64,000 bases of DNA. Origin: Photorhabdus heterorhabditis (lineage in GTDB: Bacteria > Pseudomonadota > Gammaproteobacteria > Enterobacterales > Enterobacteriaceae). The notes beneath the pieces are model-generated. The model did not search any database. It was given only the letters and a program-made list of their open reading frames with translations, and had not been told where the DNA came from. The position numbers were made by a program, and so were the translations under genes. Below are positions 1 to 64,000 of this stretch, piece after piece; position 1 is the stretch's first letter, and each line of letters starts with the position of its first letter. The stretch is from contig NZ_RCWA01000017.1 of NCBI RefSeq assembly GCF_018448905.1, forward strand, positions 19,443-83,442, read 5' to 3'.

Positions 1-1058
1 TGGGCACCGTGATTATGCTCAAATCTGCCGCCAGAATAGGTCATCAACTGAAAAAACTGACAGTCAATGATAGCAGTGAATTTGAGGAAATTATCGCTGT
101 TAGCCCGAAAATGATTCAGGTTGTTGAGCAGGCTCGGAAAATGGCGATATTGGATGCGCCGCTGTTGCTGATTGGTGAGACAGGAACGGGTAAAGATGTT
201 TTCGCAAAAGCTTGCCACTTGCACAGTTTGCGTGGAAAGCAACCATTTTTAGGGTTGAATTGTGCATCTATGCCGGATGATGTGGTGGAAAGTGAGTTGT
301 TTGGCTATGCGGCGGGTGCTTACCCTAATGCCATTGAAGGGAAAAAGGGATTTTTCGAGCAGGCTAATGGTGGAACCGTTTTATTGGATGAAATTGGTGA
401 AATGTCACCACAGATGCAAATCAAGCTGTTACGTTTTCTTAACGATGGTACTTTCCGTAGAGTCGGGGAAGAAAACGAAGTCAAAGTAAGTGTCAGGGTT
501 ATCTGTGCTACACAGAAAAATCTGGTTGAATTAGTACAACGGGGGGAATTTCGTGAAGACCTCTATTATCGCCTTAATGTGCTGGCTATTACGCTCCCGC
601 CGCTACGCGAGCGTAAGGCGGATATTATGCCGCTGGTTGAATATTTTATTGATCGTTTTTCTGAAGAACAAGGGATACCGAAACCTAAACTATCTCCTGA
701 GATTGCTCACTTCCTGACAGGCTACAGTTGGCCCGGTAACGTAAGGCAGTTACAAAATGCCATTTATCGGGCGTTGACTCAGCTTGAAGGTATGGAGTTG
801 AAGCCGCGGGATATACTACTGCCAGAATTTGAAACTGAGATTTCTTTTAGTGAGGACGTGTTCGATGGCTCTTTGGATGAAATCAGTAAACGTTTTGAAC
901 GCTCAGTGTTGACCCGTCTTTATCGCCACTATCCAAGTACCCGTAAATTGGCTAAACGTCTTGGTGTATCGCATACCGCGATTGCTAATAAATTGAGAGA
1001 ATACGGCTTGAGTAGCAGGAAGCACTCCTCCGGGTATGATTCGGATGATGAGGAGTGA
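1..1058 (+). CDS. tyrR: TyrR transcriptional regulator, C-terminal part (start lies before the window)
   Basis: The frame is open from the first bases, and the residues before the first in-window start (G-T-V-I-M-L) match TyrR, so the gene begins upstream. What remains is the AAA+ domain (Walker A GETGTGKD near 174-197; LLDEIGEMS as Walker B region; sensor motif FREDLYYRLNV) and the C-terminal helix-turn-helix (TRKLAKRLGVSHTAIANKLR). TyrR binds aromatic amino acids and ATP and controls aromatic amino acid synthesis and transport genes. The GAFTGA loop that contacts sigma-54 is degenerate (AGAYPN), as expected for this family, which acts on sigma-70 promoters. The neighbour tpx is convergent, as in Escherichia coli. 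Identity is very secure; only the N-terminal ACT/PAS part is unseen. Confidence 0.96.
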   Translation, partial: GTVIMLKSAARIGHQLKKLTVNDSSEFEEIIAVSPKMIQVVEQARKMAILDAPLLLIGETGTGKDVFAKACHLHSLRGKQPFLGLNCASMPDDVVESELFGYAAGAYPNAIEGKKGFFEQANGGTVLLDEIGEMSPQMQIKLLRFLNDGTFRRVGEENEVKVSVRVICATQKNLVELVQRGEFREDLYYRLNVLAITLPPLRERKADIMPLVEYFIDRFSEEQGIPKPKLSPEIAHFLTGYSWPGNVRQLQNAIYRALTQLEGMELKPRDILLPEFETEISFSEDVFDGSLDEISKRFERSVLTRLYRHYPSTRKLAKRLGVSHTAIANKLREYGLSSRKHSSGYDSDDEE

Positions 1059-1060
1059 AA

Positions 1061-1086
1061 ATAATGCCCACTTTAGTGGGCATTAT
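1061..1086. terminator. Bidirectional hairpin terminator between tyrR and tpx
   Basis: A perfect 11-bp stem (ATAATGCCCAC / GTGGGCATTAT) with a TTTA loop sits between two convergent genes, 2 nt after the tyrR stop. The AT pairs at the base supply short U-runs in either direction. Confidence 0.8.
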
Positions 1087-1099
1087 GCAATTGTTGGAT

Positions 1100-1603
1100 T
1101 TATTTCAGAGCAGCTAGCACGCTGTCGTAATCTGGCTCATTAGTGATCTCATCAACTAATTGGCTATAAATCACTTTATCGCTTTCATCAAGTACAATTA
1201 CCGCACGAGCTGTAAGACCTTTCAGAGGGCTGTCGCTGATAGCCACTCCATAATCTTCACTGAAAGTATCGCCACGCAGAGTAGAAAGAGTGACAACATT
1301 TGATAACCCTTCCGCACCGCAGAAACGAGACTGTGCAAAAGGCAGGTCGGCAGAAATGCATAGGACAACGGTGTTCTCCAGGTCATTCGCTACCTGATTA
1401 AATTTACGTACTGATGCAGCACAAACACCGGTATCAATGCTTGGGAAGATATTCAGTACCTTACGTTTTCCGGCATAGTGGCTGAGGGAAATATCGGAAA
1501 GATCTTTGGCTGTTAGAGTAAAATCTTTCGCTTTTTCCCCTGATTTTGGGAATTGGCCATTGACGGAAATATCATTGCCCTGAAATTTTACTGTTTGTGT
1601 CAT
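1100..1603 (-). CDS. tpx: Thiol peroxidase (Tpx, 2-Cys peroxiredoxin)
   Basis: This is a 167-residue protein, the usual Tpx length, starting MTQTVKFQG at 1603. An in-frame extension to 1738 exists, but the start at 1603 has a good ribosome-binding site (AGAGGAAG) and matches the family. Tpx reduces hydrogen and organic peroxides using thioredoxin. The peroxidatic Cys lies in [16 protein letters not shown] (about residue 61), and the resolving Cys in SRFCGAEG (about 95). It lies between tyrR and mppA as in E. coli. Periplasmic location was once proposed, but no signal peptide is seen, so the cytoplasm is likely. Confidence 0.96.
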
Positions 1604-1779
1604 AGTCTTTTCTTCCTCTGATAAAGAAACCATAGCGTCCCAGTGTAGAAGAATATTCGGCTTTTTCCCATCAAAATAGCTCCTGTGACGTAAAATTGTC
1701 TGATTGTGCCATTTTGACAATGGTTTATAATTAAGCACTGGAATATTTTTTTATCTATATATACAAGGTATATTACCTT

Positions 1780-3402
1780 ATGCGCTATTTTAGTCTGACT
1801 GCATATACATTACTTATTAGTGGCTCTTTTCTCACTGTTTCTGCTTTTGCTGCGGAAGTTCCTCCTGGCACTCAGTTAAATGATAGACAAGAACTTGTGC
1901 GTCACCTTAAGGACGAGCCAGCATCTTTAGATCCGATTAATGCTGTGGGCCTGACAGAAGCGCAAATTCTGCGTGATTTGTTTGAAGGGCTGGTAAATCA
2001 AGATGCGTATGGCAACGCAATCCCCGGAGTAGCGACAAAATGGAAAACAGCGGATAACAAAATCTGGTTTTTTACATTGCGTTCTGATGCCCGCTGGTCA
2101 AATGGGGAACCGGTTACTGCTACAGATTTTGTTTATAGTTGGCAGAGGTTGGTCACTCCGGCTAACATTTCTTCTTTTGCCTGGTTTACGGCATTGGCAG
2201 GTATTGAAAATGCACAAGAGATTATTGATGGTAAATTACCACCAGAAAAACTGGGTGTTAAGGCCATTGATAAACATATATTACAGGTTACGCTGAACCG
2301 ACCTGTTCCTTATTTCCCTAATTTGACGGCGAATTTTAGTCTCTATCCAGTAAATAAGAACACAGTAGAAAAATATGGAAAAGATTGGATAAAAGTTGGC
2401 AATTTGGTAGGGAATGGCGCTTTCAAATTACATGATCGAGTTGTTAATGAGAAAATCGTTCTGATATCAAATCCTTATTATTGGGATCATAAAAAAACGG
2501 TTTTGACCGAAGTCACATTTGTGCCGATTAATCAAGAATCACATGCGACTAAGCGTTATCTGGCTGATGATCTGGATATCACCGAATCCTTCCCTAAAAA
2601 CATGTACAAAAAGCTGCAACATGAATTACCGGGGCAGGTATATACGCCTGATCAATTGGGGACCTATTATTACGCTTTTAACACACAACACGCACCAACT
2701 AATGATGTCAGAGTGCGTAAAGCGCTTTCTATGACGATCGATCGTAAGATCATTGCGGAAAAAGTATTGGGGACAGGAGAGAAACCAGCTTGGCATTTTA
2801 CGCCAGATGTGACAGCCGGTTTCCATCCTACAATCAGTGATATGGAACAACGCACCCAAGCGGAACTGGATCAGCAAGCAAGAGCTTTGTTACAGATTGC
2901 GGGTTATGGTCCTAATAATCCGTTGAAACTTTCTCTACTCTATAATAGCTCGGAGAATCATCAAAAGATTGCTATTGCTGTTGCCTCAATGTGGAAGAAA
3001 AAACTGGGTGTGCAGGTAAGTCTGGTTAATCAGGAATGGAAAACATATATTGATAGCCGTAATACTGGTAATTTTGATGTTATTCGAGCATCTTGGGTTG
3101 GCGATTACAACGAACCATCCACATTTCTAAGTTTGCTGACTTCAACACATAGTGGCAATATTGCTAAATTCCATCAGGTTAACTATGACAAACTTCTACA
3201 ATTAGCCAGTGTGCAAACAGATGATATTCTGAGAAACGATGACTATAACAAAGCGGAGCAGATGATTGCTGAACAGGCACCCATTGCGCCGATTTATCAG
3301 TACACTAATGGCAGGTTGATAAAGCCTTGGCTAAAAGGATACCCAATCACCAATCCGGAAGATGTGGCATATAGTCATACTATGTACATTATTAAGCATT
3401 AA
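1780..3402 (+). CDS. mppA: Periplasmic oligopeptide/murein tripeptide-binding protein, MppA/OppA family
   Basis: This 540-residue protein has a clear signal peptide (Lys-free hydrophobic stretch, cleavage near residue 24 after AFA). The rest is a class-C ABC solute-binding protein (SBP_bac_5). Family marks include the LVRHLKDEPASLDP entry motif, VTATDFVYSWQR, and the C-terminal repeat of APIAPIYQY. OppA and MppA are close paralogues. The position between tpx and zntB is that of mppA in E. coli, where it binds the murein tripeptide L-Ala-gamma-D-Glu-meso-Dap and feeds it to the Opp permease. The substrate is therefore inferred from synteny. It is divergent from tpx. Confidence 0.85.
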   Translation: MRYFSLTAYTLLISGSFLTVSAFAAEVPPGTQLNDRQELVRHLKDEPASLDPINAVGLTEAQILRDLFEGLVNQDAYGNAIPGVATKWKTADNKIWFFTLRSDARWSNGEPVTATDFVYSWQRLVTPANISSFAWFTALAGIENAQEIIDGKLPPEKLGVKAIDKHILQVTLNRPVPYFPNLTANFSLYPVNKNTVEKYGKDWIKVGNLVGNGAFKLHDRVVNEKIVLISNPYYWDHKKTVLTEVTFVPINQESHATKRYLADDLDITESFPKNMYKKLQHELPGQVYTPDQLGTYYYAFNTQHAPTNDVRVRKALSMTIDRKIIAEKVLGTGEKPAWHFTPDVTAGFHPTISDMEQRTQAELDQQARALLQIAGYGPNNPLKLSLLYNSSENHQKIAIAVASMWKKKLGVQVSLVNQEWKTYIDSRNTGNFDVIRASWVGDYNEPSTFLSLLTSTHSGNIAKFHQVNYDKLLQLASVQTDDILRNDDYNKAEQMIAEQAPIAPIYQYTNGRLIKPWLKGYPITNPEDVAYSHTMYIIKH

Positions 3403-3417
3403 AGTAAGGAGCTGGAT

Positions 3418-4401
3418 GTGGAAACGATTTACGGTTCATCATTGAAAGATGCTGATGCCGTCTATACCTGCCAATTTGATGGAGATGGTGGTATTACACC
3501 GATTAATATCAATGTACCCGCCACACCAGCTCAACCTTTCTGGCAACATTTGGATTACCATAATTCCAGGAGTTATCGTTGGATTATGGATACGGATTTG
3601 TTACCAGAACCTATCAAAACGGGGTTGGCAGGGGAAAGTTTGAGGCCGAAAATGATCCGTACCGGTGACGGTACGATGATCACTCTCCGAACAATTAATA
3701 ACAATGAAAGTGAACGTCCTGAGCAATTGGTAACCTTCCGTATTTATATCAATGATAAAATCATTGTTTCCAGCTGTCATCGTGAAGTTCATTCACTTGG
3801 ACAGGTGTTAAGTGATTTGCAAAATGGTATAGGTGCGAAAGCGACCGGGCACTGGTTGGTAGAAATGGTTGATACTATAACCGATGAGGTTGGTAACTTT
3901 ATTGAAGATCTGCATGACAATCTTATTGAGCTTGAGAATACGATTTTGGATCAACAGATGCCGGGGCGGGGAGAATTAGCGTTGCTACGTAAACAACTGA
4001 TTATTCTGCGTCGTTATATGGCGCCCCAAAGAGATGTGTTTTCACGTCTTGCTAGTGAAAGATTTCCCTGGATGAGTGATGAAGATCGTCGCCGGATGCA
4101 AGAAATTTCTGACCGTTTGGGGAGAGAACTGGATGATTTGGACGGTAGCATTGCCCGAACGGCAGTTATTTCTGATGAAATTACCTCGATGATGGCAGAT
4201 GCCATGAATCGTCGTACCTATACTATGTCATTACTTGCTATGATTTTTTTACCAACAACATTCCTGACTGGGTTATTTGGTGTCAATCTTGGCGGTATTC
4301 CTGGTAATGAATATTATTTGGGTTTCAGTGTGTTTTGTTTATTACTATTGGGATTGATTTTATTTGTTGCGTGGTGGTTAAGGCGAAGTAAATGGCTATG
4401 A
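3418..4401 (+). CDS. zntB: Zinc transporter ZntB (CorA family)
   Basis: This 327-residue inner-membrane protein, equal in length to E. coli ZntB, starts at GTG 3418 with AAGGA about 7 nt upstream. The long N-terminal cytoplasmic funnel (residues 1-265) is followed by two transmembrane helices near 270-290 and 300-320. The CorA-family signature GMN appears as GVN in GLFGVNLGGIPG, the form found in ZntB. The chain ends in RRSKWL as in E. coli. ZntB moves Zn2+ coupled to protons. It lies 15 nt after mppA and may be co-transcribed with it. fnrS follows, as in E. coli. Confidence 0.95.
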   Translation: METIYGSSLKDADAVYTCQFDGDGGITPININVPATPAQPFWQHLDYHNSRSYRWIMDTDLLPEPIKTGLAGESLRPKMIRTGDGTMITLRTINNNESERPEQLVTFRIYINDKIIVSSCHREVHSLGQVLSDLQNGIGAKATGHWLVEMVDTITDEVGNFIEDLHDNLIELENTILDQQMPGRGELALLRKQLIILRRYMAPQRDVFSRLASERFPWMSDEDRRRMQEISDRLGRELDDLDGSIARTAVISDEITSMMADAMNRRTYTMSLLAMIFLPTTFLTGLFGVNLGGIPGNEYYLGFSVFCLLLLGLILFVAWWLRRSKWL

Positions 4402-4468
4402 CGGTCAAAGGGTTATATTAAAGAAATAAAACATAATTACTAAAGCTTTGCTAAAACTGGCCTTTAAT

Positions 4469-4607
4469 TTGAGATATATACCCAATAGATTTCAAGATGC
4501 ATCGCGACGGCAAGGGAGCGAATCCCCGGGAGCAGAGATAACTCTGTGACCGGGGTGAGTGAGTGCAGCCAACAAAGAGGCAACTTGAAAGATGACGGGT
4601 ATATCAA
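4469..4607 (+). promoter_or_regulatory. FNR box of fnrS, split by an ERIC insertion
   Basis: The left half TTGAGATA (4469-4476) and right half ATCAA (4603-4607) flank the 127-bp ERIC. The filled/empty ERIC pair at 62,360 shows that an insertion adds 125 bp with a duplicated TA. Removing 4479-4603 by that rule gives TTGAGATATATCAA, one mismatch from the FNR consensus TTGAT-N4-ATCAA, centred 41-43 bp upstream of the predicted fnrS start at 4643. In the present arrangement only the right half-site remains in place. The reconstruction is an inference but needs no adjustment of the sequence. Confidence 0.7.
4477..4603 (+). repeat. ERIC element, full length (127 bp)
   Basis: It begins TATACCC, ends GGGTATA and contains the ERIC core (GCGAATCCCCGGGAGC ... 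GTGACCGGGGTGAG). The ends are inverted repeats, so the transcript folds into one long hairpin. It sits between zntB and fnrS, inside the fnrS promoter. Confidence 0.93.
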
Positions 4608-4642
4608 TATTCACCAAGAATAATTGAGGCATGATGACTTCC

Positions 4643-4820
4643 GCAGGTGAAAACAACGTTAAGCGATGAACGTTGTGCTCTATAATTGTAGTTTTTCTCA
4701 CATTGAATCTTTCTGTGACCGGAGTGAGTGCAGCCAACAAAGAGGCAACTTGAAAGATAACGGGTATAGAATAATTGCCCATTCCTGTGCCGATATTATT
4801 TTCTAATATCGGCTTTTTTT
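4643..4820 (+). ncRNA. fnrS: FnrS anaerobic small RNA, enlarged by an internal partial ERIC
   Basis: The 5' part (GCAGGTGAAAACAACG, then TTAAGCGATGAACGTTG from 4659) matches the start of E. coli FnrS as I remember it, including the GCGATG stretch that pairs with target mRNAs. The end is an intrinsic terminator: GCCGATATTA / TAATATCGGC (4789-4813) with a TTTTC loop and seven Ts, like the GCCGA-stem terminator of E. coli FnrS. It lies right after zntB, the E. coli location. The known RNA is about 120 nt; here it would be about 178 nt because 4712-4768 is ERIC sequence. The 5' end is estimated by alignment. FnrS represses aerobic-metabolism mRNAs with Hfq when oxygen is absent. Confidence 0.75.
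4712..4768 (+). repeat. Partial ERIC (right half) inside fnrS
   Basis: The segment from CTGTGACCGG to GGGTATA matches the right 57 bp of the full elements, and the left end TATACCC is absent. It lies between the fnrS seed region and its terminator stem. Confidence 0.85.
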
Positions 4821-5290
4821 ATTTTTCATTATTATCTTAATTAGAATAAGAAACTAATAAATGAAAATTAAGGTGAAAAATAAATTACCGTTCTTAAATA
4901 TGTCTAAAGTGGTACTTATACGGAAAAAATCATTGTTCATTCGGATTGAGGCAGTTAGTACGGAAACGATGACAGACCGAGTTTGTCGGACCAATTAAGA
5001 GGAGGTCGATAGTAAGCACCGTTGATAACTGCTATGCCCTGGCGTATCAGCTAATCCCTGTTGGCGGATCTTGTTGGTACGCTCATACGACACGTGGGTT
5101 TCGCTACGAGAGATTTCCTCTGTACCCAATCAGAGACGATAACTGTGAATCCAATTATTCCGTGTTAAATAACCTGTTACTTTTTTGTGACGATTAACTT
5201 GCCATATAAATAGCTGGCTGTAGTCGTTCGCCTTTAGTGAAAATAGTCGTAAGTGCTCGATTGGGCGGGGAGTCGTCACCTACAGATATG
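4821..5290. other. Intergenic stretch between fnrS and ttcA with no recognised gene
   Basis: E. coli has dbpA here; no dbpA-like coding sequence is visible. The sequence is less AT-rich than its surroundings in 4960-5160. A minus-strand frame of 49 codons starting GTG at 5279 and ending at 5130 is open, with an overlapping second open frame. No homologue is recognised and no good ribosome-binding site is seen, so it is not called a gene. It could be an insertion remnant. Confidence 0.3.
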
Positions 5291-5319
5291 TTTCAAACAA
5301 AAAGAAAAATCCGTATAAT
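5291..5319 (+). promoter_or_regulatory. Candidate sigma-70 promoter of ttcA
   Basis: A perfect TATAAT at 5314-5319 follows a weak -35-like TTTCAA at 5291-5296 with 17-bp spacing, about 65 nt before the ttcA start. Confidence 0.45.
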
Positions 5320-5385
5320 CCACTCCCTGCAAAAATCTATATAGGAAATCCATAGTCGATACAATCGACAATGTGAGAAGTCGCG

Positions 5386-6282
5386 ATGAATCAGAAAGAT
5401 ACGAGAAAAGAGACACTGGAATTCAATAAGCTTCAGAAACGCTTAAGGCGGAATGTTGGCAATGCTATTATTGATTACAATATGATTGAAGAAAATGATA
5501 TTGTGATGGCATGTATCAGTGGTGGTAAAGATTCATTTGCGATGTTAGATATCCTATTGAATCTGCAAAAGGCTGCACCAATAGAATTTAAAGTAGTTGC
5601 AGTGAACCTTGATCAGAAGCAACCTGGTTTTCCTGAACACATTTTACCTCAATATTTTGAGAGTCTGGATATTCCATATTATATCGTAGACAAAGACACA
5701 TATTCAGTTGTTAAAGAGAAGATACCGGAAGGTAAAACCACCTGTGGGTTATGTTCAAGGCTTCGCCGTGGAACACTTTATTCTTTTGCTGAAAAAATTG
5801 GGGCAACAAAAGTTGCACTTGGACATCATTTAGACGACATTGTTGAAACTCTATTTCTTAATATGTTCCACGGCTCACGTATGAAAGCTATGCCGCCAAA
5901 GTTACGATCTGATGATGGACGTAACGTAGTCATAAGGCCACTAACATATTGTCGAGAGAAAGACCTTGTTAATTATGCGGAATATAAAGAGTTTCCAATT
6001 ATTCCTTGTAATCTATGTGGTTCTCAAGAAAACCTACAGCGGCAGGCGATTAAAGCTATGTTGGTAGATTGGGATAAGAAAACACCAGGCAGGGTGGAGA
6101 GTATTTTCAAATCTATTCAAAATGTTAGCCCAAGTCAATTAGCAGATAAAGCGCTTTTCGACTTTGTCAATTTGCCGCTGTATCGTGAAGGTGAAAGAGA
6201 AGAATACGCATTTAACGAAGCAGTAATATCGTCGACTAACATTGATGAATCAATGTTTATTGATATTAGTATTGATATGTGA
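5386..6282 (+). CDS. ttcA: tRNA 2-thiocytidine biosynthesis protein TtcA
   Basis: TtcA thiolates C32 of some tRNAs using ATP and an iron-sulfur cluster. The PP-loop motif SGGKDSF is near residue 46, and the Cys pairs CGLCSR (about 122/125) and PCNLCGSQ (about 211) are present. The 298-residue chain is slightly shorter than the E. coli protein (311), and the last 40 residues are divergent and acidic, ending MFIDISIDM. The core ([33 protein letters not shown]) is strongly conserved. The start at 5386 has a weak upstream GAGAAG. Together with zntB and fnrS this keeps the enterobacterial order. Confidence 0.95.
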
Positions 6283-6353
6283 ATTTTTATGTATCTACTG
6301 ATTGTCAGATCACCTCTTTTTTCTGACTAACCGGTTTTGTAAGGAATTGTGTA

Positions 6354-6480
6354 TATACCCTATGGATTTCAAGATGCATCGTGACGGCAAGGGAGCGAAT
6401 CCCCGGGAGCATAGATAACTCTGTGACCGGGGTGAGTGAGCGCAGCCAACAAAGAGACAATTTGAAAGACAACAAGTATA
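6354..6480 (+). repeat. ERIC element, full length (127 bp)
   Basis: It begins TATACCC and contains the ERIC core. The right end is mutated to AAGTATA instead of GGGTATA. It lies between ttcA and a convergent gene. Confidence 0.92.
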
Positions 6481-6539
6481 CAAGTTATCATGCTCTTAGC
6501 TGCCATTGGGAAAGACCTAAACATATAACATTTACGGAT

Positions 6540-6565
6540 ACGGACTTGCTCTTAAGCAAGTCCGT
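6540..6565. terminator. Hairpin between ttcA and the convergent SnoaL-like gene
   Basis: There is a perfect 10-bp stem (ACGGACTTGC / GCAAGTCCGT) with a TCTTAA loop. No strong U-run follows on either side, so termination is only likely from its position between convergent genes. Confidence 0.5.
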
Positions 6566-6579
6566 ACAAAATTGTTGAA

Positions 6580-7152
6580 TCACTCACTCACACCTATCTG
6601 CTTCATAAGCACAGAATCGTCCCAGAACAGATACTCTTCATCCATAACCCCTTTTTTGTTCCAGTGTCCGAGTGTCGCCATGGGGAGGTGATACGCCTTA
6701 CCTGTAGGTTGAATAACCTTACCATCCGGGAGAACCATGGGTTTCGTAAATGTTCCATCAGTAAATCCTGTTACAGCGGTCCATTCCGCATCAGCAGTAC
6801 CAAACCGTACCGGATGTTCTGTGATTCGGTTATCAGGAGCAAATGTCCACATATACTTCAGATCGTCAATATGCTTTCGAATACCCTGACTAGTATGACC
6901 ATCAGGGTAGTGAACAATAATGTCCATGGCATGGCTCTTATGTAGATCCCACCATCTTTGGTGTGTATAGACACGGAAATCAAGATCGTCAAAGTTAGCC
7001 AAATTTCTTGCCAGAGCTTTGGGCATCCCTTGGATTTTAGGTGTTGGTTGATCGACTTTCGTGCCGGGCCAATTGTTCTGTACCGCAAATGCTACTGGAC
7101 TGGTAGTAAACAGTAAAAGCGTGAATAACGATAACCTCTTGTGACTTTTCAT
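6580..7152 (-). CDS. Secreted SnoaL-like (NTF2-fold) protein, function unknown
   Basis: This 190-residue protein has a clear signal peptide (MKSHKRLSLFTLLLF, cleavage near AFA at 23). The mature part resembles SnoaL/ester-cyclase-like NTF2-fold proteins: an aromatic pocket region YTHQRWWDLHKSH, then VHYPDGHTSQGI, and a late WNKKGVMDEEYLFWDD, typical of this fold. It probably acts in the periplasm or outside the cell. The start at 7152 has AGGGGA 6-7 nt upstream. It faces ttcA tail to tail. The enzyme activity is not known. Confidence 0.75.
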   Translation of the reverse strand: MKSHKRLSLFTLLLFTTSPVAFAVQNNWPGTKVDQPTPKIQGMPKALARNLANFDDLDFRVYTHQRWWDLHKSHAMDIIVHYPDGHTSQGIRKHIDDLKYMWTFAPDNRITEHPVRFGTADAEWTAVTGFTDGTFTKPMVLPDGKVIQPTGKAYHLPMATLGHWNKKGVMDEEYLFWDDSVLMKQIGVSE

Positions 7153-7546
7153 GGTCTTTCCCCTTTGTTAAAGGAACTAAAGGATTGTTTTGTAAAGATT
7201 TAAGTATTTATTGCTGGGCTCCTTCATGAGATAAATTAAAAATGATTGTTCATCGGCTTACTTGACTTTGACTAGATAGAGAAGAACCACCAAAAACAAC
7301 ACAATTTAATAAAGAGTAAGTGACTAAACTGACTCACATACCTGATAACTATCGTATAGAAAGTTATCAGGTGGCCCCGATACTACGCCTAATAGAAAAG
7401 CCTGTAAATAGTCACTCAATGTAATTATAACCATAAAAAATCAACCGCTCGGATTGGCCGTTTTCACATCAAATTTTTTTCGTTCCAAAAGGAGTGTTTA
7501 GAATCTATTGTGATAGAAGAGATTAGTGATTGATAAATAGTGACGA
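7153..7546. other. Intergenic stretch with one hairpin
   Basis: About 390 nt without a gene. It holds a 10-bp inverted repeat CCTGATAACT / AGTTATCAGG at 7341-7371 with an 11-nt loop and no U-run. Nothing else is recognised. Confidence 0.4.
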
Positions 7547-7909
7547 ATGTTGCTAAAGCTAGGTAAAACAATTGATTCAATGAAGGGTGTTTACTTTGGT
7601 AATCTGTTTGGTGATGAGTTCGCGTTTGATTTACTTTTTGACTTGCTTTCTAAAAAGAGCCTCTTAAATAATAAACTTGATAATTACATTTCTAAACTAA
7701 ATCATGCATCGTCAGAAGTTTGCCACATTCTGAAGGATCATTTTAATAATCTTACTTGGAGAGGAAATAAAAAGGATGAAGGTAAATGGTGAGATGAATT
7801 TTATCAAAATTTTTTCTTGCAAATTACTGAAGAAAACCAAAAAAGAATAATTGACAAATATGAACTTGAATTGTTTCTGGTGATACCTTTGAAGTTATCC
7901 GAATATTAA
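7547..7909 (+). pseudogene. Small AT-rich gene with an in-frame stop, unrecognised
   Basis: The frame opens at 7547 (MLLKLGKTIDSMKGVYFG) and meets TGA at 7790, but the same frame continues with coding-like sequence (DEFYQNFFLQITEENQKRI) to TAA at 7907. This gives 120 residues with one nonsense codon. The simplest reading is a TGG-to-TGA or similar mutation after GKW. A functional 81-residue product cannot be excluded. No family is recognised. The very low GC content suggests acquired DNA. Confidence 0.45.
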
Positions 7910-8083
7910 AATTATGGTATTTACTAAAGATTTTTTTTCAACATGTAGAAAAAAATTATATTTGGTTTGCTTATGATGATTTTTTAAAATGACAATATTC
8001 ATAAAATCCATAATATTCTGAGTATGGAATGAACTTTGCCTTGCCACTCTGGACGTCAACTCATATCGCGTGAGAAGAAAAAT

Positions 8084-8242
8084 ATGACAACACAAAAAAT
8101 CATTTTTTTAATATTATTTTTATTTGCGAATTTATTTTAAAATGACTATTTTGTTTAGGTAGCATAAATTCTTTATGGTTTCAGTTTATTGCTTACTGGT
8201 ATAATAGGATTATCTTTAACATATAAATATTCTGATTTGTAA
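8084..8242 (+). pseudogene. Relic of a small two-helix membrane protein
   Basis: A start with RBS (GAGAAG, then ATG at 8084) reads MTTQKIIFLILFLFANLF, then three in-frame stops, then ILYGFSLLLTGIIGLSLTY in the same frame, ending at 8242. Two hydrophobic segments around a loop recall small inner-membrane proteins such as DUF3955, but this is only a resemblance. The flanking 7910-8083 and 8243-8515 are AT-rich, and I see no other gene there. Confidence 0.4.
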
Positions 8243-8515
8243 TTCTATATTTTTATTAGATAATTGTCAAATGATTCTGGCCTGAATCTTAAAGTTGTAA
8301 CCTGTCATTAACTCTTTCTTCCATTTCTGGTAGAATTTCTTTAATATTTTTTATCCATCGGAAATCCTCCCGTAAACTCACGGTAAATGGGGTTTAGAAA
8401 GCGAAATATATCATTTTTGTTACGTTACACCTTAAAGAGTTTGTGATAGATTCAGCTCGTTTTTATCTATTAATGTTGAACAATTGGTTTTTTTTCTGTT
8501 ATAGAGAGTAAAGAG

Positions 8516-8848
8516 ATGAATGGATTTGTATATTTAGTAATGGCAATAGTGGCTGAAGTCGTAGCAACAGCTTCATTAAAAGCCTCCGATGGGTTCAGTA
8601 AACTGTTTCCTTCTATACTGGTCATCGTTGGGTACGGTATCGCTTTCTGGGGATTATCTCAGGTAGTCAAAGTTGTTCCATTAGGAATTGCTTATGCGAT
8701 ATGGTCTGGCCTTGGTATTGTGTTGGTTTCTATTGCGGCGATATTTTTATATCAGCAGAAGTTGGATTGGGCGGCTATTTTAGGTATGGTGCTCATCATT
8801 GCTGGTGTGATGGTAATAAATTTGCTTTCTAACAGCAGTGCACATTAA
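8516..8848 (+). CDS. emrE: Small multidrug resistance (SMR) efflux protein, EmrE-like
   Basis: This 110-residue protein, exactly EmrE length, has four transmembrane helices. The essential membrane Glu14 is present (IVAEVVATASLK), as is the family block GIAYAIWSGLGIV near residues 58-70. SMR dimers exchange protons for cationic drugs or polyamine-like compounds. The start at 8516 is preceded by an AAAGAG region. It stands alone, before a small lipoprotein gene. It could also be named sugE-like, but the AYAIWSG motif favours the EmrE branch. Confidence 0.88.
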   Translation: MNGFVYLVMAIVAEVVATASLKASDGFSKLFPSILVIVGYGIAFWGLSQVVKVVPLGIAYAIWSGLGIVLVSIAAIFLYQQKLDWAAILGMVLIIAGVMVINLLSNSSAH

Positions 8849-8882
8849 TTAACTATGTTACTTGAATTAACTATGTTACTTG
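8847..8882 (+). repeat. 18-bp tandem duplication after emrE
   Basis: AATTAACTATGTTACTTG occurs twice head to tail, starting 2 nt before the end of the emrE coding sequence. It is probably a recent slippage event. Confidence 0.85.
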
Positions 8883-8914
8883 GTTTTCCCTGAATCGTTT
8901 TTTGGAGAAGAGAT

Positions 8915-9214
8915 ATGCTAAATTTCGGCGATAAGAAAGGATTCAAAGTAGCCTTATTAGGGGGAGTATTCTTTAATTGTGCTTTATTGTTTGGCTGTAG
9001 TAGTCAGGCAGGGAAAACATTTGTCCAATATCAGGCAATACAATATTCTCGGCCAGAAATTAGTCTTGGAGATGATGCCAAAGCGACGTGTGTTTATGCA
9101 GGTGGTACGCCTGCATTAGCAATACAATTAAACGGTGCGAAAGTACCTGTTTGTCAATTAGCGAATGGTAAACGTTGTGATGAAAGGGCGTTGTTGCAAG
9201 GTTTTTGTGCGTAA
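8915..9214 (+). CDS. DUF333-family putative lipoprotein
   Basis: This 99-residue protein has an N-terminal hydrophobic segment and a lipobox-like LLFGC (Cys28), suggesting an outer- or inner-membrane lipoprotein. The C-terminal half matches the DUF333 pattern: CVYAGGTPALAIQLNGAKV, then VCQLANGKRCDERALLQGFC, with paired cysteines. Related small proteins (for example E. coli YoaF) are of unknown function. The start at 8915 has GGAGAAGAG upstream. It lies 66 nt after emrE. Confidence 0.75.
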   Translation: MLNFGDKKGFKVALLGGVFFNCALLFGCSSQAGKTFVQYQAIQYSRPEISLGDDAKATCVYAGGTPALAIQLNGAKVPVCQLANGKRCDERALLQGFCA

Positions 9215-9261
9215 ATTTAATATAGCAATCAAGCAACTAAAATACCTGTTATGAGCAGGAA

Positions 9262-9301
9262 CATGCCGCTGGGACTTGGTGATGGATTGTCCCTTGGCAT
9301 G
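9262..9301. other. Strong hairpin of unknown role
   Basis: CATGCC...GGGAC (9262-9275) pairs with GTCCC...GGCATG (9289-9301) around a 13-nt loop, with a small internal loop. No U-run follows. It lies between two convergent genes and could be a terminator or RNA end. Confidence 0.4.
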
Positions 9302-9359
9302 ATTCTGCGAGTATCTTTGATTCATCAGACAACCTATTTTCAGCCGTCTGAGTTGGAAA

Positions 9360-9869
9360 TTATTTATGACTAAAGAATTGGCTGATTAGTACTAAGACAG
9401 CCATAACCAAATAAACTGCAAAAATACCGACTAACCATTGTGGCATCTCTAGTGTCAGGAATTGCCATTGTCTTACAGAACAGTCACCAAAGGCTTCAAA
9501 TACAGAAGGAACCCACTGATTTAATGCCAGCCATGAAGGAAAGTTTACGAAAAAATCACAGGTATTAAACGGAGAAGGATACAACTGGATCATAGTATGT
9601 TCCCATGACAGTTGCAGACCACTCCAGGCACTATAAATCCACAGAATAATAGCCAGCCAACGTAACGGCGTTTTGGGGGCGATCGCGCCGAGTAATCCGG
9701 CACCTAACACACCAAACAGAGCCACCCGCTCATAAATACACATCACACAGGGCTGTAATTTCATCACATGTTGAAAATATAATGCTGAGCCTTCCAGTAT
9801 CAGGGCCGTAAACGTCATTAACAGCCATGCCCCCCGTCCTTGAGAACAGTAGTTTAAAAATCGCATCAT
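9360..9869 (-). CDS. dsbB: Disulfide bond formation protein DsbB
   Basis: This is a four-helix inner-membrane protein that reoxidises DsbA and passes electrons to quinones. Both catalytic pairs are present: PCVMC near residue 41 and the second pair as TCDFFV plus GDCSVRQW in the second periplasmic loop. The start ATG at 9869 gives [17 protein letters not shown], matching the E. coli N-terminus; a TTG 18 nt upstream is less likely. The chain is about 169 residues, a little shorter at the C-terminus than E. coli. It lies downstream of nhaB, as in many enterobacteria. Confidence 0.95.
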
Positions 9870-9969
9870 TTCCTTTTTTCCGTGCAAATTAAGATGAGCA
9901 ATTGAATGCTTATTTTGCCGATTTACCTAGAATAAAAAAAGTCAATTAAGGTAAATCTGATTTTCAGGT

Positions 9970-10012
9970 AAAAAAATAAAGCCGTATTGAGCTAATTTGT
10001 GCTCCACACGGC
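9970..10012 (-). terminator. Terminator of nhaB
   Basis: On the minus strand GCCGT...GAGC pairs with GCTC...ACGGC, and the hairpin is followed by TTTATTTTTTT. It sits 17 nt after the nhaB stop, so dsbB is probably transcribed separately. Confidence 0.8.
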
Positions 10013-10028
10013 ATAAGTTTCTTACCGG

Positions 10029-11570
10029 TTATGGCAAAGTGATTAATCCCCACTGGACCATCATATCCGTTACCGGAATGAGTAAAAATTCCACACACAG
10101 TAAACCGACCAGTGTCATCACAATGGTATAGGGGAGTGCCATTATGACCATTCGACCATAAGACAGGCGGATTAATGGTGATAATGCTGAGGTTAACAGG
10201 AACAAGAATGCTGCTTGCCCGTTAGGTGTTGCAACGGAAGGCAGATTAGTGCCGGTATTAATAGCAACCGCCAGATATTCATATTGTTTATGTGAGATAA
10301 GACCATCTCGCATAGCAGCCATAGCTTCATTGATATAAACCGTACCAACAAATACGTTATCTGATACTGCGGAGAGCAGGCCGTTAAATAGATAAAACAG
10401 AGAAAGTTGTGAGGTTTCTGAAGATTGTAAAACGAACTGAATAAATGGTGTAAACAGTTGTTGATCAACTATCACTGCAACAATGGAAAAGAATACCGTT
10501 AGTAATGCAGTGAATGGCAACGCCTCTTCAAACGCTTTACCCAATGCATGTTCTTCTGTAATGCCACAGAATGAAGTGGTAAGAATAATGACTGAAAGGC
10601 CGATCAGGCCAACTTCTGCCAGATGAAATGCTAGCGCAATAACTAACCATATACCTATCAGTGCCTGAGCGATAAGCTGTGTTTTTTCCTGCCGGGTTCG
10701 TTTTGCACTGGTTTTTTCATCATAATCTTCCAGTACCTTTCGGACACGCTCCGGTAATTCTGCACCATAACCGAAGAGTTTAAAACGTTCGACCAGGAAA
10801 CACACTAACAGCCCACAGATAAAAACGGGTAAAGTGACCGGAGCCATGCGAATAAAGAAAGTGACAAAATCCCAGTCAACGTGTTTGGCGATAATCAGAT
10901 TTTGTGGTTCACCTACCATCGTCATCACACCACCGAGTGCAGTACCTAAACCTGCATGCATCATCAAGCTACGCAGAAAAGCACGAAACTGTTCGAGAGT
11001 TTGCTTCTTTTCTACAGTATTAATGTGACTATTATCATTAATTACGTCATGTTGATTAGATATAAAATTGTTATAGATAGAATAGAAGCCAAGGGAAACA
11101 CTGATAACCACCGCAATAACCGTCAAGGCATCAAGAAATGCAGAGAGGAATGCGCTGGCTAGGCAGAATGCTAAGGCAAGCATTCGTTTGGATCTTATGG
11201 AAAGAAGTAGTTTAGTGAAAGCGAACAACAATAACTGCTTCATGAAGTAAATCCCTGCAACCATAAATATCAGCAACAGAATAACTTCCAGATTATTAGC
11301 AATTTCATGACTAATTTGTTGAGGCGATGTCATGCCGATGATAACGGCTTCAATTGCTAACAAGCCACCCGGTTGTAATGGATAACATTTAAGTGCCATT
11401 GCCAAAGTAAAGATAAATTCGGCAACAAGCAACCATCCGGCAACAAATGGGTTGATGAAGAAGAATACAAGTGGGTTGATGATAAGAAAGCTGATGATAG
11501 CTAGCTTATACCAATCTGGCGAGTTACCGAGAAAGTTTTTTGTCACTGCTTGTCGGATACTGGTTTTCAT
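10029..11570 (-). CDS. nhaB: Na+/H+ antiporter NhaB
   Basis: This 513-residue polytopic inner-membrane protein equals the usual NhaB length and has about 12 helices. Conserved blocks include [56 protein letters not shown] and [17 protein letters not shown]. NhaB expels Na+ in exchange for about 1.5 H+ and supports salt tolerance. A hydrophilic loop near 170-195 differs from E. coli. It is divergent from fadR, as in E. coli. Confidence 0.97.
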
Positions 11571-11792
11571 TGTGATTAAAATTCATCCAAGTATGTAAGG
11601 TTATATTCATTAAACAATAGTACGCTTTAATACAAAATATTTTAAGAGAGATTGGGGATAATTAAGTTGTTAGCGTGTCTTTTTTATGGTCATTTTTCTG
11701 GTTTCTAGACTAGATCGCTATATTGGAGGGGCGGATTCTGATATAATTTCATCTATTATTAGTTGAAATAATCGCGTTGGAATAACAAAAAT

Positions 11793-12512
11793 ATGGTCAT
11801 TAAGGCTCAAAGTCCCGCAGGTTTTGCGGAAGAATATATTATTGAGAGTATATGGAACGGCCGTTTTCCTCCTGGCTCCATTCTGCCAGCAGAGCGTGAA
11901 TTATCTGAGTTGATTGGTGTAACGAGGACTACCTTACGTGAGGTATTGCAGCGTTTGGCACGTGATGGGTGGTTAACTATTCAGCATGGCAAACCAACAA
12001 AGGTGAATAATTTTTGGGAAACATCGGGTCTTAATATTTTAGAAACGCTGGCCCGTCTTGATCACGATCGTGTTCCTGAATTGATTGATAACCTATTGGC
12101 AGTAAGAACGAATATTGCAGCAATATTTATTCGCACTGCTTTCAGGCATAACCCTGAGCAGTCATTGGAAGTGTTGGCAGAAAGGGAGAATGTGGAAGAT
12201 AGTTCAGAGTCATTTAGCTCTTTGGATTATGACATTTTCCGTGGGTTGGCTTTTGCTTCAGGAAACCCAATTTATGGGCTTATTATCAATGGGTTGAAAG
12301 GGCTGTATACCCGTGTAGGTCGTTATTATTTCTCTAATCCTGAAGCACGCAAGTTAGCGATGAATTTTTATCAGCAATTGGTGACGTTATGCTGTGATAA
12401 ATCCTACGATAAGGTCATGGAATGTGTGCGTAGCTATGGTAAAGAGAGTGGTGTAATTTGGCACAGCATGCAAAGTACGATGCCTAGTGATTTGGCTGAA
12501 GTTTGCCGTTGA
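11793..12512 (+). CDS. fadR: Fatty acid metabolism regulator FadR
   Basis: This 239-residue GntR-family regulator, E. coli length, has an N-terminal winged helix (residues 10-72: [21 protein letters not shown] then [16 protein letters not shown]) and a C-terminal acyl-CoA-binding FCD-like domain. FadR represses beta-oxidation genes and activates fabA/fabB; long-chain acyl-CoA releases it. A TATAAT at 11742-11747 lies at a suitable distance for its promoter. It is divergent from nhaB and followed by a strong terminator. Confidence 0.96.
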
Positions 12513-12589
12513 TATCTCATTTGTATTTTTGTTTAACTTCAAGCCTGATCTTGCTTCATTAATTTCAAATCAAAATTATTTTGAGTTGG

Positions 12590-12628
12590 CCCGAGGCAGA
12601 GTTCTCTGCCTCGGGAATTTTGTTTTTT
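12590..12628 (+). terminator. Strong intrinsic terminator of fadR
   Basis: A GC-rich stem CCCGAGGCAGAG / CTCTGCCTCGGG is followed by AATTTTGTTTTTTTC. Confidence 0.88.
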
Positions 12629-12922
12629 TCTTTCCTCTTAGTCTTACGCCAATTATCAATGTACCTGTTTCGGAATATTATTCCGAAATTTTGGTTTTTG
12701 TCTGAGTTTTTATTTCGATTAATTGATGGTTATTGGTATCTTGTGGTTGTTTAATTGACTCGCTATTTTAGTCAAAAAATTAAGAATAATTACTGGGTAT
12801 GAAATAATTAGCATGCGATCTACACCACAATTTTTATTTTAATTTTATGATTTTAATGTGTTTTTTTATAAATCGTTTGTGCATAAATAATAAATGATGT
12901 TGTTGCATAATTGTAATTTAAT

Positions 12923-12938
12923 TGTGACCTAAATCATA
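12923..12938 (+). promoter_or_regulatory. Candidate CRP site upstream of dadA
   Basis: TGTGA-N6-TCATA is one base from the CRP consensus TGTGA-N6-TCACA. It lies about 100 nt before dadA in the AT-rich 12,629-13,032 stretch, which holds no gene. The E. coli dad operon is controlled by Lrp and CRP, which fits. Direct binding is not shown. Confidence 0.5.
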
Positions 12939-13035
12939 AATGTAGATTATTGACGTTACCGATGATTGTTCTATATTGGTTTTTTATAAACAGCATATTA
13001 TGCTTGCCTAAATTTTTTATCATCAGGGGGCCATG

Positions 13036-14346
13036 ATGAGAATTCTTGTTTTAGGTAGTGGTGTTATAGGTGTAACCAGTGCCTGGTATTTAGTGCAGCA
13101 AGGTCATGAAGTAACCGTTATTGATCGTCAAGGAAGTGCCGCTGAGGAGACTAGTGCCGCTAACGCTGGCCAGATTTCTCCTGGATATGCGACGCCATGG
13201 GGAGCGCCGGGTATTCCACTGAAAGCAATTAAATGGATGTTTCAACGCCATTCTCCGTTGGCTATTCGCCCTGATGGATCACTGTTTCAGTTGCGCTGGA
13301 TGTGGCAGATGTTGCGCAATTGTGATGCGAATCACTATGCGATAAATAAAAGCCGGATGATACGATTGGCAGAATACAGCCGTGACTGTCTCAAACAACT
13401 GAGAGCAGATACCGGCATTCAATACGAAGGCCGTCAGGGGGGGACTCTTCAATTATTCCGTACGAATAAACAGTTTGATAATGCGGTGAATGATATCGAG
13501 GTTCTTGAACAAGAAGGTGTTCCTTATAATTTGTTAACTGCGGATAACTTGGCGACGGTAGAGCCAGCATTGGCGCATGTCGCTCACAAACTGACAGGTG
13601 GTTTACAATTGCCTAACGATGAAACGGGTGATTGTCAGCTTTTTACCAAAGAGTTGGTAAAAATGGCAGAAGCTGCTGGCGTGACGTTCCTGTTTAATAA
13701 ACAAGTCAAGCAGTTGTTGGTAGAAGGGCGCCGTATCACCGGCGTACAGTGCGAAGATGGTGTCATGACGGCAGACAGTTATGTTGTTGCGATGGGGTCA
13801 TATTCCACCGAGCTGTTGAAAGATCTTGTCAAAATCCCGGTATACCCATTGAAAGGTTATTCATTAACTATGCCTATCGTAGATGCAGAACGGGTTCCGG
13901 TATCTACTGCGTTGGATGAAACATATAAAATTGCTATGACCCGGTTTGATAACCGCATTCGTGTTGGTGGGATGGCGGAGGTTGTGGGTTTCAATTTAAA
14001 TATTCTTAAAGCTCGTTGTGAAACACTGAAAATGGTGGTACAGGATCTCTTTCCAGGAGGAGGGGATATTACTCAAGCTAATTTTTGGACGGGCTTACGT
14101 CCAATGACACCGGATGGTACCCCAATTGTTGGGCCTACCGAATATAACAATCTCTATTTAAATACAGGGCATGGTACGCTGGGATGGACAATGGCGTGTG
14201 GTTCCAGTCAGCTACTGGCCGATCTTATTTCAGGTAAAAAAACGGCCATTGCCTCTGATGATTTGTCAGTATTTCGTTATATTAATGGTTTCAATACACA
14301 ACTGGGGCCATTGAGTTACCAATTACACACTGAACTGAGAAACTAA
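13036..14346 (+). CDS. dadA: D-amino acid dehydrogenase small subunit DadA
   Basis: This is an FAD-dependent membrane-associated enzyme that oxidises D-alanine and other D-amino acids to 2-oxo acids and passes electrons to the respiratory chain. The N-terminal dinucleotide fold [13 protein letters not shown] binds FAD. Conserved blocks include [51 protein letters not shown] and [16 protein letters not shown] 13036 is preferred over ATG 13033: AGGGGG then has 5-nt spacing and the protein starts MRILVLGSG like its homologues. It forms an operon with dadX one base downstream. Confidence 0.96.
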
Positions 14347-14347
14347 T

Positions 14348-15421
14348 ATGCCACGTCCGATTTCGGCAACTATCCATCTTGATGCATTGGAAAATAACCT
14401 AGCTGTTATTCGTAATAAGGTCGGTAATAGCAAAATTTGGGCTGTAGTTAAAGCCAATGCTTATGGTCATGGTTTACGTTGTATATGGCCGCATCTTGAT
14501 CAGGCGGATGGATTTGCCTTACTTGATTTTAGTGAGGCAATTTTATTGCGAGAACAGGGTTGGCAGGGGCCAATATTACTGCTGGAAGGTTTTTTCCAAC
14601 CGGAAGATTTGCGAATAATTGATGAATATCAATTGACGACAGTAATACATAACCATTGGCAGCTTAAAGCAATAGAAATGGCTAATTTGAGTAGGCCAAT
14701 CAATATTTATCTCAAACTCAATAGTGGTATGAATCGGTTGGGATTTCCTGCTGATCAATATCGAGAGGTTTTATCCTTAGCAAGGAAGAGTAGAAAAATA
14801 GGGCAAATAACGTTGATGTCGCATTTTGCTAATGCAGATAAAAAGATAGGTGTCACTGAACAACTTAACGTTATCAATTCAGTTAGTCAGGGTTTGGATA
14901 TTTTTCAATGTTTGGCCAATTCAGGCGCTTCTCTGTGGTATCCGCAAACTCATAGAGATTGGGTACGTATTGGTATTGCCCTTTATGGTGCTTCACCCAG
15001 TGGAAAGTGGGAAGATATTGCAGATGTTGGGTTGAAAGCGGTAATGAGTTTACAAAGTGAGATTATTGCAATTCAGAATCTCAAACAAGGGGAAATGATT
15101 GGTTATGGCAGCAAATATACAGCATCCGGCCCTATCCGAGTCGGCACTGTTGCTTGTGGTTATGCTGATGGTTATCCTCACAGCGCAATGACTGGAACGC
15201 CGGTTATTGTAAATGGCGTCAGAACTCAAATGTTAGGTGCAATATCAATGGATATGATGACAGTGGATTTAACGCCTTGCCCACAGGCACAAATTGGCAG
15301 CCCTGTCGAATTATGGGGACAAAATTTGCCGGTGGATGATGTGGCTGGCGTTTCTGGAACTATTGGGTATGAGTTGTTATGTGCATTAGCAAATCGGGTT
15401 CCGGTATCTGTGTGTCGTTAG
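14348..15421 (+). CDS. dadX: Catabolic alanine racemase DadX
   Basis: This 357-residue PLP enzyme interconverts L- and D-alanine and feeds DadA. The PLP lysine is in AVVKANAYGHG (Lys35). The second catalytic region GYGSKYTA, then CGYADGYPHS and GAISMDMMTVDL, follow in the order expected for the family. The start lies 1 nt after the dadA stop, so translation is probably coupled. The length matches DadX and Alr; position decides for DadX. Confidence 0.95.
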   Translation: MPRPISATIHLDALENNLAVIRNKVGNSKIWAVVKANAYGHGLRCIWPHLDQADGFALLDFSEAILLREQGWQGPILLLEGFFQPEDLRIIDEYQLTTVIHNHWQLKAIEMANLSRPINIYLKLNSGMNRLGFPADQYREVLSLARKSRKIGQITLMSHFANADKKIGVTEQLNVINSVSQGLDIFQCLANSGASLWYPQTHRDWVRIGIALYGASPSGKWEDIADVGLKAVMSLQSEIIAIQNLKQGEMIGYGSKYTASGPIRVGTVACGYADGYPHSAMTGTPVIVNGVRTQMLGAISMDMMTVDLTPCPQAQIGSPVELWGQNLPVDDVAGVSGTIGYELLCALANRVPVSVCR

Positions 15422-15536
15422 ATATTAGACAGGTAGTTTTCCCTGCAAGATGAAATGATAAATAACGGTTTATTGCTGATGTTATTGAAGGAAATGAGTT
15501 ATTGTTTTCACTAAATTAATATATCGTTGTTTCATA

Positions 15537-15663
15537 TATACCCAATAGATTTTAATTTGCAGCGCGGCGGCAAGTGAACGCATCCCTAGGAGCATAGATA
15601 ACGATGTGGCTGGGGTAAGTGAAAGTAGCCAATAAAGCAGCAATTTGAAGGATGAAGGGTATA
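15537..15663 (+). repeat. ERIC element, full length (127 bp), somewhat diverged
   Basis: It has TATACCC and GGGTATA ends, with a core containing CCCTAGGAGC and GTGGCTGGGG. It has more substitutions than the other copies, so it is probably older. The rest of 15,422-15,813 shows no gene. Confidence 0.9.
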
Positions 15664-15813
15664 ATCTGTTATTTTTGCTGGTAAGATTAATCAGAGCTTA
15701 AGCATATGATGCGCTTTGAGCAAAAGTAGAACTTTATTACTTGGAAATAAGGGAAATGACTTTTACACTTGAAACCGGATAATTGCATAATTGTTTATAG
15801 GAAATCGTAAGTA

Positions 15814-16566
15814 ATGACTAATAAAGCTAAAATTTTAACCTTAGTTGTAACTTTTTGTCTTTCTTCATCTGTAGCCTATGCAGGGCAATGGTCAATTGGT
15901 GCATCTGTTCTGGCTGAGGCATCACCTTATAAGGGGGTAAAGAATAAAGATAAAATACTACCTGTTCCAATGGTTAATTATGAAAGTGAAAATTTCTATT
16001 TTCATACTTTGGCCGCTGGGTATTATTTGTGGAATCAACCGAAAGATCAGCTATCTTTAGACGTGTATTATTATCCTCAAAATTTCCGCCCAAAAGATAA
16101 TAAAGATGAACAGATGAAAAAATTGGATCGTCGTCATGATACCATTATGGGTGGTTTCAGTTATCGTCATATTGAAGACTGGGGGACGTTACGTAGCTCT
16201 TTTGCTGCTGATACTTTGGGTAAAAGCAAAGGTATGACGGTTGACCTTGCTTATCTGTATAATTTTGAAAATGATGATTGGTCATTACAACCGGGACTTG
16301 GTGTGGTCTGGAGTAGCAAAAAACAAAACCGCTACGAATATGGAGTTAAAGGTAGTGAGTCACATCGTAGTGGACTGGAAAAATATACGCCAGGCGATAG
16401 TTGGACGCCTTATCTGGAATTATCTGCCAATTATAAATTTAATCAGGAATGGTCTGCGTTTATGATGGGACGTGTTGAACGGTTACCTGATGAAATTAAA
16501 GATAGCCCGATGGTTAATAAGTCATATGTAGGTATCGTCTGGACTGGCGTTACATATAGCTTCTAA
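15814..16566 (+). CDS. mipA: MipA/OmpV family outer membrane protein
   Basis: This 250-residue protein has a signal peptide (cleavage near AYA, residue 23) followed by alternating beta-barrel strands, ending in a typical C-terminal aromatic residue (TYSF). E. coli MipA binds the lytic transglycosylase MltA and PBP1B and is about the same length. Conserved parts include ERLPDEIKDSPMVNKSYVG and IVWTGVTYSF. It lies next to yeaD and gapA in the E. coli order. Its role as a murein-machine scaffold is inherited from E. coli and not shown here. Confidence 0.88.
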   Translation: MTNKAKILTLVVTFCLSSSVAYAGQWSIGASVLAEASPYKGVKNKDKILPVPMVNYESENFYFHTLAAGYYLWNQPKDQLSLDVYYYPQNFRPKDNKDEQMKKLDRRHDTIMGGFSYRHIEDWGTLRSSFAADTLGKSKGMTVDLAYLYNFENDDWSLQPGLGVVWSSKKQNRYEYGVKGSESHRSGLEKYTPGDSWTPYLELSANYKFNQEWSAFMMGRVERLPDEIKDSPMVNKSYVGIVWTGVTYSF

Positions 16567-16589
16567 TTAGCGCTAATTCTGGATGAAAT

Positions 16590-16618
16590 CTGAATCCATA
16601 GAATTGGATTCAGATTTT
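16590..16618 (+). terminator. Probable terminator of mipA
   Basis: CTGAATCCA (16590-16598) pairs with TGGATTCAG (16605-16613), followed by ATTTTCT. Confidence 0.6.
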
Positions 16619-16642
16619 CTGGTGTGGAGTAGCATAAGATAT

Positions 16643-17521
16643 TTACGGGTTGTCTTTTCGGCTACGGATTATAACCGAAATGTGGGCTGGACTATCATCT
16701 TTGGTGATTAACGGTTTATTTATACGGGCTGTTTCTACACAAACCATATTTTTATAATCTTCATTACCTATATCTTTCATATTACCCGACAGTTCAGCAC
16801 CTGGGTTCCAGCATACAATATCACTGTGATGGTAATGGTGAATTTCAATCGTTCGTCTCAGTGATTTATCCCTTATCAGGCTAAAATCTTCTGGCTCTGT
16901 GTAAATGCGGTCAATACGATCATTGAAAATAAGATATTCTTCTGCTGTGTATTGCTCTTTGCCAGTAATAGTATCAATGTAATGTTTACCCAGACCACTG
17001 ATTGAAATCTGGTTAATATCGCTTACATTCAGATAAGTATGCAGGGCACAGGTTGCTTGATAATTACCATAAGTTTCCAGTTCTACCTCACAGGTATCAC
17101 TCAGTTTGAAACGAGCAATTAATGTAAAATCATAAGGCCACAATTTATGGGTATATTCATTGTCTCTCAGGGTGAAAGTTAATATGACGCCATTTTCATG
17201 TTCATTGTGTGCGCTAAATTCCCAGGGAAGAATTCTGGCAAAACCATGAATTGGTGTTCCAGCCGAGCCAAACCAAGGCCAACAAATAGGGACCCCACCG
17301 CGGATAGCTGTGCCTGCTTTAAATGAGGTTTTCTTGCTTAGCCATAATCCCGGTTCTTGATCTTTGGGGTGCCAGGAGATGAGGTGCGCTCCTTGCAGAC
17401 TGATTGCACCACGCACTTTTGGATGAGAGATGACGATTAATGGAAGTTCATCCATGTTTCGTTGACTGATAGAGGGGGATATCTGTTTTGCAACCGGTAA
17501 TGCAAAAATTTTATCGTTCAT
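16643..17521 (-). CDS. yeaD: D-hexose-6-phosphate mutarotase YeaD
   Basis: This 292-residue member of the aldose-1-epimerase superfamily interconverts the anomers of glucose-6-phosphate and similar sugars. Marks include GAHLISWHPK, GGVPICWPWFG, HGFARILPWEF and the late WNPGAELSGNM with the catalytic Glu near the end. It lies downstream of gapA on the same strand, as in E. coli, separated by the gapA terminator. The start at 17521 is preceded by a weak AAGG. Confidence 0.93.
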   Translation of the reverse strand: MNDKIFALPVAKQISPSISQRNMDELPLIVISHPKVRGAISLQGAHLISWHPKDQEPGLWLSKKTSFKAGTAIRGGVPICWPWFGSAGTPIHGFARILPWEFSAHNEHENGVILTFTLRDNEYTHKLWPYDFTLIARFKLSDTCEVELETYGNYQATCALHTYLNVSDINQISISGLGKHYIDTITGKEQYTAEEYLIFNDRIDRIYTEPEDFSLIRDKSLRRTIEIHHYHHSDIVCWNPGAELSGNMKDIGNEDYKNMVCVETARINKPLITKDDSPAHISVIIRSRKDNP

Positions 17522-17590
17522 CCGTATAACCTTGTAAAACTAAAACAGGGGTATTGCATTATCCAAGAATAATGCATGTTGTACACAGAT

Positions 17591-17628
17591 TAAAAAAACA
17601 AAAGAGCTGCCTTTCCCGGCAGCTCTTT
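17591..17628 (-). terminator. Terminator of gapA
   Basis: There is a perfect 11-bp stem AAAGAGCTGCC / GGCAGCTCTTT with a 6-nt loop. On the minus strand it is followed by a run of Ts (TTTGTTTTTTTA). Confidence 0.88.
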
Positions 17629-17649
17629 TCAGGTAAGGTGATTACTCAG

Positions 17650-18924
<1,275 letters not shown>

Positions 18925-18991
18925 TTAATTTTTTGTTATTATTAATTAATTTTGTAAGAACATTAGTCTTATTTTTATTAAGGTGGTCGTG

Positions 18992-19402
18992 ATGGCTAAG
19001 AATTCTGATGTTTCCCTTTATACAGAGCTTACTGATATTCAGCGTCATGTTACCCAGTATGCCGGGACGGAGTCTCCATTCTCAGGGAAATTACTCCATA
19101 ATAAAAAAAGTGGCGTGTATCATTGTCTGTGTTGTGGACGGCCGTTGTTTATGTCTGATACTAAATTTGATTCTGGCTGTGGCTGGCCGAGTTTTTATCA
19201 GCCTGTCAGTAATGATGCAGTACTGTATATTGATGATAATAGTCATAATATGCATCGTATTGAGGTTCGCTGTAGTCATTGCGATGCTCATTTGGGACAT
19301 GTGTTCTCTGATGGTCCGCAACCGACAGGCGAACGTTTTTGTATCAACTCGGCTGCGTTAAGTTTTACTGATGAAAATACAGGCGAAAAAACAGCAGGTT
19401 AG
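18992..19402 (+). CDS. msrB: Peptide methionine (R)-S-oxide reductase MsrB
   Basis: This enzyme repairs methionine-R-sulfoxide in proteins. Two zinc-binding CxxC motifs (CLCCGRPL and CSHCDAHLG) and the catalytic Cys in [11 protein letters not shown] are present. ATG 18992 is chosen because AGGTGG lies 5-6 nt upstream; the GTG at 18983 is part of that ribosome-binding site. This gives 136 residues, the E. coli length. yeaC follows, as in E. coli. Confidence 0.95.
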
Positions 19403-19486
19403 TTATTTTTATCATTGTCGGTACAACCATTAATTTAAGAAATTAAATCGTTTCAGCTAATTCTGGAAAGTAATGAGGAAATATCA

Positions 19487-19756
19487 ATGGAACTGGATGA
19501 TCTTTTATCTGTAATGACACCAGAAATATATCAAAACTTGGTTCAGGCAGTGGAACTGGGCAAATGGCAGGATGGTGTACCTCTGACGGTGGAGCAGAAG
19601 GAATATAGCCTGCAAATGGTTATGTTATGGCAAGCAAAGCATAACCATGATCCGGAGCATATGACAATCGGTACCGATGGTCGGTTGGTAATGAAGAGTA
19701 AGCAAGAGCTGAAAGCAGCCTTTCAGTCTGAAATGGTGGCAACATTGAAACCATAA
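19487..19756 (+). CDS. yeaC: DUF1315 family protein YeaC
   Basis: This 89-residue cytoplasmic protein of unknown function is well conserved in enterobacteria. Matching blocks are VELGKWQDGVPLT, LQMVMLWQAKHN and HMTIGTDGRLVMKSKQ. It lies 84 nt after msrB in the same direction, the E. coli order, and they may share a transcript. Confidence 0.92.
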   Translation: MELDDLLSVMTPEIYQNLVQAVELGKWQDGVPLTVEQKEYSLQMVMLWQAKHNHDPEHMTIGTDGRLVMKSKQELKAAFQSEMVATLKP

Positions 19757-19820
19757 TCTTCAGAAGGTTAGGTTAGCGGAAAGGCTGAGTTTGTTGAACT
19801 CAGCCTGGCCCTTGTTGGTA

Positions 19821-20459
19821 TCAGACAAGAGTATCTTCTAGTTGATCAATTCTTATTAGCATAGCGCCTTGTTCTTTTATCTCTTTGAACGCCACTTTAC
19901 TGTCGTCTGGATTGAGGTTAACCCCTCGGCAGCCATCGGTAATGACCCAGGTTTCATAACCTAATGCCAATGCGTCCAGTGCGGTAAACTTCACACAATA
20001 GTCGGTGGCGATACCAATAATGAACAGACGTTCAATTTGCTGTGTTTGCAACCAGTCATCAAGCTGGGTTTTACTCTGATGACCATTGTCAAAAAAAGCG
20101 CTGTAGCTATCGATTTGTGGATTTTCGCCTTTATAGAAAATCTCGATAATGGCCTGTTTGTTTAGTTGTGGATGAAAATCAGCGCCATGTTGTCCTTGAA
20201 CACAATGTTCCGGCCACCATATTTGTGGAATACCATTCAGTACACCAATATCACCGATCTTCTGACCGGAATTCACTGCGAAACTCATATGTTCAGCAGG
20301 ATGCCAATCTTGGCTGGCAATAATACTGATATTGTGCTTTAGGCAAATATCAATAGCCTGATTTGCAACATCAATGACTTGTTCACTCTCTTTTACGGCC
20401 AAGGCTCCGCCAGTACAGAAATCGTTCTGTATATCGATAAGTAATAGTACTGTTTTCAT
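19821..20459 (-). CDS. pncA: Nicotinamidase PncA
   Basis: This enzyme converts nicotinamide to nicotinate in NAD salvage. The 212-residue isochorismatase-fold enzyme shows the catalytic Asp in LLIDIQNDFC (Asp9-10), a metal-site DWHPAEH, and the nucleophile Cys in ATDYCVKFTA (about 157) with its cis-peptide region. It lies 12 nt downstream of ansA on the same strand, forming the ansA-pncA pair known from E. coli. Confidence 0.95.
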   Translation of the reverse strand: MKTVLLLIDIQNDFCTGGALAVKESEQVIDVANQAIDICLKHNISIIASQDWHPAEHMSFAVNSGQKIGDIGVLNGIPQIWWPEHCVQGQHGADFHPQLNKQAIIEIFYKGENPQIDSYSAFFDNGHQSKTQLDDWLQTQQIERLFIIGIATDYCVKFTALDALALGYETWVITDGCRGVNLNPDDSKVAFKEIKEQGAMLIRIDQLEDTLV

Positions 20460-20471
20460 CTTTTTCCTGGA

Positions 20472-21491
20472 TTATTTGTCAGCATAACTCAATTCACCAC
20501 GTAAATTTTGTTGCATTAGATATCTAATCTCTTCGTGGTTGTACGATTGACTGAGTAAATAGTGTAATTTGGTTAAAGTTGCTTCAAAAGTCATATCATA
20601 ACCGCTTATCACGCCAGCCTCAGCCAGAGCATGGCCTGTTGCGTATCCTTCCATGTTTACCCTACCAGAAATGCATTGAGTCAGATTGACAACGACAATT
20701 CCTCTTTCTGTAGCCTGTTTTAGCTCTTTTAGTAATTCAGGGTGCTGTGGCGCGTTTCCAACGCCATATGAGCGTAGGATTAATGCCTTAACTGGCTGCA
20801 TTAAAATATTATTCACAACCTGACTGGAAAGACCGGGGTAAATGGTTACTACGCCAATTGGCTGGGGGGTAATCCGATGGGTGATAAATTCACCTTGGCT
20901 GGCAGGCGCCGGGCATGTATTGAAAGCTTTGATATTAATACCCGCTTCCATTAATGGAGAACAGTTTGGTGAAGCAAAGGCATCGAAACCATCTGCATGG
21001 GCTTTAACTGTCCGGTTTCCACGGAACAGTTTATTATTGAAAAACAGGCTGACTTCATTAACTGGATAATTAGCGGCAAGATAAAGCGCATTTAGCAAGT
21101 TTGTTTGCCCGTCGGAACGCAGTGCTTCTAATGGAATTTGTGACCCTGTAACAATAATTGGCTTACCAAGATTCTCAAACATAAAAGAGAGCGCTGATGC
21201 GGTAAACGCCATCGTATCTGTGCCATGCAAAATCACGAAACCATCATAATCATCGTAATTCTGCTGGATATCGTCAGCAATACATTGCCAGTCTTCGGGG
21301 GTCATATCAGAAGAATCAATCAGTGGCTGATGCTCACGGATAGTAAATATCGGCATTTCAGCGCGGTGGAATTCAGGCATTTTGATTAATTGGTGCTGTA
21401 AGTGCCCGGAAACGGGAATGTATCCCTGAGATGAATGTTGCATCCCAATTGTTCCGCCGGTATAGACGACATAAATAGATTTCTTCTGCAT
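20472..21491 (-). CDS. ansA: L-asparaginase I, cytoplasmic
   Basis: This 339-residue enzyme hydrolyses L-asparagine to aspartate and ammonia. Both catalytic threonine motifs are present: YTGGTIGM (Thr near 12) and LHGTDTMAFTASALSFM (Thr near 91, with the HGTDT block). There is no signal peptide, which fits the low-affinity type I enzyme. It heads an operon with pncA. Confidence 0.95.
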   Translation of the reverse strand: MQKKSIYVVYTGGTIGMQHSSQGYIPVSGHLQHQLIKMPEFHRAEMPIFTIREHQPLIDSSDMTPEDWQCIADDIQQNYDDYDGFVILHGTDTMAFTASALSFMFENLGKPIIVTGSQIPLEALRSDGQTNLLNALYLAANYPVNEVSLFFNNKLFRGNRTVKAHADGFDAFASPNCSPLMEAGINIKAFNTCPAPASQGEFITHRITPQPIGVVTIYPGLSSQVVNNILMQPVKALILRSYGVGNAPQHPELLKELKQATERGIVVVNLTQCISGRVNMEGYATGHALAEAGVISGYDMTFEATLTKLHYLLSQSYNHEEIRYLMQQNLRGELSYADK

Positions 21492-21540
21492 GACTGTGTA
21501 CCTCGTAAAAAGATCAACTGGATTATAGGGATATTACCAA

Positions 21541-21573
21541 ATAAAAAAAGCCTGACAGGGTATCTATCAGGCT
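21541..21573 (-). terminator. Terminator of sppA
   Basis: On the minus strand AGCCTGA...TCAGGCT is followed directly by TTTTTTTAT. It lies between sppA and ansA, so the two are separate transcripts. Confidence 0.85.
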
Positions 21574-21657
21574 AATGATTTAATGCATTCAAATATTGCC
21601 AGAGCTATGTCATGAATTATCATGACATATTCTTGCTAATGGCATGGTTACGGCATT

Positions 21658-23514
21658 TTAGCGAATATCCTCGCAATTTAAACAAAATGCATAGCGATTT
21701 TGTGGATCATTCAAATGGCGATAGAACTCTACCTGTTGTTTCGCTTGCTGGGCCACTTGAACCAGTGGAGCAGGCAGCCATGCCTGAATAGCTTCCGGCA
21801 TTATGGCTTGAGCGGTTGTCGTTAATTGGCTTATCAGCAATTCGCTAAATGACATTTCGGGTTGCATCCAGTCAAGTTCTGGCTTATCCAATTTTGCCAA
21901 TTCAGCGGCTTTTGCAACGGCATCATCGAAATCACCTAATTGGTCGACCAATCCATTGGCTTTCGCGTCATTACCAATCCACACATGCCCCTGAGCAATC
22001 TTATCAACTTCTTCCGGTGTCTTATTGCGAGCATCCGCAACCAAGCCAATGAAGTTCTTGTAGCCATTCTCAATATTAAGCTGCATGAGTTCTGAGAACT
22101 CTTTACTCAGCCCTTTAGTGAAGGATATATCAGCTAATGGCGTTGTAGCGATCCCATCAGTGTGGATACCAATATGATCCAAACTGTTTTCATAAGTTGT
22201 GATAACACCGAAGATACCGATAGAACCGGTCAGCGTACTTTGGTTTGCGATAATGTAATTGGCCGGTGTGGAGATCCAGTAACCGCCGGATGCAGCCAGC
22301 CCACCCATAGAAACGACAACGGGTTTATTTGCTGCACGTAGGGCAGCCAGTTCGGTACGGATAACATCAGAAGCGCTGACGCTGCCACCAGGGCTGTTTA
22401 CTCGCAGAACAACTGCTTTGATATTATCGTCCAGACGAGCCTGGCGGATCTGAGCAGCGGTTGTATCACCGCCAACCATCCCCGGAGCTTGCTGTCCATC
22501 AATGATCGCACCTTGTGCTACGATAACGGCGATATTGCCCTTGGATGATGATCTATTCTGTGGTGCATAATCATAAATACTGATGGCATTGAAATGCTGA
22601 TTTTTCTCATCCCAACCAAAGGCTTTGGTCATTTCGCTTTCAATAATATTACGTGGAACAACATAATCGACCAGCTTGTGTTTAAGTGCATATTGGGCGT
22701 TATCACCCCCAGCCGCACGCAGATTAGCAATCATCTCATCAGCACCTGGAAATACTTGATGAACAGAAAGCTTACGGTTAGTGGCGATAGTATTGAGGTA
22801 GTTATGCCAAAGACCGTTGACCCAACGGCTGTCAGCTTCGCGGGCGGCTGGAGACATATCATCACGCATAACGGGTTCAACAGCTGATTTATACGTCCCG
22901 ACACGGAAGATATGGGTGGTAACTTTCAGTGAATCCAGCAAGGATTTATAATAGAGATTATTGGTTGAATAGCCGTAAAGACCAACGGTCCCTTGTGGTG
23001 ACAGATAAATTTTATCGGCATAGGTAGCGAGATAGTATTGTGACTGATTGTAACTGTCACTGATAGAGTAAACGGGTTTGCCGGAAGTTTTAAACTCATT
23101 AATTGCCTTACCGATATACTGCATAGATGATTGGTCAGCGCCCATGAAATCATCAAGTTTCAGTACCAGACCTGTGATTTTGTCGTCAGTTTTTGCCTGG
23201 CGAATATTATCAACAATATCAAACAGGGAGTTTTCCTGTAATTTATTGCTGGAGGCACCAAACAGTTCTCGTCCCAACTGATTCAACGGGTTACGATTGG
23301 AAACTTGATCTACAACAACGCCAGTGAGATTGACATACAAGGCTCCCTGATAACTATCTACCGTTTTGTTTGGTTGTTGATAAATCAGAAATCCGCCAAC
23401 AACAGCCAGAATGAGTATGATAAAAATCAGGTTCGAAACGACTTCCCTAACAAAATTCAGTAGTTGCCAACTCCATTTAAATAATCTTGCGATCAACTTC
23501 CATAAAATACGCAT
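21658..23514 (-). CDS. sppA: Signal peptide peptidase SppA (protease IV)
   Basis: This inner-membrane serine protease degrades cleaved signal peptides. The start at 23514 (MRILWKLIARLFKWSWQLL) has GGAG upstream and gives 618 residues, equal to E. coli; an in-frame extension to 23580 is not conserved. One N-terminal transmembrane helix lies at about 25-45. Two tandem S49 domains follow. The catalytic Ser is in GLAASGGYWIS (about 409) and the general-base Lys in VGTYKSAVEP (about 209). Confidence 0.95.
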   Translation of the reverse strand: MRILWKLIARLFKWSWQLLNFVREVVSNLIFIILILAVVGGFLIYQQPNKTVDSYQGALYVNLTGVVVDQVSNRNPLNQLGRELFGASSNKLQENSLFDIVDNIRQAKTDDKITGLVLKLDDFMGADQSSMQYIGKAINEFKTSGKPVYSISDSYNQSQYYLATYADKIYLSPQGTVGLYGYSTNNLYYKSLLDSLKVTTHIFRVGTYKSAVEPVMRDDMSPAAREADSRWVNGLWHNYLNTIATNRKLSVHQVFPGADEMIANLRAAGGDNAQYALKHKLVDYVVPRNIIESEMTKAFGWDEKNQHFNAISIYDYAPQNRSSSKGNIAVIVAQGAIIDGQQAPGMVGGDTTAAQIRQARLDDNIKAVVLRVNSPGGSVSASDVIRTELAALRAANKPVVVSMGGLAASGGYWISTPANYIIANQSTLTGSIGIFGVITTYENSLDHIGIHTDGIATTPLADISFTKGLSKEFSELMQLNIENGYKNFIGLVADARNKTPEEVDKIAQGHVWIGNDAKANGLVDQLGDFDDAVAKAAELAKLDKPELDWMQPEMSFSELLISQLTTTAQAIMPEAIQAWLPAPLVQVAQQAKQQVEFYRHLNDPQNRYAFCLNCEDIR

Positions 23515-23684
23515 ATCATCTCCAAAGATGGGATCAAATGAGGCTATCCTAATGACCAGACATGTCAATGTCAGCTTCAAATAATGGCATATTGCCCGAA
23601 AAAAACGCTTTTGGGCTTTTATTCATTAACAAACAAACAGAAAATATTAGCTTATAATAAAACATCTTAATCTAGGAGAAAAAT

Positions 23685-24236
23685 ATGGACGCATTGCAAC
23701 TCTTATTGAATCGACGTTCAGCATCACGTTTAACGACACCTGCGCCTCAAGGTGAAGCATTACAGAATATTCTGGCTGCAGGTATGAGGGCGCCTGATCA
23801 TGGTGCATTACGCCCGTGGCGCTTTATTGTCATGCAGAATGAAGGTATTGAGCGATTCAGTCAATTACTCCATCAGGCTGCCGTTAACAGTAATTTGGGT
23901 GTTGAGGCAGAAGAAAAAGCGAAAAATGCGCCTTATCGTGCGCCATTAATCATCTCTGTTATTGCAAGAGTGACAGAGAATTCCAAAATACCGGAATGGG
24001 AACAAGTCGTTGCTGCTGGTTGTGCTGTACATGCGATGCAAATGGCTGCGGTAGCACAAGGGTTTGGTGGTATTTGGCGTTCCGGCGCATGGACTGATGA
24101 TAATACAGTGCGTGCCGGTCTGAGTTGTAATGAACATGATAAAATAGTGGGTTTTCTCTACTTGGGAACACCTGCTTTGAAAGCACCAGGCAAGGTTGCC
24201 ATGCCAGATATGACTAATTTTGTCAGCTACTTCTAA
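23685..24236 (+). CDS. ydjA: Nitroreductase family protein YdjA
   Basis: This 183-residue FMN-binding protein is a minimal member of the nitroreductase family. Conserved blocks are [31 protein letters not shown], and [13 protein letters not shown]. The physiological substrate is unknown in E. coli too. It lies 12 nt upstream of selD and is divergent from sppA, the E. coli arrangement. A ribosome-binding site AGGAG precedes the start. Confidence 0.93.
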
Positions 24237-24248
24237 CCGGAGTCTGCT

Positions 24249-25292
24249 ATGTCAACAGAAGTTCGCCTTACCCAATACAGCCACGGCGCTGGGTGCGGCT
24301 GTAAAATTTCACCAAAGGTTCTGGAAACCATTCTGCACAGTGAACAGGAAAAGTTTCTTGACCCTCATTTGCTGGTTGGTAATGAAACACGAGATGACGC
24401 GGCGGTTTATGATATAGGGAATGGCACGGGTATCATCAGCACGACAGATTTTTTTATGCCGATTGTCGATGATCCGTTTGATTTCGGGCGTATTGCTGCA
24501 ACAAACGCTATCAGCGATATTTATGCAATGGGCGGCAAGCCCATTATGGCGATAGCTATTTTGGGATGGCCGATTGAGAAACTGGCACCAGAGATTGCTC
24601 GTAAGGTGATTGAAGGTGGCCGGGCTGTCTGTAAAGAGGCGGGGATTGTACTGGCGGGAGGGCATTCTATTGATGCACCTGAGCCTATTTTCGGTTTGGC
24701 TGTAACCGGTATCGTTAACATTGCCCGGGTGAAACAAAACAGTGCAGCGAAAGCAGGTAGTCAGCTATTTCTGACAAAGCCGCTTGGCATTGGCGTATTA
24801 ACCACGGCTGAGAAAAAAAGCTTGTTGTTGCCTGAGCATCAGGGGATAGCGACAGAAACAATGTGCCGATTGAATAAAATGGGGATTGATTTTGCCGAAG
24901 TTGCTGGTGTTACGGCAATGACTGATGTGACTGGGTTTGGCCTTTTAGGGCATTTGAGTGAAGTTTGTGAAGGTTCAGGTGTTCAGGCAACGCTCTATTT
25001 TTCAAAAATTCCCAAATTGCCGGAAGTAGAATCATATATTGAAAAAGGTTGTGTTCCGGGGGGAACCGGGCGTAACTTTGACAGTTATGGTCATCTTATT
25101 GGCGAAATGACAGAACTTCAGCGCAAACTGTTATGTGATCCGCAGACATCCGGTGGCTTGCTGTTGGCCGTTCTGCCAGAGGCTGTGGATGAAGTGAAAG
25201 CTATTGCACGATGTCATGGCATTGAACTGACAGCAATTGGTGAATTGTCTGAGCAACGGTTAGGCAGAGTGCTAATTGAGGTGAATGAATAA
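24249..25292 (+). CDS. selD: Selenide, water dikinase SelD
   Basis: SelD makes selenophosphate from selenide and ATP for selenocysteine and selenouridine synthesis. The catalytic loop [11 protein letters not shown] carries Cys17 (not selenocysteine) and the nearby Lys20. The PurM-like fold shows [35 protein letters not shown] and [11 protein letters not shown]. It is 347 residues, as usual. It lies between ydjA and topB, probably as one operon. Confidence 0.97.
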
Positions 25293-25297
25293 TATCC

Positions 25298-27226
25298 ATG
25301 CGGCTTTTTATTGCAGAAAAACCAAGCTTAGCCAGAGCGATTGCGGATGTTCTACCTAAACCGCATCGCCGTGGTGATGGCTTTATTGCTTGTGGAGATA
25401 ACCAGCTTGTTACCTGGTGTATTGGACATTTGCTGGAACAGGCGGAACCTGATGCCTATGACAGTCGTTTTGCTCGCTGGTCATTGGTCGACCTTCCTAT
25501 CGTTCCTGAAAAATGGCAGTTAAAACCTCGTCCCTCTGTTGCGAAACAACTTAATATCATTCAGGAATTGCTAAAAAAAGCAGATGAAGTGATACATGCG
25601 GGGGACCCGGATCGCGAAGGGCAACTGCTGGTAGATGAAGTGTTGGATTTTTTGAATTTGGATAGTGAAAAACGAAAAAATGTTCGCCGTTGTCTGGTAA
25701 ATGATCTAAATCCACAAGCAGTTGCTAAAGCGGTTGACCGTTTGAGAGATAACCGGGATTTTATTCCGCTATGCGTTTCAGCTCTCGCCAGAGCCAGGGC
25801 TGATTGGTTGTATGGTATCAACATGACCCGGGCTTACACTTTGCTTGGACGCAATGCGGGGTATCAGGGTGTATTATCTGTTGGACGGGTTCAGACACCT
25901 ATTTTGGGATTAGTCGTTCGTCGGGATGAAGAAATTGAGCATTTCGTACCAAAAGACTTCTTTGAAGTAAAAGCTCATATTGTTACGCCGAAAGATGAAC
26001 GTTTTATCGCAATTTGGCAGCCGAGTGAATCTTGTATCGATTTTCAGGATGAAGAAGGTCGATTGATACACCGGCCTCTGGCTGAACATGTTATTGCCAG
26101 AATAACCGGTCAGCCAGCCTATGTAATATCGTATCAAGATAAACGGGAATCTGAAGTTGCTCCCTTGCCGTTTTCGTTATCCTCATTGCAGATTGAAGCC
26201 GCTAAACGTTTTGGCTTGAATGCGCAACAAGTGCTGGATATTTGTCAGCGGTTATATGAAACGCATAAATTGATTACTTATCCCCGTTCTGATTGCCGTT
26301 ATTTACCTGAAGAGCATTTTGCCGGGCGTCATGCAGTGCTTAATGCGATATCTGTTCATACAACAAATCTATTACCCCAAGATTTATTGGAAGTAGATAG
26401 AAAGAATCGCTGTTGGGATGATAAGAAGGTTGATGCTCATCATGCAATTATTCCAACCGCCCGAAATAGCCATACCAATTTGACAGACAACGAAACTAAT
26501 ATTTATGGTTTGATTGCCAGACAATATTTGATGCAATTTTTCCCTGATGCGATATTTCGAAAATGTGTTATTGAATTGGAAATTGCTGGTGGAAAATTTA
26601 TTGCGAAAGCTCGTTTTCTTGCTGAGGCAGGTTGGAGAACGTTGCTTGGTAATAAAGAGCGTGATGAAGAAAATGATGGAACGCCATTACCCGTGGTTGC
26701 GAAAGGTGATGAGTTATTGTGTGAAAGAGGAGAGGTGATAGACCGTCAGACTCAACCACCAAAGCCATTTTCTGATGCGACCCTCCTTTCTGCTATGACG
26801 GGAATCGCCCGTTTTGTACAGGATAAGGAATTAAAAAAAGTTCTGCGGGCCACAGATGGATTAGGGACTGAAGCAACGCGGGCTGGCATTATCGAATTGT
26901 TGTTTAAACGAGAATTTCTTTATAAAAAAGGACGTCATATTCATGCAACGCCAGCGGGCAGGGCGTTGATTCATGTATTGCCGGATATAGCAGCTTTACC
27001 GGATATGACAGCACACTGGGAATCACGGTTAACGCAAATCAGTGAAAAACAGTTCCGCTATCAGGATTTCATGGGGCCGCTTGAGGAGACATTGCAGCAG
27101 TTAATCTGGCAGGCTAAGCAGAACCGCAACTTGCAAGCTTTCCGTGATTTACCTCCCGTCCCGGTTAAAGGTAAAAACGGGAAAAAAGTAAAATCTGGGA
27201 AGAAAACTAAAGCAACTGCGCCTTAA
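25298..27226 (+). CDS. topB: DNA topoisomerase III
   Basis: This type IA topoisomerase decatenates DNA. The N-terminal Toprim domain starts [16 protein letters not shown] and has the metal motif [11 protein letters not shown]. The catalytic Tyr is in [14 protein letters not shown] (about residue 328). The 642-residue chain ends in a Lys-rich tail ([15 protein letters not shown]), normal for TopB. It starts 5 nt after selD. The stop codon lies in the loop of a downstream hairpin. Confidence 0.96.
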
Positions 27227-27240
27227 GGCGCAATTGTTGC
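27212..27240. terminator. Hairpin overlapping the topB stop codon
   Basis: TGCGCC / GGCGCA (27217-27232) with a TTAA loop extends to GCAAC / GTTGC at the outside. The loop contains the topB TAA. It lies between the convergent genes topB and xthA. Confidence 0.55.
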
Positions 27241-27284
27241 ATTATTCTGCAAAAAGTCATTGATATTCAGGGTTAATTAGAATA

Positions 27285-28091
27285 TCAAATTTCAAATTCT
27301 GCCCAAACAGGTGCATGATCTGAAGGTTTTTCCATTTCACGGATTTTGTAATCAATACCTGTAGCGATACAGCGCTTCGCTAATGGTTTACTTGCGAGCA
27401 GCAAATCAATACGCAACCCGCGATTATCATCAAACCCTTTTGAACGATAATCAAACCAGGAAAATTGGTCGTTACATTCTGGATTCAGGTTCCTGAATGT
27501 ATCAACCAATCCCCAATTTTTCAGACGATCCATCCAATCTCGTTCCTCTGGCAGAAAAGAACATTTACCTGTTTTTAACCACCGTTTTTGATTGTTATCA
27601 CCAATCCCGATATCCAGATCTGTTGGGCTGATATTCATATCACCCATGACAAGCACTTGTGATTGGGGAGATAAATTTTGCTCCAAATAGCTTTGCAGAT
27701 CCTGATAAAACTTCTCTTTTGCGGGAAATTTCACTGGATGGTCACGGCTTTCCCCTTGTGGAAAATAGCCATTAATGACTGTTAATAGCCCGTGAGGGGT
27801 TTTTATGTCTGCCATGATAATACGGCGTTGGGAATCTTCATCATCTCCTGGAAACCCACGGCGTACAGCAACAGGAGCCTGACGCGTTAGCAGCGCAACG
27901 CCGTAATGGGCTTTCTGACCATAATAAAATACATGATAGCCAAGCTTGCTGACTTCTTCTAAAGGAAACAACTCATCATGAACTTTTGTTTCCTGTAAAC
28001 CAATAACATCGGGTTGATGCTGCTCTACGATCGCAGCTAACTGATGGGGGCGGGCACGTAATCCATTAATATTAAAAGAGATAAATTTCAT
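27285..28091 (-). CDS. xthA: Exodeoxyribonuclease III
   Basis: This is the main AP endonuclease and 3'-repair exonuclease. The 268-residue EEP-fold enzyme shows [13 protein letters not shown], the metal-binding Glu in [10 protein letters not shown], the [13 protein letters not shown] block, the [13 protein letters not shown] active-site loop, and the terminal [12 protein letters not shown] with the catalytic Asp-His. It is convergent with topB. Confidence 0.97.
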
Positions 28092-28592
28092 CTTTTACAG
28101 CCATCCAGTAAAAAGACACAAGAACAATAATAACAGATGGATTTTAAAAAGTAACTATTGACAATGGTCAGAGCGAAATAGTAACGGACCTTTCAATATT
28201 ATAATTCATTGTGAAAAATATAATAATTTATAGTGAGAAACCACCTCCGATAGACCGTTTTTATCTCTAGTGTTACAAAAATTGATTACTGAAAAATGTA
28301 GAACCCTATCCTAATCTTTGATAGAAAATTGAGCTCGTTAGTAATGTTTATATTTTCTAATGGTTGATTGGTTGAGATTAATTTTTGAACCATGATAAAC
28401 ATGAATAATAGCGTTTATTGAGCCACCTATGTATTGAACATAAGCTTTTTTTATGTGGTATATGTTTGAGAAGTATTTGTTTTTTTGTACAAAATTTATG
28501 CCTTCGCGTATCAAACTTGATTTAACTGTCATTTGGTGAAGGCTATTTCAAAGAAATTATTTTAGCCACAGGTTATATAGGAACGGTGAATT
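28092..28592. other. AT-rich intergenic stretch with a doubtful small ORF
   Basis: A minus-strand frame of 64 codons (28,338-28,532, starting MTVKSSLIREGINFV) is the only candidate. No ribosome-binding site or family is evident, and the base composition is that of the surrounding AT-rich DNA. I would not annotate it as a gene. Confidence 0.3.
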
Positions 28593-29456
28593 ATGTTTTT
28601 TTCTCGTAAATTAGAAGCATTCATGGCAGTGGTGGAAAATGGTTCTTTAAGTAAAGCGGCAAGAGTGATGAACCGAACAACTCCTCCAGTAGCTAAATCA
28701 ATCAAAGACTTCGAGGCAACATTAGGGAAGCGCCTTTTCAAAAGGGAGAAATTTGGGATGAGTCTGACTAAAGATGGTTTAGAATTATATAACGATCTTA
28801 AAGATCTTTATTTACAAGAAAAAGAAATAACTAAAAAACATATCAGTGGTAGTATATGTAACATAGTTAATATTTATTACGATTGGGGGAAAAACAAGCA
28901 TCTAATTTATTTATATAAGGCAGCTGATAGAAATAGCTCCCAGGTAAATATATTCCGGTTTAGTTATGATAACATTGAAGAAATAGTGGATTATGACGGC
29001 AACACGCTGATTCTAAGCTCAGAAAAGATACTAAGCGACCGTTTCAGTCTTATTCGTAAAATAAAGGGGCCTGAATTGGGGATTTGCTGCCGAAAAGAAT
29101 TATTGGATATTGCTGGTGGAGATGTAATGCAATTGCTAAAAAATAATACTTGGTTATGCGACCCTGTACTTTATAAAAGCAGTTTCATTAAAAACTTGGA
29201 AGAAGAAGTTATTCAAAGTGGTAGTAAAGTGAATATGCGCCAAATGGATAATATGGGATGCTGTCTGAATTTTATTTATTCAAGAGACTATATTTTTATT
29301 ACAGACTCTCATCCTGACGAATTGGAAGGAGGAGATGCTTTGAGTTTTGTTCCTATTGTAAAACCTGGCGTAGCAAACCAATGTTATATTTATAAATCTA
29401 AGTCGCATTCAAGTGTACTCAATCGTTTTATCGATTCAGTTAATGATATGAGCTAG
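28593..29456 (+). CDS. LysR-family transcriptional regulator
   Basis: This 287-residue protein has a typical N-terminal LysR winged helix (residues 4-62: LEAFMAVVENGSLSKAARVMN then TPPVAKSIKDFEATLGKRLF). The effector-binding part is divergent and AT-rich, with an unusual run of Cys residues (GICCRKE, MGCCLNF). The target genes are unknown. No divergent partner gene lies beside it, unlike many LysR genes. It marks the left border of an accessory region, and the low GC content suggests acquisition. Confidence 0.85.
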   Translation: MFFSRKLEAFMAVVENGSLSKAARVMNRTTPPVAKSIKDFEATLGKRLFKREKFGMSLTKDGLELYNDLKDLYLQEKEITKKHISGSICNIVNIYYDWGKNKHLIYLYKAADRNSSQVNIFRFSYDNIEEIVDYDGNTLILSSEKILSDRFSLIRKIKGPELGICCRKELLDIAGGDVMQLLKNNTWLCDPVLYKSSFIKNLEEEVIQSGSKVNMRQMDNMGCCLNFIYSRDYIFITDSHPDELEGGDALSFVPIVKPGVANQCYIYKSKSHSSVLNRFIDSVNDMS

Positions 29457-29466
29457 AGTTTATTTT

Positions 29467-29502
29467 ACGCGGAGTAGCTTATTGTAAGCTCCGCGTTGTT
29501 AT
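29467..29502 (+). terminator. Probable terminator of the LysR-family gene
   Basis: ACGCGGAG (29467-29474) pairs with CTCCGCGT (29489-29496), with an inner CTT/AAG, followed by TGTTATTC. Confidence 0.6.
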
Positions 29503-29772
29503 TCTATAAGATAGTTATAGAAAGTTTTCACTGTAGTTAAATAAGAAATCTATATTTATTTTGGTTTTGTTTGAATATCTAAGATAATGTTTTATGGTGG
29601 AGGGGAAAGGTGACTTGTTCCTTGCCGTTGGGCCAATTACTGCCTTGTTGTTTTATTAGGCTCAACCAAACCTTGTTCGATATGTAAAAGAACTTTGAAT
29701 AAATACCATTCATTTCTTATGGTTAATGACATATTATTTCCGGGCCGGTATTTTCCCGGTATCAAATTATTC

Positions 29773-29802
29773 AAGGCCATTGTTTATGGCCTTTTCTTGT
29801 TT
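29773..29802 (+). terminator. Orphan intrinsic terminator
   Basis: AAGGCCAT / ATGGCCTT with a TGTTT loop is followed by TTCTTGTTT. No intact gene precedes it in 29,500-29,770, so it may end a lost gene or an unannotated small RNA. Confidence 0.55.
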
Positions 29803-29879
29803 AACTGTCAGTCACAGTTCATCTTGGCATCACACATACTATATCAACTAGCATGGATTTTGGTTTATTGTTTTAGCCA

Positions 29880-30914
29880 CGGCGCAGTGGCGCGCTAAAA
29901 AATGATGTTAGCCTCCAGATAGTTTTCGGCAAAATCAGTGAATTTCTCTTGGATAAATGATTTTCGGGTTGGTACAGATCAGGGCAGTCTCCTAGACTGC
30001 TATCGCGACCAAATCCAGTTTACCTTTGTAACGATTGAAAAATGGATAGGCGTTTTTCATCTGAGTGGGTTTATATGGCACGATATCTGGACCACCAAGA
30101 CCTATCTTATTTTTCAACACGAAATAAAACAGGCAAGATATATACCTAATGGATTTCAAGATGCGGCACGACGGCAAGGGAGCGAATCCCCGGGAGCATA
30201 GATAACTATGTCATAGAGAACTATGTGACCGGGGTGAGTGAGAGCAGCTAACAAAGAGGCAACTTGAAAGACGACGGGTATATACTGATGAGCGTTATTC
30301 CATTCGTATGGTCAGAAATTAACATATTGCACCGCATAGGGTTTTTTGAATACTTGACGGGTAAATTTAACATTGCCAAGTTCGGCAGCAAAATCCGGTT
30401 TTGTCACTTCATGTCAATATTAATGTCGGTTTCTGGCAAGTTAATACCGGTAAGACGACCATCAAACTCTTTTGCTAGCGCAGAAAGCAAATTCTGGTAG
30501 CGTTTGCGCAACTCTATGAATTCCACTGAATAGCAATCCATAGCCTTGTGCTTTGCCTTCCTTTTTCTCAAGAAAGCGATCTTGGATTTGGACAACCCGC
30601 TTCTTTTTGATCTTGCTAAGTGGCATCAGATCTTTTTCGATCGCGGAGAAATCATATTTCCTTGATGCACTTTCCAATTGCTTCCAGTTATAAATAATTT
30701 GCATACCATCAATATCCTGTCGTTCTTGCAGAGGGCGTAACTGATGGAGGTTATCAGATAAAGTATAAAGAAAGTTTTGCGGTTTTTCTGCTAATGTGGA
30801 AGCTGGATTATTCCATTCATTAATCGATGATATCAGGTTGATAATTACAACTTCTCTTTGAGCGTTGGTTGATTCACATAATAAATGCAACATCGTTAAT
30901 CTGGAAGTAAGCAT
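29880..30914 (-). pseudogene. Decayed TIM-barrel-like gene, frameshifted and interrupted by ERIC
   Basis: Coding-like pieces follow each other on the minus strand in changing frames: about 150 codons from 30914 (with GMQIIYNWKQLE, YDFSAIEKDL and VVQIQDRFLE), then FIELRKRYQNLLSALAKEFD to 30404, then TKPDFAAELGNVKFTRQVF and QYVNF, then beyond the ERIC IGLGGPDIVPYKPTQMKN, YPFF and KGKLDLVAIAV, and last DFAENYLEANIIF near 29,890. The order of motifs suggests one barrel-fold hydrolase-like gene with at least three frame changes and stops. The family name is not certain. It is not functional in this form. Confidence 0.6.
30141..30282 (+). repeat. ERIC element, 142-bp variant, inside a pseudogene
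   Basis: It has TATACC and GGGTATA ends and the core. It is 15 bp longer than the others because of a tandem duplication at the hairpin tip (ATAACTATGTC then ATAGAGAACTATGTG). Confidence 0.9.
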
Positions 30915-30940
30915 GTTCGTATTCCCTTAAATAATTCATT

Positions 30941-31170
30941 TTATGTTTTACCACCCCATGTTTTTCGGGAATGATGATGTAATCGGTTTACCACAAAATT
31001 TATTTTCTTAGCAGAGACTTCATTAAAATCGGTTCCATTTGGAAAGTATTGTCTAATTAACCCATTGATATTCTTATTGATCTCTCTTTCCCAAGACAAG
31101 TAAGGGTGGGAAAATTCCCCGATTGCGGCAGGTTTTAAAAGGTTATTGCCTGAGATGGGGGAAGATATTT
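30941..31170 (-). pseudogene. IS30-family transposase, C-terminal remnant
   Basis: The minus strand reads WEREINKNINGLIRQYFPNG, then TDFNEVSAKKINFVVNRL and SRKTWGGKT before a stop at 30941. This is the end of the DDE domain of IS30 transposases, including the catalytic Glu region (normally WQRGTNEN). The rest of the gene and the inverted repeats are not seen. Confidence 0.7.
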
Positions 31171-31358
31171 CTTAGAGTATACCAACAACGAGTGAATATT
31201 ATCATTGATAGAATCGATAAAGAAAATCCCAGTAATACAAATACATAATCTATTGGCTTTTCCAAAACTTTTCTCCTGCGATAGTCAAAACGTCGGAATT
31301 CCCCATCGGTTTGAAAATCTTGTAGCTGATAAAAGTGATGACTAACATATTTATCCCA
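31143..31358 (-). other. Open frame with one transmembrane segment, no start codon
   Basis: A minus-strand frame of 71 codons includes FQTDGEFRRFDYRRRKVLE and a clear membrane helix (YVFVLLGFSLSILSMIIF), ending LRNIFPHLRQ. It has no good start and lies beside an IS30 remnant, so it may be the tail of a truncated membrane protein gene. Confidence 0.35.
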
Positions 31359-31472
31359 TTATTAATGTATTCATTGTGGATAACTTGTCTTCTAATACAT
31401 GAATTAATGAACAAAATAAGTTGAAATAGCTTAGGTTATATTGCATATTGAACAGACGTAAGAACATGTGAC

Positions 31473-31498
31473 ACCACTCAAAGATAGGGTGGTTTTTT
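31473..31498 (+). terminator. Intrinsic terminator upstream of a small gene
   Basis: ACCACTC / GGGTGGT (one G-U pair) with a 7-nt loop is followed by TTTTT. No intact gene precedes it on the + strand. Confidence 0.65.
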
Positions 31499-31578
31499 GT
31501 CAAGTAGAGTAAATTTCAAATACTGACATATTAAGGGCGTTTCTTTTCTTAAGAAAGAGCCGTATCCGAGGGGATATC

Positions 31579-31767
31579 ATGTCATACTCAATGCAGCGAA
31601 TAGAGGAAATGGCTGAAGAGATCATTTCTGGACTTTTCGCAGATGGTAGAACTCCAATGGAACAATTTGGTATTAATTGGAAGCAGGCTGAACGCTTAGA
31701 GCGTAATGCTCCCCAGATAGTTATGGGGTATGAGCCAGATGAAGATTGTTTGCAACATGTGCGTTGA
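31579..31767 (+). CDS. Small hypothetical protein (62 aa)
   Basis: It starts MSYSMQRIEEMAEEIISGLF with a good ribosome-binding site (GAGGGG, 6 nt upstream) and is followed by its own terminator at 31,823. It is acidic, with no signal peptide or membrane helix. It lies in a zone with phage and IS remnants, so a prophage-derived role is possible. No family is recognised. Confidence 0.6.
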   Translation: MSYSMQRIEEMAEEIISGLFADGRTPMEQFGINWKQAERLERNAPQIVMGYEPDEDCLQHVR

Positions 31768-31822
31768 GGTGTATGAAACGCAAACCAGTCGTTAAAACCC
31801 TAAAAATATGAATTCAATTATG

Positions 31823-31847
31823 GCCTCGCTTGGTTGCGGGGCTTTTT
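31823..31847 (+). terminator. Intrinsic terminator after the 62-aa gene
   Basis: GCCTCGC / GCGGGGC (one G-U pair) with a TTGGTT loop is followed by TTTTT. Confidence 0.8.
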
Positions 31848-31853
31848 CATTGT

Positions 31854-32071
31854 CGGCTGTTGGAGCAACAGGATAAAATTGTCAGTCAGCAGGAGCGGAT
31901 AAAACGCTCGTCTGATTTGGATGATAAACATATAGAGTAACTTGCTAATATTAAATCTGAAATTGACGTTTTTCAGTAACTGAACAAGATTATTTTGATC
32001 TACGAAGAATGATTGCTGAGAACGAGCAGCAAACTCAATATTTGCGGGGTGACATCAAAACTCAGCGCTAG
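31854..32071 (+). pseudogene. Relic of a phage lysis (Rz/LysB-like) gene
   Basis: The frame reads RLLEQQDKIVSQQERIKRSS, DLDDKHIE-stop, LANIKSEIDVFQ-stop, then after a frame change MIAENEQQTQYLRGDIKTQR before a stop. The coiled-coil pattern with DxKHxxQLA and EID resembles P2-type LysB or Rz spanin partners. At least two nonsense codons and one shift make it non-functional. Confidence 0.55.
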
Positions 32072-32320
32072 TGAACATTAATACCAATTTTACAATGTGT
32101 TGTGTAAGTTTTCATGGTGTGGAGTCTCTTACTATCTGATTTATAAAGATAACTCTGTATTGGTGGTTATTTATTTTTAGCTAATATATAATTTTTCTTC
32201 ATCAGAAACTGGGTATTTAATCCAATTTCATACCGGAGTGATTATGATCCCAATACAAACAGAAAGAGCAGCCCTTCTAATTTAATCAATTTGTTAAATT
32301 TTACATTAGAAGGGAAAAAT

Positions 32321-32959
32321 ATGAGTTACTCAAAGGTTGATATAGATCTCTGGAATAGGAAAGCGCATTTCTTGCATTTCCGTAATGTCGTGCAATGTGG
32401 ATTTAGTCTGACAACAAAAATTGATATTACCCATTTGTTATCTTCGTTGGTAGAAAAACAATATAAATTCTACCCGACCATGATTTATTTAATATCAAAA
32501 GTTGTGAACTCTTACTCTGAGTTCAGAGTGGCTGTAAAAGATGAAGAATTAGTTGTATGGGATAGTGTAAATCCTGCGTATACAATCTTTCACAATGAAA
32601 CAGAAACATTCTCAGCGATTTGGACTGAGTTCAATTGTGATCTGCCAGAGTTTATGAAAAACTATTCTGCTGATTATGAAACCTATAAAGATGATCTTTG
32701 TTTTTTTTCTAAACCAGAACTACCTGAAAACCACTTTCATATATCGTCAGTGCCGTGGGTAAGTTTTGATGGGTTTAACTTGAACGTTGCGAATTTTACA
32801 GATTATTTTCCACCCATATTTACGATGGGAAAATTTTACAAGAATGGAAATCAAACGCAGTTGCCTTTGGCAATTCAAGTGCATCATGCTACTTGTGATG
32901 GTTTCCATGTTGGGCGTGCTATTAATAAATTACAAGAGCTATGTGACGATTTTATTTAG
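32321..32959 (+). CDS. cat: Type A chloramphenicol O-acetyltransferase
   Basis: This is a 212-residue enzyme acetylating chloramphenicol with acetyl-CoA. The catalytic motif HHATCDGFHVGR (His near residue 188) and the structural blocks PTMIYLISKVVN, PWVSFDGFNLNV and FTMGKF are present and complete. ATG 32321 with AGAAGGG upstream is preferred over an in-frame ATG 30 nt earlier. It lies among IS and phage relics, with AT-rich flanks, but chromosomal cat genes are also found in Photorhabdus and relatives, so recent transfer is not proven. Confidence 0.92.
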   Translation: MSYSKVDIDLWNRKAHFLHFRNVVQCGFSLTTKIDITHLLSSLVEKQYKFYPTMIYLISKVVNSYSEFRVAVKDEELVVWDSVNPAYTIFHNETETFSAIWTEFNCDLPEFMKNYSADYETYKDDLCFFSKPELPENHFHISSVPWVSFDGFNLNVANFTDYFPPIFTMGKFYKNGNQTQLPLAIQVHHATCDGFHVGRAINKLQELCDDFI

Positions 32960-33009
32960 TTAAAGTCAACCTGAATTTTCATAATGATGAATCATAATTA
33001 ATGATTAAA

Positions 33010-33038
33010 GCGGCTCATGAATTTATGGAATGAGCCGC
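33010..33038. terminator. Hairpin after cat
   Basis: There is a perfect 9-bp stem GCGGCTCAT / ATGAGCCGC with an 11-nt loop. No U-run follows. Its position 50 nt after the cat stop fits a terminator. Confidence 0.5.
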
Positions 33039-33174
33039 AGGCGATAGTTGAATTAATTCGGTTGTTTCTTATTTAATTTATCTCCATTTGTGAATGTTTA
33101 ATAGGGTTGAAAATAAAAATTCATATTTTATTAATATTTTCTTCAATTATTAAAATATAAGTCATCATTATTTC

Positions 33175-33651
33175 TCAGTTAAAAAAAGGAGCAGTATATA
33201 AGATAGTAGATAACCAGATGCTTGCCGTGATGAACATGATAATAAGTTTGGTGAAACGCCAATAAGATGGCTTGGGAATTGTATTTGTGGGGATGAATGA
33301 TTCGGTATTCTTAGACTGACTATCTTCTGGTTCTTTATCTTGAAATGGCAAAATAAAACGATAGCCCTGTCGGTATACTGTGTGTATTGCTTCGCCTAGC
33401 TCACAATAGCGTAGTGTCCGGCGTAACTTACAGATCAATTGCAATAGATTGGTTTCTGCTACTCCGTTTTGGCGTTCAGGCCAAACCAGCGGGATTAGCT
33501 GTTCCCGGTTTAAGGTGTTCCCTTGTGATGCATGTTCCCACAGTGCGAGTAGCAGGCGTTTCTCTTTCTCCGTAATGATAAACATATTCTTACCATGGAT
33601 TATTTTGTTGGAGTCACAGTCCAAATAAACATCTCTAGTTATTTTCAGCAT
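33175..33651 (-). CDS. Membrane-anchored winged-helix regulator (ToxR/CadC-like)
   Basis: This 158-residue protein has an N-terminal OmpR/PhoB-type winged helix (about residues 15-100, with NREQLIPLVWPERQNGV, NLLQLICKLRRTL and YRQGYRFILPF), a short polar linker, and one transmembrane helix near the C-terminus (KLIIMFITASIWLSTILY), with almost no periplasmic part. Such one-component regulators bind DNA from the membrane. It lies about 700 nt upstream of the PVC operon and divergent from it, making it a candidate regulator of that operon. This is position-based inference. Confidence 0.8.
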   Translation of the reverse strand: MLKITRDVYLDCDSNKIIHGKNMFIITEKEKRLLLALWEHASQGNTLNREQLIPLVWPERQNGVAETNLLQLICKLRRTLRYCELGEAIHTVYRQGYRFILPFQDKEPEDSQSKNTESFIPTNTIPKPSYWRFTKLIIMFITASIWLSTILYTAPFFN

Positions 33652-34155
33652 AACGCATTCTCTGCCTCTGTTTAATGTGTTTAGTGTTTACCTATCCGCT
33701 ATAGCCAGGAGACTCAAATAGGCTTATGCCTGTTAAAATTTATATAATTTCTGCATTAATAATGCAAGAAAATAAATAATTTAAAATTTTTATTTTGTTT
33801 TGTAATGCATGTTATTTTTCTGATTTTTATTGAGAAATAAAATTAATGATAATTATTTATTTATCAATTTTATTTATATTTTTGATGGCGGTTATTTTTA
33901 TTTATGAAATAAAGGGGCGTTTTATAATATAGATAAAAATTTTTTAGGTATTATTGGATTTTTATAAATCATTTTTATGCGAATTAGAGAATAGATGACT
34001 ATGAGTGATGCCCCAGCTAACTGGGAAGTATTGGGTGATTGTTGGGTAATTGTATTGAATCATTGAGCAAAAGCAGCGATAAAAATAATTAGTTTTTATT
34101 TTTAACTTTTATTTAGGTATGGGTGAGTGACTATTGATCAGCGAATGGCTCTAGT
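33652..34155. other. Very AT-rich leader region upstream of the PVC operon
   Basis: About 500 nt of very AT-rich DNA without a gene lies between the divergent regulator and the PVC regulatory sites. Such DNA is a typical target for H-NS silencing. No promoter can be fixed with confidence. Confidence 0.4.
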
Positions 34156-34197
34156 GTGATGTTTATCACGTACTAATCACGTACTAATCACGTACTA
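34156..34197 (+). promoter_or_regulatory. Palindrome plus three 11-bp direct repeats upstream of pvc1
   Basis: GTGAT-GTTT-ATCAC (34156-34169) is a perfect palindrome. Its right arm opens three head-to-tail copies of ATCACGTACTA (34165-34175, 34176-34186, 34187-34197). The 11-bp period is about one helical turn, so a protein could bind the same face repeatedly. It is a candidate operator for the PVC operon. Confidence 0.5.
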
Positions 34198-34301
34198 ATT
34201 TAGTGGGTTCAGGTGTTAGTTAGGTCGCCTCATTTCTTCTATGAGGATTTGGATATAAAAGCCGGGCTAATACACCAGAGGAATTAGGCGTGATACCTAA
34301 G

Positions 34302-34313
34302 GGCGGTAGCGTA
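34302..34313 (+). promoter_or_regulatory. ops element (RfaH recruitment) in the PVC leader
   Basis: GGCGGTAGCGTA followed by CCTGAA matches the ops core GGCGGTAGCGTnC of JUMPstart leaders. It lies 55 nt upstream of pvc1. RfaH loads on RNA polymerase paused at ops and prevents Rho termination in long operons. The related Serratia Afp is induced by an RfaH-like factor, AnfA1. Confidence 0.85.
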
Positions 34314-34368
34314 CCTGAAATGATGAGTGTTTTAGCTCAATATAAATTTTTTTAGGAAGGAAATAACG

Positions 34369-34818
34369 ATGTCTACAACTGCCGATCAAATTGCTGTTCA
34401 ATACCCAATCCCAACCTATCGTTTTGTCGTTACCATTGGTGATGAACAAATGTGTTTTCAAAGTGTATCAGGATTAGATATCAGCTATGACACAATTGAA
34501 TATCGTGATGGAGTAGGTAACTGGCTACAAATGCCTGGACAGCGTCAAAGACCGACTATTACCTTGAAGCGAGGTATCTTTAAAGGGCAATCTAAGTTGT
34601 ACGATTGGATTAATTCTATTTCTCTTAATCAGATAGAGAAGAAAGATATTTCTATTAGTCTGACCGATGAAACAGGTTCAAATCTGCTGATTACCTGGAA
34701 TATCGCTAATGCTTTCCCAGAAAAGCTAACTGCTCCCAGTTTTGATGCAACCAGTAATGAAGTTGCGGTGCAAGAGATAAGCTTGAAAGCAGATCGGGTT
34801 ACTGTTGAATTCCATTAA
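34369..34818 (+). CDS. pvc1: PVC inner tube protein Pvc1
   Basis: This 149-residue protein of the T4 gp19-like tail-tube family forms the hexameric rings of the inner tube. Typical parts are YPIPTYRFVVTIGDEQMCFQ, SGLDISYDTIEYRDG, and ITLKRGIFKGQ. It is the first gene of the operon, with AGGAAGGAAA upstream. It corresponds to Afp1 of Serratia. The tube is expelled through the target membrane when the sheath contracts. Confidence 0.93.
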   Translation: MSTTADQIAVQYPIPTYRFVVTIGDEQMCFQSVSGLDISYDTIEYRDGVGNWLQMPGQRQRPTITLKRGIFKGQSKLYDWINSISLNQIEKKDISISLTDETGSNLLITWNIANAFPEKLTAPSFDATSNEVAVQEISLKADRVTVEFH

Positions 34819-34881
34819 TACACTGTTTGGTGTCAGGAATAATCTGGCACGTTAATACAGTGCTTTTTAAAGGCTAATATT

Positions 34882-35979
34882 ATGACAATTGATACATCTT
34901 ATCCGGGTGTCTATATTGAAGAAGATGCTTCATTGGCACTTTCTGTCCGTACAAGTGCAACGGCAGTGCCTGTTTTTGCTGTTGCAAATAACAATTTATT
35001 AATGTCAGCGACCCATATTCGCATTAGTAGCTGGTTGGACTATCTGACACGAAAAGGAGGGCAATTTAATCCCACTGACATGCTTGATATTTCACTACGT
35101 GCTTATTTTATTCATGGCGGTGGATATGGTTATCTGGTTAAAACCAAAGATTTAGCCAGCCAGGTTCCAGAACTTGATGATGTAACCTTGTTGGTTGCTG
35201 CCGGAGAAGATATCAAAGAGGCTGTAAGTACACTTTGTAAACCGGGTAAAGGATTATTCGCCATTTTTGATGGCCCAAAGAGTGATAGTGAAATAAAAGA
35301 ACCCGAAAAAATACTTCAATCTTACCCTGCGACCCCTTACGGGGCAGTTTACTATCCCTGGCTAACAGCTGAATGGGGAGATAAAAAAGCTCCCGTTGAT
35401 ATTCCACCCAGTGCCGTGATGGCCGGTATTTATGCCAATGTCGATAACAGCCGGGGGGTTTGGCAAGCACCGGCTAACGTCCCTATTCAAGGCGGATTAC
35501 AACCTAAATACCCGGTGACTGATGATTTACAAGGGGAATATAACAAAGGTAAAGAAAAGTCAGATAAGGCGTTGAATATGATCCGTACCTTTCCTAAGGG
35601 CAGCACGCTTGTCTGGGGAGCCAGAACACTTGAAGGTAGTGATAACTGGCGTTATATCTCGGTTCGTCGCCTGTTTAACAGTGCAGAAAGGGATATCAAA
35701 AACGCCATGAGTTTCGCGGTATTTGAACCCAACAGCCAACCCACCTGGGAGGTTGTGCGCCGGGCTATTGATAATTATCTCTATTCCCTTTGGCAACAAG
35801 GCGGATTAGTGGGAAATAAAGCTGATCAGGCTTATTTCGTTCAAGTTGGTAAAGGCACCACGATGACTGATGATGATATTAAACAGGGCAAAATGATCGT
35901 CAAAGTGGGTATGGCGGCGGTTCGTCCGGCTGAATTTATTATTTTGCAGTTTAGCCAGTCAATTGGGCAAGCTCGGTAA
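34882..35979 (+). CDS. pvc2: PVC contractile sheath protein Pvc2
   Basis: This 365-residue sheath protein starts SYPGVYIEEDASLALSVRTS, the common N-terminal arm of eCIS sheath proteins. The C-terminal domain carries the conserved set GVWQAPANVP, STLVWGARTLEG, WRYISVRRLFNSAERDI, FEPNSQPTWE and the end AVRPAEFIILQFSQS. Pvc2 should form most of the sheath. It is the shortest of the three sheath proteins here and shares long blocks with Pvc3, so the two are duplicates. Confidence 0.93.
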   Translation: MTIDTSYPGVYIEEDASLALSVRTSATAVPVFAVANNNLLMSATHIRISSWLDYLTRKGGQFNPTDMLDISLRAYFIHGGGYGYLVKTKDLASQVPELDDVTLLVAAGEDIKEAVSTLCKPGKGLFAIFDGPKSDSEIKEPEKILQSYPATPYGAVYYPWLTAEWGDKKAPVDIPPSAVMAGIYANVDNSRGVWQAPANVPIQGGLQPKYPVTDDLQGEYNKGKEKSDKALNMIRTFPKGSTLVWGARTLEGSDNWRYISVRRLFNSAERDIKNAMSFAVFEPNSQPTWEVVRRAIDNYLYSLWQQGGLVGNKADQAYFVQVGKGTTMTDDDIKQGKMIVKVGMAAVRPAEFIILQFSQSIGQAR

Positions 35980-36009
35980 AAATCATCTAAATTGAATGAG
36001 GACGTTATA

Positions 36010-37500
36010 ATGCCTTCTGTCGCATATACTACACCCGGTGTCTATATTGAAGAGGATGCTTCACTCTCGTTATCAATTAGCACCAGCCCAACAGCGATTC
36101 CGGTTTTTATTGGTAAGTTTTTTAGAAAAGATGGAACCCCGATAAAACCGGGTAGTTGTATTAAAATCACCAGTTGGTTGGATTTTACCTCACAGTTTTC
36201 GTTTTCGCCTGTAGTGTCAGTAAAGGCTGAGGCTACCAAGGTTGAACTTAAGCCTAAGCCTGAACCTGAACTTGAACCTAAGCCTAAAACTACGGAACCA
36301 AAAGACATTCAGAGACTTGCTGTTACTGAAGGTAGTGATTCGCTAGAGAAAGAAAAAGAGAAAAAGGAAGGAGAGGAAAAGGAGGTTAAATACACCTATA
36401 CCTATGTTGCCACTATCACAGAAATTTCTTTAAGTGCCTTTGCTGTGCAGCATTATTTTAATAATGGCGGTGGTATCTGTTATTTGTTGCCATTGGTAGC
36501 AACTGATGCAGGTACTGCGACAACAGAATTAGCAACGCTGCCAGACCTGATTGAAAAACAGCAGGAGATCACTTTACTGCTCTGTGCTGAAACGGATGAA
36601 ACGTTAAAACCTCATACAAAACAGGCTGTTTACGATGCGATAAATTCCTTGTTGCAAAAAAAAGTGGGTTATTTTCTGATTGCTGACAGTAAAGATGGAA
36701 CAAATAAGCCAACGACCCAACCGGATAAAACCGCTGTCTATTACCCTGATTTAGAGACCTCTTTTACTTATAACCCGCCAACGGATGCTGATATTGTGTT
36801 AAGGGGTTATCAGGGGAATAAAGAGGTGAATACGCTAGCTGATCTGAATACGGATTCACCAAAAGAGTATAAAGAAGAGTATGAAAAAGCTAAAAAATTA
36901 GCTTATGACAAATGGCAGGCAGCTAACGTACCCACAACACCAATTACCTTGCCACCCAGCGCCGCCGTTGCGGGTGCTTATGCGGCAACCGATGCTAGTC
37001 GTGGTGTTTGGAAAGCGCCCGCCAACGTAGCATTGAATAATGCTAAACCAAACAAGGTGATCACCGATGATAAGCAAGGTGCTATGAATAAAGCGGGCAT
37101 TAATGCTATCCGTCACTTTACTGGTAAAGGCACCCTGATTTGGGGCGCACGTACCCTGAAAGAAAGTGATGACTGGTGCTATATTCCGGTACGTCGCTTA
37201 TTTAATAGTGCAGAACGGGATATCAAACAGGCAATGCAAGTTGCTGTCTTTGAACCCAATAGCCAACCCACCTGGGAGCGAGTACGGTCAGCCATTGACA
37301 ATTATCTCCACCAACTTTGGCAGCAAGGGGCGCTGGTCGGTAGTCACCTTCAGGAAGCCTATTTTGTGCAAATTGGTCAAGGTATCACCATGTCCGAGAC
37401 AGATATTAGGGACGGAAAAATGATCGTCAAGGTTGGGATGGCGGCGGTCCGTCCGGCTGAATTTATTATCCTGCAATTTTCGCAAAACGTAGCACAGTAA
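36010..37500 (+). CDS. pvc3: PVC sheath protein Pvc3 with a charged low-complexity insert
   Basis: This 496-residue sheath paralogue of Pvc2 starts at ATG 36010 (MPSVAYTTPGVYIEEDASL) with GAGG 8 nt upstream; an in-frame TTG at 35992 is less likely. The C-terminal domain is nearly the same as in Pvc2. Between the N-terminal arm and the body lies an insert of about 60 residues (near 70-135): a Pro-Glu-Lys repeat (KPEPELEPKPK) followed by a Glu/Lys run (EKEKEKKEGEEKE). This part should face the outside of the sheath. It corresponds to Afp3. Confidence 0.92.
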   Translation: MPSVAYTTPGVYIEEDASLSLSISTSPTAIPVFIGKFFRKDGTPIKPGSCIKITSWLDFTSQFSFSPVVSVKAEATKVELKPKPEPELEPKPKTTEPKDIQRLAVTEGSDSLEKEKEKKEGEEKEVKYTYTYVATITEISLSAFAVQHYFNNGGGICYLLPLVATDAGTATTELATLPDLIEKQQEITLLLCAETDETLKPHTKQAVYDAINSLLQKKVGYFLIADSKDGTNKPTTQPDKTAVYYPDLETSFTYNPPTDADIVLRGYQGNKEVNTLADLNTDSPKEYKEEYEKAKKLAYDKWQAANVPTTPITLPPSAAVAGAYAATDASRGVWKAPANVALNNAKPNKVITDDKQGAMNKAGINAIRHFTGKGTLIWGARTLKESDDWCYIPVRRLFNSAERDIKQAMQVAVFEPNSQPTWERVRSAIDNYLHQLWQQGALVGSHLQEAYFVQIGQGITMSETDIRDGKMIVKVGMAAVRPAEFIILQFSQNVAQ

Positions 37501-37553
37501 CTGCATTAAGACGCGGTTTAGCGCTGCGTCTGTTTACTGCTAAGGAGATGATC

Positions 37554-38753
37554 ATGGAGATGATAAAACAGCCAGGCGTAACCGTAACGGAAAACCTAAT
37601 ATCGCAGAAACAGGATAATGAATTCATCGGGGTACCTGTTTTTATCGGTGATATCCAACGTCTTGTAAACGAAAGCAGTCGCGATAAAGCCGTTAAACTC
37701 ACTAGTCTGACCGATTTTACTCTGACATTTGCTCAGTCAGGATTAACGTACTATTCCGTGCGCCATTTCTTTGAAAATGGGGGACAGCAAGCCTATGTAT
37801 TGCCACTGGGTCTTAATGCGCAATTAAAAGATTTTCAATCATTGATCACTGCGTTACAACAGGATTGGATTAAACAGGTCATTTCCGCAGAGAGTGCTAT
37901 CACACTGATTGTCATTCCTGATATTGCCCGCTTTAATCGGATGGGTGATCCCAGCGCAAAAATAGATCTTTGGTTGCAGTTTTGGCAGTCAGTGCTCGAT
38001 CTTTGTAAGAGCCGGCGTGGCATTATAGGATTGTTGGATGCCCCTGATGACCTAGCACTGGCGGCTAAATGTTTAGAGCAATTTTCCTCAAGTGATCGGC
38101 AATGGGGCGCGGTATATTGGCCAGCACTGAACAGTGCTTACCAAGACGCAGGACAAAATACTGTCGTACTTTCGCCTACGGCTGCGGTTGCTGCTGTCAT
38201 TCAGAGTAACGATAAACGGAAAGGCATATGGACTGCTCCCGCTAATGTGGCTTTAGCCAAAGTGGTGAGTCCGATACGCTCTTTTATTGAAGCTAATGCC
38301 TTCTTTAATCGGGATGATGACACCCCGTTGAATCTGATTCGCAGTTTTCCCGGCAAAGGGATAAAAATCTGGGGATGTCGCACTCTGGACAACACACCCG
38401 ACTCTCCCTGGCGCTATATTCAAATTCGCCGTCTGGTTTCCTATATTGAAGCTCATATGACCCGACTCGGCCATGCTTTCGTTTTCGAGCCAAATAACCC
38501 GATTACTTGGATGAAACTTAAAGGCCAAACTTATAACTGGCTACATCAGCTGTGGTTAAAAGGTGGACTGCGGGGGACTGAGGAAGAACGGGCATTTGAC
38601 ATCTTACTCGGTGTTGATGAGTCAATGAGTGAAGCGGATATGCGGGCCGGGAAAATGATCATGAAAATCAGGCTAGCGCTGTTAATTCCGTCAGAATTTA
38701 TTGAGCTGAGTCTGACGTTTGATACGCGTACCGGTACAACCAGGTTAAGTTAA
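37554..38753 (+). CDS. pvc4: PVC sheath protein Pvc4
   Basis: This 399-residue, more divergent sheath protein starts KQPGVTVTENLISQKQD. Shared blocks are GIWTAPANVAL, IKIWGCRTLDN, WRYIQIRRLVSYIEAHM and FEPNNPITW. In Afp-type particles the fourth gene encodes the sheath form next to the baseplate. ATG 37554 is preferred because AAGGAG then lies 6 nt upstream; the ATG at 37548 touches it. The end lacks the ILQFSQ tail of Pvc2/Pvc3. Confidence 0.9.
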   Translation: MEMIKQPGVTVTENLISQKQDNEFIGVPVFIGDIQRLVNESSRDKAVKLTSLTDFTLTFAQSGLTYYSVRHFFENGGQQAYVLPLGLNAQLKDFQSLITALQQDWIKQVISAESAITLIVIPDIARFNRMGDPSAKIDLWLQFWQSVLDLCKSRRGIIGLLDAPDDLALAAKCLEQFSSSDRQWGAVYWPALNSAYQDAGQNTVVLSPTAAVAAVIQSNDKRKGIWTAPANVALAKVVSPIRSFIEANAFFNRDDDTPLNLIRSFPGKGIKIWGCRTLDNTPDSPWRYIQIRRLVSYIEAHMTRLGHAFVFEPNNPITWMKLKGQTYNWLHQLWLKGGLRGTEEERAFDILLGVDESMSEADMRAGKMIMKIRLALLIPSEFIELSLTFDTRTGTTRLS

Positions 38754-38766
38754 ACAGGGGCAAAAT

Positions 38767-39225
38767 ATGCAAAACTTCTACACCCCGTCAGTATCACACC
38801 GTTTTATCGCCAGTTTTTTGTTTAACAATATTCCCAGTCCACTTGATATTGCCTTTCAGCGGATCTCGGGTCTGAGCCGTGAACTGCAAACCACCCAACA
38901 CAGCCAGGGTGGAGAAAATGCTAGAAATGTTTGGCTGGCCGATAAGATCCAACATGGCAGTTTGGTGTTGGAACGCGGTGTGATGACGGTGACGCCGCTC
39001 ACTCTGGTATTTGATCATGTCCTGCGTGGGGAAAAAGCGATTTATGCTGATGTGGTCATTATGTTGCTGAATGAAAATTATTTACCCGTGGCAAGCTGGA
39101 CAGTGAGTAACGCCTTACCGGTTCGTTGGTCTACCGGTGACTTTGATGCCAAAAGCAATGCTGTTTTGGTGAACTCTTTGGAATTACGTTATCAGGATAT
39201 GCTCTGGTTAGGAGTGACAGTATGA
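38767..39225 (+). CDS. pvc5: PVC tube initiator Pvc5 (gp19-like)
   Basis: This 152-residue second tube-type protein has [18 protein letters not shown], then [28 protein letters not shown] and a C-terminal [16 protein letters not shown]. In Afp and PVC, protein 5 joins the baseplate hub to the Pvc1 tube. It overlaps pvc6 by 4 nt (ATGA), suggesting coupled translation. Confidence 0.9.
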
Positions 39226-39401
39226 CGGTAGAAATTAAAGAACTGATTATTCGGGCCAAAGTCACTGATTCCATGAGTGATTCATCATCTCCACGAACAT
39301 TAGTTCAGGAAGAGTTAGATAATGCCCGCTTGATTGAAAGGGTGAAGCGAGAGGTGCTAGAGGCATTACGTGAAGCAGGAGGTCATTATGAGCTTAATTG
39401 A
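39222..39401 (+). CDS. pvc6: Small PVC protein Pvc6 (DUF5908-like)
   Basis: This 59-residue protein starts [16 protein letters not shown] and ends [13 protein letters not shown]. The first strand plus a C-terminal amphipathic helix ([16 protein letters not shown]) is the pattern of the DUF5908/Afp6 family found between tube initiator and hub genes of eCIS. It overlaps pvc5 by 4 nt and pvc7 by 14 nt. Its structural role is not settled. Confidence 0.85.
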
Positions 39402-40071
39402 ACGTAGTCTGTCCAAACTCACGCTGACTGCTTTTAAAGATCGGGAAGGTAAAATCTTGGTGGGCAGTTTACAGGTCATGTATAACCCGGATGCAATCCA
39501 GTTCAATTATCAGGCCAGTTATAAAAAGGAAGAAAGCGTTACCGGTACCTACCAAAGCAACCAATATGTATCGTCTCAGCCTGCTGGCTTGTCATTAAAT
39601 CTGTTGTTTGATGCCTCTATGCCCGGCAACAATACGCCGATCGAAACCCAGCTGGCGATCCTGAAAACCCTCTGTGCCGTTGATGCTGGCACTAAAGCCC
39701 CCCATTACCTTAAAATCAAATGGGGCAAAATGCGCTGGGAAAATAAAGGTTATTTTGCTTGTCGGGCCAACGGCCTCAATATTCATTACACCTTATTTGA
39801 CCGGGATGCTACGCCGTTGCGGGCAACTGCCACCTTATCTGTGGTGGCAGATGAAAGTTTTGTTATTCAAGCTACCGAGCAACAATTAAAATCGCCACCG
39901 GTTACTGCGGTCAGTGTAACCGATATGCTCTCTCTACCTTTGATCGCACTGGGTGCCGGCGCTTCTCTGGCAGGCGGTATCGATTATCTCTCTCTGGCTT
40001 GGCAAAACGGTTTGGATAATCTGGATGATTTCACGCCAGGACAAACGCTGCAAGCACGGAGGAAGGCATGA
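39388..40071 (+). CDS. pvc7: PVC hub/adaptor Pvc7 (CIS tube protein)
   Basis: This 227-residue protein has the N-terminal pattern [35 protein letters not shown], typical of Afp7/gp53-like proteins linking tube initiator and spike. The C-terminal part, where LysM is found in many homologues, is short and hydrophobic ([13 protein letters not shown]). ATG 39388 with GCAGGAGG upstream is chosen over GTG 39370. It overlaps pvc6 and pvc8 (4 nt). Confidence 0.88.
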
Positions 40072-41669
40072 ATATACCCGAGATAGCCATTAAGATAGAT
40101 GGCAAAACGCTCAGCCAATTTACGGTTATCAGTCTGACAATCAACCACCATATTAATGGTATTCCTTCGGCTAACATGACTTTGGGTATCGTTGGTGATG
40201 TGAGTCATATATTCGAGGCAAAGGCTCAGGCTGAATTGACAAATTGCCGCCCGAATCATGAGCTTATCGTGCAGGTCCAAAAAAAAGTGTTATTTAAAGG
40301 TGTCATCGTTCGGCAGGCACTGGGGCTTAAAGGTCAGGACAGCATGATTATGCTGACGGCAAAACATCCGCTGCAAAAATTAACGCACAGTTTCCACTCG
40401 CAGCTATTTAGTAAACAGAGTGATGAGGCGATTATCAGAAAGCTATTCAGTCAAGCGGGCCTATCTGTGACAATAAAACAGGCCCCTCAGCTGAAAACGG
40501 TTCATGAGCAAATGGTTCAGTTTCGCTGTAATGACTGGGCATTCTTAAAAAGTCGGCTTAATGCCACTCATACTTGGTTGTTACCCGGTCACGATGCTAT
40601 TACGTTGGTCACACCGGAGTCACTTAATCATTCAACCGTGCATACTCTTCGTCAGCGTGGTAGTCATCAGGACGTTGTGTTATTTGAAGCTAATCTGCAA
40701 TGGGATAATCAGCGTAGTCCTAAAATGGTCAGTGTGCAATCTTGGGATATTAGCCAACAAAAACTATCGAAGGCCATTCAAGTAAAAAATAGTGGACTGG
40801 GTCAAAACCAACTTGCTATAGACAATCTGAAATCATTGACTGACCAGGAATGGCAATGGATTTTCAGCTATCCGTTGGATAATGAACAAACTCAACATGT
40901 TGCTCAAGGCATCATGGACAACCGGAGAAGTCATAACATATCTGGCAGTTTTGAAGTTGAAGGTAATGATCGCTATCAACCGGGTCATATTCTGGCATTA
41001 AACGGCTTTGGTCAGGGGATGGATGGTCAGGCAATTATTACCGGTGTCAGTCAGACAATCACTCAGCGACAAGGTTGGCGTACCCGGTTAACTTTAGGCA
41101 TGCAATCAGACGCAGAACAGGCTGTACCGCAAGTTAAAGAGTTACATGTCGGTATCGTGGAGAAATACCAACAAGACAGCCAGTCACTGGAGCGTATCCC
41201 GGTTAAAATCCCCGCTTTTAACTTGACCAATGGTGTGCTTTTTGCCCGGCTGGGTAAACCTTATGCCAGTCATGAAAGTGGATTTTGCTTCTATCCAGAG
41301 CCGGGGGATGAGGTGATTATCGGTTTCTTTGAATGCGATCCCCGTTTCCCGGTGATATTAGGCTCCATGCACAACCCTAAAAATAAATCGCCGTTAAAAC
41401 CCAGTGAAAAAAATTTGGTGAAAACGTTAGTGATTAAACAGGGGGATAACCAGCAGGCATTGCTATTCGATAATGAAGATAAAACGCTCGCTTTTAATAG
41501 TGGCAAAAATACGTTATCTCTGCAACAGGATAAAGATATCACGATGAGTTCTGCTAAAAATATAATAGCGCATGCACAGGAAATTCATATTCAGGCTGAA
41601 AAATCCCTGTCAGCCGCTGGAAAGTCTGGGGTAGAGATTAAAGGGGCGAAAATTAATTTAACCCAATAA
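40068..41669 (+). CDS. pvc8: PVC spike protein Pvc8 (VgrG-like)
   Basis: This 533-residue protein fuses gp27-like domains (residues 1-370) with a gp5-like OB fold and beta-helix. The OB-fold entry is VGIVEKYQQDSQSLERIPVK, then PGDEVIIGFFECDPRFPVILGSMHN, and the C-terminal needle part has repeating strands (TLSLQQDKDITMSSAKNI, IHIQAEKSLSAAGKSGVEIKG). As a trimer it forms the piercing spike that carries Pvc10 at its tip. It corresponds to Afp8. Confidence 0.93.
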   Translation: MNIPEIAIKIDGKTLSQFTVISLTINHHINGIPSANMTLGIVGDVSHIFEAKAQAELTNCRPNHELIVQVQKKVLFKGVIVRQALGLKGQDSMIMLTAKHPLQKLTHSFHSQLFSKQSDEAIIRKLFSQAGLSVTIKQAPQLKTVHEQMVQFRCNDWAFLKSRLNATHTWLLPGHDAITLVTPESLNHSTVHTLRQRGSHQDVVLFEANLQWDNQRSPKMVSVQSWDISQQKLSKAIQVKNSGLGQNQLAIDNLKSLTDQEWQWIFSYPLDNEQTQHVAQGIMDNRRSHNISGSFEVEGNDRYQPGHILALNGFGQGMDGQAIITGVSQTITQRQGWRTRLTLGMQSDAEQAVPQVKELHVGIVEKYQQDSQSLERIPVKIPAFNLTNGVLFARLGKPYASHESGFCFYPEPGDEVIIGFFECDPRFPVILGSMHNPKNKSPLKPSEKNLVKTLVIKQGDNQQALLFDNEDKTLAFNSGKNTLSLQQDKDITMSSAKNIIAHAQEIHIQAEKSLSAAGKSGVEIKGAKINLTQ

Positions 41670-41681
41670 TAGGAAAGTAAA

Positions 41682-42125
41682 ATGACAAACAAAATATTGG
41701 CTGATATTTATGGTCGGGGCTGGGCATTTCCGCCACAGTTTTTTATCGATGAAAATATTCCTGAAACACAATCCGGCGTAAAAATGGCGGAAGGAGCCGA
41801 GCATGTTCGCCAGAGTATGAAAATCCTTTTTTTAACGGAACCTGGCGAGCGGATTATGCGTGAAGATTATGGTTGTGGCCTGAATGATTATATGTTTGAA
41901 AATATCAGTGATGAACTGATAGCACGAATTCAAACGCGCATTGAAGAGCGAGTATTACGTTATGAACCCCGTGCAGAAGTGACAGAAATTCAGGGGAGCC
42001 AGAGAACCGATTTGCCTAATACCTTACATGTTCAGGTGACTTATGCCCTGAGAGGTAGCGAAATTAGCCAGCAAATTGAAGGTATTCTTGAGATTGGCGA
42101 AGGGCCGATACGGGTGATCTTATGA
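41682..42125 (+). CDS. pvc9: PVC baseplate wedge protein Pvc9 (gp25-like)
   Basis: This 147-residue protein of the gp25/W family has the signature region HVRQSMKILFLTEPGERIMR and EDYGCGLNDYMFENIS, including the EPR-like core. It initiates sheath assembly on the baseplate. It overlaps pvc10 by 4 nt. Confidence 0.92.
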   Translation: MTNKILADIYGRGWAFPPQFFIDENIPETQSGVKMAEGAEHVRQSMKILFLTEPGERIMREDYGCGLNDYMFENISDELIARIQTRIEERVLRYEPRAEVTEIQGSQRTDLPNTLHVQVTYALRGSEISQQIEGILEIGEGPIRVIL

Positions 42126-42535
42126 GTAAACAACTGGTTGTTGATGGCGACATCCTGCTATTCGAACCGTTGTTTGGTAACCGGCAGGTCATCATTTTGG
42201 GGCCGGCAACCATCAGAGGCAGCGGGCACGCGCAAATCCGGGGGAAAAAGATCGTTATTGTGGGGGACGAAAAAAAAGTACAGTTTCAAGCGCAATATAT
42301 TACCCCCAGCCACCCGATACCCGGTATGGGCATGGTCACCATTGCTCAGTTAGATGCCAGCCAGCAGGTAAACTTTTGTCGCAGCCCTGTCACGGTGATT
42401 ATTGTTGGGCAACAATTTACTGCCCGTTTTACGCCGTCACAACCAGCAACTAGTCAGGCTGGCCCAGATGTGACAGCACCCAGTATGGGAAAAGGCCGTT
42501 TTATTGCCAGTCAATATGCCGTTAGTGCCGGGTAG
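42122..42535 (+). CDS. pvc10: PVC spike tip protein Pvc10 (PAAR-like)
   Basis: This 137-residue, beta-rich protein starts SKQLVVDGDILLFEPLFGN, continues with HAQIRGKKIVIVGDEKKVQF and PGMGMVTIAQLD. This matches the DUF4280/PAAR-like proteins at the eCIS tip. It overlaps pvc9, and 83 nt separate it from pvc11, the widest gap up to that point. Confidence 0.87.
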   Translation: MSKQLVVDGDILLFEPLFGNRQVIILGPATIRGSGHAQIRGKKIVIVGDEKKVQFQAQYITPSHPIPGMGMVTIAQLDASQQVNFCRSPVTVIIVGQQFTARFTPSQPATSQAGPDVTAPSMGKGRFIASQYAVSAG

Positions 42536-42618
42536 ATAACAGTTTAATCTTATTTTCAAATAATCATGATCTCCTGAAAACATATTAAGGTTATATTCAA
42601 ATAACAGGTGGCGTAAAT

Positions 42619-45348
42619 ATGGAACAGACCGGATTAAATAATAAACTTACCGCTATCGTACCGGATACCAATTTTAAACTTGATGAAAGAAGTATGTTGG
42701 ATATTTTAAATTGGCTTAAAACATATGCGGAAAAAATTCCCTTTGATCAGGAGAAAAAGAAATTCTGGGATAGTTTCTACTTTATTCAGGAAAATCATCC
42801 TCAGCAATTAGTGGATATTTACCAAAATGTGCATAAAGCAAATGGCCTTTTACCCGCCCATCAGGCATTTTTACTGGCTTTTTTAAAACTATTAGAAACA
42901 ACTAAAATATTATTCAATACCTTCCCGGCACGGCATCGTAATCTTTATTACCGGGAGTTATTGGGTTTGAAACCCAGAAATGCGCGGGCGGATCAGGTTG
43001 CAATAGGTATTACCCTGAATGCTGATTGTGCCGAATATCTTATTCCAAAAGGAACACTTTTTGATGCCGGGCATGATAGGGCGGGAAATCCGTTACAGTA
43101 TGTGACCGAATCCGATTTATTAGCGAATCAGGGGGCATTAACCGATTTGCGTTGGTATCGAAAAGAGGGTGATGGCTGGCAATCGGCAATACTATTGAAT
43201 CTTGCAGAGAGCATTAAATTACCAGAAAACGATATCCGGCTTTTTAGCCCAACATCTAATGATGTTTCAGTGCTTTCAGGCTATCTGATTACTTCGCCTC
43301 TATTTACCATGTCAGCAGGAAAACGCAGTATTAAAGTGACACTGGCGAACAAGTGGGAAGGTAATCGTGATCACATCATTGCTCAGATCAGTTCGGGAGA
43401 TCATTGGCTTTCACTGCCGAAACCTTCTGTAACAACAGAAGTAAAAGAAAATACTGACGTCCATTGCCTTACATTTTACTTGTCAGCTAACCATGATCCC
43501 ATCACTCCGCCTGATGGTTTGGATAATATGACGTTTGATGTACCGGTGTTAAAGCTAGGTACCACTCAAGGCTCTACTCTACCTAAAATTACCGAGATCG
43601 AAGTCAATGTTAATGGTAACCGCAGTGTGTACTATGCCTCTGATGGCGGTATTGAACAAACGGATACAACCAGTTTTCCCTTTGGTCAATTGCCGTCGTT
43701 AGGCTCCGGTTTTAATTTGGTTGCCCCGGAATGGTATGGCTCTGAAAACGCAACATTGACGATTACGCCTCAATGGGTTGGCTTGCCGCAACAAAATTTT
43801 TCACAATGGTATGCAGCATATGATACTAAACCCGATAATAAGGCATTTGAGATTCAGGGTTATTTAGTTACTCCTAATAAGGAAAAAAAGACGATTAATG
43901 GACTCCAGTCATTATTCGATGGAGCTAATGAACCCCAAGGGCAAAGTCTAACGTTTACCTTACCGGCAATGGATTACCCTCTTGCAGACAGTCCAGAACC
44001 TAATGATTGGCCTGCATCGGTGCGTATAGAACTGGCCAAGCAAGATTTTATGCACCCCCAATACTGGAAAAATCCCAAAGATAAGAATTTACCCTATACG
44101 CCACAAATCAGTGCGTTACAGGTTCAATTCAGCGCTAAAGCCAAACCTGAACAATTTGCCGTTTATCCTCTGGCACCTTTTGGCCGTGGCGAGGCAGCAG
44201 CGGAAACGTCAGCATTCACCCATGAAGCATTTTATTTGGGATTTACCGGTGTACTGCCAGGGCAAACGCTATCCTTATATTGGCAGTTAGAAGGTCTTAA
44301 AGCGCTTAATTTATCCTGGTTTTATCTCAACAAACACAACATCTGGAGTCCATTGGATAAACGAGTTCACGATCAAACGCGTAATCTGTTTGATCGGGGT
44401 ATCTGGCGTGCCTTATTACCAGAGGACGCGGCAAATCAAGTCGCTCTGATGCCGACGGGCCGGTACTGGCTGAAAGCAGAGATAACCAATCAGATTAAAC
44501 CTCAAGATTATCCACGTATTAAGGGCCTGCTGTATAACGCCACAATCGCCACCTTAATTAATTCAGAAACGGTTGAGCAGGATCATTTTATCAATGGATT
44601 GGCCGCCGACAGTATTAAACAACTGGTCACTGCATCCGTTGCAATCAATGGTATTACCCAACCTTGGGCGTCCTGGAATGGTCACCCGCCAGAAACTGAG
44701 CAAGCCTTTTTGAAACGGATTCCTACCCGGCTGTCTCATCGTAACCGAGCGTTGAGTTGGGGGAATATGGTGACATTGCTAAAAGATCATTTTATTAGCT
44801 TATTTGATGTCAGACACCATTCTGGCAGTAAATTAACCACTATTCCGGCACCAGAAAAGCAACAATTGATCGTGATCCCGGACAACCGTTACAAAGATAA
44901 CGATGATGCGCTACGCCCGAAATTGAACGCGGCTCAATTGAAAGAGATGATTGAGTGGTTAGGTCGATTAAGTAGCCCTTGGGTAGACATTGAAATTAGC
45001 AATCCTACTTATGTTGACGTCCTGATCCGTTATCACCTGGCATTTGTTTCCGGTATTAGTCCCGCTTATGGCTATGATCAACTACAACGAGAATTGAGTC
45101 GGCAATATATGCCATGGGGGGAAAATCCTGTTATCGGTGTCGCAATCGGGAGTCACATTGATTATTACCAGTTGTTAGCCACGATTCAGCGATCACCTTT
45201 GGTTGAGCGGGTCACTGGCTTAACTTTGCAAAAAGGCAGCCAGAGTGTAGGTGATAAAGGTAAAAGTATTGAAGCTGACGATAATGAAGTACTGATTTTA
45301 GTTTGGCCTGAAAAGAATTCATTAAATCAAGGAGTTAACAATGAATAA
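42619..45348 (+). CDS. pvc11: PVC baseplate protein Pvc11 (gp6/J-like)
   Basis: This 909-residue large wedge protein has a late region (about 640-900) like baseplate J: QPWASWNGHPPETEQAFLKR, PTRLSHRNRALSWGNMVTLL, IVIPDNR, then PWVDIEISNPTYVDVLIRYH and GVAIGSHIDYYQLLATIQ. It forms the iris or inner ring of the baseplate. It overlaps pvc12 by 8 nt. It corresponds to Afp11. Confidence 0.9.
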   Translation: MEQTGLNNKLTAIVPDTNFKLDERSMLDILNWLKTYAEKIPFDQEKKKFWDSFYFIQENHPQQLVDIYQNVHKANGLLPAHQAFLLAFLKLLETTKILFNTFPARHRNLYYRELLGLKPRNARADQVAIGITLNADCAEYLIPKGTLFDAGHDRAGNPLQYVTESDLLANQGALTDLRWYRKEGDGWQSAILLNLAESIKLPENDIRLFSPTSNDVSVLSGYLITSPLFTMSAGKRSIKVTLANKWEGNRDHIIAQISSGDHWLSLPKPSVTTEVKENTDVHCLTFYLSANHDPITPPDGLDNMTFDVPVLKLGTTQGSTLPKITEIEVNVNGNRSVYYASDGGIEQTDTTSFPFGQLPSLGSGFNLVAPEWYGSENATLTITPQWVGLPQQNFSQWYAAYDTKPDNKAFEIQGYLVTPNKEKKTINGLQSLFDGANEPQGQSLTFTLPAMDYPLADSPEPNDWPASVRIELAKQDFMHPQYWKNPKDKNLPYTPQISALQVQFSAKAKPEQFAVYPLAPFGRGEAAAETSAFTHEAFYLGFTGVLPGQTLSLYWQLEGLKALNLSWFYLNKHNIWSPLDKRVHDQTRNLFDRGIWRALLPEDAANQVALMPTGRYWLKAEITNQIKPQDYPRIKGLLYNATIATLINSETVEQDHFINGLAADSIKQLVTASVAINGITQPWASWNGHPPETEQAFLKRIPTRLSHRNRALSWGNMVTLLKDHFISLFDVRHHSGSKLTTIPAPEKQQLIVIPDNRYKDNDDALRPKLNAAQLKEMIEWLGRLSSPWVDIEISNPTYVDVLIRYHLAFVSGISPAYGYDQLQRELSRQYMPWGENPVIGVAIGSHIDYYQLLATIQRSPLVERVTGLTLQKGSQSVGDKGKSIEADDNEVLILVWPEKNSLNQGVNNE

Positions 45349-48300
45349 TCAGGATGCATTGTTTTCCATCGTTAAAGACGATATTGCCTTTGATACCTTA
45401 CTCACTCAAGCAAAAGCGATTATTAAGCAACAATCCGGGCAATGCTGGAGTGATATGGGGGAAAATGATCCCGGTATTACGCTATTAGAAGCCTGTTGCT
45501 ATGGTGCATCCGATTTAGCCTATCGCCATTCATTACCACTTCGAGATCTCCTTACCCCTAAACCAGAAGAACGGACATCCGGTGATGGTATTTTTCCACA
45601 AGAATTTGGTCCGCAACAAATGCTGACTTGTGGCCCCATTACGGCGGAGGATTATCGCCGGGCCTTGTTGGATTTGCACAGTGGCGACACTTTACATAGT
45701 GGCGACACTTTACATAGTGGCAACACTTTACATAGTTGCGACACAGTTAATGGTTATTTTTTATTTAATGATGTGCTGCTGGTATGTGAGCCTAAAGGCC
45801 AACGCTATGAATACTGGTATAACAAAGAGAAACGTGAATATAGATTTAAAAATTCTGGAACAGATAGCCAATTAACCCTAAGAGGAAACTACTGGCTTTA
45901 TTTACTCCCCAGCCGGGAAACTGAAACCAATAAAACTCAGGCTGAGGAAATCCTGAAAGACTTCTTGCGGAACAACCGTAACCTGGGAGAGTTTGTCAGT
46001 AAAATTATTTGGCTGGAACCCGTCGATCTACCATTACAGATTGATATTCAGCTAAATGATGATGTCAAAGATATCGCTGACATATTGGCTAAAATTTATA
46101 TGACAGCGGAAGAAATAGTGATTGAAAAGCCATTACGCTATACCACTGAGGCAATGAAGGAACAGGATTACAGTAATGAAGAAATTTTTGATGGGCCTTA
46201 TTTACATCACGGTTGGATACCTCAATTACCGCCGATTAAAAATTACGACGGCTCGATGGTATTAAAGCTAAGTCCTCTGGTTAACCGATTATTGACGATT
46301 AAAGGTGTTCAAAGTGTCACCCGGCTGGAATTAGGCGAATATGATACTCACCTTATTTCTCCGATATCGGGCGATAATTGGTCCTGGAAAATTGTTAAAG
46401 AACATTATTATCCCAGACTATGGGGCCAAGATCCCTTAGCATTGATTACCTCACCAAACGGCCCGCTGACTATTATTGCTAAAGGTGGTGTGAAAGTTTC
46501 GGTTTCTAAAGAAGATATAGAGAAAAAGCTCATTACAGAACCGCTGATTGATACACGGGCAGAATTATTAAACTGGGGAAAACATCGTAAAGTCCGGGAT
46601 TACTATCCGGTGAGCAATAAATTACCTGCCTGTTATGGATTGCAGACTGACGCTAATACTCAACAACAAAAACAATTGCATCAATTTATGCTGCCTTTTG
46701 AACAAATGTTGGCTAATGGCTGCGCTGAACTCGCTTTATTGCCAAAACTATTGGCTTTTAAACAGCGAGGAAATGCAGTATACGGTGTGCAATGGCCTTT
46801 TAAAACGAATACGATAAGTCAAAAAGTGCATCAGGAAATAATGCCTGACTTAATTAAGAAGTTAAATGATGATGCGCAAATCGACAGTAATGACGGAAGT
46901 TATTCTAAGGAATTGGAAATTCTGGATTACCTATTAGGCTATTTTGGTGCTCATCGTGCAGCCAGACCTCTGATACTTAGCCGACAGGATTTTCTATCTA
47001 CCCAGCGCGGTTACTTAGCTCAACAACCAGAATTGGCCTATCACCGTAATAATATTCGTATTGATAAGGTGTCGGCACTGCAAAAACGGATTGCAGCTCG
47101 GCTGGGTTTGGGGAAAAAATGTTTCAATGAACCACCAGATCTGGCAGACCTTCCTTTTTACTTGATTGAGCATCGTCGGCTTTTACCCGTAAAATCTAAT
47201 GCGAAATTCGACAAGGAGCAAGAGCCTGATGCTCTGGATATTAAGGATAACCCTAGTTCTAAAAGCCATCATTTAATTATTACCCAGAAAAAAGAAGTGG
47301 TAGGGCAGTTACTGCGCGGGCAAATGATTGACCTGATTATTAAAGGCGATAATGGATTCACATTGCGGGGGCAAATAATTACTAAAATTACGGAAAAATC
47401 ATTTTATCTTGATACCCATAACAGTGTGGTTTTGGAACACAGACTGAAAGAAGTCCAGCAGGCATTTGATAATAATAATTTATTCTGGTGTGATAGTCCG
47501 GTGTGGTTAGAAGATATGGATTATCAACTGGTTTATGACGATAAATTACATGAAAGTAGTGGAAAAGATGAACGATGGATTGTCTCTAATGCCTACAGCC
47601 CTTTCCCTGCAATGATCAATAAAGGTGATGAAATCACCCTGAAATATGTCATTACATCTCATGTATCACCAAGAAATACGTCGATGGGTTCAGATTCTCC
47701 ATCAGATTATGAGCTAAAAGCCAAGATAATGGACTTTGATCGTATTGAGGGTTGGATAAAACTCGAAAAAATGGCAGATCAGAAACATAATTTTCCACCA
47801 GAGGAAGAAGCGTGGCGTTATCGTTGGTATTTCTCCAGTGAAAAATATGCTTATACCGATCGTTTTTCATTTGTCGTCAGTGTAGTGATTAATCGCCAGT
47901 TAATTGGGAATAATAGTCATGTTGATCCTCACAAACTGGAATCTTGGATAAAAACTGAGATTTTAGCTGAATTCCCGGCGCATATTTCTATGATTATTCA
48001 TTGGTTGTCACCAGAACGTTTTAAAAATTTTGCCAGCACTTATAAGCGTTGGCAAAATAATGGTGCTCCTTTAGGGGATGAAGCCTATCATATATTAGAA
48101 ATGTTAACCTTGGGTCGTTTGCCTTCGGCATTAACCGGTACGGGAAATTTGCGCATTGCGACTGAAAAACAGAAAAATGAAGTCATCAAAGAACCTAATG
48201 ATGAATTGCGTGCTAAGATGATTGAGAGTGACCAACTGTTATATGTACCAGGAGTTCAGATAAATACGGAGATTAATGAAGATAGTGATAAAAATACATT

Positions 48301-48349
48301 ATCTGAACATTCTCAATCTCAGTCTGAAAATGATAAAAACAAAGATTAA
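45341..48349 (+). CDS. pvc12: PVC baseplate protein Pvc12
   Basis: This 1002-residue second large wedge component starts with LFSIVKDDIAFDTLLTQAK and CWSDMGENDPGITLLEACCYG, the typical start of Afp12-type proteins. A run of near-identical six-residue units (LHSGDT/LHSGNT/LHSCDT) at about 112-136 is caused by an 18-bp tandem repeat. The C-terminus is rich in Glu, Ser and Asn and looks disordered. It is followed by an ERIC element before pvc13. Confidence 0.9.
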   Translation: MNNQDALFSIVKDDIAFDTLLTQAKAIIKQQSGQCWSDMGENDPGITLLEACCYGASDLAYRHSLPLRDLLTPKPEERTSGDGIFPQEFGPQQMLTCGPITAEDYRRALLDLHSGDTLHSGDTLHSGNTLHSCDTVNGYFLFNDVLLVCEPKGQRYEYWYNKEKREYRFKNSGTDSQLTLRGNYWLYLLPSRETETNKTQAEEILKDFLRNNRNLGEFVSKIIWLEPVDLPLQIDIQLNDDVKDIADILAKIYMTAEEIVIEKPLRYTTEAMKEQDYSNEEIFDGPYLHHGWIPQLPPIKNYDGSMVLKLSPLVNRLLTIKGVQSVTRLELGEYDTHLISPISGDNWSWKIVKEHYYPRLWGQDPLALITSPNGPLTIIAKGGVKVSVSKEDIEKKLITEPLIDTRAELLNWGKHRKVRDYYPVSNKLPACYGLQTDANTQQQKQLHQFMLPFEQMLANGCAELALLPKLLAFKQRGNAVYGVQWPFKTNTISQKVHQEIMPDLIKKLNDDAQIDSNDGSYSKELEILDYLLGYFGAHRAARPLILSRQDFLSTQRGYLAQQPELAYHRNNIRIDKVSALQKRIAARLGLGKKCFNEPPDLADLPFYLIEHRRLLPVKSNAKFDKEQEPDALDIKDNPSSKSHHLIITQKKEVVGQLLRGQMIDLIIKGDNGFTLRGQIITKITEKSFYLDTHNSVVLEHRLKEVQQAFDNNNLFWCDSPVWLEDMDYQLVYDDKLHESSGKDERWIVSNAYSPFPAMINKGDEITLKYVITSHVSPRNTSMGSDSPSDYELKAKIMDFDRIEGWIKLEKMADQKHNFPPEEEAWRYRWYFSSEKYAYTDRFSFVVSVVINRQLIGNNSHVDPHKLESWIKTEILAEFPAHISMIIHWLSPERFKNFASTYKRWQNNGAPLGDEAYHILEMLTLGRLPSALTGTGNLRIATEKQKNEVIKEPNDELRAKMIESDQLLYVPGVQINTEINEDSDKNTLSEHSQSQSENDKNKD
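45677..45748 (+). repeat. Four 18-bp tandem repeats within pvc12
   Basis: The unit CATAGTGGCGACACTTTA occurs four times, with the last copy diverged. Changes in copy number keep the reading frame and add or remove six residues. Confidence 0.9.
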
Positions 48350-48421
48350 TTTACATATGAGAAGGGGTAATGTGTCATCATAATAGGAACCATTTATTTT
48401 ACTATTAAATTAATTATCTTT

Positions 48422-48548
48422 TATACCCTATGGATTTCAAGATGCATCGCGGCGGCAAGGGAGCGAATCCCCGGGAGCATAGATAACACTGTGACCGGGG
48501 TGAGTGAGTGCAGCCAACAAAGAAGCAACTTGAAAGATGACGGGTATA
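48422..48548 (+). repeat. ERIC element between pvc12 and pvc13 (127 bp)
   Basis: It has a full-length core with TATACCC and GGGTATA ends. It is transcribed as part of the operon, so the mRNA carries a long hairpin here. Confidence 0.93.
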
Positions 48549-48611
48549 TTATTGAGTAGTAATATCCACATGGGTATTTAAAATAATTCGATACTATATG
48601 AGGTAATAAAA

Positions 48612-49454
48612 ATGGAAAAAGAACATAATCTACCAAAAGCGGAAGATACTAAGAGTGAATCAAAAAATCTCTCAGTAAAATATTTAAAAGATCGTTTTAA
48701 AGCCGGCAGTATTCCATTACAGACTGATTATGAATATTTAATTGATATGGCTGATATTGGCCGCAAAGCAACCGGGCAAGCGCCTGGACAAGCCGATAAT
48801 CCAAATTCAGCGCTGAAACTGGATGAGCATGGTAGATTAGTGGTTAAAATCAAGACTGGGAATGGTATCACTGTTGATTCAGATGGCATTAGTATTAATC
48901 CAAACCAAGTATTCCCTAAAGGAATGATTGTGATGTTTTCAGGTTCAGAGAATGAAATCCCACCAGGTTGGGCTTTTTGTAATGGTGATAACAAAACCCC
49001 AGATTTAAGAAACCGTTTTATTATGTGCGGTGAAACCCTTTCTGAAAAAGGCGAAAGTAGTAAAGCCAGTGGTAGTGGAGATAAGAAAAACTCCTTCAAA
49101 GATACAGAATCAATTACAGTTTCTGTCAACGTTAAAGTAGAAGATACTATACTGGATATCTCACAAATACCTAAGCATAAACATATTCAATGTCTTCCTT
49201 ATCATAGTGATGGAGGATTTGGATATTCCCATGTTAATTGGGGGAAAACACCATACCGAATAGATAATACACCTAATTCGTCACTTTGGCACAAAGATAA
49301 AAATAGTAATTATGATGATCTGCATCCACATACATCAGAAGTTGGGGAGGGAAAAGGACATAATCACCCAGCAACAGGATCGTCTTCTCCACATAGCCAT
49401 AAAGTTGACGTGGTTCCGCCTTACTATTTATTAGCCTTTATTATAAAACTTTAA
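48612..49454 (+). CDS. pvc13: PVC tail fibre Pvc13 with a phage tail-collar domain
   Basis: This 280-residue protein should bind target cells. The N-terminal part (residues 20-100) resembles base-attachment regions. The collar-type motif FPKGMIVMFSGSENEIPPGW with AFCNGDNKTPDLRNRFIMCG follows at about 100-140, then a His-rich part (HKHIQCLPYHSDGG; GHNHPATGSSSPHSHKVD) like metal-binding phage fibre tips, and a C-terminal PPYYLLAFIIKL. It is short for a PVC fibre. The receptor is unknown. Confidence 0.87.
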   Translation: MEKEHNLPKAEDTKSESKNLSVKYLKDRFKAGSIPLQTDYEYLIDMADIGRKATGQAPGQADNPNSALKLDEHGRLVVKIKTGNGITVDSDGISINPNQVFPKGMIVMFSGSENEIPPGWAFCNGDNKTPDLRNRFIMCGETLSEKGESSKASGSGDKKNSFKDTESITVSVNVKVEDTILDISQIPKHKHIQCLPYHSDGGFGYSHVNWGKTPYRIDNTPNSSLWHKDKNSNYDDLHPHTSEVGEGKGHNHPATGSSSPHSHKVDVVPPYYLLAFIIKL

Positions 49455-49485
49455 TTTTATTCCACACTGGCAGATTCATGTCATC

Positions 49486-49520
49486 TATACCCAGCAGCAG
49501 CTTGAAAGATGAAGGGTATA
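49486..49520 (+). repeat. Minimal ERIC remnant (35 bp) between pvc13 and pvc14
   Basis: TATACCC and GGGTATA ends remain with only part of the right arm (AGCAGCAGCTTGAAAGATGA) between them. The centre is deleted. Confidence 0.75.
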
Positions 49521-49549
49521 TTCTTATTAATTAGAAAGGAAATATTTAT

Positions 49550-51445
49550 ATGATTTCTGAGAAAAATCAGCTGGATCAGATTACCATTAATATTGACGCT
49601 GATAATCAACAGGAGGCTAAAAAAGTATTGCATGGTTCTCTACTAAATAAAGTCAATATATATCAGCTATTTAACTTATATTTTAATGAATATACTATCA
49701 ATCAAGATATTTGTTTGGAAAAATTATCATTGGATCTTGGTACAATAAGCTTGCATGATTTTAATTCATTGTTTCCGATTAGGCTTAATGCTGCGCTAAA
49801 TAGAGTATTTAGCCAATGTTATAAGGATAATAATGAAGAAAAAATCTTTCAGGAAGATCCAATTATATTAAAAAATACCAATAAGCCTCCTTCACTTAAG
49901 GATAATCGTTTAATTAATATAGAGGAGTTTATTCATTATTTATCTCAAAAAGATTTTAAATTAAATTCAAAAAAAGTAATGCTAGATAATATCAATGTCA
50001 AACAGTTAATTAATCAATTAACGCGAATGGAAAGTCATTTAACATTATTATTAGCAAAAAGCTGTTTATCTGAATATCGTTTGCAACGACTTTTGTCTAT
50101 CAATCAACCGGCTTTATTAACTGCCATTAATTGCAAATTATTAGAGGATATAAATATATCACAGCATCAGGAAGAATTAGTTTCCGCTGGTCAACTGATA
50201 TTGAATGCGCTGGGATATATGCAGTGGCATAATATACAAGAAATAATCAAGCCAGATACGCAAGTGATATCACGTATTATCGTTGACCTCAATCAAGGGA
50301 CGCTTAATGTTGTACCTATTCTTACGTTATTTCGTCAAGTTATCGTGACTAATCATTCGTTATTACATGAGTGGCTGGTACAACTTTGGCAAACAGATCT
50401 CATTCCGCAACTTTGCAAAAAACACCTCTCTATTCAGCAATATGAAACTTTAGTTAATCGTTTTAGTGATCAAGAGCAAACTTTCAGAGAACATGCTTTC
50501 CGTAAAACAACGGAAGTTAATCTTCTATTGGCTCAGTTATTACAGATATTAGCAATGGAGCCTCAGCAAGATTTACCACCATTAAATCAGCATCAACTTT
50601 CATTAATAGCTACAGCGATTCAAACAGGGGAGGTCAAAACAGAAAATATTCTCCAGCTATTGCAACATCCGGTGTTATATAACAAAGCAGGTACAGCGTG
50701 GTTAGCCCCATTATGGCAATTGACTCCTGTTTCACAACTCGGTAAAAAATATCTTTCTGCTGAACAATATCAACATCTTTCGCAACGCTTTATATCAAAT
50801 AATGCGGATCAAAAATTAATCTCTCAAGATCATTCAATATTATTAGCATCAGATAACCTATGTGTTAAAGATAATCACTGTAGTCAATTGCAAACTATTA
50901 ACAGACCACGCATTTGGCCGGATTTATTGACTGAACAAACTCCTTTATATCAAGTAAATAATGCTGGAATATTAATTCTATGGCCGATGTTGGCTACATT
51001 ATTTAATCATTTTGGTTTGCTTGAAACACAACAATTTATTCATCATCAGGCTCAGTTTAGTGCAGTTGATTTACTGGACTACCTGATTTGGGGAGACGAA
51101 GAGAGGCAAATAGAACGAAAGACATTGAATAACGTATTGTGTGGCTTAATGGTCAATGAAGATAATGAATCAATTTTTCTTGAGCCAGAAAAACGGTTGA
51201 TAACAGAGCAATGGCTGGATGCCGTTATCGCCCAACTTCCTGGCTGGAAAAACTTAAGCCGTAATGACGTCCGGCAACTGTTTTTACAACGGCCAGGTAA
51301 GTTGCTCATTGGTGAACAGGAAATCAAAATCATAATCCAACGTCAGACATTTGATCTGCTATTAAATGACTGGCCATGGCCGTTACATATCGCAAAACTT
51401 CCCTGGCTGAATCAGCCTTTATCCATAGACTGGCAAAATATTTAA
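49550..51445 (+). CDS. pvc14: PVC tape-measure protein Pvc14
   Basis: This 631-residue protein is of the contractile-injection-system tape measure family. Marks are an N-terminal domain ITINIDADNQQEAKK with CLEKLSLDLGTISLHDFN, a long helical body, and C-terminal blocks GILILWPMLATLFNHFGLL and QPLSIDWQNI. It is thought to set particle length and to guide loading of the tube lumen. It starts 30 nt after an ERIC remnant. Confidence 0.9.
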   Translation: MISEKNQLDQITINIDADNQQEAKKVLHGSLLNKVNIYQLFNLYFNEYTINQDICLEKLSLDLGTISLHDFNSLFPIRLNAALNRVFSQCYKDNNEEKIFQEDPIILKNTNKPPSLKDNRLINIEEFIHYLSQKDFKLNSKKVMLDNINVKQLINQLTRMESHLTLLLAKSCLSEYRLQRLLSINQPALLTAINCKLLEDINISQHQEELVSAGQLILNALGYMQWHNIQEIIKPDTQVISRIIVDLNQGTLNVVPILTLFRQVIVTNHSLLHEWLVQLWQTDLIPQLCKKHLSIQQYETLVNRFSDQEQTFREHAFRKTTEVNLLLAQLLQILAMEPQQDLPPLNQHQLSLIATAIQTGEVKTENILQLLQHPVLYNKAGTAWLAPLWQLTPVSQLGKKYLSAEQYQHLSQRFISNNADQKLISQDHSILLASDNLCVKDNHCSQLQTINRPRIWPDLLTEQTPLYQVNNAGILILWPMLATLFNHFGLLETQQFIHHQAQFSAVDLLDYLIWGDEERQIERKTLNNVLCGLMVNEDNESIFLEPEKRLITEQWLDAVIAQLPGWKNLSRNDVRQLFLQRPGKLLIGEQEIKIIIQRQTFDLLLNDWPWPLHIAKLPWLNQPLSIDWQNI

Positions 51446-51454
51446 AAGGTTTAT

Positions 51455-53539
51455 ATGAATTCTTTACTCAAAAATAACCATTATATGATGGCTGAGTTAC
51501 GTTGGATTTATCCTCATTTGGAACGTATTGATCTATTATTGCAGCATTACTATTATCAAAAGAGAGATAAATACGACTCTTTGCCAGAGAGTTTTTTACT
51601 TGACGAAGATAAGGTAGATCAATATTTGGTACAACCGCAGGGCATTCCTCATTGGTTATCTGAGGAAAGTAATATTGTTAGCTACCCAGAAACTGAAAAG
51701 CACCTTGCCTCTAATGCTTTGTTACTATTGGTCGAACGTTTTGAACTCACTGAATTTGAATGTGATGTTTTACTGTTAGGTTTATTGCCACATTTTGACA
51801 GCCGCTATCATGCGCTGTTTGCTGCTCTGCATGGTAATAGCAAAAGACAATGGCCCAGTTTTGCTTTAGCGATTGAATTATTTAGTGAACGTCAAAGTGA
51901 TCAACAATTACTGCAAAACTGCTTCTTACCACCCACGCCATTAATTAGTCATCATTTATTACTACTCAATAATGACGAGGAGTCTATCTGGTTACAAACG
52001 CAATTTTTAACTCACAGTGCAATTTGGCATTTTTTATTTGATCAGCGAGTTATTTTACCTCCTTTAATAACCTGTGCTTACTGGTGTACTCCTGCATTAC
52101 ACATTTGGTATCCGCCAACGCTTTATCGTCAACTTGAAAAAATATTATTGAATGAAGCAGACGAGGTGTATCCACTGGTAATACTCAGAGGAAAACAGGC
52201 CAGCGCCAGAGAATTAGCGGTGAGTAATATCATGGTGTCTCATGGCATTAATACGTTAATCCTTGATTTAGCTCGCCTGCCAAATGAAGAGAACTCAACC
52301 ACAATATCTGACTTGTTAAAAAACGCAGTACGGGAAGCCCGGTTACACGATGCCTGTTTATTAATCCGCAATTTTTCTTTGCTTACCGCAGAAAAGAAAA
52401 TATTAAATAGTGAATTATCTATTTTGCTGAACCAACCAAAATTACGCGTAGTTTGTTTAGTAGAATCAAGAGAATCATTAATGTGGATTAAACATCTGTC
52501 CATGGTGCAAATTAATATGCCTATGGCAACATTGACAGAAAAAGGAATCATGTTAAAAACAAGTTTACCGAGTAATTCTTCAGATGAGATTAATATCGCT
52601 AAATTATGTCAGCGTTTTTCATTTACAGCCGAAACATTACCCTTAATTCTTAAAGAGGCTTGCCAATACCAAATACTCCGGCAACCACAAGGTCAATTAG
52701 AAGAAATAGATTTGTACAAGGCATTAAGTTTCCGCGCTCAACAGAATTTCGGTAAATTAGCCCAGAGAGTTACCCCAAAACGCCACTTTAATGATTTAGT
52801 GATTTCGGATGAATTGGTCCAACAATTAAAAGAAATTATCGCGGCAATTAATTATCGTGACCAGATTCTGAGTTCTGGCTTTCAGGATAAAATAAGCTAT
52901 GGTACCGGTATTAGTGCTTTATTCTATGGTGAATCAGGGACGGGAAAAACCATGGCGGCAGAGGTTATTGCTGGGTATCTTGGTGTTGATCTGATTAAAG
53001 TGGATCTTTCTACTGTTGTAAATAAATATATCGGTGAAACTGAGAAGAATATTGCCCGTATTTTTGACCTGGCGGAAGCTGATTCCGGGGTCCTGTTTTT
53101 TGACGAAGCCGATGCATTATTTGGCAAGCGCAGTGAAACTAAAGATGCTCATGATAGACACGCTAATATTGAAGTTTCTTATCTTTTACAACGATTGGAG
53201 GATTATCCGGGATTAGTCATTTTAGCCACTAATAACCGCAGCCATCTGGACAGTGCATTTAATCGCCGCTTTACCTTTATTACTCGTTTCACTTATCCTG
53301 ATGAAATATTGCGTAAAAAAATGTGGCAGACCATTTGGCCTGAACAAGTTAGATTATCGGATGAGATTAATTTTGAACATTTGGCTAAACGGGCAGATCT
53401 AACCGGAGCCAATATTAGAAACATTGCTTTATTAGCATCGATATTAGCAGCCGAAAATCATAGCGTTAAAATTGAAAATAAATATATAGAACGGGCCGTG
53501 ATACTTGAATTAAATAAAACGGGTAGATTGATTTTTTAA
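51455..53539 (+). CDS. pvc15: PVC AAA+ ATPase Pvc15
   Basis: This 694-residue protein has a helical N-terminal part (1-450) and a C-terminal AAA+ domain. Walker A is GESGTGKT at 492-499, Walker B VLFFDEADALF with Asp550-Glu551, and then LLQRLEDYPGLVILATNNRS and an arginine finger region FNRRF. In Photorhabdus PVC this ATPase is needed for payload loading or stability and is not part of the finished particle. It starts 9 nt after pvc14. Confidence 0.93.
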   Translation: MNSLLKNNHYMMAELRWIYPHLERIDLLLQHYYYQKRDKYDSLPESFLLDEDKVDQYLVQPQGIPHWLSEESNIVSYPETEKHLASNALLLLVERFELTEFECDVLLLGLLPHFDSRYHALFAALHGNSKRQWPSFALAIELFSERQSDQQLLQNCFLPPTPLISHHLLLLNNDEESIWLQTQFLTHSAIWHFLFDQRVILPPLITCAYWCTPALHIWYPPTLYRQLEKILLNEADEVYPLVILRGKQASARELAVSNIMVSHGINTLILDLARLPNEENSTTISDLLKNAVREARLHDACLLIRNFSLLTAEKKILNSELSILLNQPKLRVVCLVESRESLMWIKHLSMVQINMPMATLTEKGIMLKTSLPSNSSDEINIAKLCQRFSFTAETLPLILKEACQYQILRQPQGQLEEIDLYKALSFRAQQNFGKLAQRVTPKRHFNDLVISDELVQQLKEIIAAINYRDQILSSGFQDKISYGTGISALFYGESGTGKTMAAEVIAGYLGVDLIKVDLSTVVNKYIGETEKNIARIFDLAEADSGVLFFDEADALFGKRSETKDAHDRHANIEVSYLLQRLEDYPGLVILATNNRSHLDSAFNRRFTFITRFTYPDEILRKKMWQTIWPEQVRLSDEINFEHLAKRADLTGANIRNIALLASILAAENHSVKIENKYIERAVILELNKTGRLIF

Positions 53540-53563
53540 ACATTTAATAGAATTGGAGTTAAT

Positions 53564-54508
53564 ATGATAAATATAATTGAACCTGATAATGCAATCGTTG
53601 AGGTTAATAATGCATTAAATACAATCTTATCTCAGTATTTAAATATTTATGGTCAGAAAATTGATATCCGTTTTGATCTACCTGAAATGGAATCAATTCC
53701 ATCATGTCCTACAGTTAGTGTATTTCTTTATGATATACATGAAGACCTACAACTACGTTCTGCCGAACCCAGGAGTTATTGTCCTGCCTCCAGTACATTA
53801 TTGCCGGGATGGGTAAATATTAATTACAACTACTTAATTACTTATTGGCATTCAAATAAGCCATCAGGAGATAGCGCCAATCCTGATAGCCAGCCTAATA
53901 ATCAAGCTGCGAAAGTCATGACATGTGTTTTGAACGCATTGGTTAATAACCGGCAATTACCTACAATTCCTGGGGCATATACCAGAGTGATCCCGCCGCA
54001 AGAAAACCTAAATAGCCTGGGTAATTTTTGGCAAGCTCTCAGCAATCGCCCTCGACTTTCTTTGTTGTATTCAGTCACTGCCCCGGTAAAACTGTTAAAT
54101 ATGGATGCTATAAAACCCGTTAGCCAAATTTTCTCTTCTGTAAATCAAAAATCGGGTCTGGACAGTTCACAAATAAATCAGGTTCTGGCAGAGAAATTGT
54201 ATTTAGATTTGGGTGGCACAGAAGATGCACGTTTTGCCCTTACTAAAGTGAATCTAAAAACTGAATTCACCGTAAAGAATAATGAAAATCGGGAAAATAA
54301 AAACGTTATTCTTAATGTTTCTGGTATTACCTATTCGAATTATTTATCAAAAATAAGATATATTCTTTCAACTTGGAAAAATAGTCATAGTGCCATTGTG
54401 AATGTAAGTGATACCGGTATTATTATTGAGGAATATTCTGAAGAATTAATTGAAATACAAGATAATAAATTTTTAATTTATTATCCATTAATTAAAAATG
54501 GAATGTAA
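53564..54508 (+). CDS. pvc16: PVC tail terminator/cap Pvc16 (DUF4255)
   Basis: This 314-residue protein has an N-terminal DUF4255 (Pvc16_N) domain: VNNALNTILSQYLN, PSCPTVSVFLYDIHEDLQLR, then WVNINYNYLITYW. It caps the distal end of sheath and tube. It is the last structural gene; payload genes begin 66 nt later on the same strand. Confidence 0.92.
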   Translation: MINIIEPDNAIVEVNNALNTILSQYLNIYGQKIDIRFDLPEMESIPSCPTVSVFLYDIHEDLQLRSAEPRSYCPASSTLLPGWVNINYNYLITYWHSNKPSGDSANPDSQPNNQAAKVMTCVLNALVNNRQLPTIPGAYTRVIPPQENLNSLGNFWQALSNRPRLSLLYSVTAPVKLLNMDAIKPVSQIFSSVNQKSGLDSSQINQVLAEKLYLDLGGTEDARFALTKVNLKTEFTVKNNENRENKNVILNVSGITYSNYLSKIRYILSTWKNSHSAIVNVSDTGIIIEEYSEELIEIQDNKFLIYYPLIKNGM

Positions 54509-54574
54509 ATAATTTATTAATTAATGTATTGTTCCTTTTTGATATATTTTTTAATAAATGTAATAGGTGGTAAT

Positions 54575-55474
54575 ATGATGCGAGAATATAGTAGCGAAGA
54601 TGATTGTGTAAAAGAAAAAACAAATTTAGTAAAATCTGAAAATGCAAAGGAAGATAACTATCTGGACATAGATTATCTCACTTGTTTAGTTAATCTAAAT
54701 GGTATGCCAGAGCAAAAAGATCCTAGATTAAACTCCGAAAAGTTAATAGATGATATTATAAAACTACATAATGATCCCAAGGGAAACAAATTACTCTGGA
54801 ATGATAATTGGCAAGATAAAATCATCGATAGGGATCTGGAAAACATGTTTAAAAAAATTGACGAAATGGTTTCTGCCTTTGGTGGGCTTGAAAGTTATAA
54901 AGATATAGTTGGAGAAAATCCTTATGATCCTACGGAGCCAGTTTGTGGTTATTCTGCACAAAATATATTTAAATTAATGACTGAAGGAGAACATGCTGTT
55001 GACCCGGTAAAAATGGCGCAAACAGGAAAAATAAACGGTAATGAATTTGCTGAAAAACTGGAACAGCTCAATGACTCAAATAATTATATTGCATTAATTA
55101 ATGACCACCGACTTGGACATATGTTCTTAATTGATATTCCATCAATGAATCGGGAAAGGGTAGGATATATCTATCAGTCAGATTTGGGAGATGGTGCATT
55201 ACCCGCCCTTAAAATAGCAGATTGGTTAAATTCCAGAGGAAAAGAATCGATTGATTTGAATAAATTAAAGAAATTTTTAAGTAATGAATTCATTATGCTA
55301 CCTGAGAATGAACAAAGAGAGTTAATAGCTGAACTTCTTGATCTAAATAAAGATATATCCAATGTGAAGTTAGGTGAAGTTAAAAAAGATAAAGTGGTGG
55401 ATATTTATTTAAGAGAATATGATATCAATGATTTCATTAGCAATATTGAAAAATTAAAAACCAAACTAGCTTAA
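54575..55474 (+). CDS. cif: Cif-type effector (cycle-inhibiting factor, glutamine deamidase)
   Basis: This 299-residue PVC payload starts MMREYSSEDD; ATG 54575 follows AGGTGG, and the open frame from 54524 lacks a ribosome-binding site. A papain-like triad can be placed at Cys124 (PVCGYSAQNIF), His182 (LGHMFLIDIP) and Gln201 (GYIYQSDLGDGALPALKIAD). Spacing of 58 and 19 residues is close to Cif of pathogenic E. coli (Cys109, His165, Gln185). Cif proteins deamidate Gln40 of NEDD8 and ubiquitin, block cullin-RING ligases and arrest the host cell cycle. It follows pvc16 directly. Confidence 0.85.
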   Translation: MMREYSSEDDCVKEKTNLVKSENAKEDNYLDIDYLTCLVNLNGMPEQKDPRLNSEKLIDDIIKLHNDPKGNKLLWNDNWQDKIIDRDLENMFKKIDEMVSAFGGLESYKDIVGENPYDPTEPVCGYSAQNIFKLMTEGEHAVDPVKMAQTGKINGNEFAEKLEQLNDSNNYIALINDHRLGHMFLIDIPSMNRERVGYIYQSDLGDGALPALKIADWLNSRGKESIDLNKLKKFLSNEFIMLPENEQRELIAELLDLNKDISNVKLGEVKKDKVVDIYLREYDINDFISNIEKLKTKLA

Positions 55475-55780
55475 TTTATCTGTTATTTATGGAAGCTTGA
55501 AAATATTTAAATTTCCTATATTAACAATAATATATAATTTTTCATGATATTTAAAAGGTTAAATTTGGCAGTTTTTTATTTACTTGGCAATATTTTTCAT
55601 TATCTGATTTGTCAGAAATTTCTTTGTTCCTTTTGTAGCATATTGAAAAGTGTGACAATGTTTTTTGACTAAAGTAGCTGTTCAGAACGCTCTTTATCTA
55701 AATTCTTATAATTGAGACGTCAGAACATCGTAATGATAATTTTAGGTGTAATAGGATCAACCAATAATAGAGGTTTATAA
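55475..55780. other. AT-rich gap between cif and the deaminase-like gene
   Basis: About 306 nt without a gene. It is wider than gaps inside the PVC operon, so a separate promoter for the next gene is possible, but none stands out. Confidence 0.35.
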
Positions 55781-56707
55781 ATGTTCCAGAATCGTATTCG
55801 TAATGAAAAAACAACTCAATCTGACAAAGGAAAAACTTTAGATAGAATGACAGATTCATTATGTCTGGAAATTCCTAATGTAGAAGCGGTAATGTTAGCT
55901 TATAGGAAACTTACTGGTAAATATAAAGCATTTAGTGATAAAACAAAATTAATCCTAGATTCTTCAGAAAAATTTGGGAAGTTAAAATATGCGAAGCAAT
56001 GTAAATTCATTATGCCAGGTTTAAACGAAAATGGTGTTTATAATGGAAGTTTTATTTATTCAAAAAAATCTTTGCAAGATTTTTCTGCTCATGCAGGATA
56101 TGAGCATAATGGTCATTATAAAGATGAATTTGTCAATTTTAAGGATAATAAGGGAAATTTAGCAAAAGGAAAGCTGTTTCCTGGTATTAGCCTGATTGAA
56201 CGTCGTAAACTCTCAATAGTAAAAAATAAAGAAGGAAAATGGGAATACAAAGAAATTGACGAGGCCGAAGTTTATGAAGTCACTGACATTGAGAAATTTA
56301 TTTCTGGGGTTAGGGGTATGTATCGACAGGGAAACACATTTTTGCATGCAGAAACAGAGGTTTTGATTAGAAAGCATATTATTAACAATGAAAATATATT
56401 ACCTACGATGGCGGGTATTGCTGGTTTGCATGCGGAGGTACAGGCACTTAACAACTTATTTATTTTAGGAGATAAAGGAACAGAGAAACGCGAAAAATGG
56501 AAATATATACGAGATATGTTGGAATCATCTATTTTTACCCAGCGATTGACAACAGTAAATGCTGGGAAAGATTTTGCTGCTTGCCATAATTGTTCTGGGA
56601 TATTGTCATCACCAGTCAATGTTATTACCGGGAAGGTAGAAAGTGCAGGGGGGGATTTTTCATCAACATTATCTCGATATAATATGTTACAAGAATCTCC
56701 AATATAA
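55781..56707 (+). CDS. PVC payload with deaminase-like zinc motifs (YwqJ-like)
   Basis: This 308-residue protein has cytidine-deaminase-fold marks in its C-terminal part: GLHAEVQALNNLF (His217-Ala-Glu219) and FAACHNCSGIL (Cys268-x-x-Cys271), the usual zinc ligands and proton shuttle, followed by VNVITGK. A second HAE occurs earlier (FLHAETEVLIRKH, 189-191). The pattern fits toxin deaminases of the YwqJ/SCP1.201 kind, which edit nucleic acid bases or nucleotides. It lacks the M-x-R-E-Y-S start of its two neighbours. AGAGG precedes the start. Substrate unknown. Confidence 0.65.
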   Translation: MFQNRIRNEKTTQSDKGKTLDRMTDSLCLEIPNVEAVMLAYRKLTGKYKAFSDKTKLILDSSEKFGKLKYAKQCKFIMPGLNENGVYNGSFIYSKKSLQDFSAHAGYEHNGHYKDEFVNFKDNKGNLAKGKLFPGISLIERRKLSIVKNKEGKWEYKEIDEAEVYEVTDIEKFISGVRGMYRQGNTFLHAETEVLIRKHIINNENILPTMAGIAGLHAEVQALNNLFILGDKGTEKREKWKYIRDMLESSIFTQRLTTVNAGKDFAACHNCSGILSSPVNVITGKVESAGGDFSSTLSRYNMLQESPI

Positions 56708-56775
56708 AAATATTGTGAATTTGGAAGTTGATTTTCCTAATATGCTTTTTTAACCAGAAATTAATAGGTGAGAAT

Positions 56776-57612
56776 ATGGAAAGAGAATATAGTGAAAAAC
56801 CAAAAAATCTCTCGCAGTTAAGTCGTAAGACTGCAATAAGTGAACGTAGAGCAATGTTTGAGAGAAACGCATCATCTAACAACGAGCAACTTGTTCCTCA
56901 GTTTGCAAGATCCTATACATCCAATAGATCTGTTGTAAATATTAATCCAGGAAGATCGTCGATTGCTGTCGCTACTGAAAATTCAACATCACCGGTTAAT
57001 ATCCCCACGCCAGCAGCTGCAAGTTCTGATAAATTATTATCATTAAATAGTTGTGATACAACGTCTTCAACTTTAACTGTTGGCAAATATAAGTTAGAGC
57101 TGACAAGTCAAGGAAAAGTCGTTGTTTTTAGAGGGGATAATCGGACTCCTGAACAGATCGTAGCAGCAGGTGGATTCTATCCATGGTCAAAACAGGATGC
57201 GGGTAAAATTAAAAAAGAGTTAATAGATGAATTTATTACAATTGGGCCTTCAGCTCATATGATGGGGCATGTCAGAAGTCCAAATAAAAACTATGTTTCA
57301 ACGGGTATGAATATGGATTCAGGTGGATTTGGAGAGCAATCTAACTATCTGTATAAGATGGAAATCCCTGGATTAAAACCGCAGGATATGAATGAAAGAA
57401 CTTTTGGTGAAAAAATTAGACAAGATAGCAGGGGAATTAATTACCCTCACTTTTTAATGAACCATTTAACGCTTGCAGAATCAGAGTTTGTCGCCATGAT
57501 ACCAGCACGCTCTGAAGAGCTTACATTTATCACTCCTATTCCCCTTAGTTATATAACCTCGTACAGGAAAAGAGGCACAAATACATGGCTTCCAATGCCA
57601 CTTAAGAAATAA
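56776..57612 (+). CDS. PVC payload with ADP-ribosyltransferase-like domain
   Basis: This 278-residue protein starts MEREYSEKPKNLSQLSRKTA with AGGTGA upstream of ATG 56776. After a Ser/Asn-rich linker the C-terminal part has the R-S-E pattern of cholera/pertussis-type ADP-ribosyltransferases: VVFRGDNRTPEQIVAAGGF (Arg119), NYVSTGMNMD (Ser175-Thr176), and LAESEFVAMIP (Glu235-x-Glu237). Such toxins transfer ADP-ribose from NAD+ to a host protein. No separate binding subunit is present, as delivery would be by the PVC. The target is unknown. Confidence 0.75.
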   Translation: MEREYSEKPKNLSQLSRKTAISERRAMFERNASSNNEQLVPQFARSYTSNRSVVNINPGRSSIAVATENSTSPVNIPTPAAASSDKLLSLNSCDTTSSTLTVGKYKLELTSQGKVVVFRGDNRTPEQIVAAGGFYPWSKQDAGKIKKELIDEFITIGPSAHMMGHVRSPNKNYVSTGMNMDSGGFGEQSNYLYKMEIPGLKPQDMNERTFGEKIRQDSRGINYPHFLMNHLTLAESEFVAMIPARSEELTFITPIPLSYITSYRKRGTNTWLPMPLKK

Positions 57613-57649
57613 AATCCTGCAAAAATTACAGAGTTATTAATACGCTGTT

Positions 57650-57673
57650 CAGCCTCCCGAGTTAAGGAGGCTG
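57650..57673 (+). terminator. Hairpin after the ADP-ribosyltransferase gene
   Basis: CAGCCTCC / GGAGGCTG with an 8-nt loop lies 38 nt after the stop. There is no good U-run. It probably ends the payload transcript. Confidence 0.5.
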
Positions 57674-57701
57674 GATGATAAATTATTAATGATTTTGTGT
57701 T

Positions 57702-57783
57702 TATACCCAATAGATTTCAAATTGAAGCGCGGCGGCAAGAGAACGCAGCCAACAAAGCAGCAACTTGAAAGATGAAGGGTATA
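57702..57783 (+). repeat. Internally deleted ERIC (82 bp), unit A
   Basis: It has TATACCC and GGGTATA ends; the central core with the CCCCGGGAGC hairpin tip is missing. Confidence 0.85.
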
Positions 57784-57806
57784 TAGCAAGGCGCTGCCAG
57801 AAACTG

Positions 57807-57855
57807 CTATCCCGAGAGTCAATAGATTACGTTTCCCTTTTTAGCTAGCGCCTTA
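57807..57855 (+). pseudogene. 49-bp fragment of a GntP permease gene, unit A
   Basis: It matches 63,538-63,587 inside the permease gene with about four differences (CGAGAGTCAATAGATTACG against CGAGAGTCAGTAGATTACG). It is probably a scar of an earlier rearrangement. Confidence 0.7.
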
Positions 57856-58050
57856 TATGGTGTCGTCATGAGAAATAGACGATGCTCATAGCAGATATTC
57901 TTCATGACGATATTATCTAAAACAGAGTGTCAGTCCTCAACAAGGAAACTTGATCAGGTTCACAAAAGTTCAGAAAAACTAAAGAAAAAATAGCTGAGTC
58001 CCATAAGATATGGAATATCAATTAACTATAAATATCAATGGAGTTATAAA

Positions 58051-58944
58051 GTGAAATATGATCCACGATTAAGAACATGGGTTGAAGATGATTTTGATTA
58101 TGAAAAGAATTTTAAAAAACAAATGGATTATATCAATTATAAAGATCTTGAAAAGCAACTGAATGAAAATATAGATTACCATGCCTTATTAGATCAGGAT
58201 GAAGCTATAATTTTTTTGAAAACATTAGGAGGTGATTTTAAATCATATCTAGATGATATCTATTCAGTAGCTGATCCTTTGTCAAGTTTTGCTGGAAGCA
58301 TAAAAGATGCTCCTGGAGTTTTTAAAGTAGCAAAACATTTTAAACCTATAAATATAGGAATAATTGCTCATATAATAAATGAATTAAAAGGAAAAGGTGT
58401 AATAGCTAAAGAATTTTTAGGTAAAAATGGTGTGAGATATATAAAATTATCTGGTTATCCAGCGGTTAGACAATATTTAAATGCAACAAGATACCTTATC
58501 AATAATAAAAAAATACTGGAAGTTGGAGTTGGTTCTGTGGCTATGGAAGGTAGTATTGCTTCAGGAGTTAGGTTCGGTATTGTGTTTTCCGCTGCATATA
58601 GAGCAGTTGAATTAATGCTTAAGGATGAATATAACCTAATAGATTTTTATGTTAACTTATCAATGGATATGGCAAAGTTGATTGTATCGACAACAATAGC
58701 TAGGCTTGCTGTTGGAGCAATAGTAACTTCGCCAATTTTTGCTATTGGGGCTAGTGCCACCCTTGTGGCTATTGGTATTTTTGCTCTTGGAGTTGGTATT
58801 GCTTATGTTTTATATTTGTTAGATAGCAAATATAAAATTAGTGAAACTATAATTAAAAAACTTAAAGAGTATAAGATAAAACCACCTACACCTTATCACC
58901 CAGACCAATTTTTTAGCATGTGGGGTAGATACTCTCGTGGATAA
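58051..58944 (+). CDS. Putative membrane-active antibacterial toxin, copy A
   Basis: This 297-residue protein starts at GTG 58051 with GGAG upstream. The N-terminal part is hydrophilic (KYDPRLRTWVEDDFDYEKNF). The C-terminal part has a glycine-rich segment (GVGSVAMEGSIASGVRFGIV) and a long hydrophobic hairpin (about 214-254, with ARLAVGAIVTSPIFAIGASA) like pore-forming or membrane-damaging effectors. The end is charged (SETIIKKLKEYKIK). The partner gene overlaps by 8 nt and an hcp-like gene is convergent, so a type VI cargo is likely. No named family is recognised. Confidence 0.6.
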   Translation: MKYDPRLRTWVEDDFDYEKNFKKQMDYINYKDLEKQLNENIDYHALLDQDEAIIFLKTLGGDFKSYLDDIYSVADPLSSFAGSIKDAPGVFKVAKHFKPINIGIIAHIINELKGKGVIAKEFLGKNGVRYIKLSGYPAVRQYLNATRYLINNKKILEVGVGSVAMEGSIASGVRFGIVFSAAYRAVELMLKDEYNLIDFYVNLSMDMAKLIVSTTIARLAVGAIVTSPIFAIGASATLVAIGIFALGVGIAYVLYLLDSKYKISETIIKKLKEYKIKPPTPYHPDQFFSMWGRYSRG

Positions 58945-59338
58945 TGTAAGTAGATTAAAAGTATTTGTAGTCGCAGTAGCATTTATGTGCGTTGCTGTGA
59001 TTGCTGGCTTAGCATCAATAAATGATTATATTTCGTTTATAACTAGAAATGAAATTGTTACGTTTTCAACTAAAAGCGCTTGGTTTATTTGGGTTAGTCC
59101 ATTATGTATGTATTTTTCTTTATTATTATTCAAGTACCTTATAACTAAAGAAAAAGTGGTATTCAATAATAAAATAGGGAGTATTTTTGGTATTTTAGCA
59201 GTAATAGGATTTGTTTTTAATTTGTTTTTTTCTTTTTATGTTGATTTTAAGTTAAAAAATGAAAAATATTCTTTATGTGCTAAATCATCATGGATGGAAC
59301 CTAATAAATATGTAAAAGACATATCACTCTGTAAATAA
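58937..59338 (+). CDS. Putative membrane immunity protein (DUF1240-like), copy A
   Basis: This 133-residue protein starts at GTG 58937, overlapping the toxin by 8 nt. It has three or four transmembrane helices (9-28, 46-66, 83-104) and a short tail with two cysteines (SLCAKSSWMEPNKYVKDISLCK). Membrane topology and coupling to a hydrophobic toxin suggest an immunity protein acting in the inner membrane. The tail resembles DUF1240 proteins of Yersinia and Photorhabdus, from memory. Confidence 0.6.
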   Translation: MDNVSRLKVFVVAVAFMCVAVIAGLASINDYISFITRNEIVTFSTKSAWFIWVSPLCMYFSLLLFKYLITKEKVVFNNKIGSIFGILAVIGFVFNLFFSFYVDFKLKNEKYSLCAKSSWMEPNKYVKDISLCK

Positions 59339-59358
59339 GCATAGCATTTGCTATGCTT
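59337..59358 (+). terminator. Hairpin after immunity gene A
   Basis: AAGCATAGC / GCTATGCTT with an ATTT loop starts within the stop codon. It lies between the convergent immunity and hcp-like genes. The same hairpin follows copy B at 61,737. Confidence 0.65.
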
Positions 59359-59387
59359 ATTAGATGAGACTTATGGAGCTTATTTTA

Positions 59388-59867
59388 TTAATAGGCTCTG
59401 TCTTCCCATATACTATAGGCTGATGTGCCGGCTGTTATATGATTCCATGAAATTGATTTATAATTTAGAAAAACTCTTTCATATGGCATGGCATCGAAAT
59501 TATTTATAGAATGTGGATATACACAGGAAATATCAGTAAGAGTAGCTTCAATTATTTTAACTTCATAAAACAACTCTAATTGCCCAGTTTGACCTGTTCT
59601 GTAAAAAATAAAATTACCATTTAGCGATTCATTTGAATCTATTGCCATAGCTAACAATGGTGATGACTTATCTACTGGCTTAATGAACTGTATGGGTTGA
59701 TGACTAACATTCTGCTGTCTTGTTATTGTATGGTTTAAACTCAGTACCTGTATTTGATCCTCGTGTCCATTTTGATACCTATTTCCTATTGAATCTAGGG
59801 TTGAACACCCAGCAGAGATTAGCCCTTGTTTTTTACCATTCAGAGACAAATAAATCATGTATGACAT
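59388..59867 (-). CDS. hcp: Hcp family type VI secretion protein, copy A
   Basis: This 159-residue protein has the Hcp pattern: MIYLSLNGKKQGLISAGCST, a central HTITRQQNVSHQPIQFIKPV with DKSSPLLAMAIDSN, then YRTGQTGQLELFYEVKIIEA and a C-terminal YERVFLNYKSISWNHI. Hcp hexamers form the type VI inner tube and carry effectors in the lumen. No other type VI gene is present, so this is an orphan auxiliary module. It differs from copy B at only one residue (LTDISC against ITDISC). Confidence 0.83.
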   Translation of the reverse strand: MSYMIYLSLNGKKQGLISAGCSTLDSIGNRYQNGHEDQIQVLSLNHTITRQQNVSHQPIQFIKPVDKSSPLLAMAIDSNESLNGNFIFYRTGQTGQLELFYEVKIIEATLTDISCVYPHSINNFDAMPYERVFLNYKSISWNHITAGTSAYSIWEDRAY

Positions 59868-60018
59868 AAAATTACTATCCTAATTTTTTATAATTTAACC
59901 TAATATTCTAGGTAAGTTAAGTATGTAATCTAATACATAAGTAAAAGTTACAATAGTAATATAAATCAAGAAATAGAAATTTAAAATATTGTTTGTTACT
60001 TGCATTTAAGTTGAATGT

Positions 60019-60046
60019 AAAAATGGTGATTCAAATCACCATTTTT
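60019..60046. terminator. Bidirectional hairpin at the end of unit A
   Basis: AAAAATGGTGA / TCACCATTTTT has a TTCAAA loop and T-runs on both strands. An identical hairpin follows the permease gene at 62,544. Confidence 0.8.
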
Positions 60047-60063
60047 ATTGATGATTTTGTGTT

Positions 60064-60145
60064 TATACCCAATAGATTTCAAATTGAAGCGCGGCGGCAA
60101 GAGAACGCAGCCAACAAAGCAGCAACTTGAAAGATGAAGGGTATA
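60064..60145 (+). repeat. Internally deleted ERIC (82 bp), unit B
   Basis: It is the same shortened ERIC as in unit A, at the matching place. Confidence 0.85.
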
Positions 60146-60167
60146 AGCAAGGCGCTGCCAGTAACTG

Positions 60168-60216
60168 CTATCCCGAGAGTCAATAGATTACGTTTCCCTT
60201 TTTAGCTAGCGCCTTA
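60168..60216 (+). pseudogene. 49-bp fragment of a GntP permease gene, unit B
   Basis: It is identical in position and sequence to the fragment in unit A, so it was present before the duplication. Confidence 0.7.
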
Positions 60217-60411
60217 TATGGTGTCGTCATGAGAAATAGACGATGCTCATAGCAGATATTCTTCATGACGATATTATCTAAAACAGAGTGTCAGTCCTCA
60301 ACAAGGAAACTTGATCAGGTTCACAAAAGTTCAGAAAAACTAAAGAAAAAATAGCTGAGTCCGATAAGATATGGAATATCAATTAACTATAAATATCAAT
60401 GGAGTTATAAA

Positions 60412-61308
60412 GTGAAATATGATCCACGATTAAGAACATGGGTTGAAGATGATTTTGATTATGAAAAGAATTTTAAAAAACAAATGGATTATATCAATTA
60501 TAAAGATCTTGAAAAGCAACTAAACGAAAATGTAGATTACTACGCCTTATTAGATGAAAATGAAGCTATTATCTTTTTGAAAGAATTAGGGTGTGATATT
60601 AAATCATTTCTAAATGATACTGCGTTTCCAGTAACTGATGTTTTGTCAAATTTTGCAGGGAATATAAAAGATGCGCTTGGGGTTTTTAAAGTGGCAAAAA
60701 ATTTCAAGCCTATAAATATTGGAATTTTTACGCATATAATAAATGAACTTAAAGGAAAGGGGATAAAAGCTATAGAATATTTGGGAAAGAATGGAGAAAG
60801 ATATATAAAATTAACTGATCGTCCAGGTATTAGAAAATATTTGAATGCTACAAGATATCTTATTAATAATAAAAAAATAATGGAAGTTGGGATAGGTTCT
60901 GTGGCTATGGAAGGTAGTATTGTTAAAGGGGCTAGGTTTGGTGTTATATATTCTGCTGCATATAGATCTGTTGAATTGATGTTTAAGAATGAGTATGATT
61001 TAACTAATTTTTTTGTTAATTTATCGATGGATATGGCGAAGATAATTGTCGCAACTATAATAGCAAAAGCAACAGTTGCAGCAGCAACTTCGTTTGTTGT
61101 TACTGCTGCTCTTAGTACTACTGCTATAGCTATCGGCGTTTTCATAATTGGGGCGCTTGTTGTTTGGGGGTTAATGTGGTTAGATGATGAATTTAAAATT
61201 AGTGAAACTATAATTAAGAGATTAAAAGAACATAAGGTAAAAACTCCTATAAGTACTTATCATCCCGATCAAATTTTCAATGCTTGGGGAAGGTATTATC
61301 GTGGGTAA
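60412..61308 (+). CDS. Putative membrane-active antibacterial toxin, copy B
   Basis: This 298-residue protein is identical to copy A over the first 40 residues and roughly two-thirds identical afterwards. The hydrophobic hairpin is strongly altered (AKATVAAATSFVVTAALSTT; AIGVFIIGALVVWGLMWLDD). GTG start at 60412 has the same upstream region. The immunity gene overlaps by 8 nt. The divergence pattern suggests a second immunity specificity. The function is inferred as for copy A. Confidence 0.6.
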   Translation: MKYDPRLRTWVEDDFDYEKNFKKQMDYINYKDLEKQLNENVDYYALLDENEAIIFLKELGCDIKSFLNDTAFPVTDVLSNFAGNIKDALGVFKVAKNFKPINIGIFTHIINELKGKGIKAIEYLGKNGERYIKLTDRPGIRKYLNATRYLINNKKIMEVGIGSVAMEGSIVKGARFGVIYSAAYRSVELMFKNEYDLTNFFVNLSMDMAKIIVATIIAKATVAAATSFVVTAALSTTAIAIGVFIIGALVVWGLMWLDDEFKISETIIKRLKEHKVKTPISTYHPDQIFNAWGRYYRG

Positions 61309-61738
61309 TAAAAGCACTCCATCTAGAGTAAAGATATTTATTTCTGCATTAATATTTATGAGTGCTTCGGTTATTGGTGTGTTAGCGTCGACAATCGATT
61401 ATAGAGGGTTTTTAACTAGAAGCGATATTATTACATCTTCAACCATAAGTGCTTGGTTTATTTGGTGTAGCCCATTGTGTATGTATATATCCATATTGTT
61501 ATTTAAGTCTCTTTTAAATAATAATAAGGTGTTTTTAAGTAATAAAAAAAAGATAAATTTGAGTAGTAATAGAATTGGAGGTCTGGTTACCTTTATAGCG
61601 ATATTTGGATTTATTTTTGCTTTGTTTTTTTCTTTTTATGTTGATTTTGAACTAAAAAATGAAAATTATTTTCTATGTGATAAATCATCATGGATGGCAA
61701 CTAATAAGTATGTAAAAGACATATCACTCTGTAAATAA
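61301..61738 (+). CDS. Putative membrane immunity protein (DUF1240-like), copy B
   Basis: This 145-residue protein starts at GTG 61301, giving the same 8-nt overlap as in copy A; an in-frame ATG at 61280 is less likely. It has three or four transmembrane helices and the same tail (SSWMATNKYVKDISLCK). A loop of about 10 residues (LSNKKKINLSSNRIG) is longer than in copy A. The loops and helices differ clearly from copy A. Confidence 0.6.
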   Translation: MGNKSTPSRVKIFISALIFMSASVIGVLASTIDYRGFLTRSDIITSSTISAWFIWCSPLCMYISILLFKSLLNNNKVFLSNKKKINLSSNRIGGLVTFIAIFGFIFALFFSFYVDFELKNENYFLCDKSSWMATNKYVKDISLCK

Positions 61739-61758
61739 GCATAGCATTTGCTATGCTT
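61737..61758 (+). terminator. Hairpin after immunity gene B
   Basis: AAGCATAGC / GCTATGCTT with an ATTT loop, as in unit A. Confidence 0.65.
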
Positions 61759-61787
61759 ATTAGATGAGACTTATGGAGCTTATTTTA

Positions 61788-62267
61788 TTAATAGGCTCTG
61801 TCTTCCCATATACTATAGGCTGATGTGCCGGCTGTTATATGATTCCATGAAATTGATTTATAATTTAGAAAAACTCTTTCATATGGCATGGCATCGAAAT
61901 TATTTATAGAATGTGGATATACACAGGAAATATCAGTAATAGTAGCTTCAATTATTTTAACTTCATAAAACAACTCTAATTGCCCAGTTTGACCTGTTCT
62001 GTAAAAAATAAAATTACCATTTAGCGATTCATTTGAATCTATTGCCATAGCTAACAATGGTGATGACTTATCTACTGGCTTAATGAACTGTATGGGTTGA
62101 TGACTAACATTCTGCTGTCTTGTTATTGTATGGTTTAAACTCAGTACCTGTATTTGATCCTCGTGTCCATTTTGATACCTATTTCCTATTGAATCTAGGG
62201 TTGAACACCCAGCAGAGATCAGCCCTTGTTTTTTACCATTCAAAGACAAATAAATCATGTATGACAT
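61788..62267 (-). CDS. hcp: Hcp family type VI secretion protein, copy B
   Basis: This 159-residue protein is identical to copy A except for one residue (ITDISC). It is convergent with immunity gene B. The extreme similarity, against diverged toxins in the same unit, indicates recent duplication or gene conversion. Its likely role is carrying the adjacent toxin through a type VI apparatus encoded elsewhere. Confidence 0.83.
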   Translation of the reverse strand: MSYMIYLSLNGKKQGLISAGCSTLDSIGNRYQNGHEDQIQVLSLNHTITRQQNVSHQPIQFIKPVDKSSPLLAMAIDSNESLNGNFIFYRTGQTGQLELFYEVKIIEATITDISCVYPHSINNFDAMPYERVFLNYKSISWNHITAGTSAYSIWEDRAY

Positions 62268-62359
62268 AAAATGACTATCCTAATTTTTTATAATTTAACC
62301 TAATATTCTAGGTAAGTTAAGTATATAATCTGATGCATAAGTAAAAGTTACAATAGTAA

Positions 62360-62486
62360 TATACCTGTTATCTTTCAAGTTGCCTCTTTGTTGGCTGCAC
62401 TCACTCACCCCGGTCACAGAGTTATCTATGCTCCCGGGGATTCGCTCCCTTGCCGTCGCGATCCATCTTGAAATCTATTGGGTATA
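62360..62486 (-). repeat. ERIC element (127 bp), reverse orientation, recent insertion
   Basis: It is the reverse complement of the other full elements. Unit A has the empty site (CAATAGTAATATAAATC), so the element adds 125 bp and duplicates TA. It lies upstream of hcp B, within 62,268-62,587, which has no gene. Confidence 0.95.
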
Positions 62487-62543
62487 TAAATCAAGAAATA
62501 GAAATCTAAAATATTGTTTGTTACTTGCATTTAAGTTGAATGC

Positions 62544-62571
62544 AAAAATGGTGATTCAAATCACCATTTTT
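62544..62571. terminator. Bidirectional hairpin after the permease gene
   Basis: AAAAATGGTGA / TCACCATTTTT with a TTCAAA loop. It lies 17 nt after the permease stop on the minus strand and is identical to the one at 60,019. Confidence 0.8.
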
Positions 62572-62587
62572 ATTGATGATTTTGTGT

Positions 62588-63868
62588 TTATAACACCAGA
62601 TCCAGGATGATGACACCACATAAGCCAATTACCCATGCAATCGTGGTCGGTACTGACCAGACAATCATCTGTTGTTTCACATCTTTAATTCCCATCATCC
62701 GGTTAACTACCCAAAACAGGCTGTCATTAAAATAACCAAAGAATAGTGAACTCATAGTTGCTGCTTGTGCGGCGACCAGCATATTGATCCCCGGAATCTG
62801 ACTAATGATCGGGGCAGAAATAGACGCTGCGGTAATCATTGCCACGGTACCGGAACCTTGAATTAAGCGAACCAGTGTTGCAATGATAAATGGAATCATC
62901 ACCGGTGTCAGAGGTAGGCTTGCTATATGTTGTGCCAGCATAGTACCTGTGCCACTTTCACGTAGTACCGCACCTAACGCACCGCCAGCTCCTGTCACTA
63001 ATAAAATAATACCAGCAGTCTGTAAACCTTCTTCCAGTCGATTAATCACTTCATGTTTATTGATTTTTGGCATTAAGGTATAAACGGCCAACAATACGCT
63101 GATTGATAAAGCAATAACGGGTGCGCCAAGGAAATCAAATGCTTGAAAATAGAAGTTGTTTTCTTGTCCAGTAAAGGTTTTAGTACTTAATAGCAATCCA
63201 TTAATAGCTTTAATGAAGATTAAAACGATAGGAACGATAATCGGCAGCAGGGAGAAAAATAGACCCGGTAGTGATTTATTCGCTTTTTCTTCCATATAGC
63301 GCTGATGGATTGCTTGCAGATCCTGAGCTTGTTCTGCTTCATCAGCTGGCTGAAATTCTGGATATTTTATTGCCAGCCATTTGGCATAGAACACAATGCC
63401 AATAACACAAGGAACTGCCAGCACCATTCCAGCTAGCATCATAGCGCCGATATCTACGCCAAAGATACCTGCGACACCCAACGGCCCTGGAGTGGGCGGG
63501 ACGGCATGATGGGTAACAACTAATCCACCTGCCAGGGCTACCCCGAGAGTCAGTAGATTACGTTTCCCTTTTTTAGCCAGCGCCTTAGCTAATGGGTAGA
63601 GGATAACGAAAGCAGAATCGACAAAAATTGGAATACTGACAATATAACCGGTAATTGCTAAAGCCCACTCTTCGCGTTTTTTACCCAACCACCTAATAAA
63701 GCTGTAAGCTATCTGTTCAGCAGCGCCAGAAACTTCCAGCACTCTTCCCATCATGACACCTAAACCGATGACAATACCAATACTGCCGAGTGTAGAACCG
63801 AAGCCTTTAGCAAAAACCGCCGTAAACCCTTGCCTAGTGCGGGCGGGGATATAAGGCGAAAAGCCCAA
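62588..63868 (-). pseudogene. GntP-family gluconate/organic acid permease, 5' end cut off
   Basis: The chain from AVFAKGFGSTLGSIGIVIGLG to the C-terminus (CGVIILDLVL) is a complete GntP-family body with about 11 helices (SIPIFVDSAFVILYPLAKAL, THHAVPPTPGPLGVAGIFG, LIQGSGTVAMITAASI, YFNDSLFWVVNRMMG). Relatives begin about 45-55 residues earlier with a first membrane helix that is missing; the first 20 residues here read from foreign DNA. The break coincides with the left end of an IS200/IS605-like element. The substrate could be gluconate or a related sugar acid. Confidence 0.75.
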
Positions 63869-63966
63869 AGGGTTTTAGGTCTGGCTACTCCAACGTATCC
63901 TGACTGAATTGATATCTGCCTGTAAAACAGGCTAAAATGAATGCACTTTATCAATGAGCGCTGAAT
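63840..63966 (+). mobile_element. Probable left end of an IS200/IS605-type element
   Basis: The sequence between the broken permease gene and tnpB contains a short hairpin GCCTGT / ACAGGC (about 63,918-63,932) and AAGCCCAAAGGGTTTT near 63,860. The border with the permease is estimated from loss of homology near 63,840; the right end is outside the window. Confidence 0.5.
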
Positions 63967-64000
63967 ATGTTAAGAGCGACCAAAGTCCGCATCTACCCCA
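63967..64000 (+). CDS. tnpB: TnpB (RNA-guided nuclease/OrfB of IS200/IS605), first codons only
   Basis: The 11 visible residues MLRATKVRIYP are the typical start of TnpB/OrfB proteins of this insertion sequence family. The gene runs out of the window. TnpB is a DNA nuclease guided by an RNA from the element's right end. Confidence 0.65.
   Translation, partial: MLRATKVRIYP

Follow-up and report, generated by a model that had tools for sequence, protein, structure and literature searches.

An ERIC element within the FNR box of the fnrS promoter of Photorhabdus heterorhabditis and its likely effect on oxygen control of a small RNA

The FNR box in front of fnrS, which encodes the small RNA FnrS, is interrupted in Photorhabdus heterorhabditis by a complete ERIC element, and both the insertion and the identity of the interrupted site are confirmed. 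It is probable, as judged from the sequence, that this is a recent insertion private to the lineage by which anaerobic activation of FnrS has been lost or strongly reduced. The window, as used below, is the whole analyzed stretch of 64,000 nucleotides (positions 19443-83442 of a contig in a 5.05-Mb Photorhabdus draft genome of 226 contigs), in which the following features are relevant:

3418..4401, + strand: zntB, upstream neighbor (NCBIfam NF007092)
4469..4476, + strand: left (upstream) half-site TTGAG and first letters of the spacer, moved away from the other half-site (window letters and uninterrupted box in relatives)
4477..4603, + strand: full ERIC, 123-bp core with TA on each side as target duplication (window letters and empty site in relatives)
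4603..4607, + strand: retained promoter-proximal half-site ATCAA, -40 to -36 (window letters and consensus scoring)
4630..4635, + strand: probable -10 element CATGAT (inferred by eye from aligned promoters, 13 of Photorhabdus and 4 of outgroups)
4643..4817, + strand: FnrS small RNA, Rfam RF01796 (covariance-model match, 78.3 bits, cut-off 60)
4713..4768, + strand: truncated right half of an ERIC inside the FnrS RNA, nt 71-126 (Rfam match, ERIC copies and alignment)
4789..4813, + strand: fnrS terminator stem-loop (terminator scan)
5386..6282, + strand: ttcA, downstream neighbor (NCBIfam NF007972)

The promoter ERIC is composed of a TA at 4477-4478, a core TACCC...GGGTA of 123 bp at 4479-4601 and a second TA at 4602-4603, giving 127 bp overall, and it is flanked by TTGAGATA at 4469-4476 on the left and by TCAA at 4604-4607 on the right. 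The original prediction held that the element lies inside the FNR box, and that its removal with one TA kept restores a near-consensus box at about -42. Both points were borne out, as the flanks joined over a single TA give TTGAGATATATCAA, which matches 9/10 fixed positions of the consensus TTGATnnnnATCAA and stops 35 nt short of the fnrS start predicted by Rfam (4643), and relatives without the ERIC have this same box at the same distance to the RNA. The insertion target was the TA at positions 9-10 of the box; no tandem repeats were found at the insertion site. The excision rule was drawn from a filled/empty pair at 62,360 and is sound: the ERIC-filled stretch 61,900-62,592 of the window duplicates 59,500-60,067, which is 98% identical, lacks the element and has one TA.

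FNR binds as a dimer to two half-sites. In the consensus these stand 4 nt apart, whereas in the window the ERIC lies between them and has pushed them 125 bp further apart, so that only the promoter-proximal half-site is still in register. The 14-mer that now occupies the register, GACGGGTATATCAA, agrees with 5/10 consensus positions, compared with 9/10 for the restored box, in line with the predicted loss of the left half-site from its place; the left half supplied by the ERIC end matches 0/5 positions, since the right half yields all five matches. An FNR box near -42.5 is thus absent from the window, although the RNA still fits RF01796, and the promoter downstream of the retained half-site is unchanged in length.

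The relatives without the ERIC had been named in advance as the comparison on which the original prediction could fail, and they leave it unrefuted: fnrS is present in 13/13 Photorhabdus genomes searched (the genome of the window included), and the 12 others all have an uninterrupted box, which reads TTGAGATATATCAA in 11 and TTGAGATAGATCAA, with one change, in P. thracensis. A scan of ZntB in named genomes covered 38 loci of Photorhabdus, Xenorhabdus and Proteus, a set to which the genome of the window possibly does not belong, and in 36 of them TTGANNNNNNTCAA lies no more than 500 nt downstream of zntB, 30 of these having TTGAGATATATCAA letter for letter. One of the two exceptions is X. mauleonii (L056), where fnrS and an intact box lie ~1.8 kb further from zntB. 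The other is X. khoisanae (L057, 3482-5981), where a transposase-like sequence, as judged by eye, follows zntB and no fnrS match was found in the locus DNA examined; here, fnrS may be lost or displaced. An Rfam scan of 20 of the 38 loci found fnrS behind zntB in 19, and directly behind fnrS of X. griffiniae VH1 (L062, 3666-3789) there is an Rfam STnc490 match of 122.2 bits.

Altogether, 62 fnrS loci were read, namely 43 from genome searches (Photorhabdus and family genomes) and 19 from the zntB-locus scan. In 59 of these the box has its center at -42.5, in L001 the center is at -41.5, L041 has a 13-nt form, and the last is the window; a score of 8-9/10 at -42.5 or -41.5 was obtained for 60/61 loci other than the window, so that the box is near-constant at this place (60/62). 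In the L041 locus, which is from outside Photorhabdus, the 13-nt box TTGCGCCAGTCAA lies ~42 nt ahead of fnrS and may be a further FNR site that has been weakened. At the level of the family, 56/99 genomes have an fnrS match, of which loci were read for 30 and, besides the genome of the window, 25 lie outside the count; 35 of the 43 genomes with no match are listed as <2 Mb. The position of the restored box is that of the FNR site of the FNR-activated fnrS promoter of E. coli, likewise at -42.5 (PMC3688515 Table 1), from which the window differs in keeping only the promoter-proximal half-site in register. FnrS of the window resembles the RF01796 family in adjoining zntB, in its conserved 5' hairpin and terminator and in the -42.5 box of its relatives, and differs in that the box is split and the RNA is longer by a 56-bp ERIC remnant.

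The inserted element has the length (123-127 bp) and the inverted ends (TATACCC/GGGTATA) of an ERIC, its insertion into TA with TA duplication is seen both from the empty site in relatives and from the pair at 62,360, and as RNA it is predicted to fold into a long hairpin. By description, it is like MITEPlu5 of P. luminescens, with which it shares a 123-bp core, TA duplication, CCC near the ends, a strong hairpin and a copy number in the hundreds; MITEPlu5 is reported as a 123-bp IS630-like MITE with TA duplication, the ends of which are similar in sequence to IS630-type ends; strain TT01 has 552 complete copies, and 47 copies appear as indels when two P. luminescens strains are compared (PMC6267812). 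No difference was noted in the element itself; what is notable is its landing inside the site of a regulator. The window holds six full ERICs and, outside ERICs, 1,076 non-coding TA, of which 81 are TATA. Among distinct full copies of the genome at the loci examined, an extra TA precedes the left TA in 24/42 and follows the right TA in 5/42, an asymmetry that may lie in the end of the element rather than in the target. Near 1819 (L108), an ERIC is flanked by what looks like the middle of another ERIC, apparently a nested insertion.

The promoter copy appears to be young. Compared with a consensus built from 29 distinct 127-bp copies in its own genome, it deviates at 3/127 positions; two of the three letters are common to 14/29 copies and one, at position 59, is private. 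The fourfold-degenerate sites of zntB differ at 39/115 positions between the window and P. australis and at 38/115 between the window and P. asymbiotica, its two closest relatives, with ZntB 90% identical to both, and because one private change in 127 bp stands against this divergence, the insertion would have occurred late on this branch, unless ERIC copies homogenize. Among the genomes seen, which include one of this species, it appears private to this lineage. The fnrS RNA is without visible decay: the alignment of promoters and RNAs shows two private substitutions, the first within the RNA and the second between -35 and -1, a third apparently private difference being a length change behind the terminator, and the window differs from P. 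asymbiotica at 11/155 positions and from P. australis at 14/155. The insert may, however, be too young for decay of fnrS to show.

The hit looks like an accident, in which an abundant element met a box with TA targets in its spacer. In Photorhabdus, Xenorhabdus and Proteus, most boxes have central TA steps (GATATATC), while boxes such as TTGAGCGAAGTCAA (L014) are without TA. Scaling from one 64-kb sample gives ~470 full ERICs and ~85,000 non-coding TA per genome, and if 60-90 real FNR boxes with about one TA each are assumed, roughly 0.3-0.5 ERIC hits in real FNR boxes are expected per genome, so that a hit in some FNR box is roughly what chance predicts and is unsurprising in itself. Counting every non-coding 14-mer with at least 8/10 raises the expectation to 6.6 hits per genome, mostly in chance sites; the genome contains 21 perfect TTGATNNNNATCAA and 179 TTGANNNNNNTCAA, the latter against 91 for a reversed control. 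Targeting of FNR boxes by ERIC was considered and rejected. When 13 Photorhabdus genomes were searched with the pattern TTGA, 0-4 nt, TATACCC ... TCAA, which misses copies with other ends on both sides, 72 matches were obtained, six loci of which were opened, and the pattern was matched on both strands at three places, namely fnrS of the window's own genome (restored to 14 nt), G002 (13 nt) and G003 (12 nt, counted by hand). Two more ERIC cases of the own genome, each with one changed end, restore to 12 and 15 nt. These lengths scatter around 14 as by chance, with no bias to the 14-nt spacing and no sign of targeting. The G002 match precedes an ABC-F-like ORF, which by eye is EttA.

A further ERIC, which the original prediction had not mentioned, lies within the FnrS RNA itself, and a 53-nt jump in the Rfam match is explained by this right half of another element. 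The 56-bp remnant has lost its left part and has a further 4-bp gap, hence it is probably older than the promoter copy. In P. noenieputensis (L048 3482-4100; L013), a complete ERIC (125 bp added) starts from nt 71 of FnrS, the FNR box is intact and another ERIC lies upstream of it, and in X. mauleonii (L056 5302-5481) a ~57-bp ERIC-like insert occurs at about the same place of FnrS; from our own reading of the letters, the three insertion targets are within ~2 bp of each other. In E. coli FnrS, mutants of the pairing regions are reported at nt 4-5, 47-49 and 57-59 (PMC8595263, citing Durand and Storz 2010). The remnant sits between the target-pairing regions and the terminator, and since the pairing regions lie 5' of nt 70 and the terminator is intact, the lengthened RNAs could still work. 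The occurrence of inserts at a single spot in three species suggests a position at which additional sequence is tolerated in FnrS. In the predicted fold, the unpaired value of nt 57-59 is 0.17 in the window versus 0.79-0.98 in 12 others, yet concealment of this pairing region by the ERIC fragment was rejected, as 90/300 dinucleotide shuffles and 31/300 random pieces of the window gave equally low values.

Loss of oxygen control of fnrS is the likely consequence of the split box. The FNR gene of the genome is intact (251 aa, NF008365 with 514.6 bits, above the NCBIfam cut-off), its activity being predicted, and it encodes what we take, by eye, to be the FNR cysteine and recognition-helix motifs. 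A simple consensus scan found no sigma70-like site on either strand in 4380-4900 (shuffles average 1.8), so that the ERIC supplies no obvious promoter, and a promoter brought by the element was rejected. With the half-sites 125 bp further apart, the FNR gene intact and no substitute sigma70-like promoter, FNR activation would be expected to be lost or strongly reduced. In the proposed course of events, a MITEPlu5-type ERIC would have inserted recently into the TA at positions 9-10 of the box, after which the FNR dimer would no longer bind at -42.5 with useful affinity and anaerobic activation of FnrS would be lost or strongly reduced; the remaining fnrS transcription would be at most basal, ArcA-dependent or due to read-through from zntB.

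A weakened FNR control could instead persist through the proximal half-site and a degenerate partner in the ERIC end, or ArcA alone could keep anaerobic induction, which we regard as rather unlikely. ATCAA is still at -40 to -36 with downstream lengths unchanged, the RNA is still conserved, and residual FNR control is possible because in E. coli a weak site, that of frdA (6/10 by a count made here), is reported to be saturated with FNR (PMC3688515); similarly, some anaerobic induction could remain through ArcA because ArcA is reported to activate fnrS of E. coli as well (PMC8139620). However, the left half now on offer has none of the five consensus positions, and any putative upstream ArcA site would likewise be displaced by 125 bp. 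Another alternative, which seems quite improbable, is that most FnrS now arises from zntB transcripts that run on into fnrS and are processed at or close to the ERIC hairpin, as a 3'-end RNA free of oxygen control. In 4380-4900, the fnrS terminator is the sole terminator-like site, with none between zntB and fnrS, so read-through is possible, the ERIC is predicted to form a long hairpin as RNA, and ERICs at the 3' ends of Yersinia genes are reported to unmask an RNase E site (PMC10969869, PMC2229807). Yet read-through would not be special to the window, because in P. australis the 200 bp ahead of fnrS are likewise free of terminator-like sites, and such processing is putative for this element and orientation.

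An assembly artifact, or a rare state of the sequenced isolate, might be suspected because the draft genome is in 226 contigs and carries several hundred ERICs, and MITEPlu5 is reported to vary between strains (PMC6267812), but the two flanks belong to a single locus, are correctly ordered and, once joined, reproduce exactly the box of the relatives, and the site is well inside an 83-kb contig; this explanation is extremely improbable. A further reading, also very unlikely, takes the fnrS locus as a recurrent ERIC landing site, in which gain and possible precise loss of the promoter copy would act as a slow on/off switch for anaerobic FnrS and the inserts in the RNA body would be tolerated long forms.

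Disruption of promoters by mobile elements is a known kind of event, of which the window is a clean natural example. MITEs such as Correia and those of Acinetobacter are reported to alter expression or inactivate genes (PMC10969869), and here, too, a small non-autonomous element would change the control of its neighbor; the difference is that the dimeric activator site of a small-RNA promoter is split, with an effect deduced from sequence. A literature search covering titles and the starts of abstracts, with most subscription papers outside it, found no description of this fnrS insertion. Added interest comes from the high conservation of the broken site and the repeated inserts in the FnrS RNA. 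Because the box is near-constant across the fnrS loci examined, a species that had lost it would offer a case in which one regulatory connection has been severed naturally while the gene for the regulator and the RNA both persist. If true, this would allow one to ask at what speed a core regulon is rewired by a mobile element, and what role anaerobic FnrS plays in an insect pathogen and nematode symbiont.
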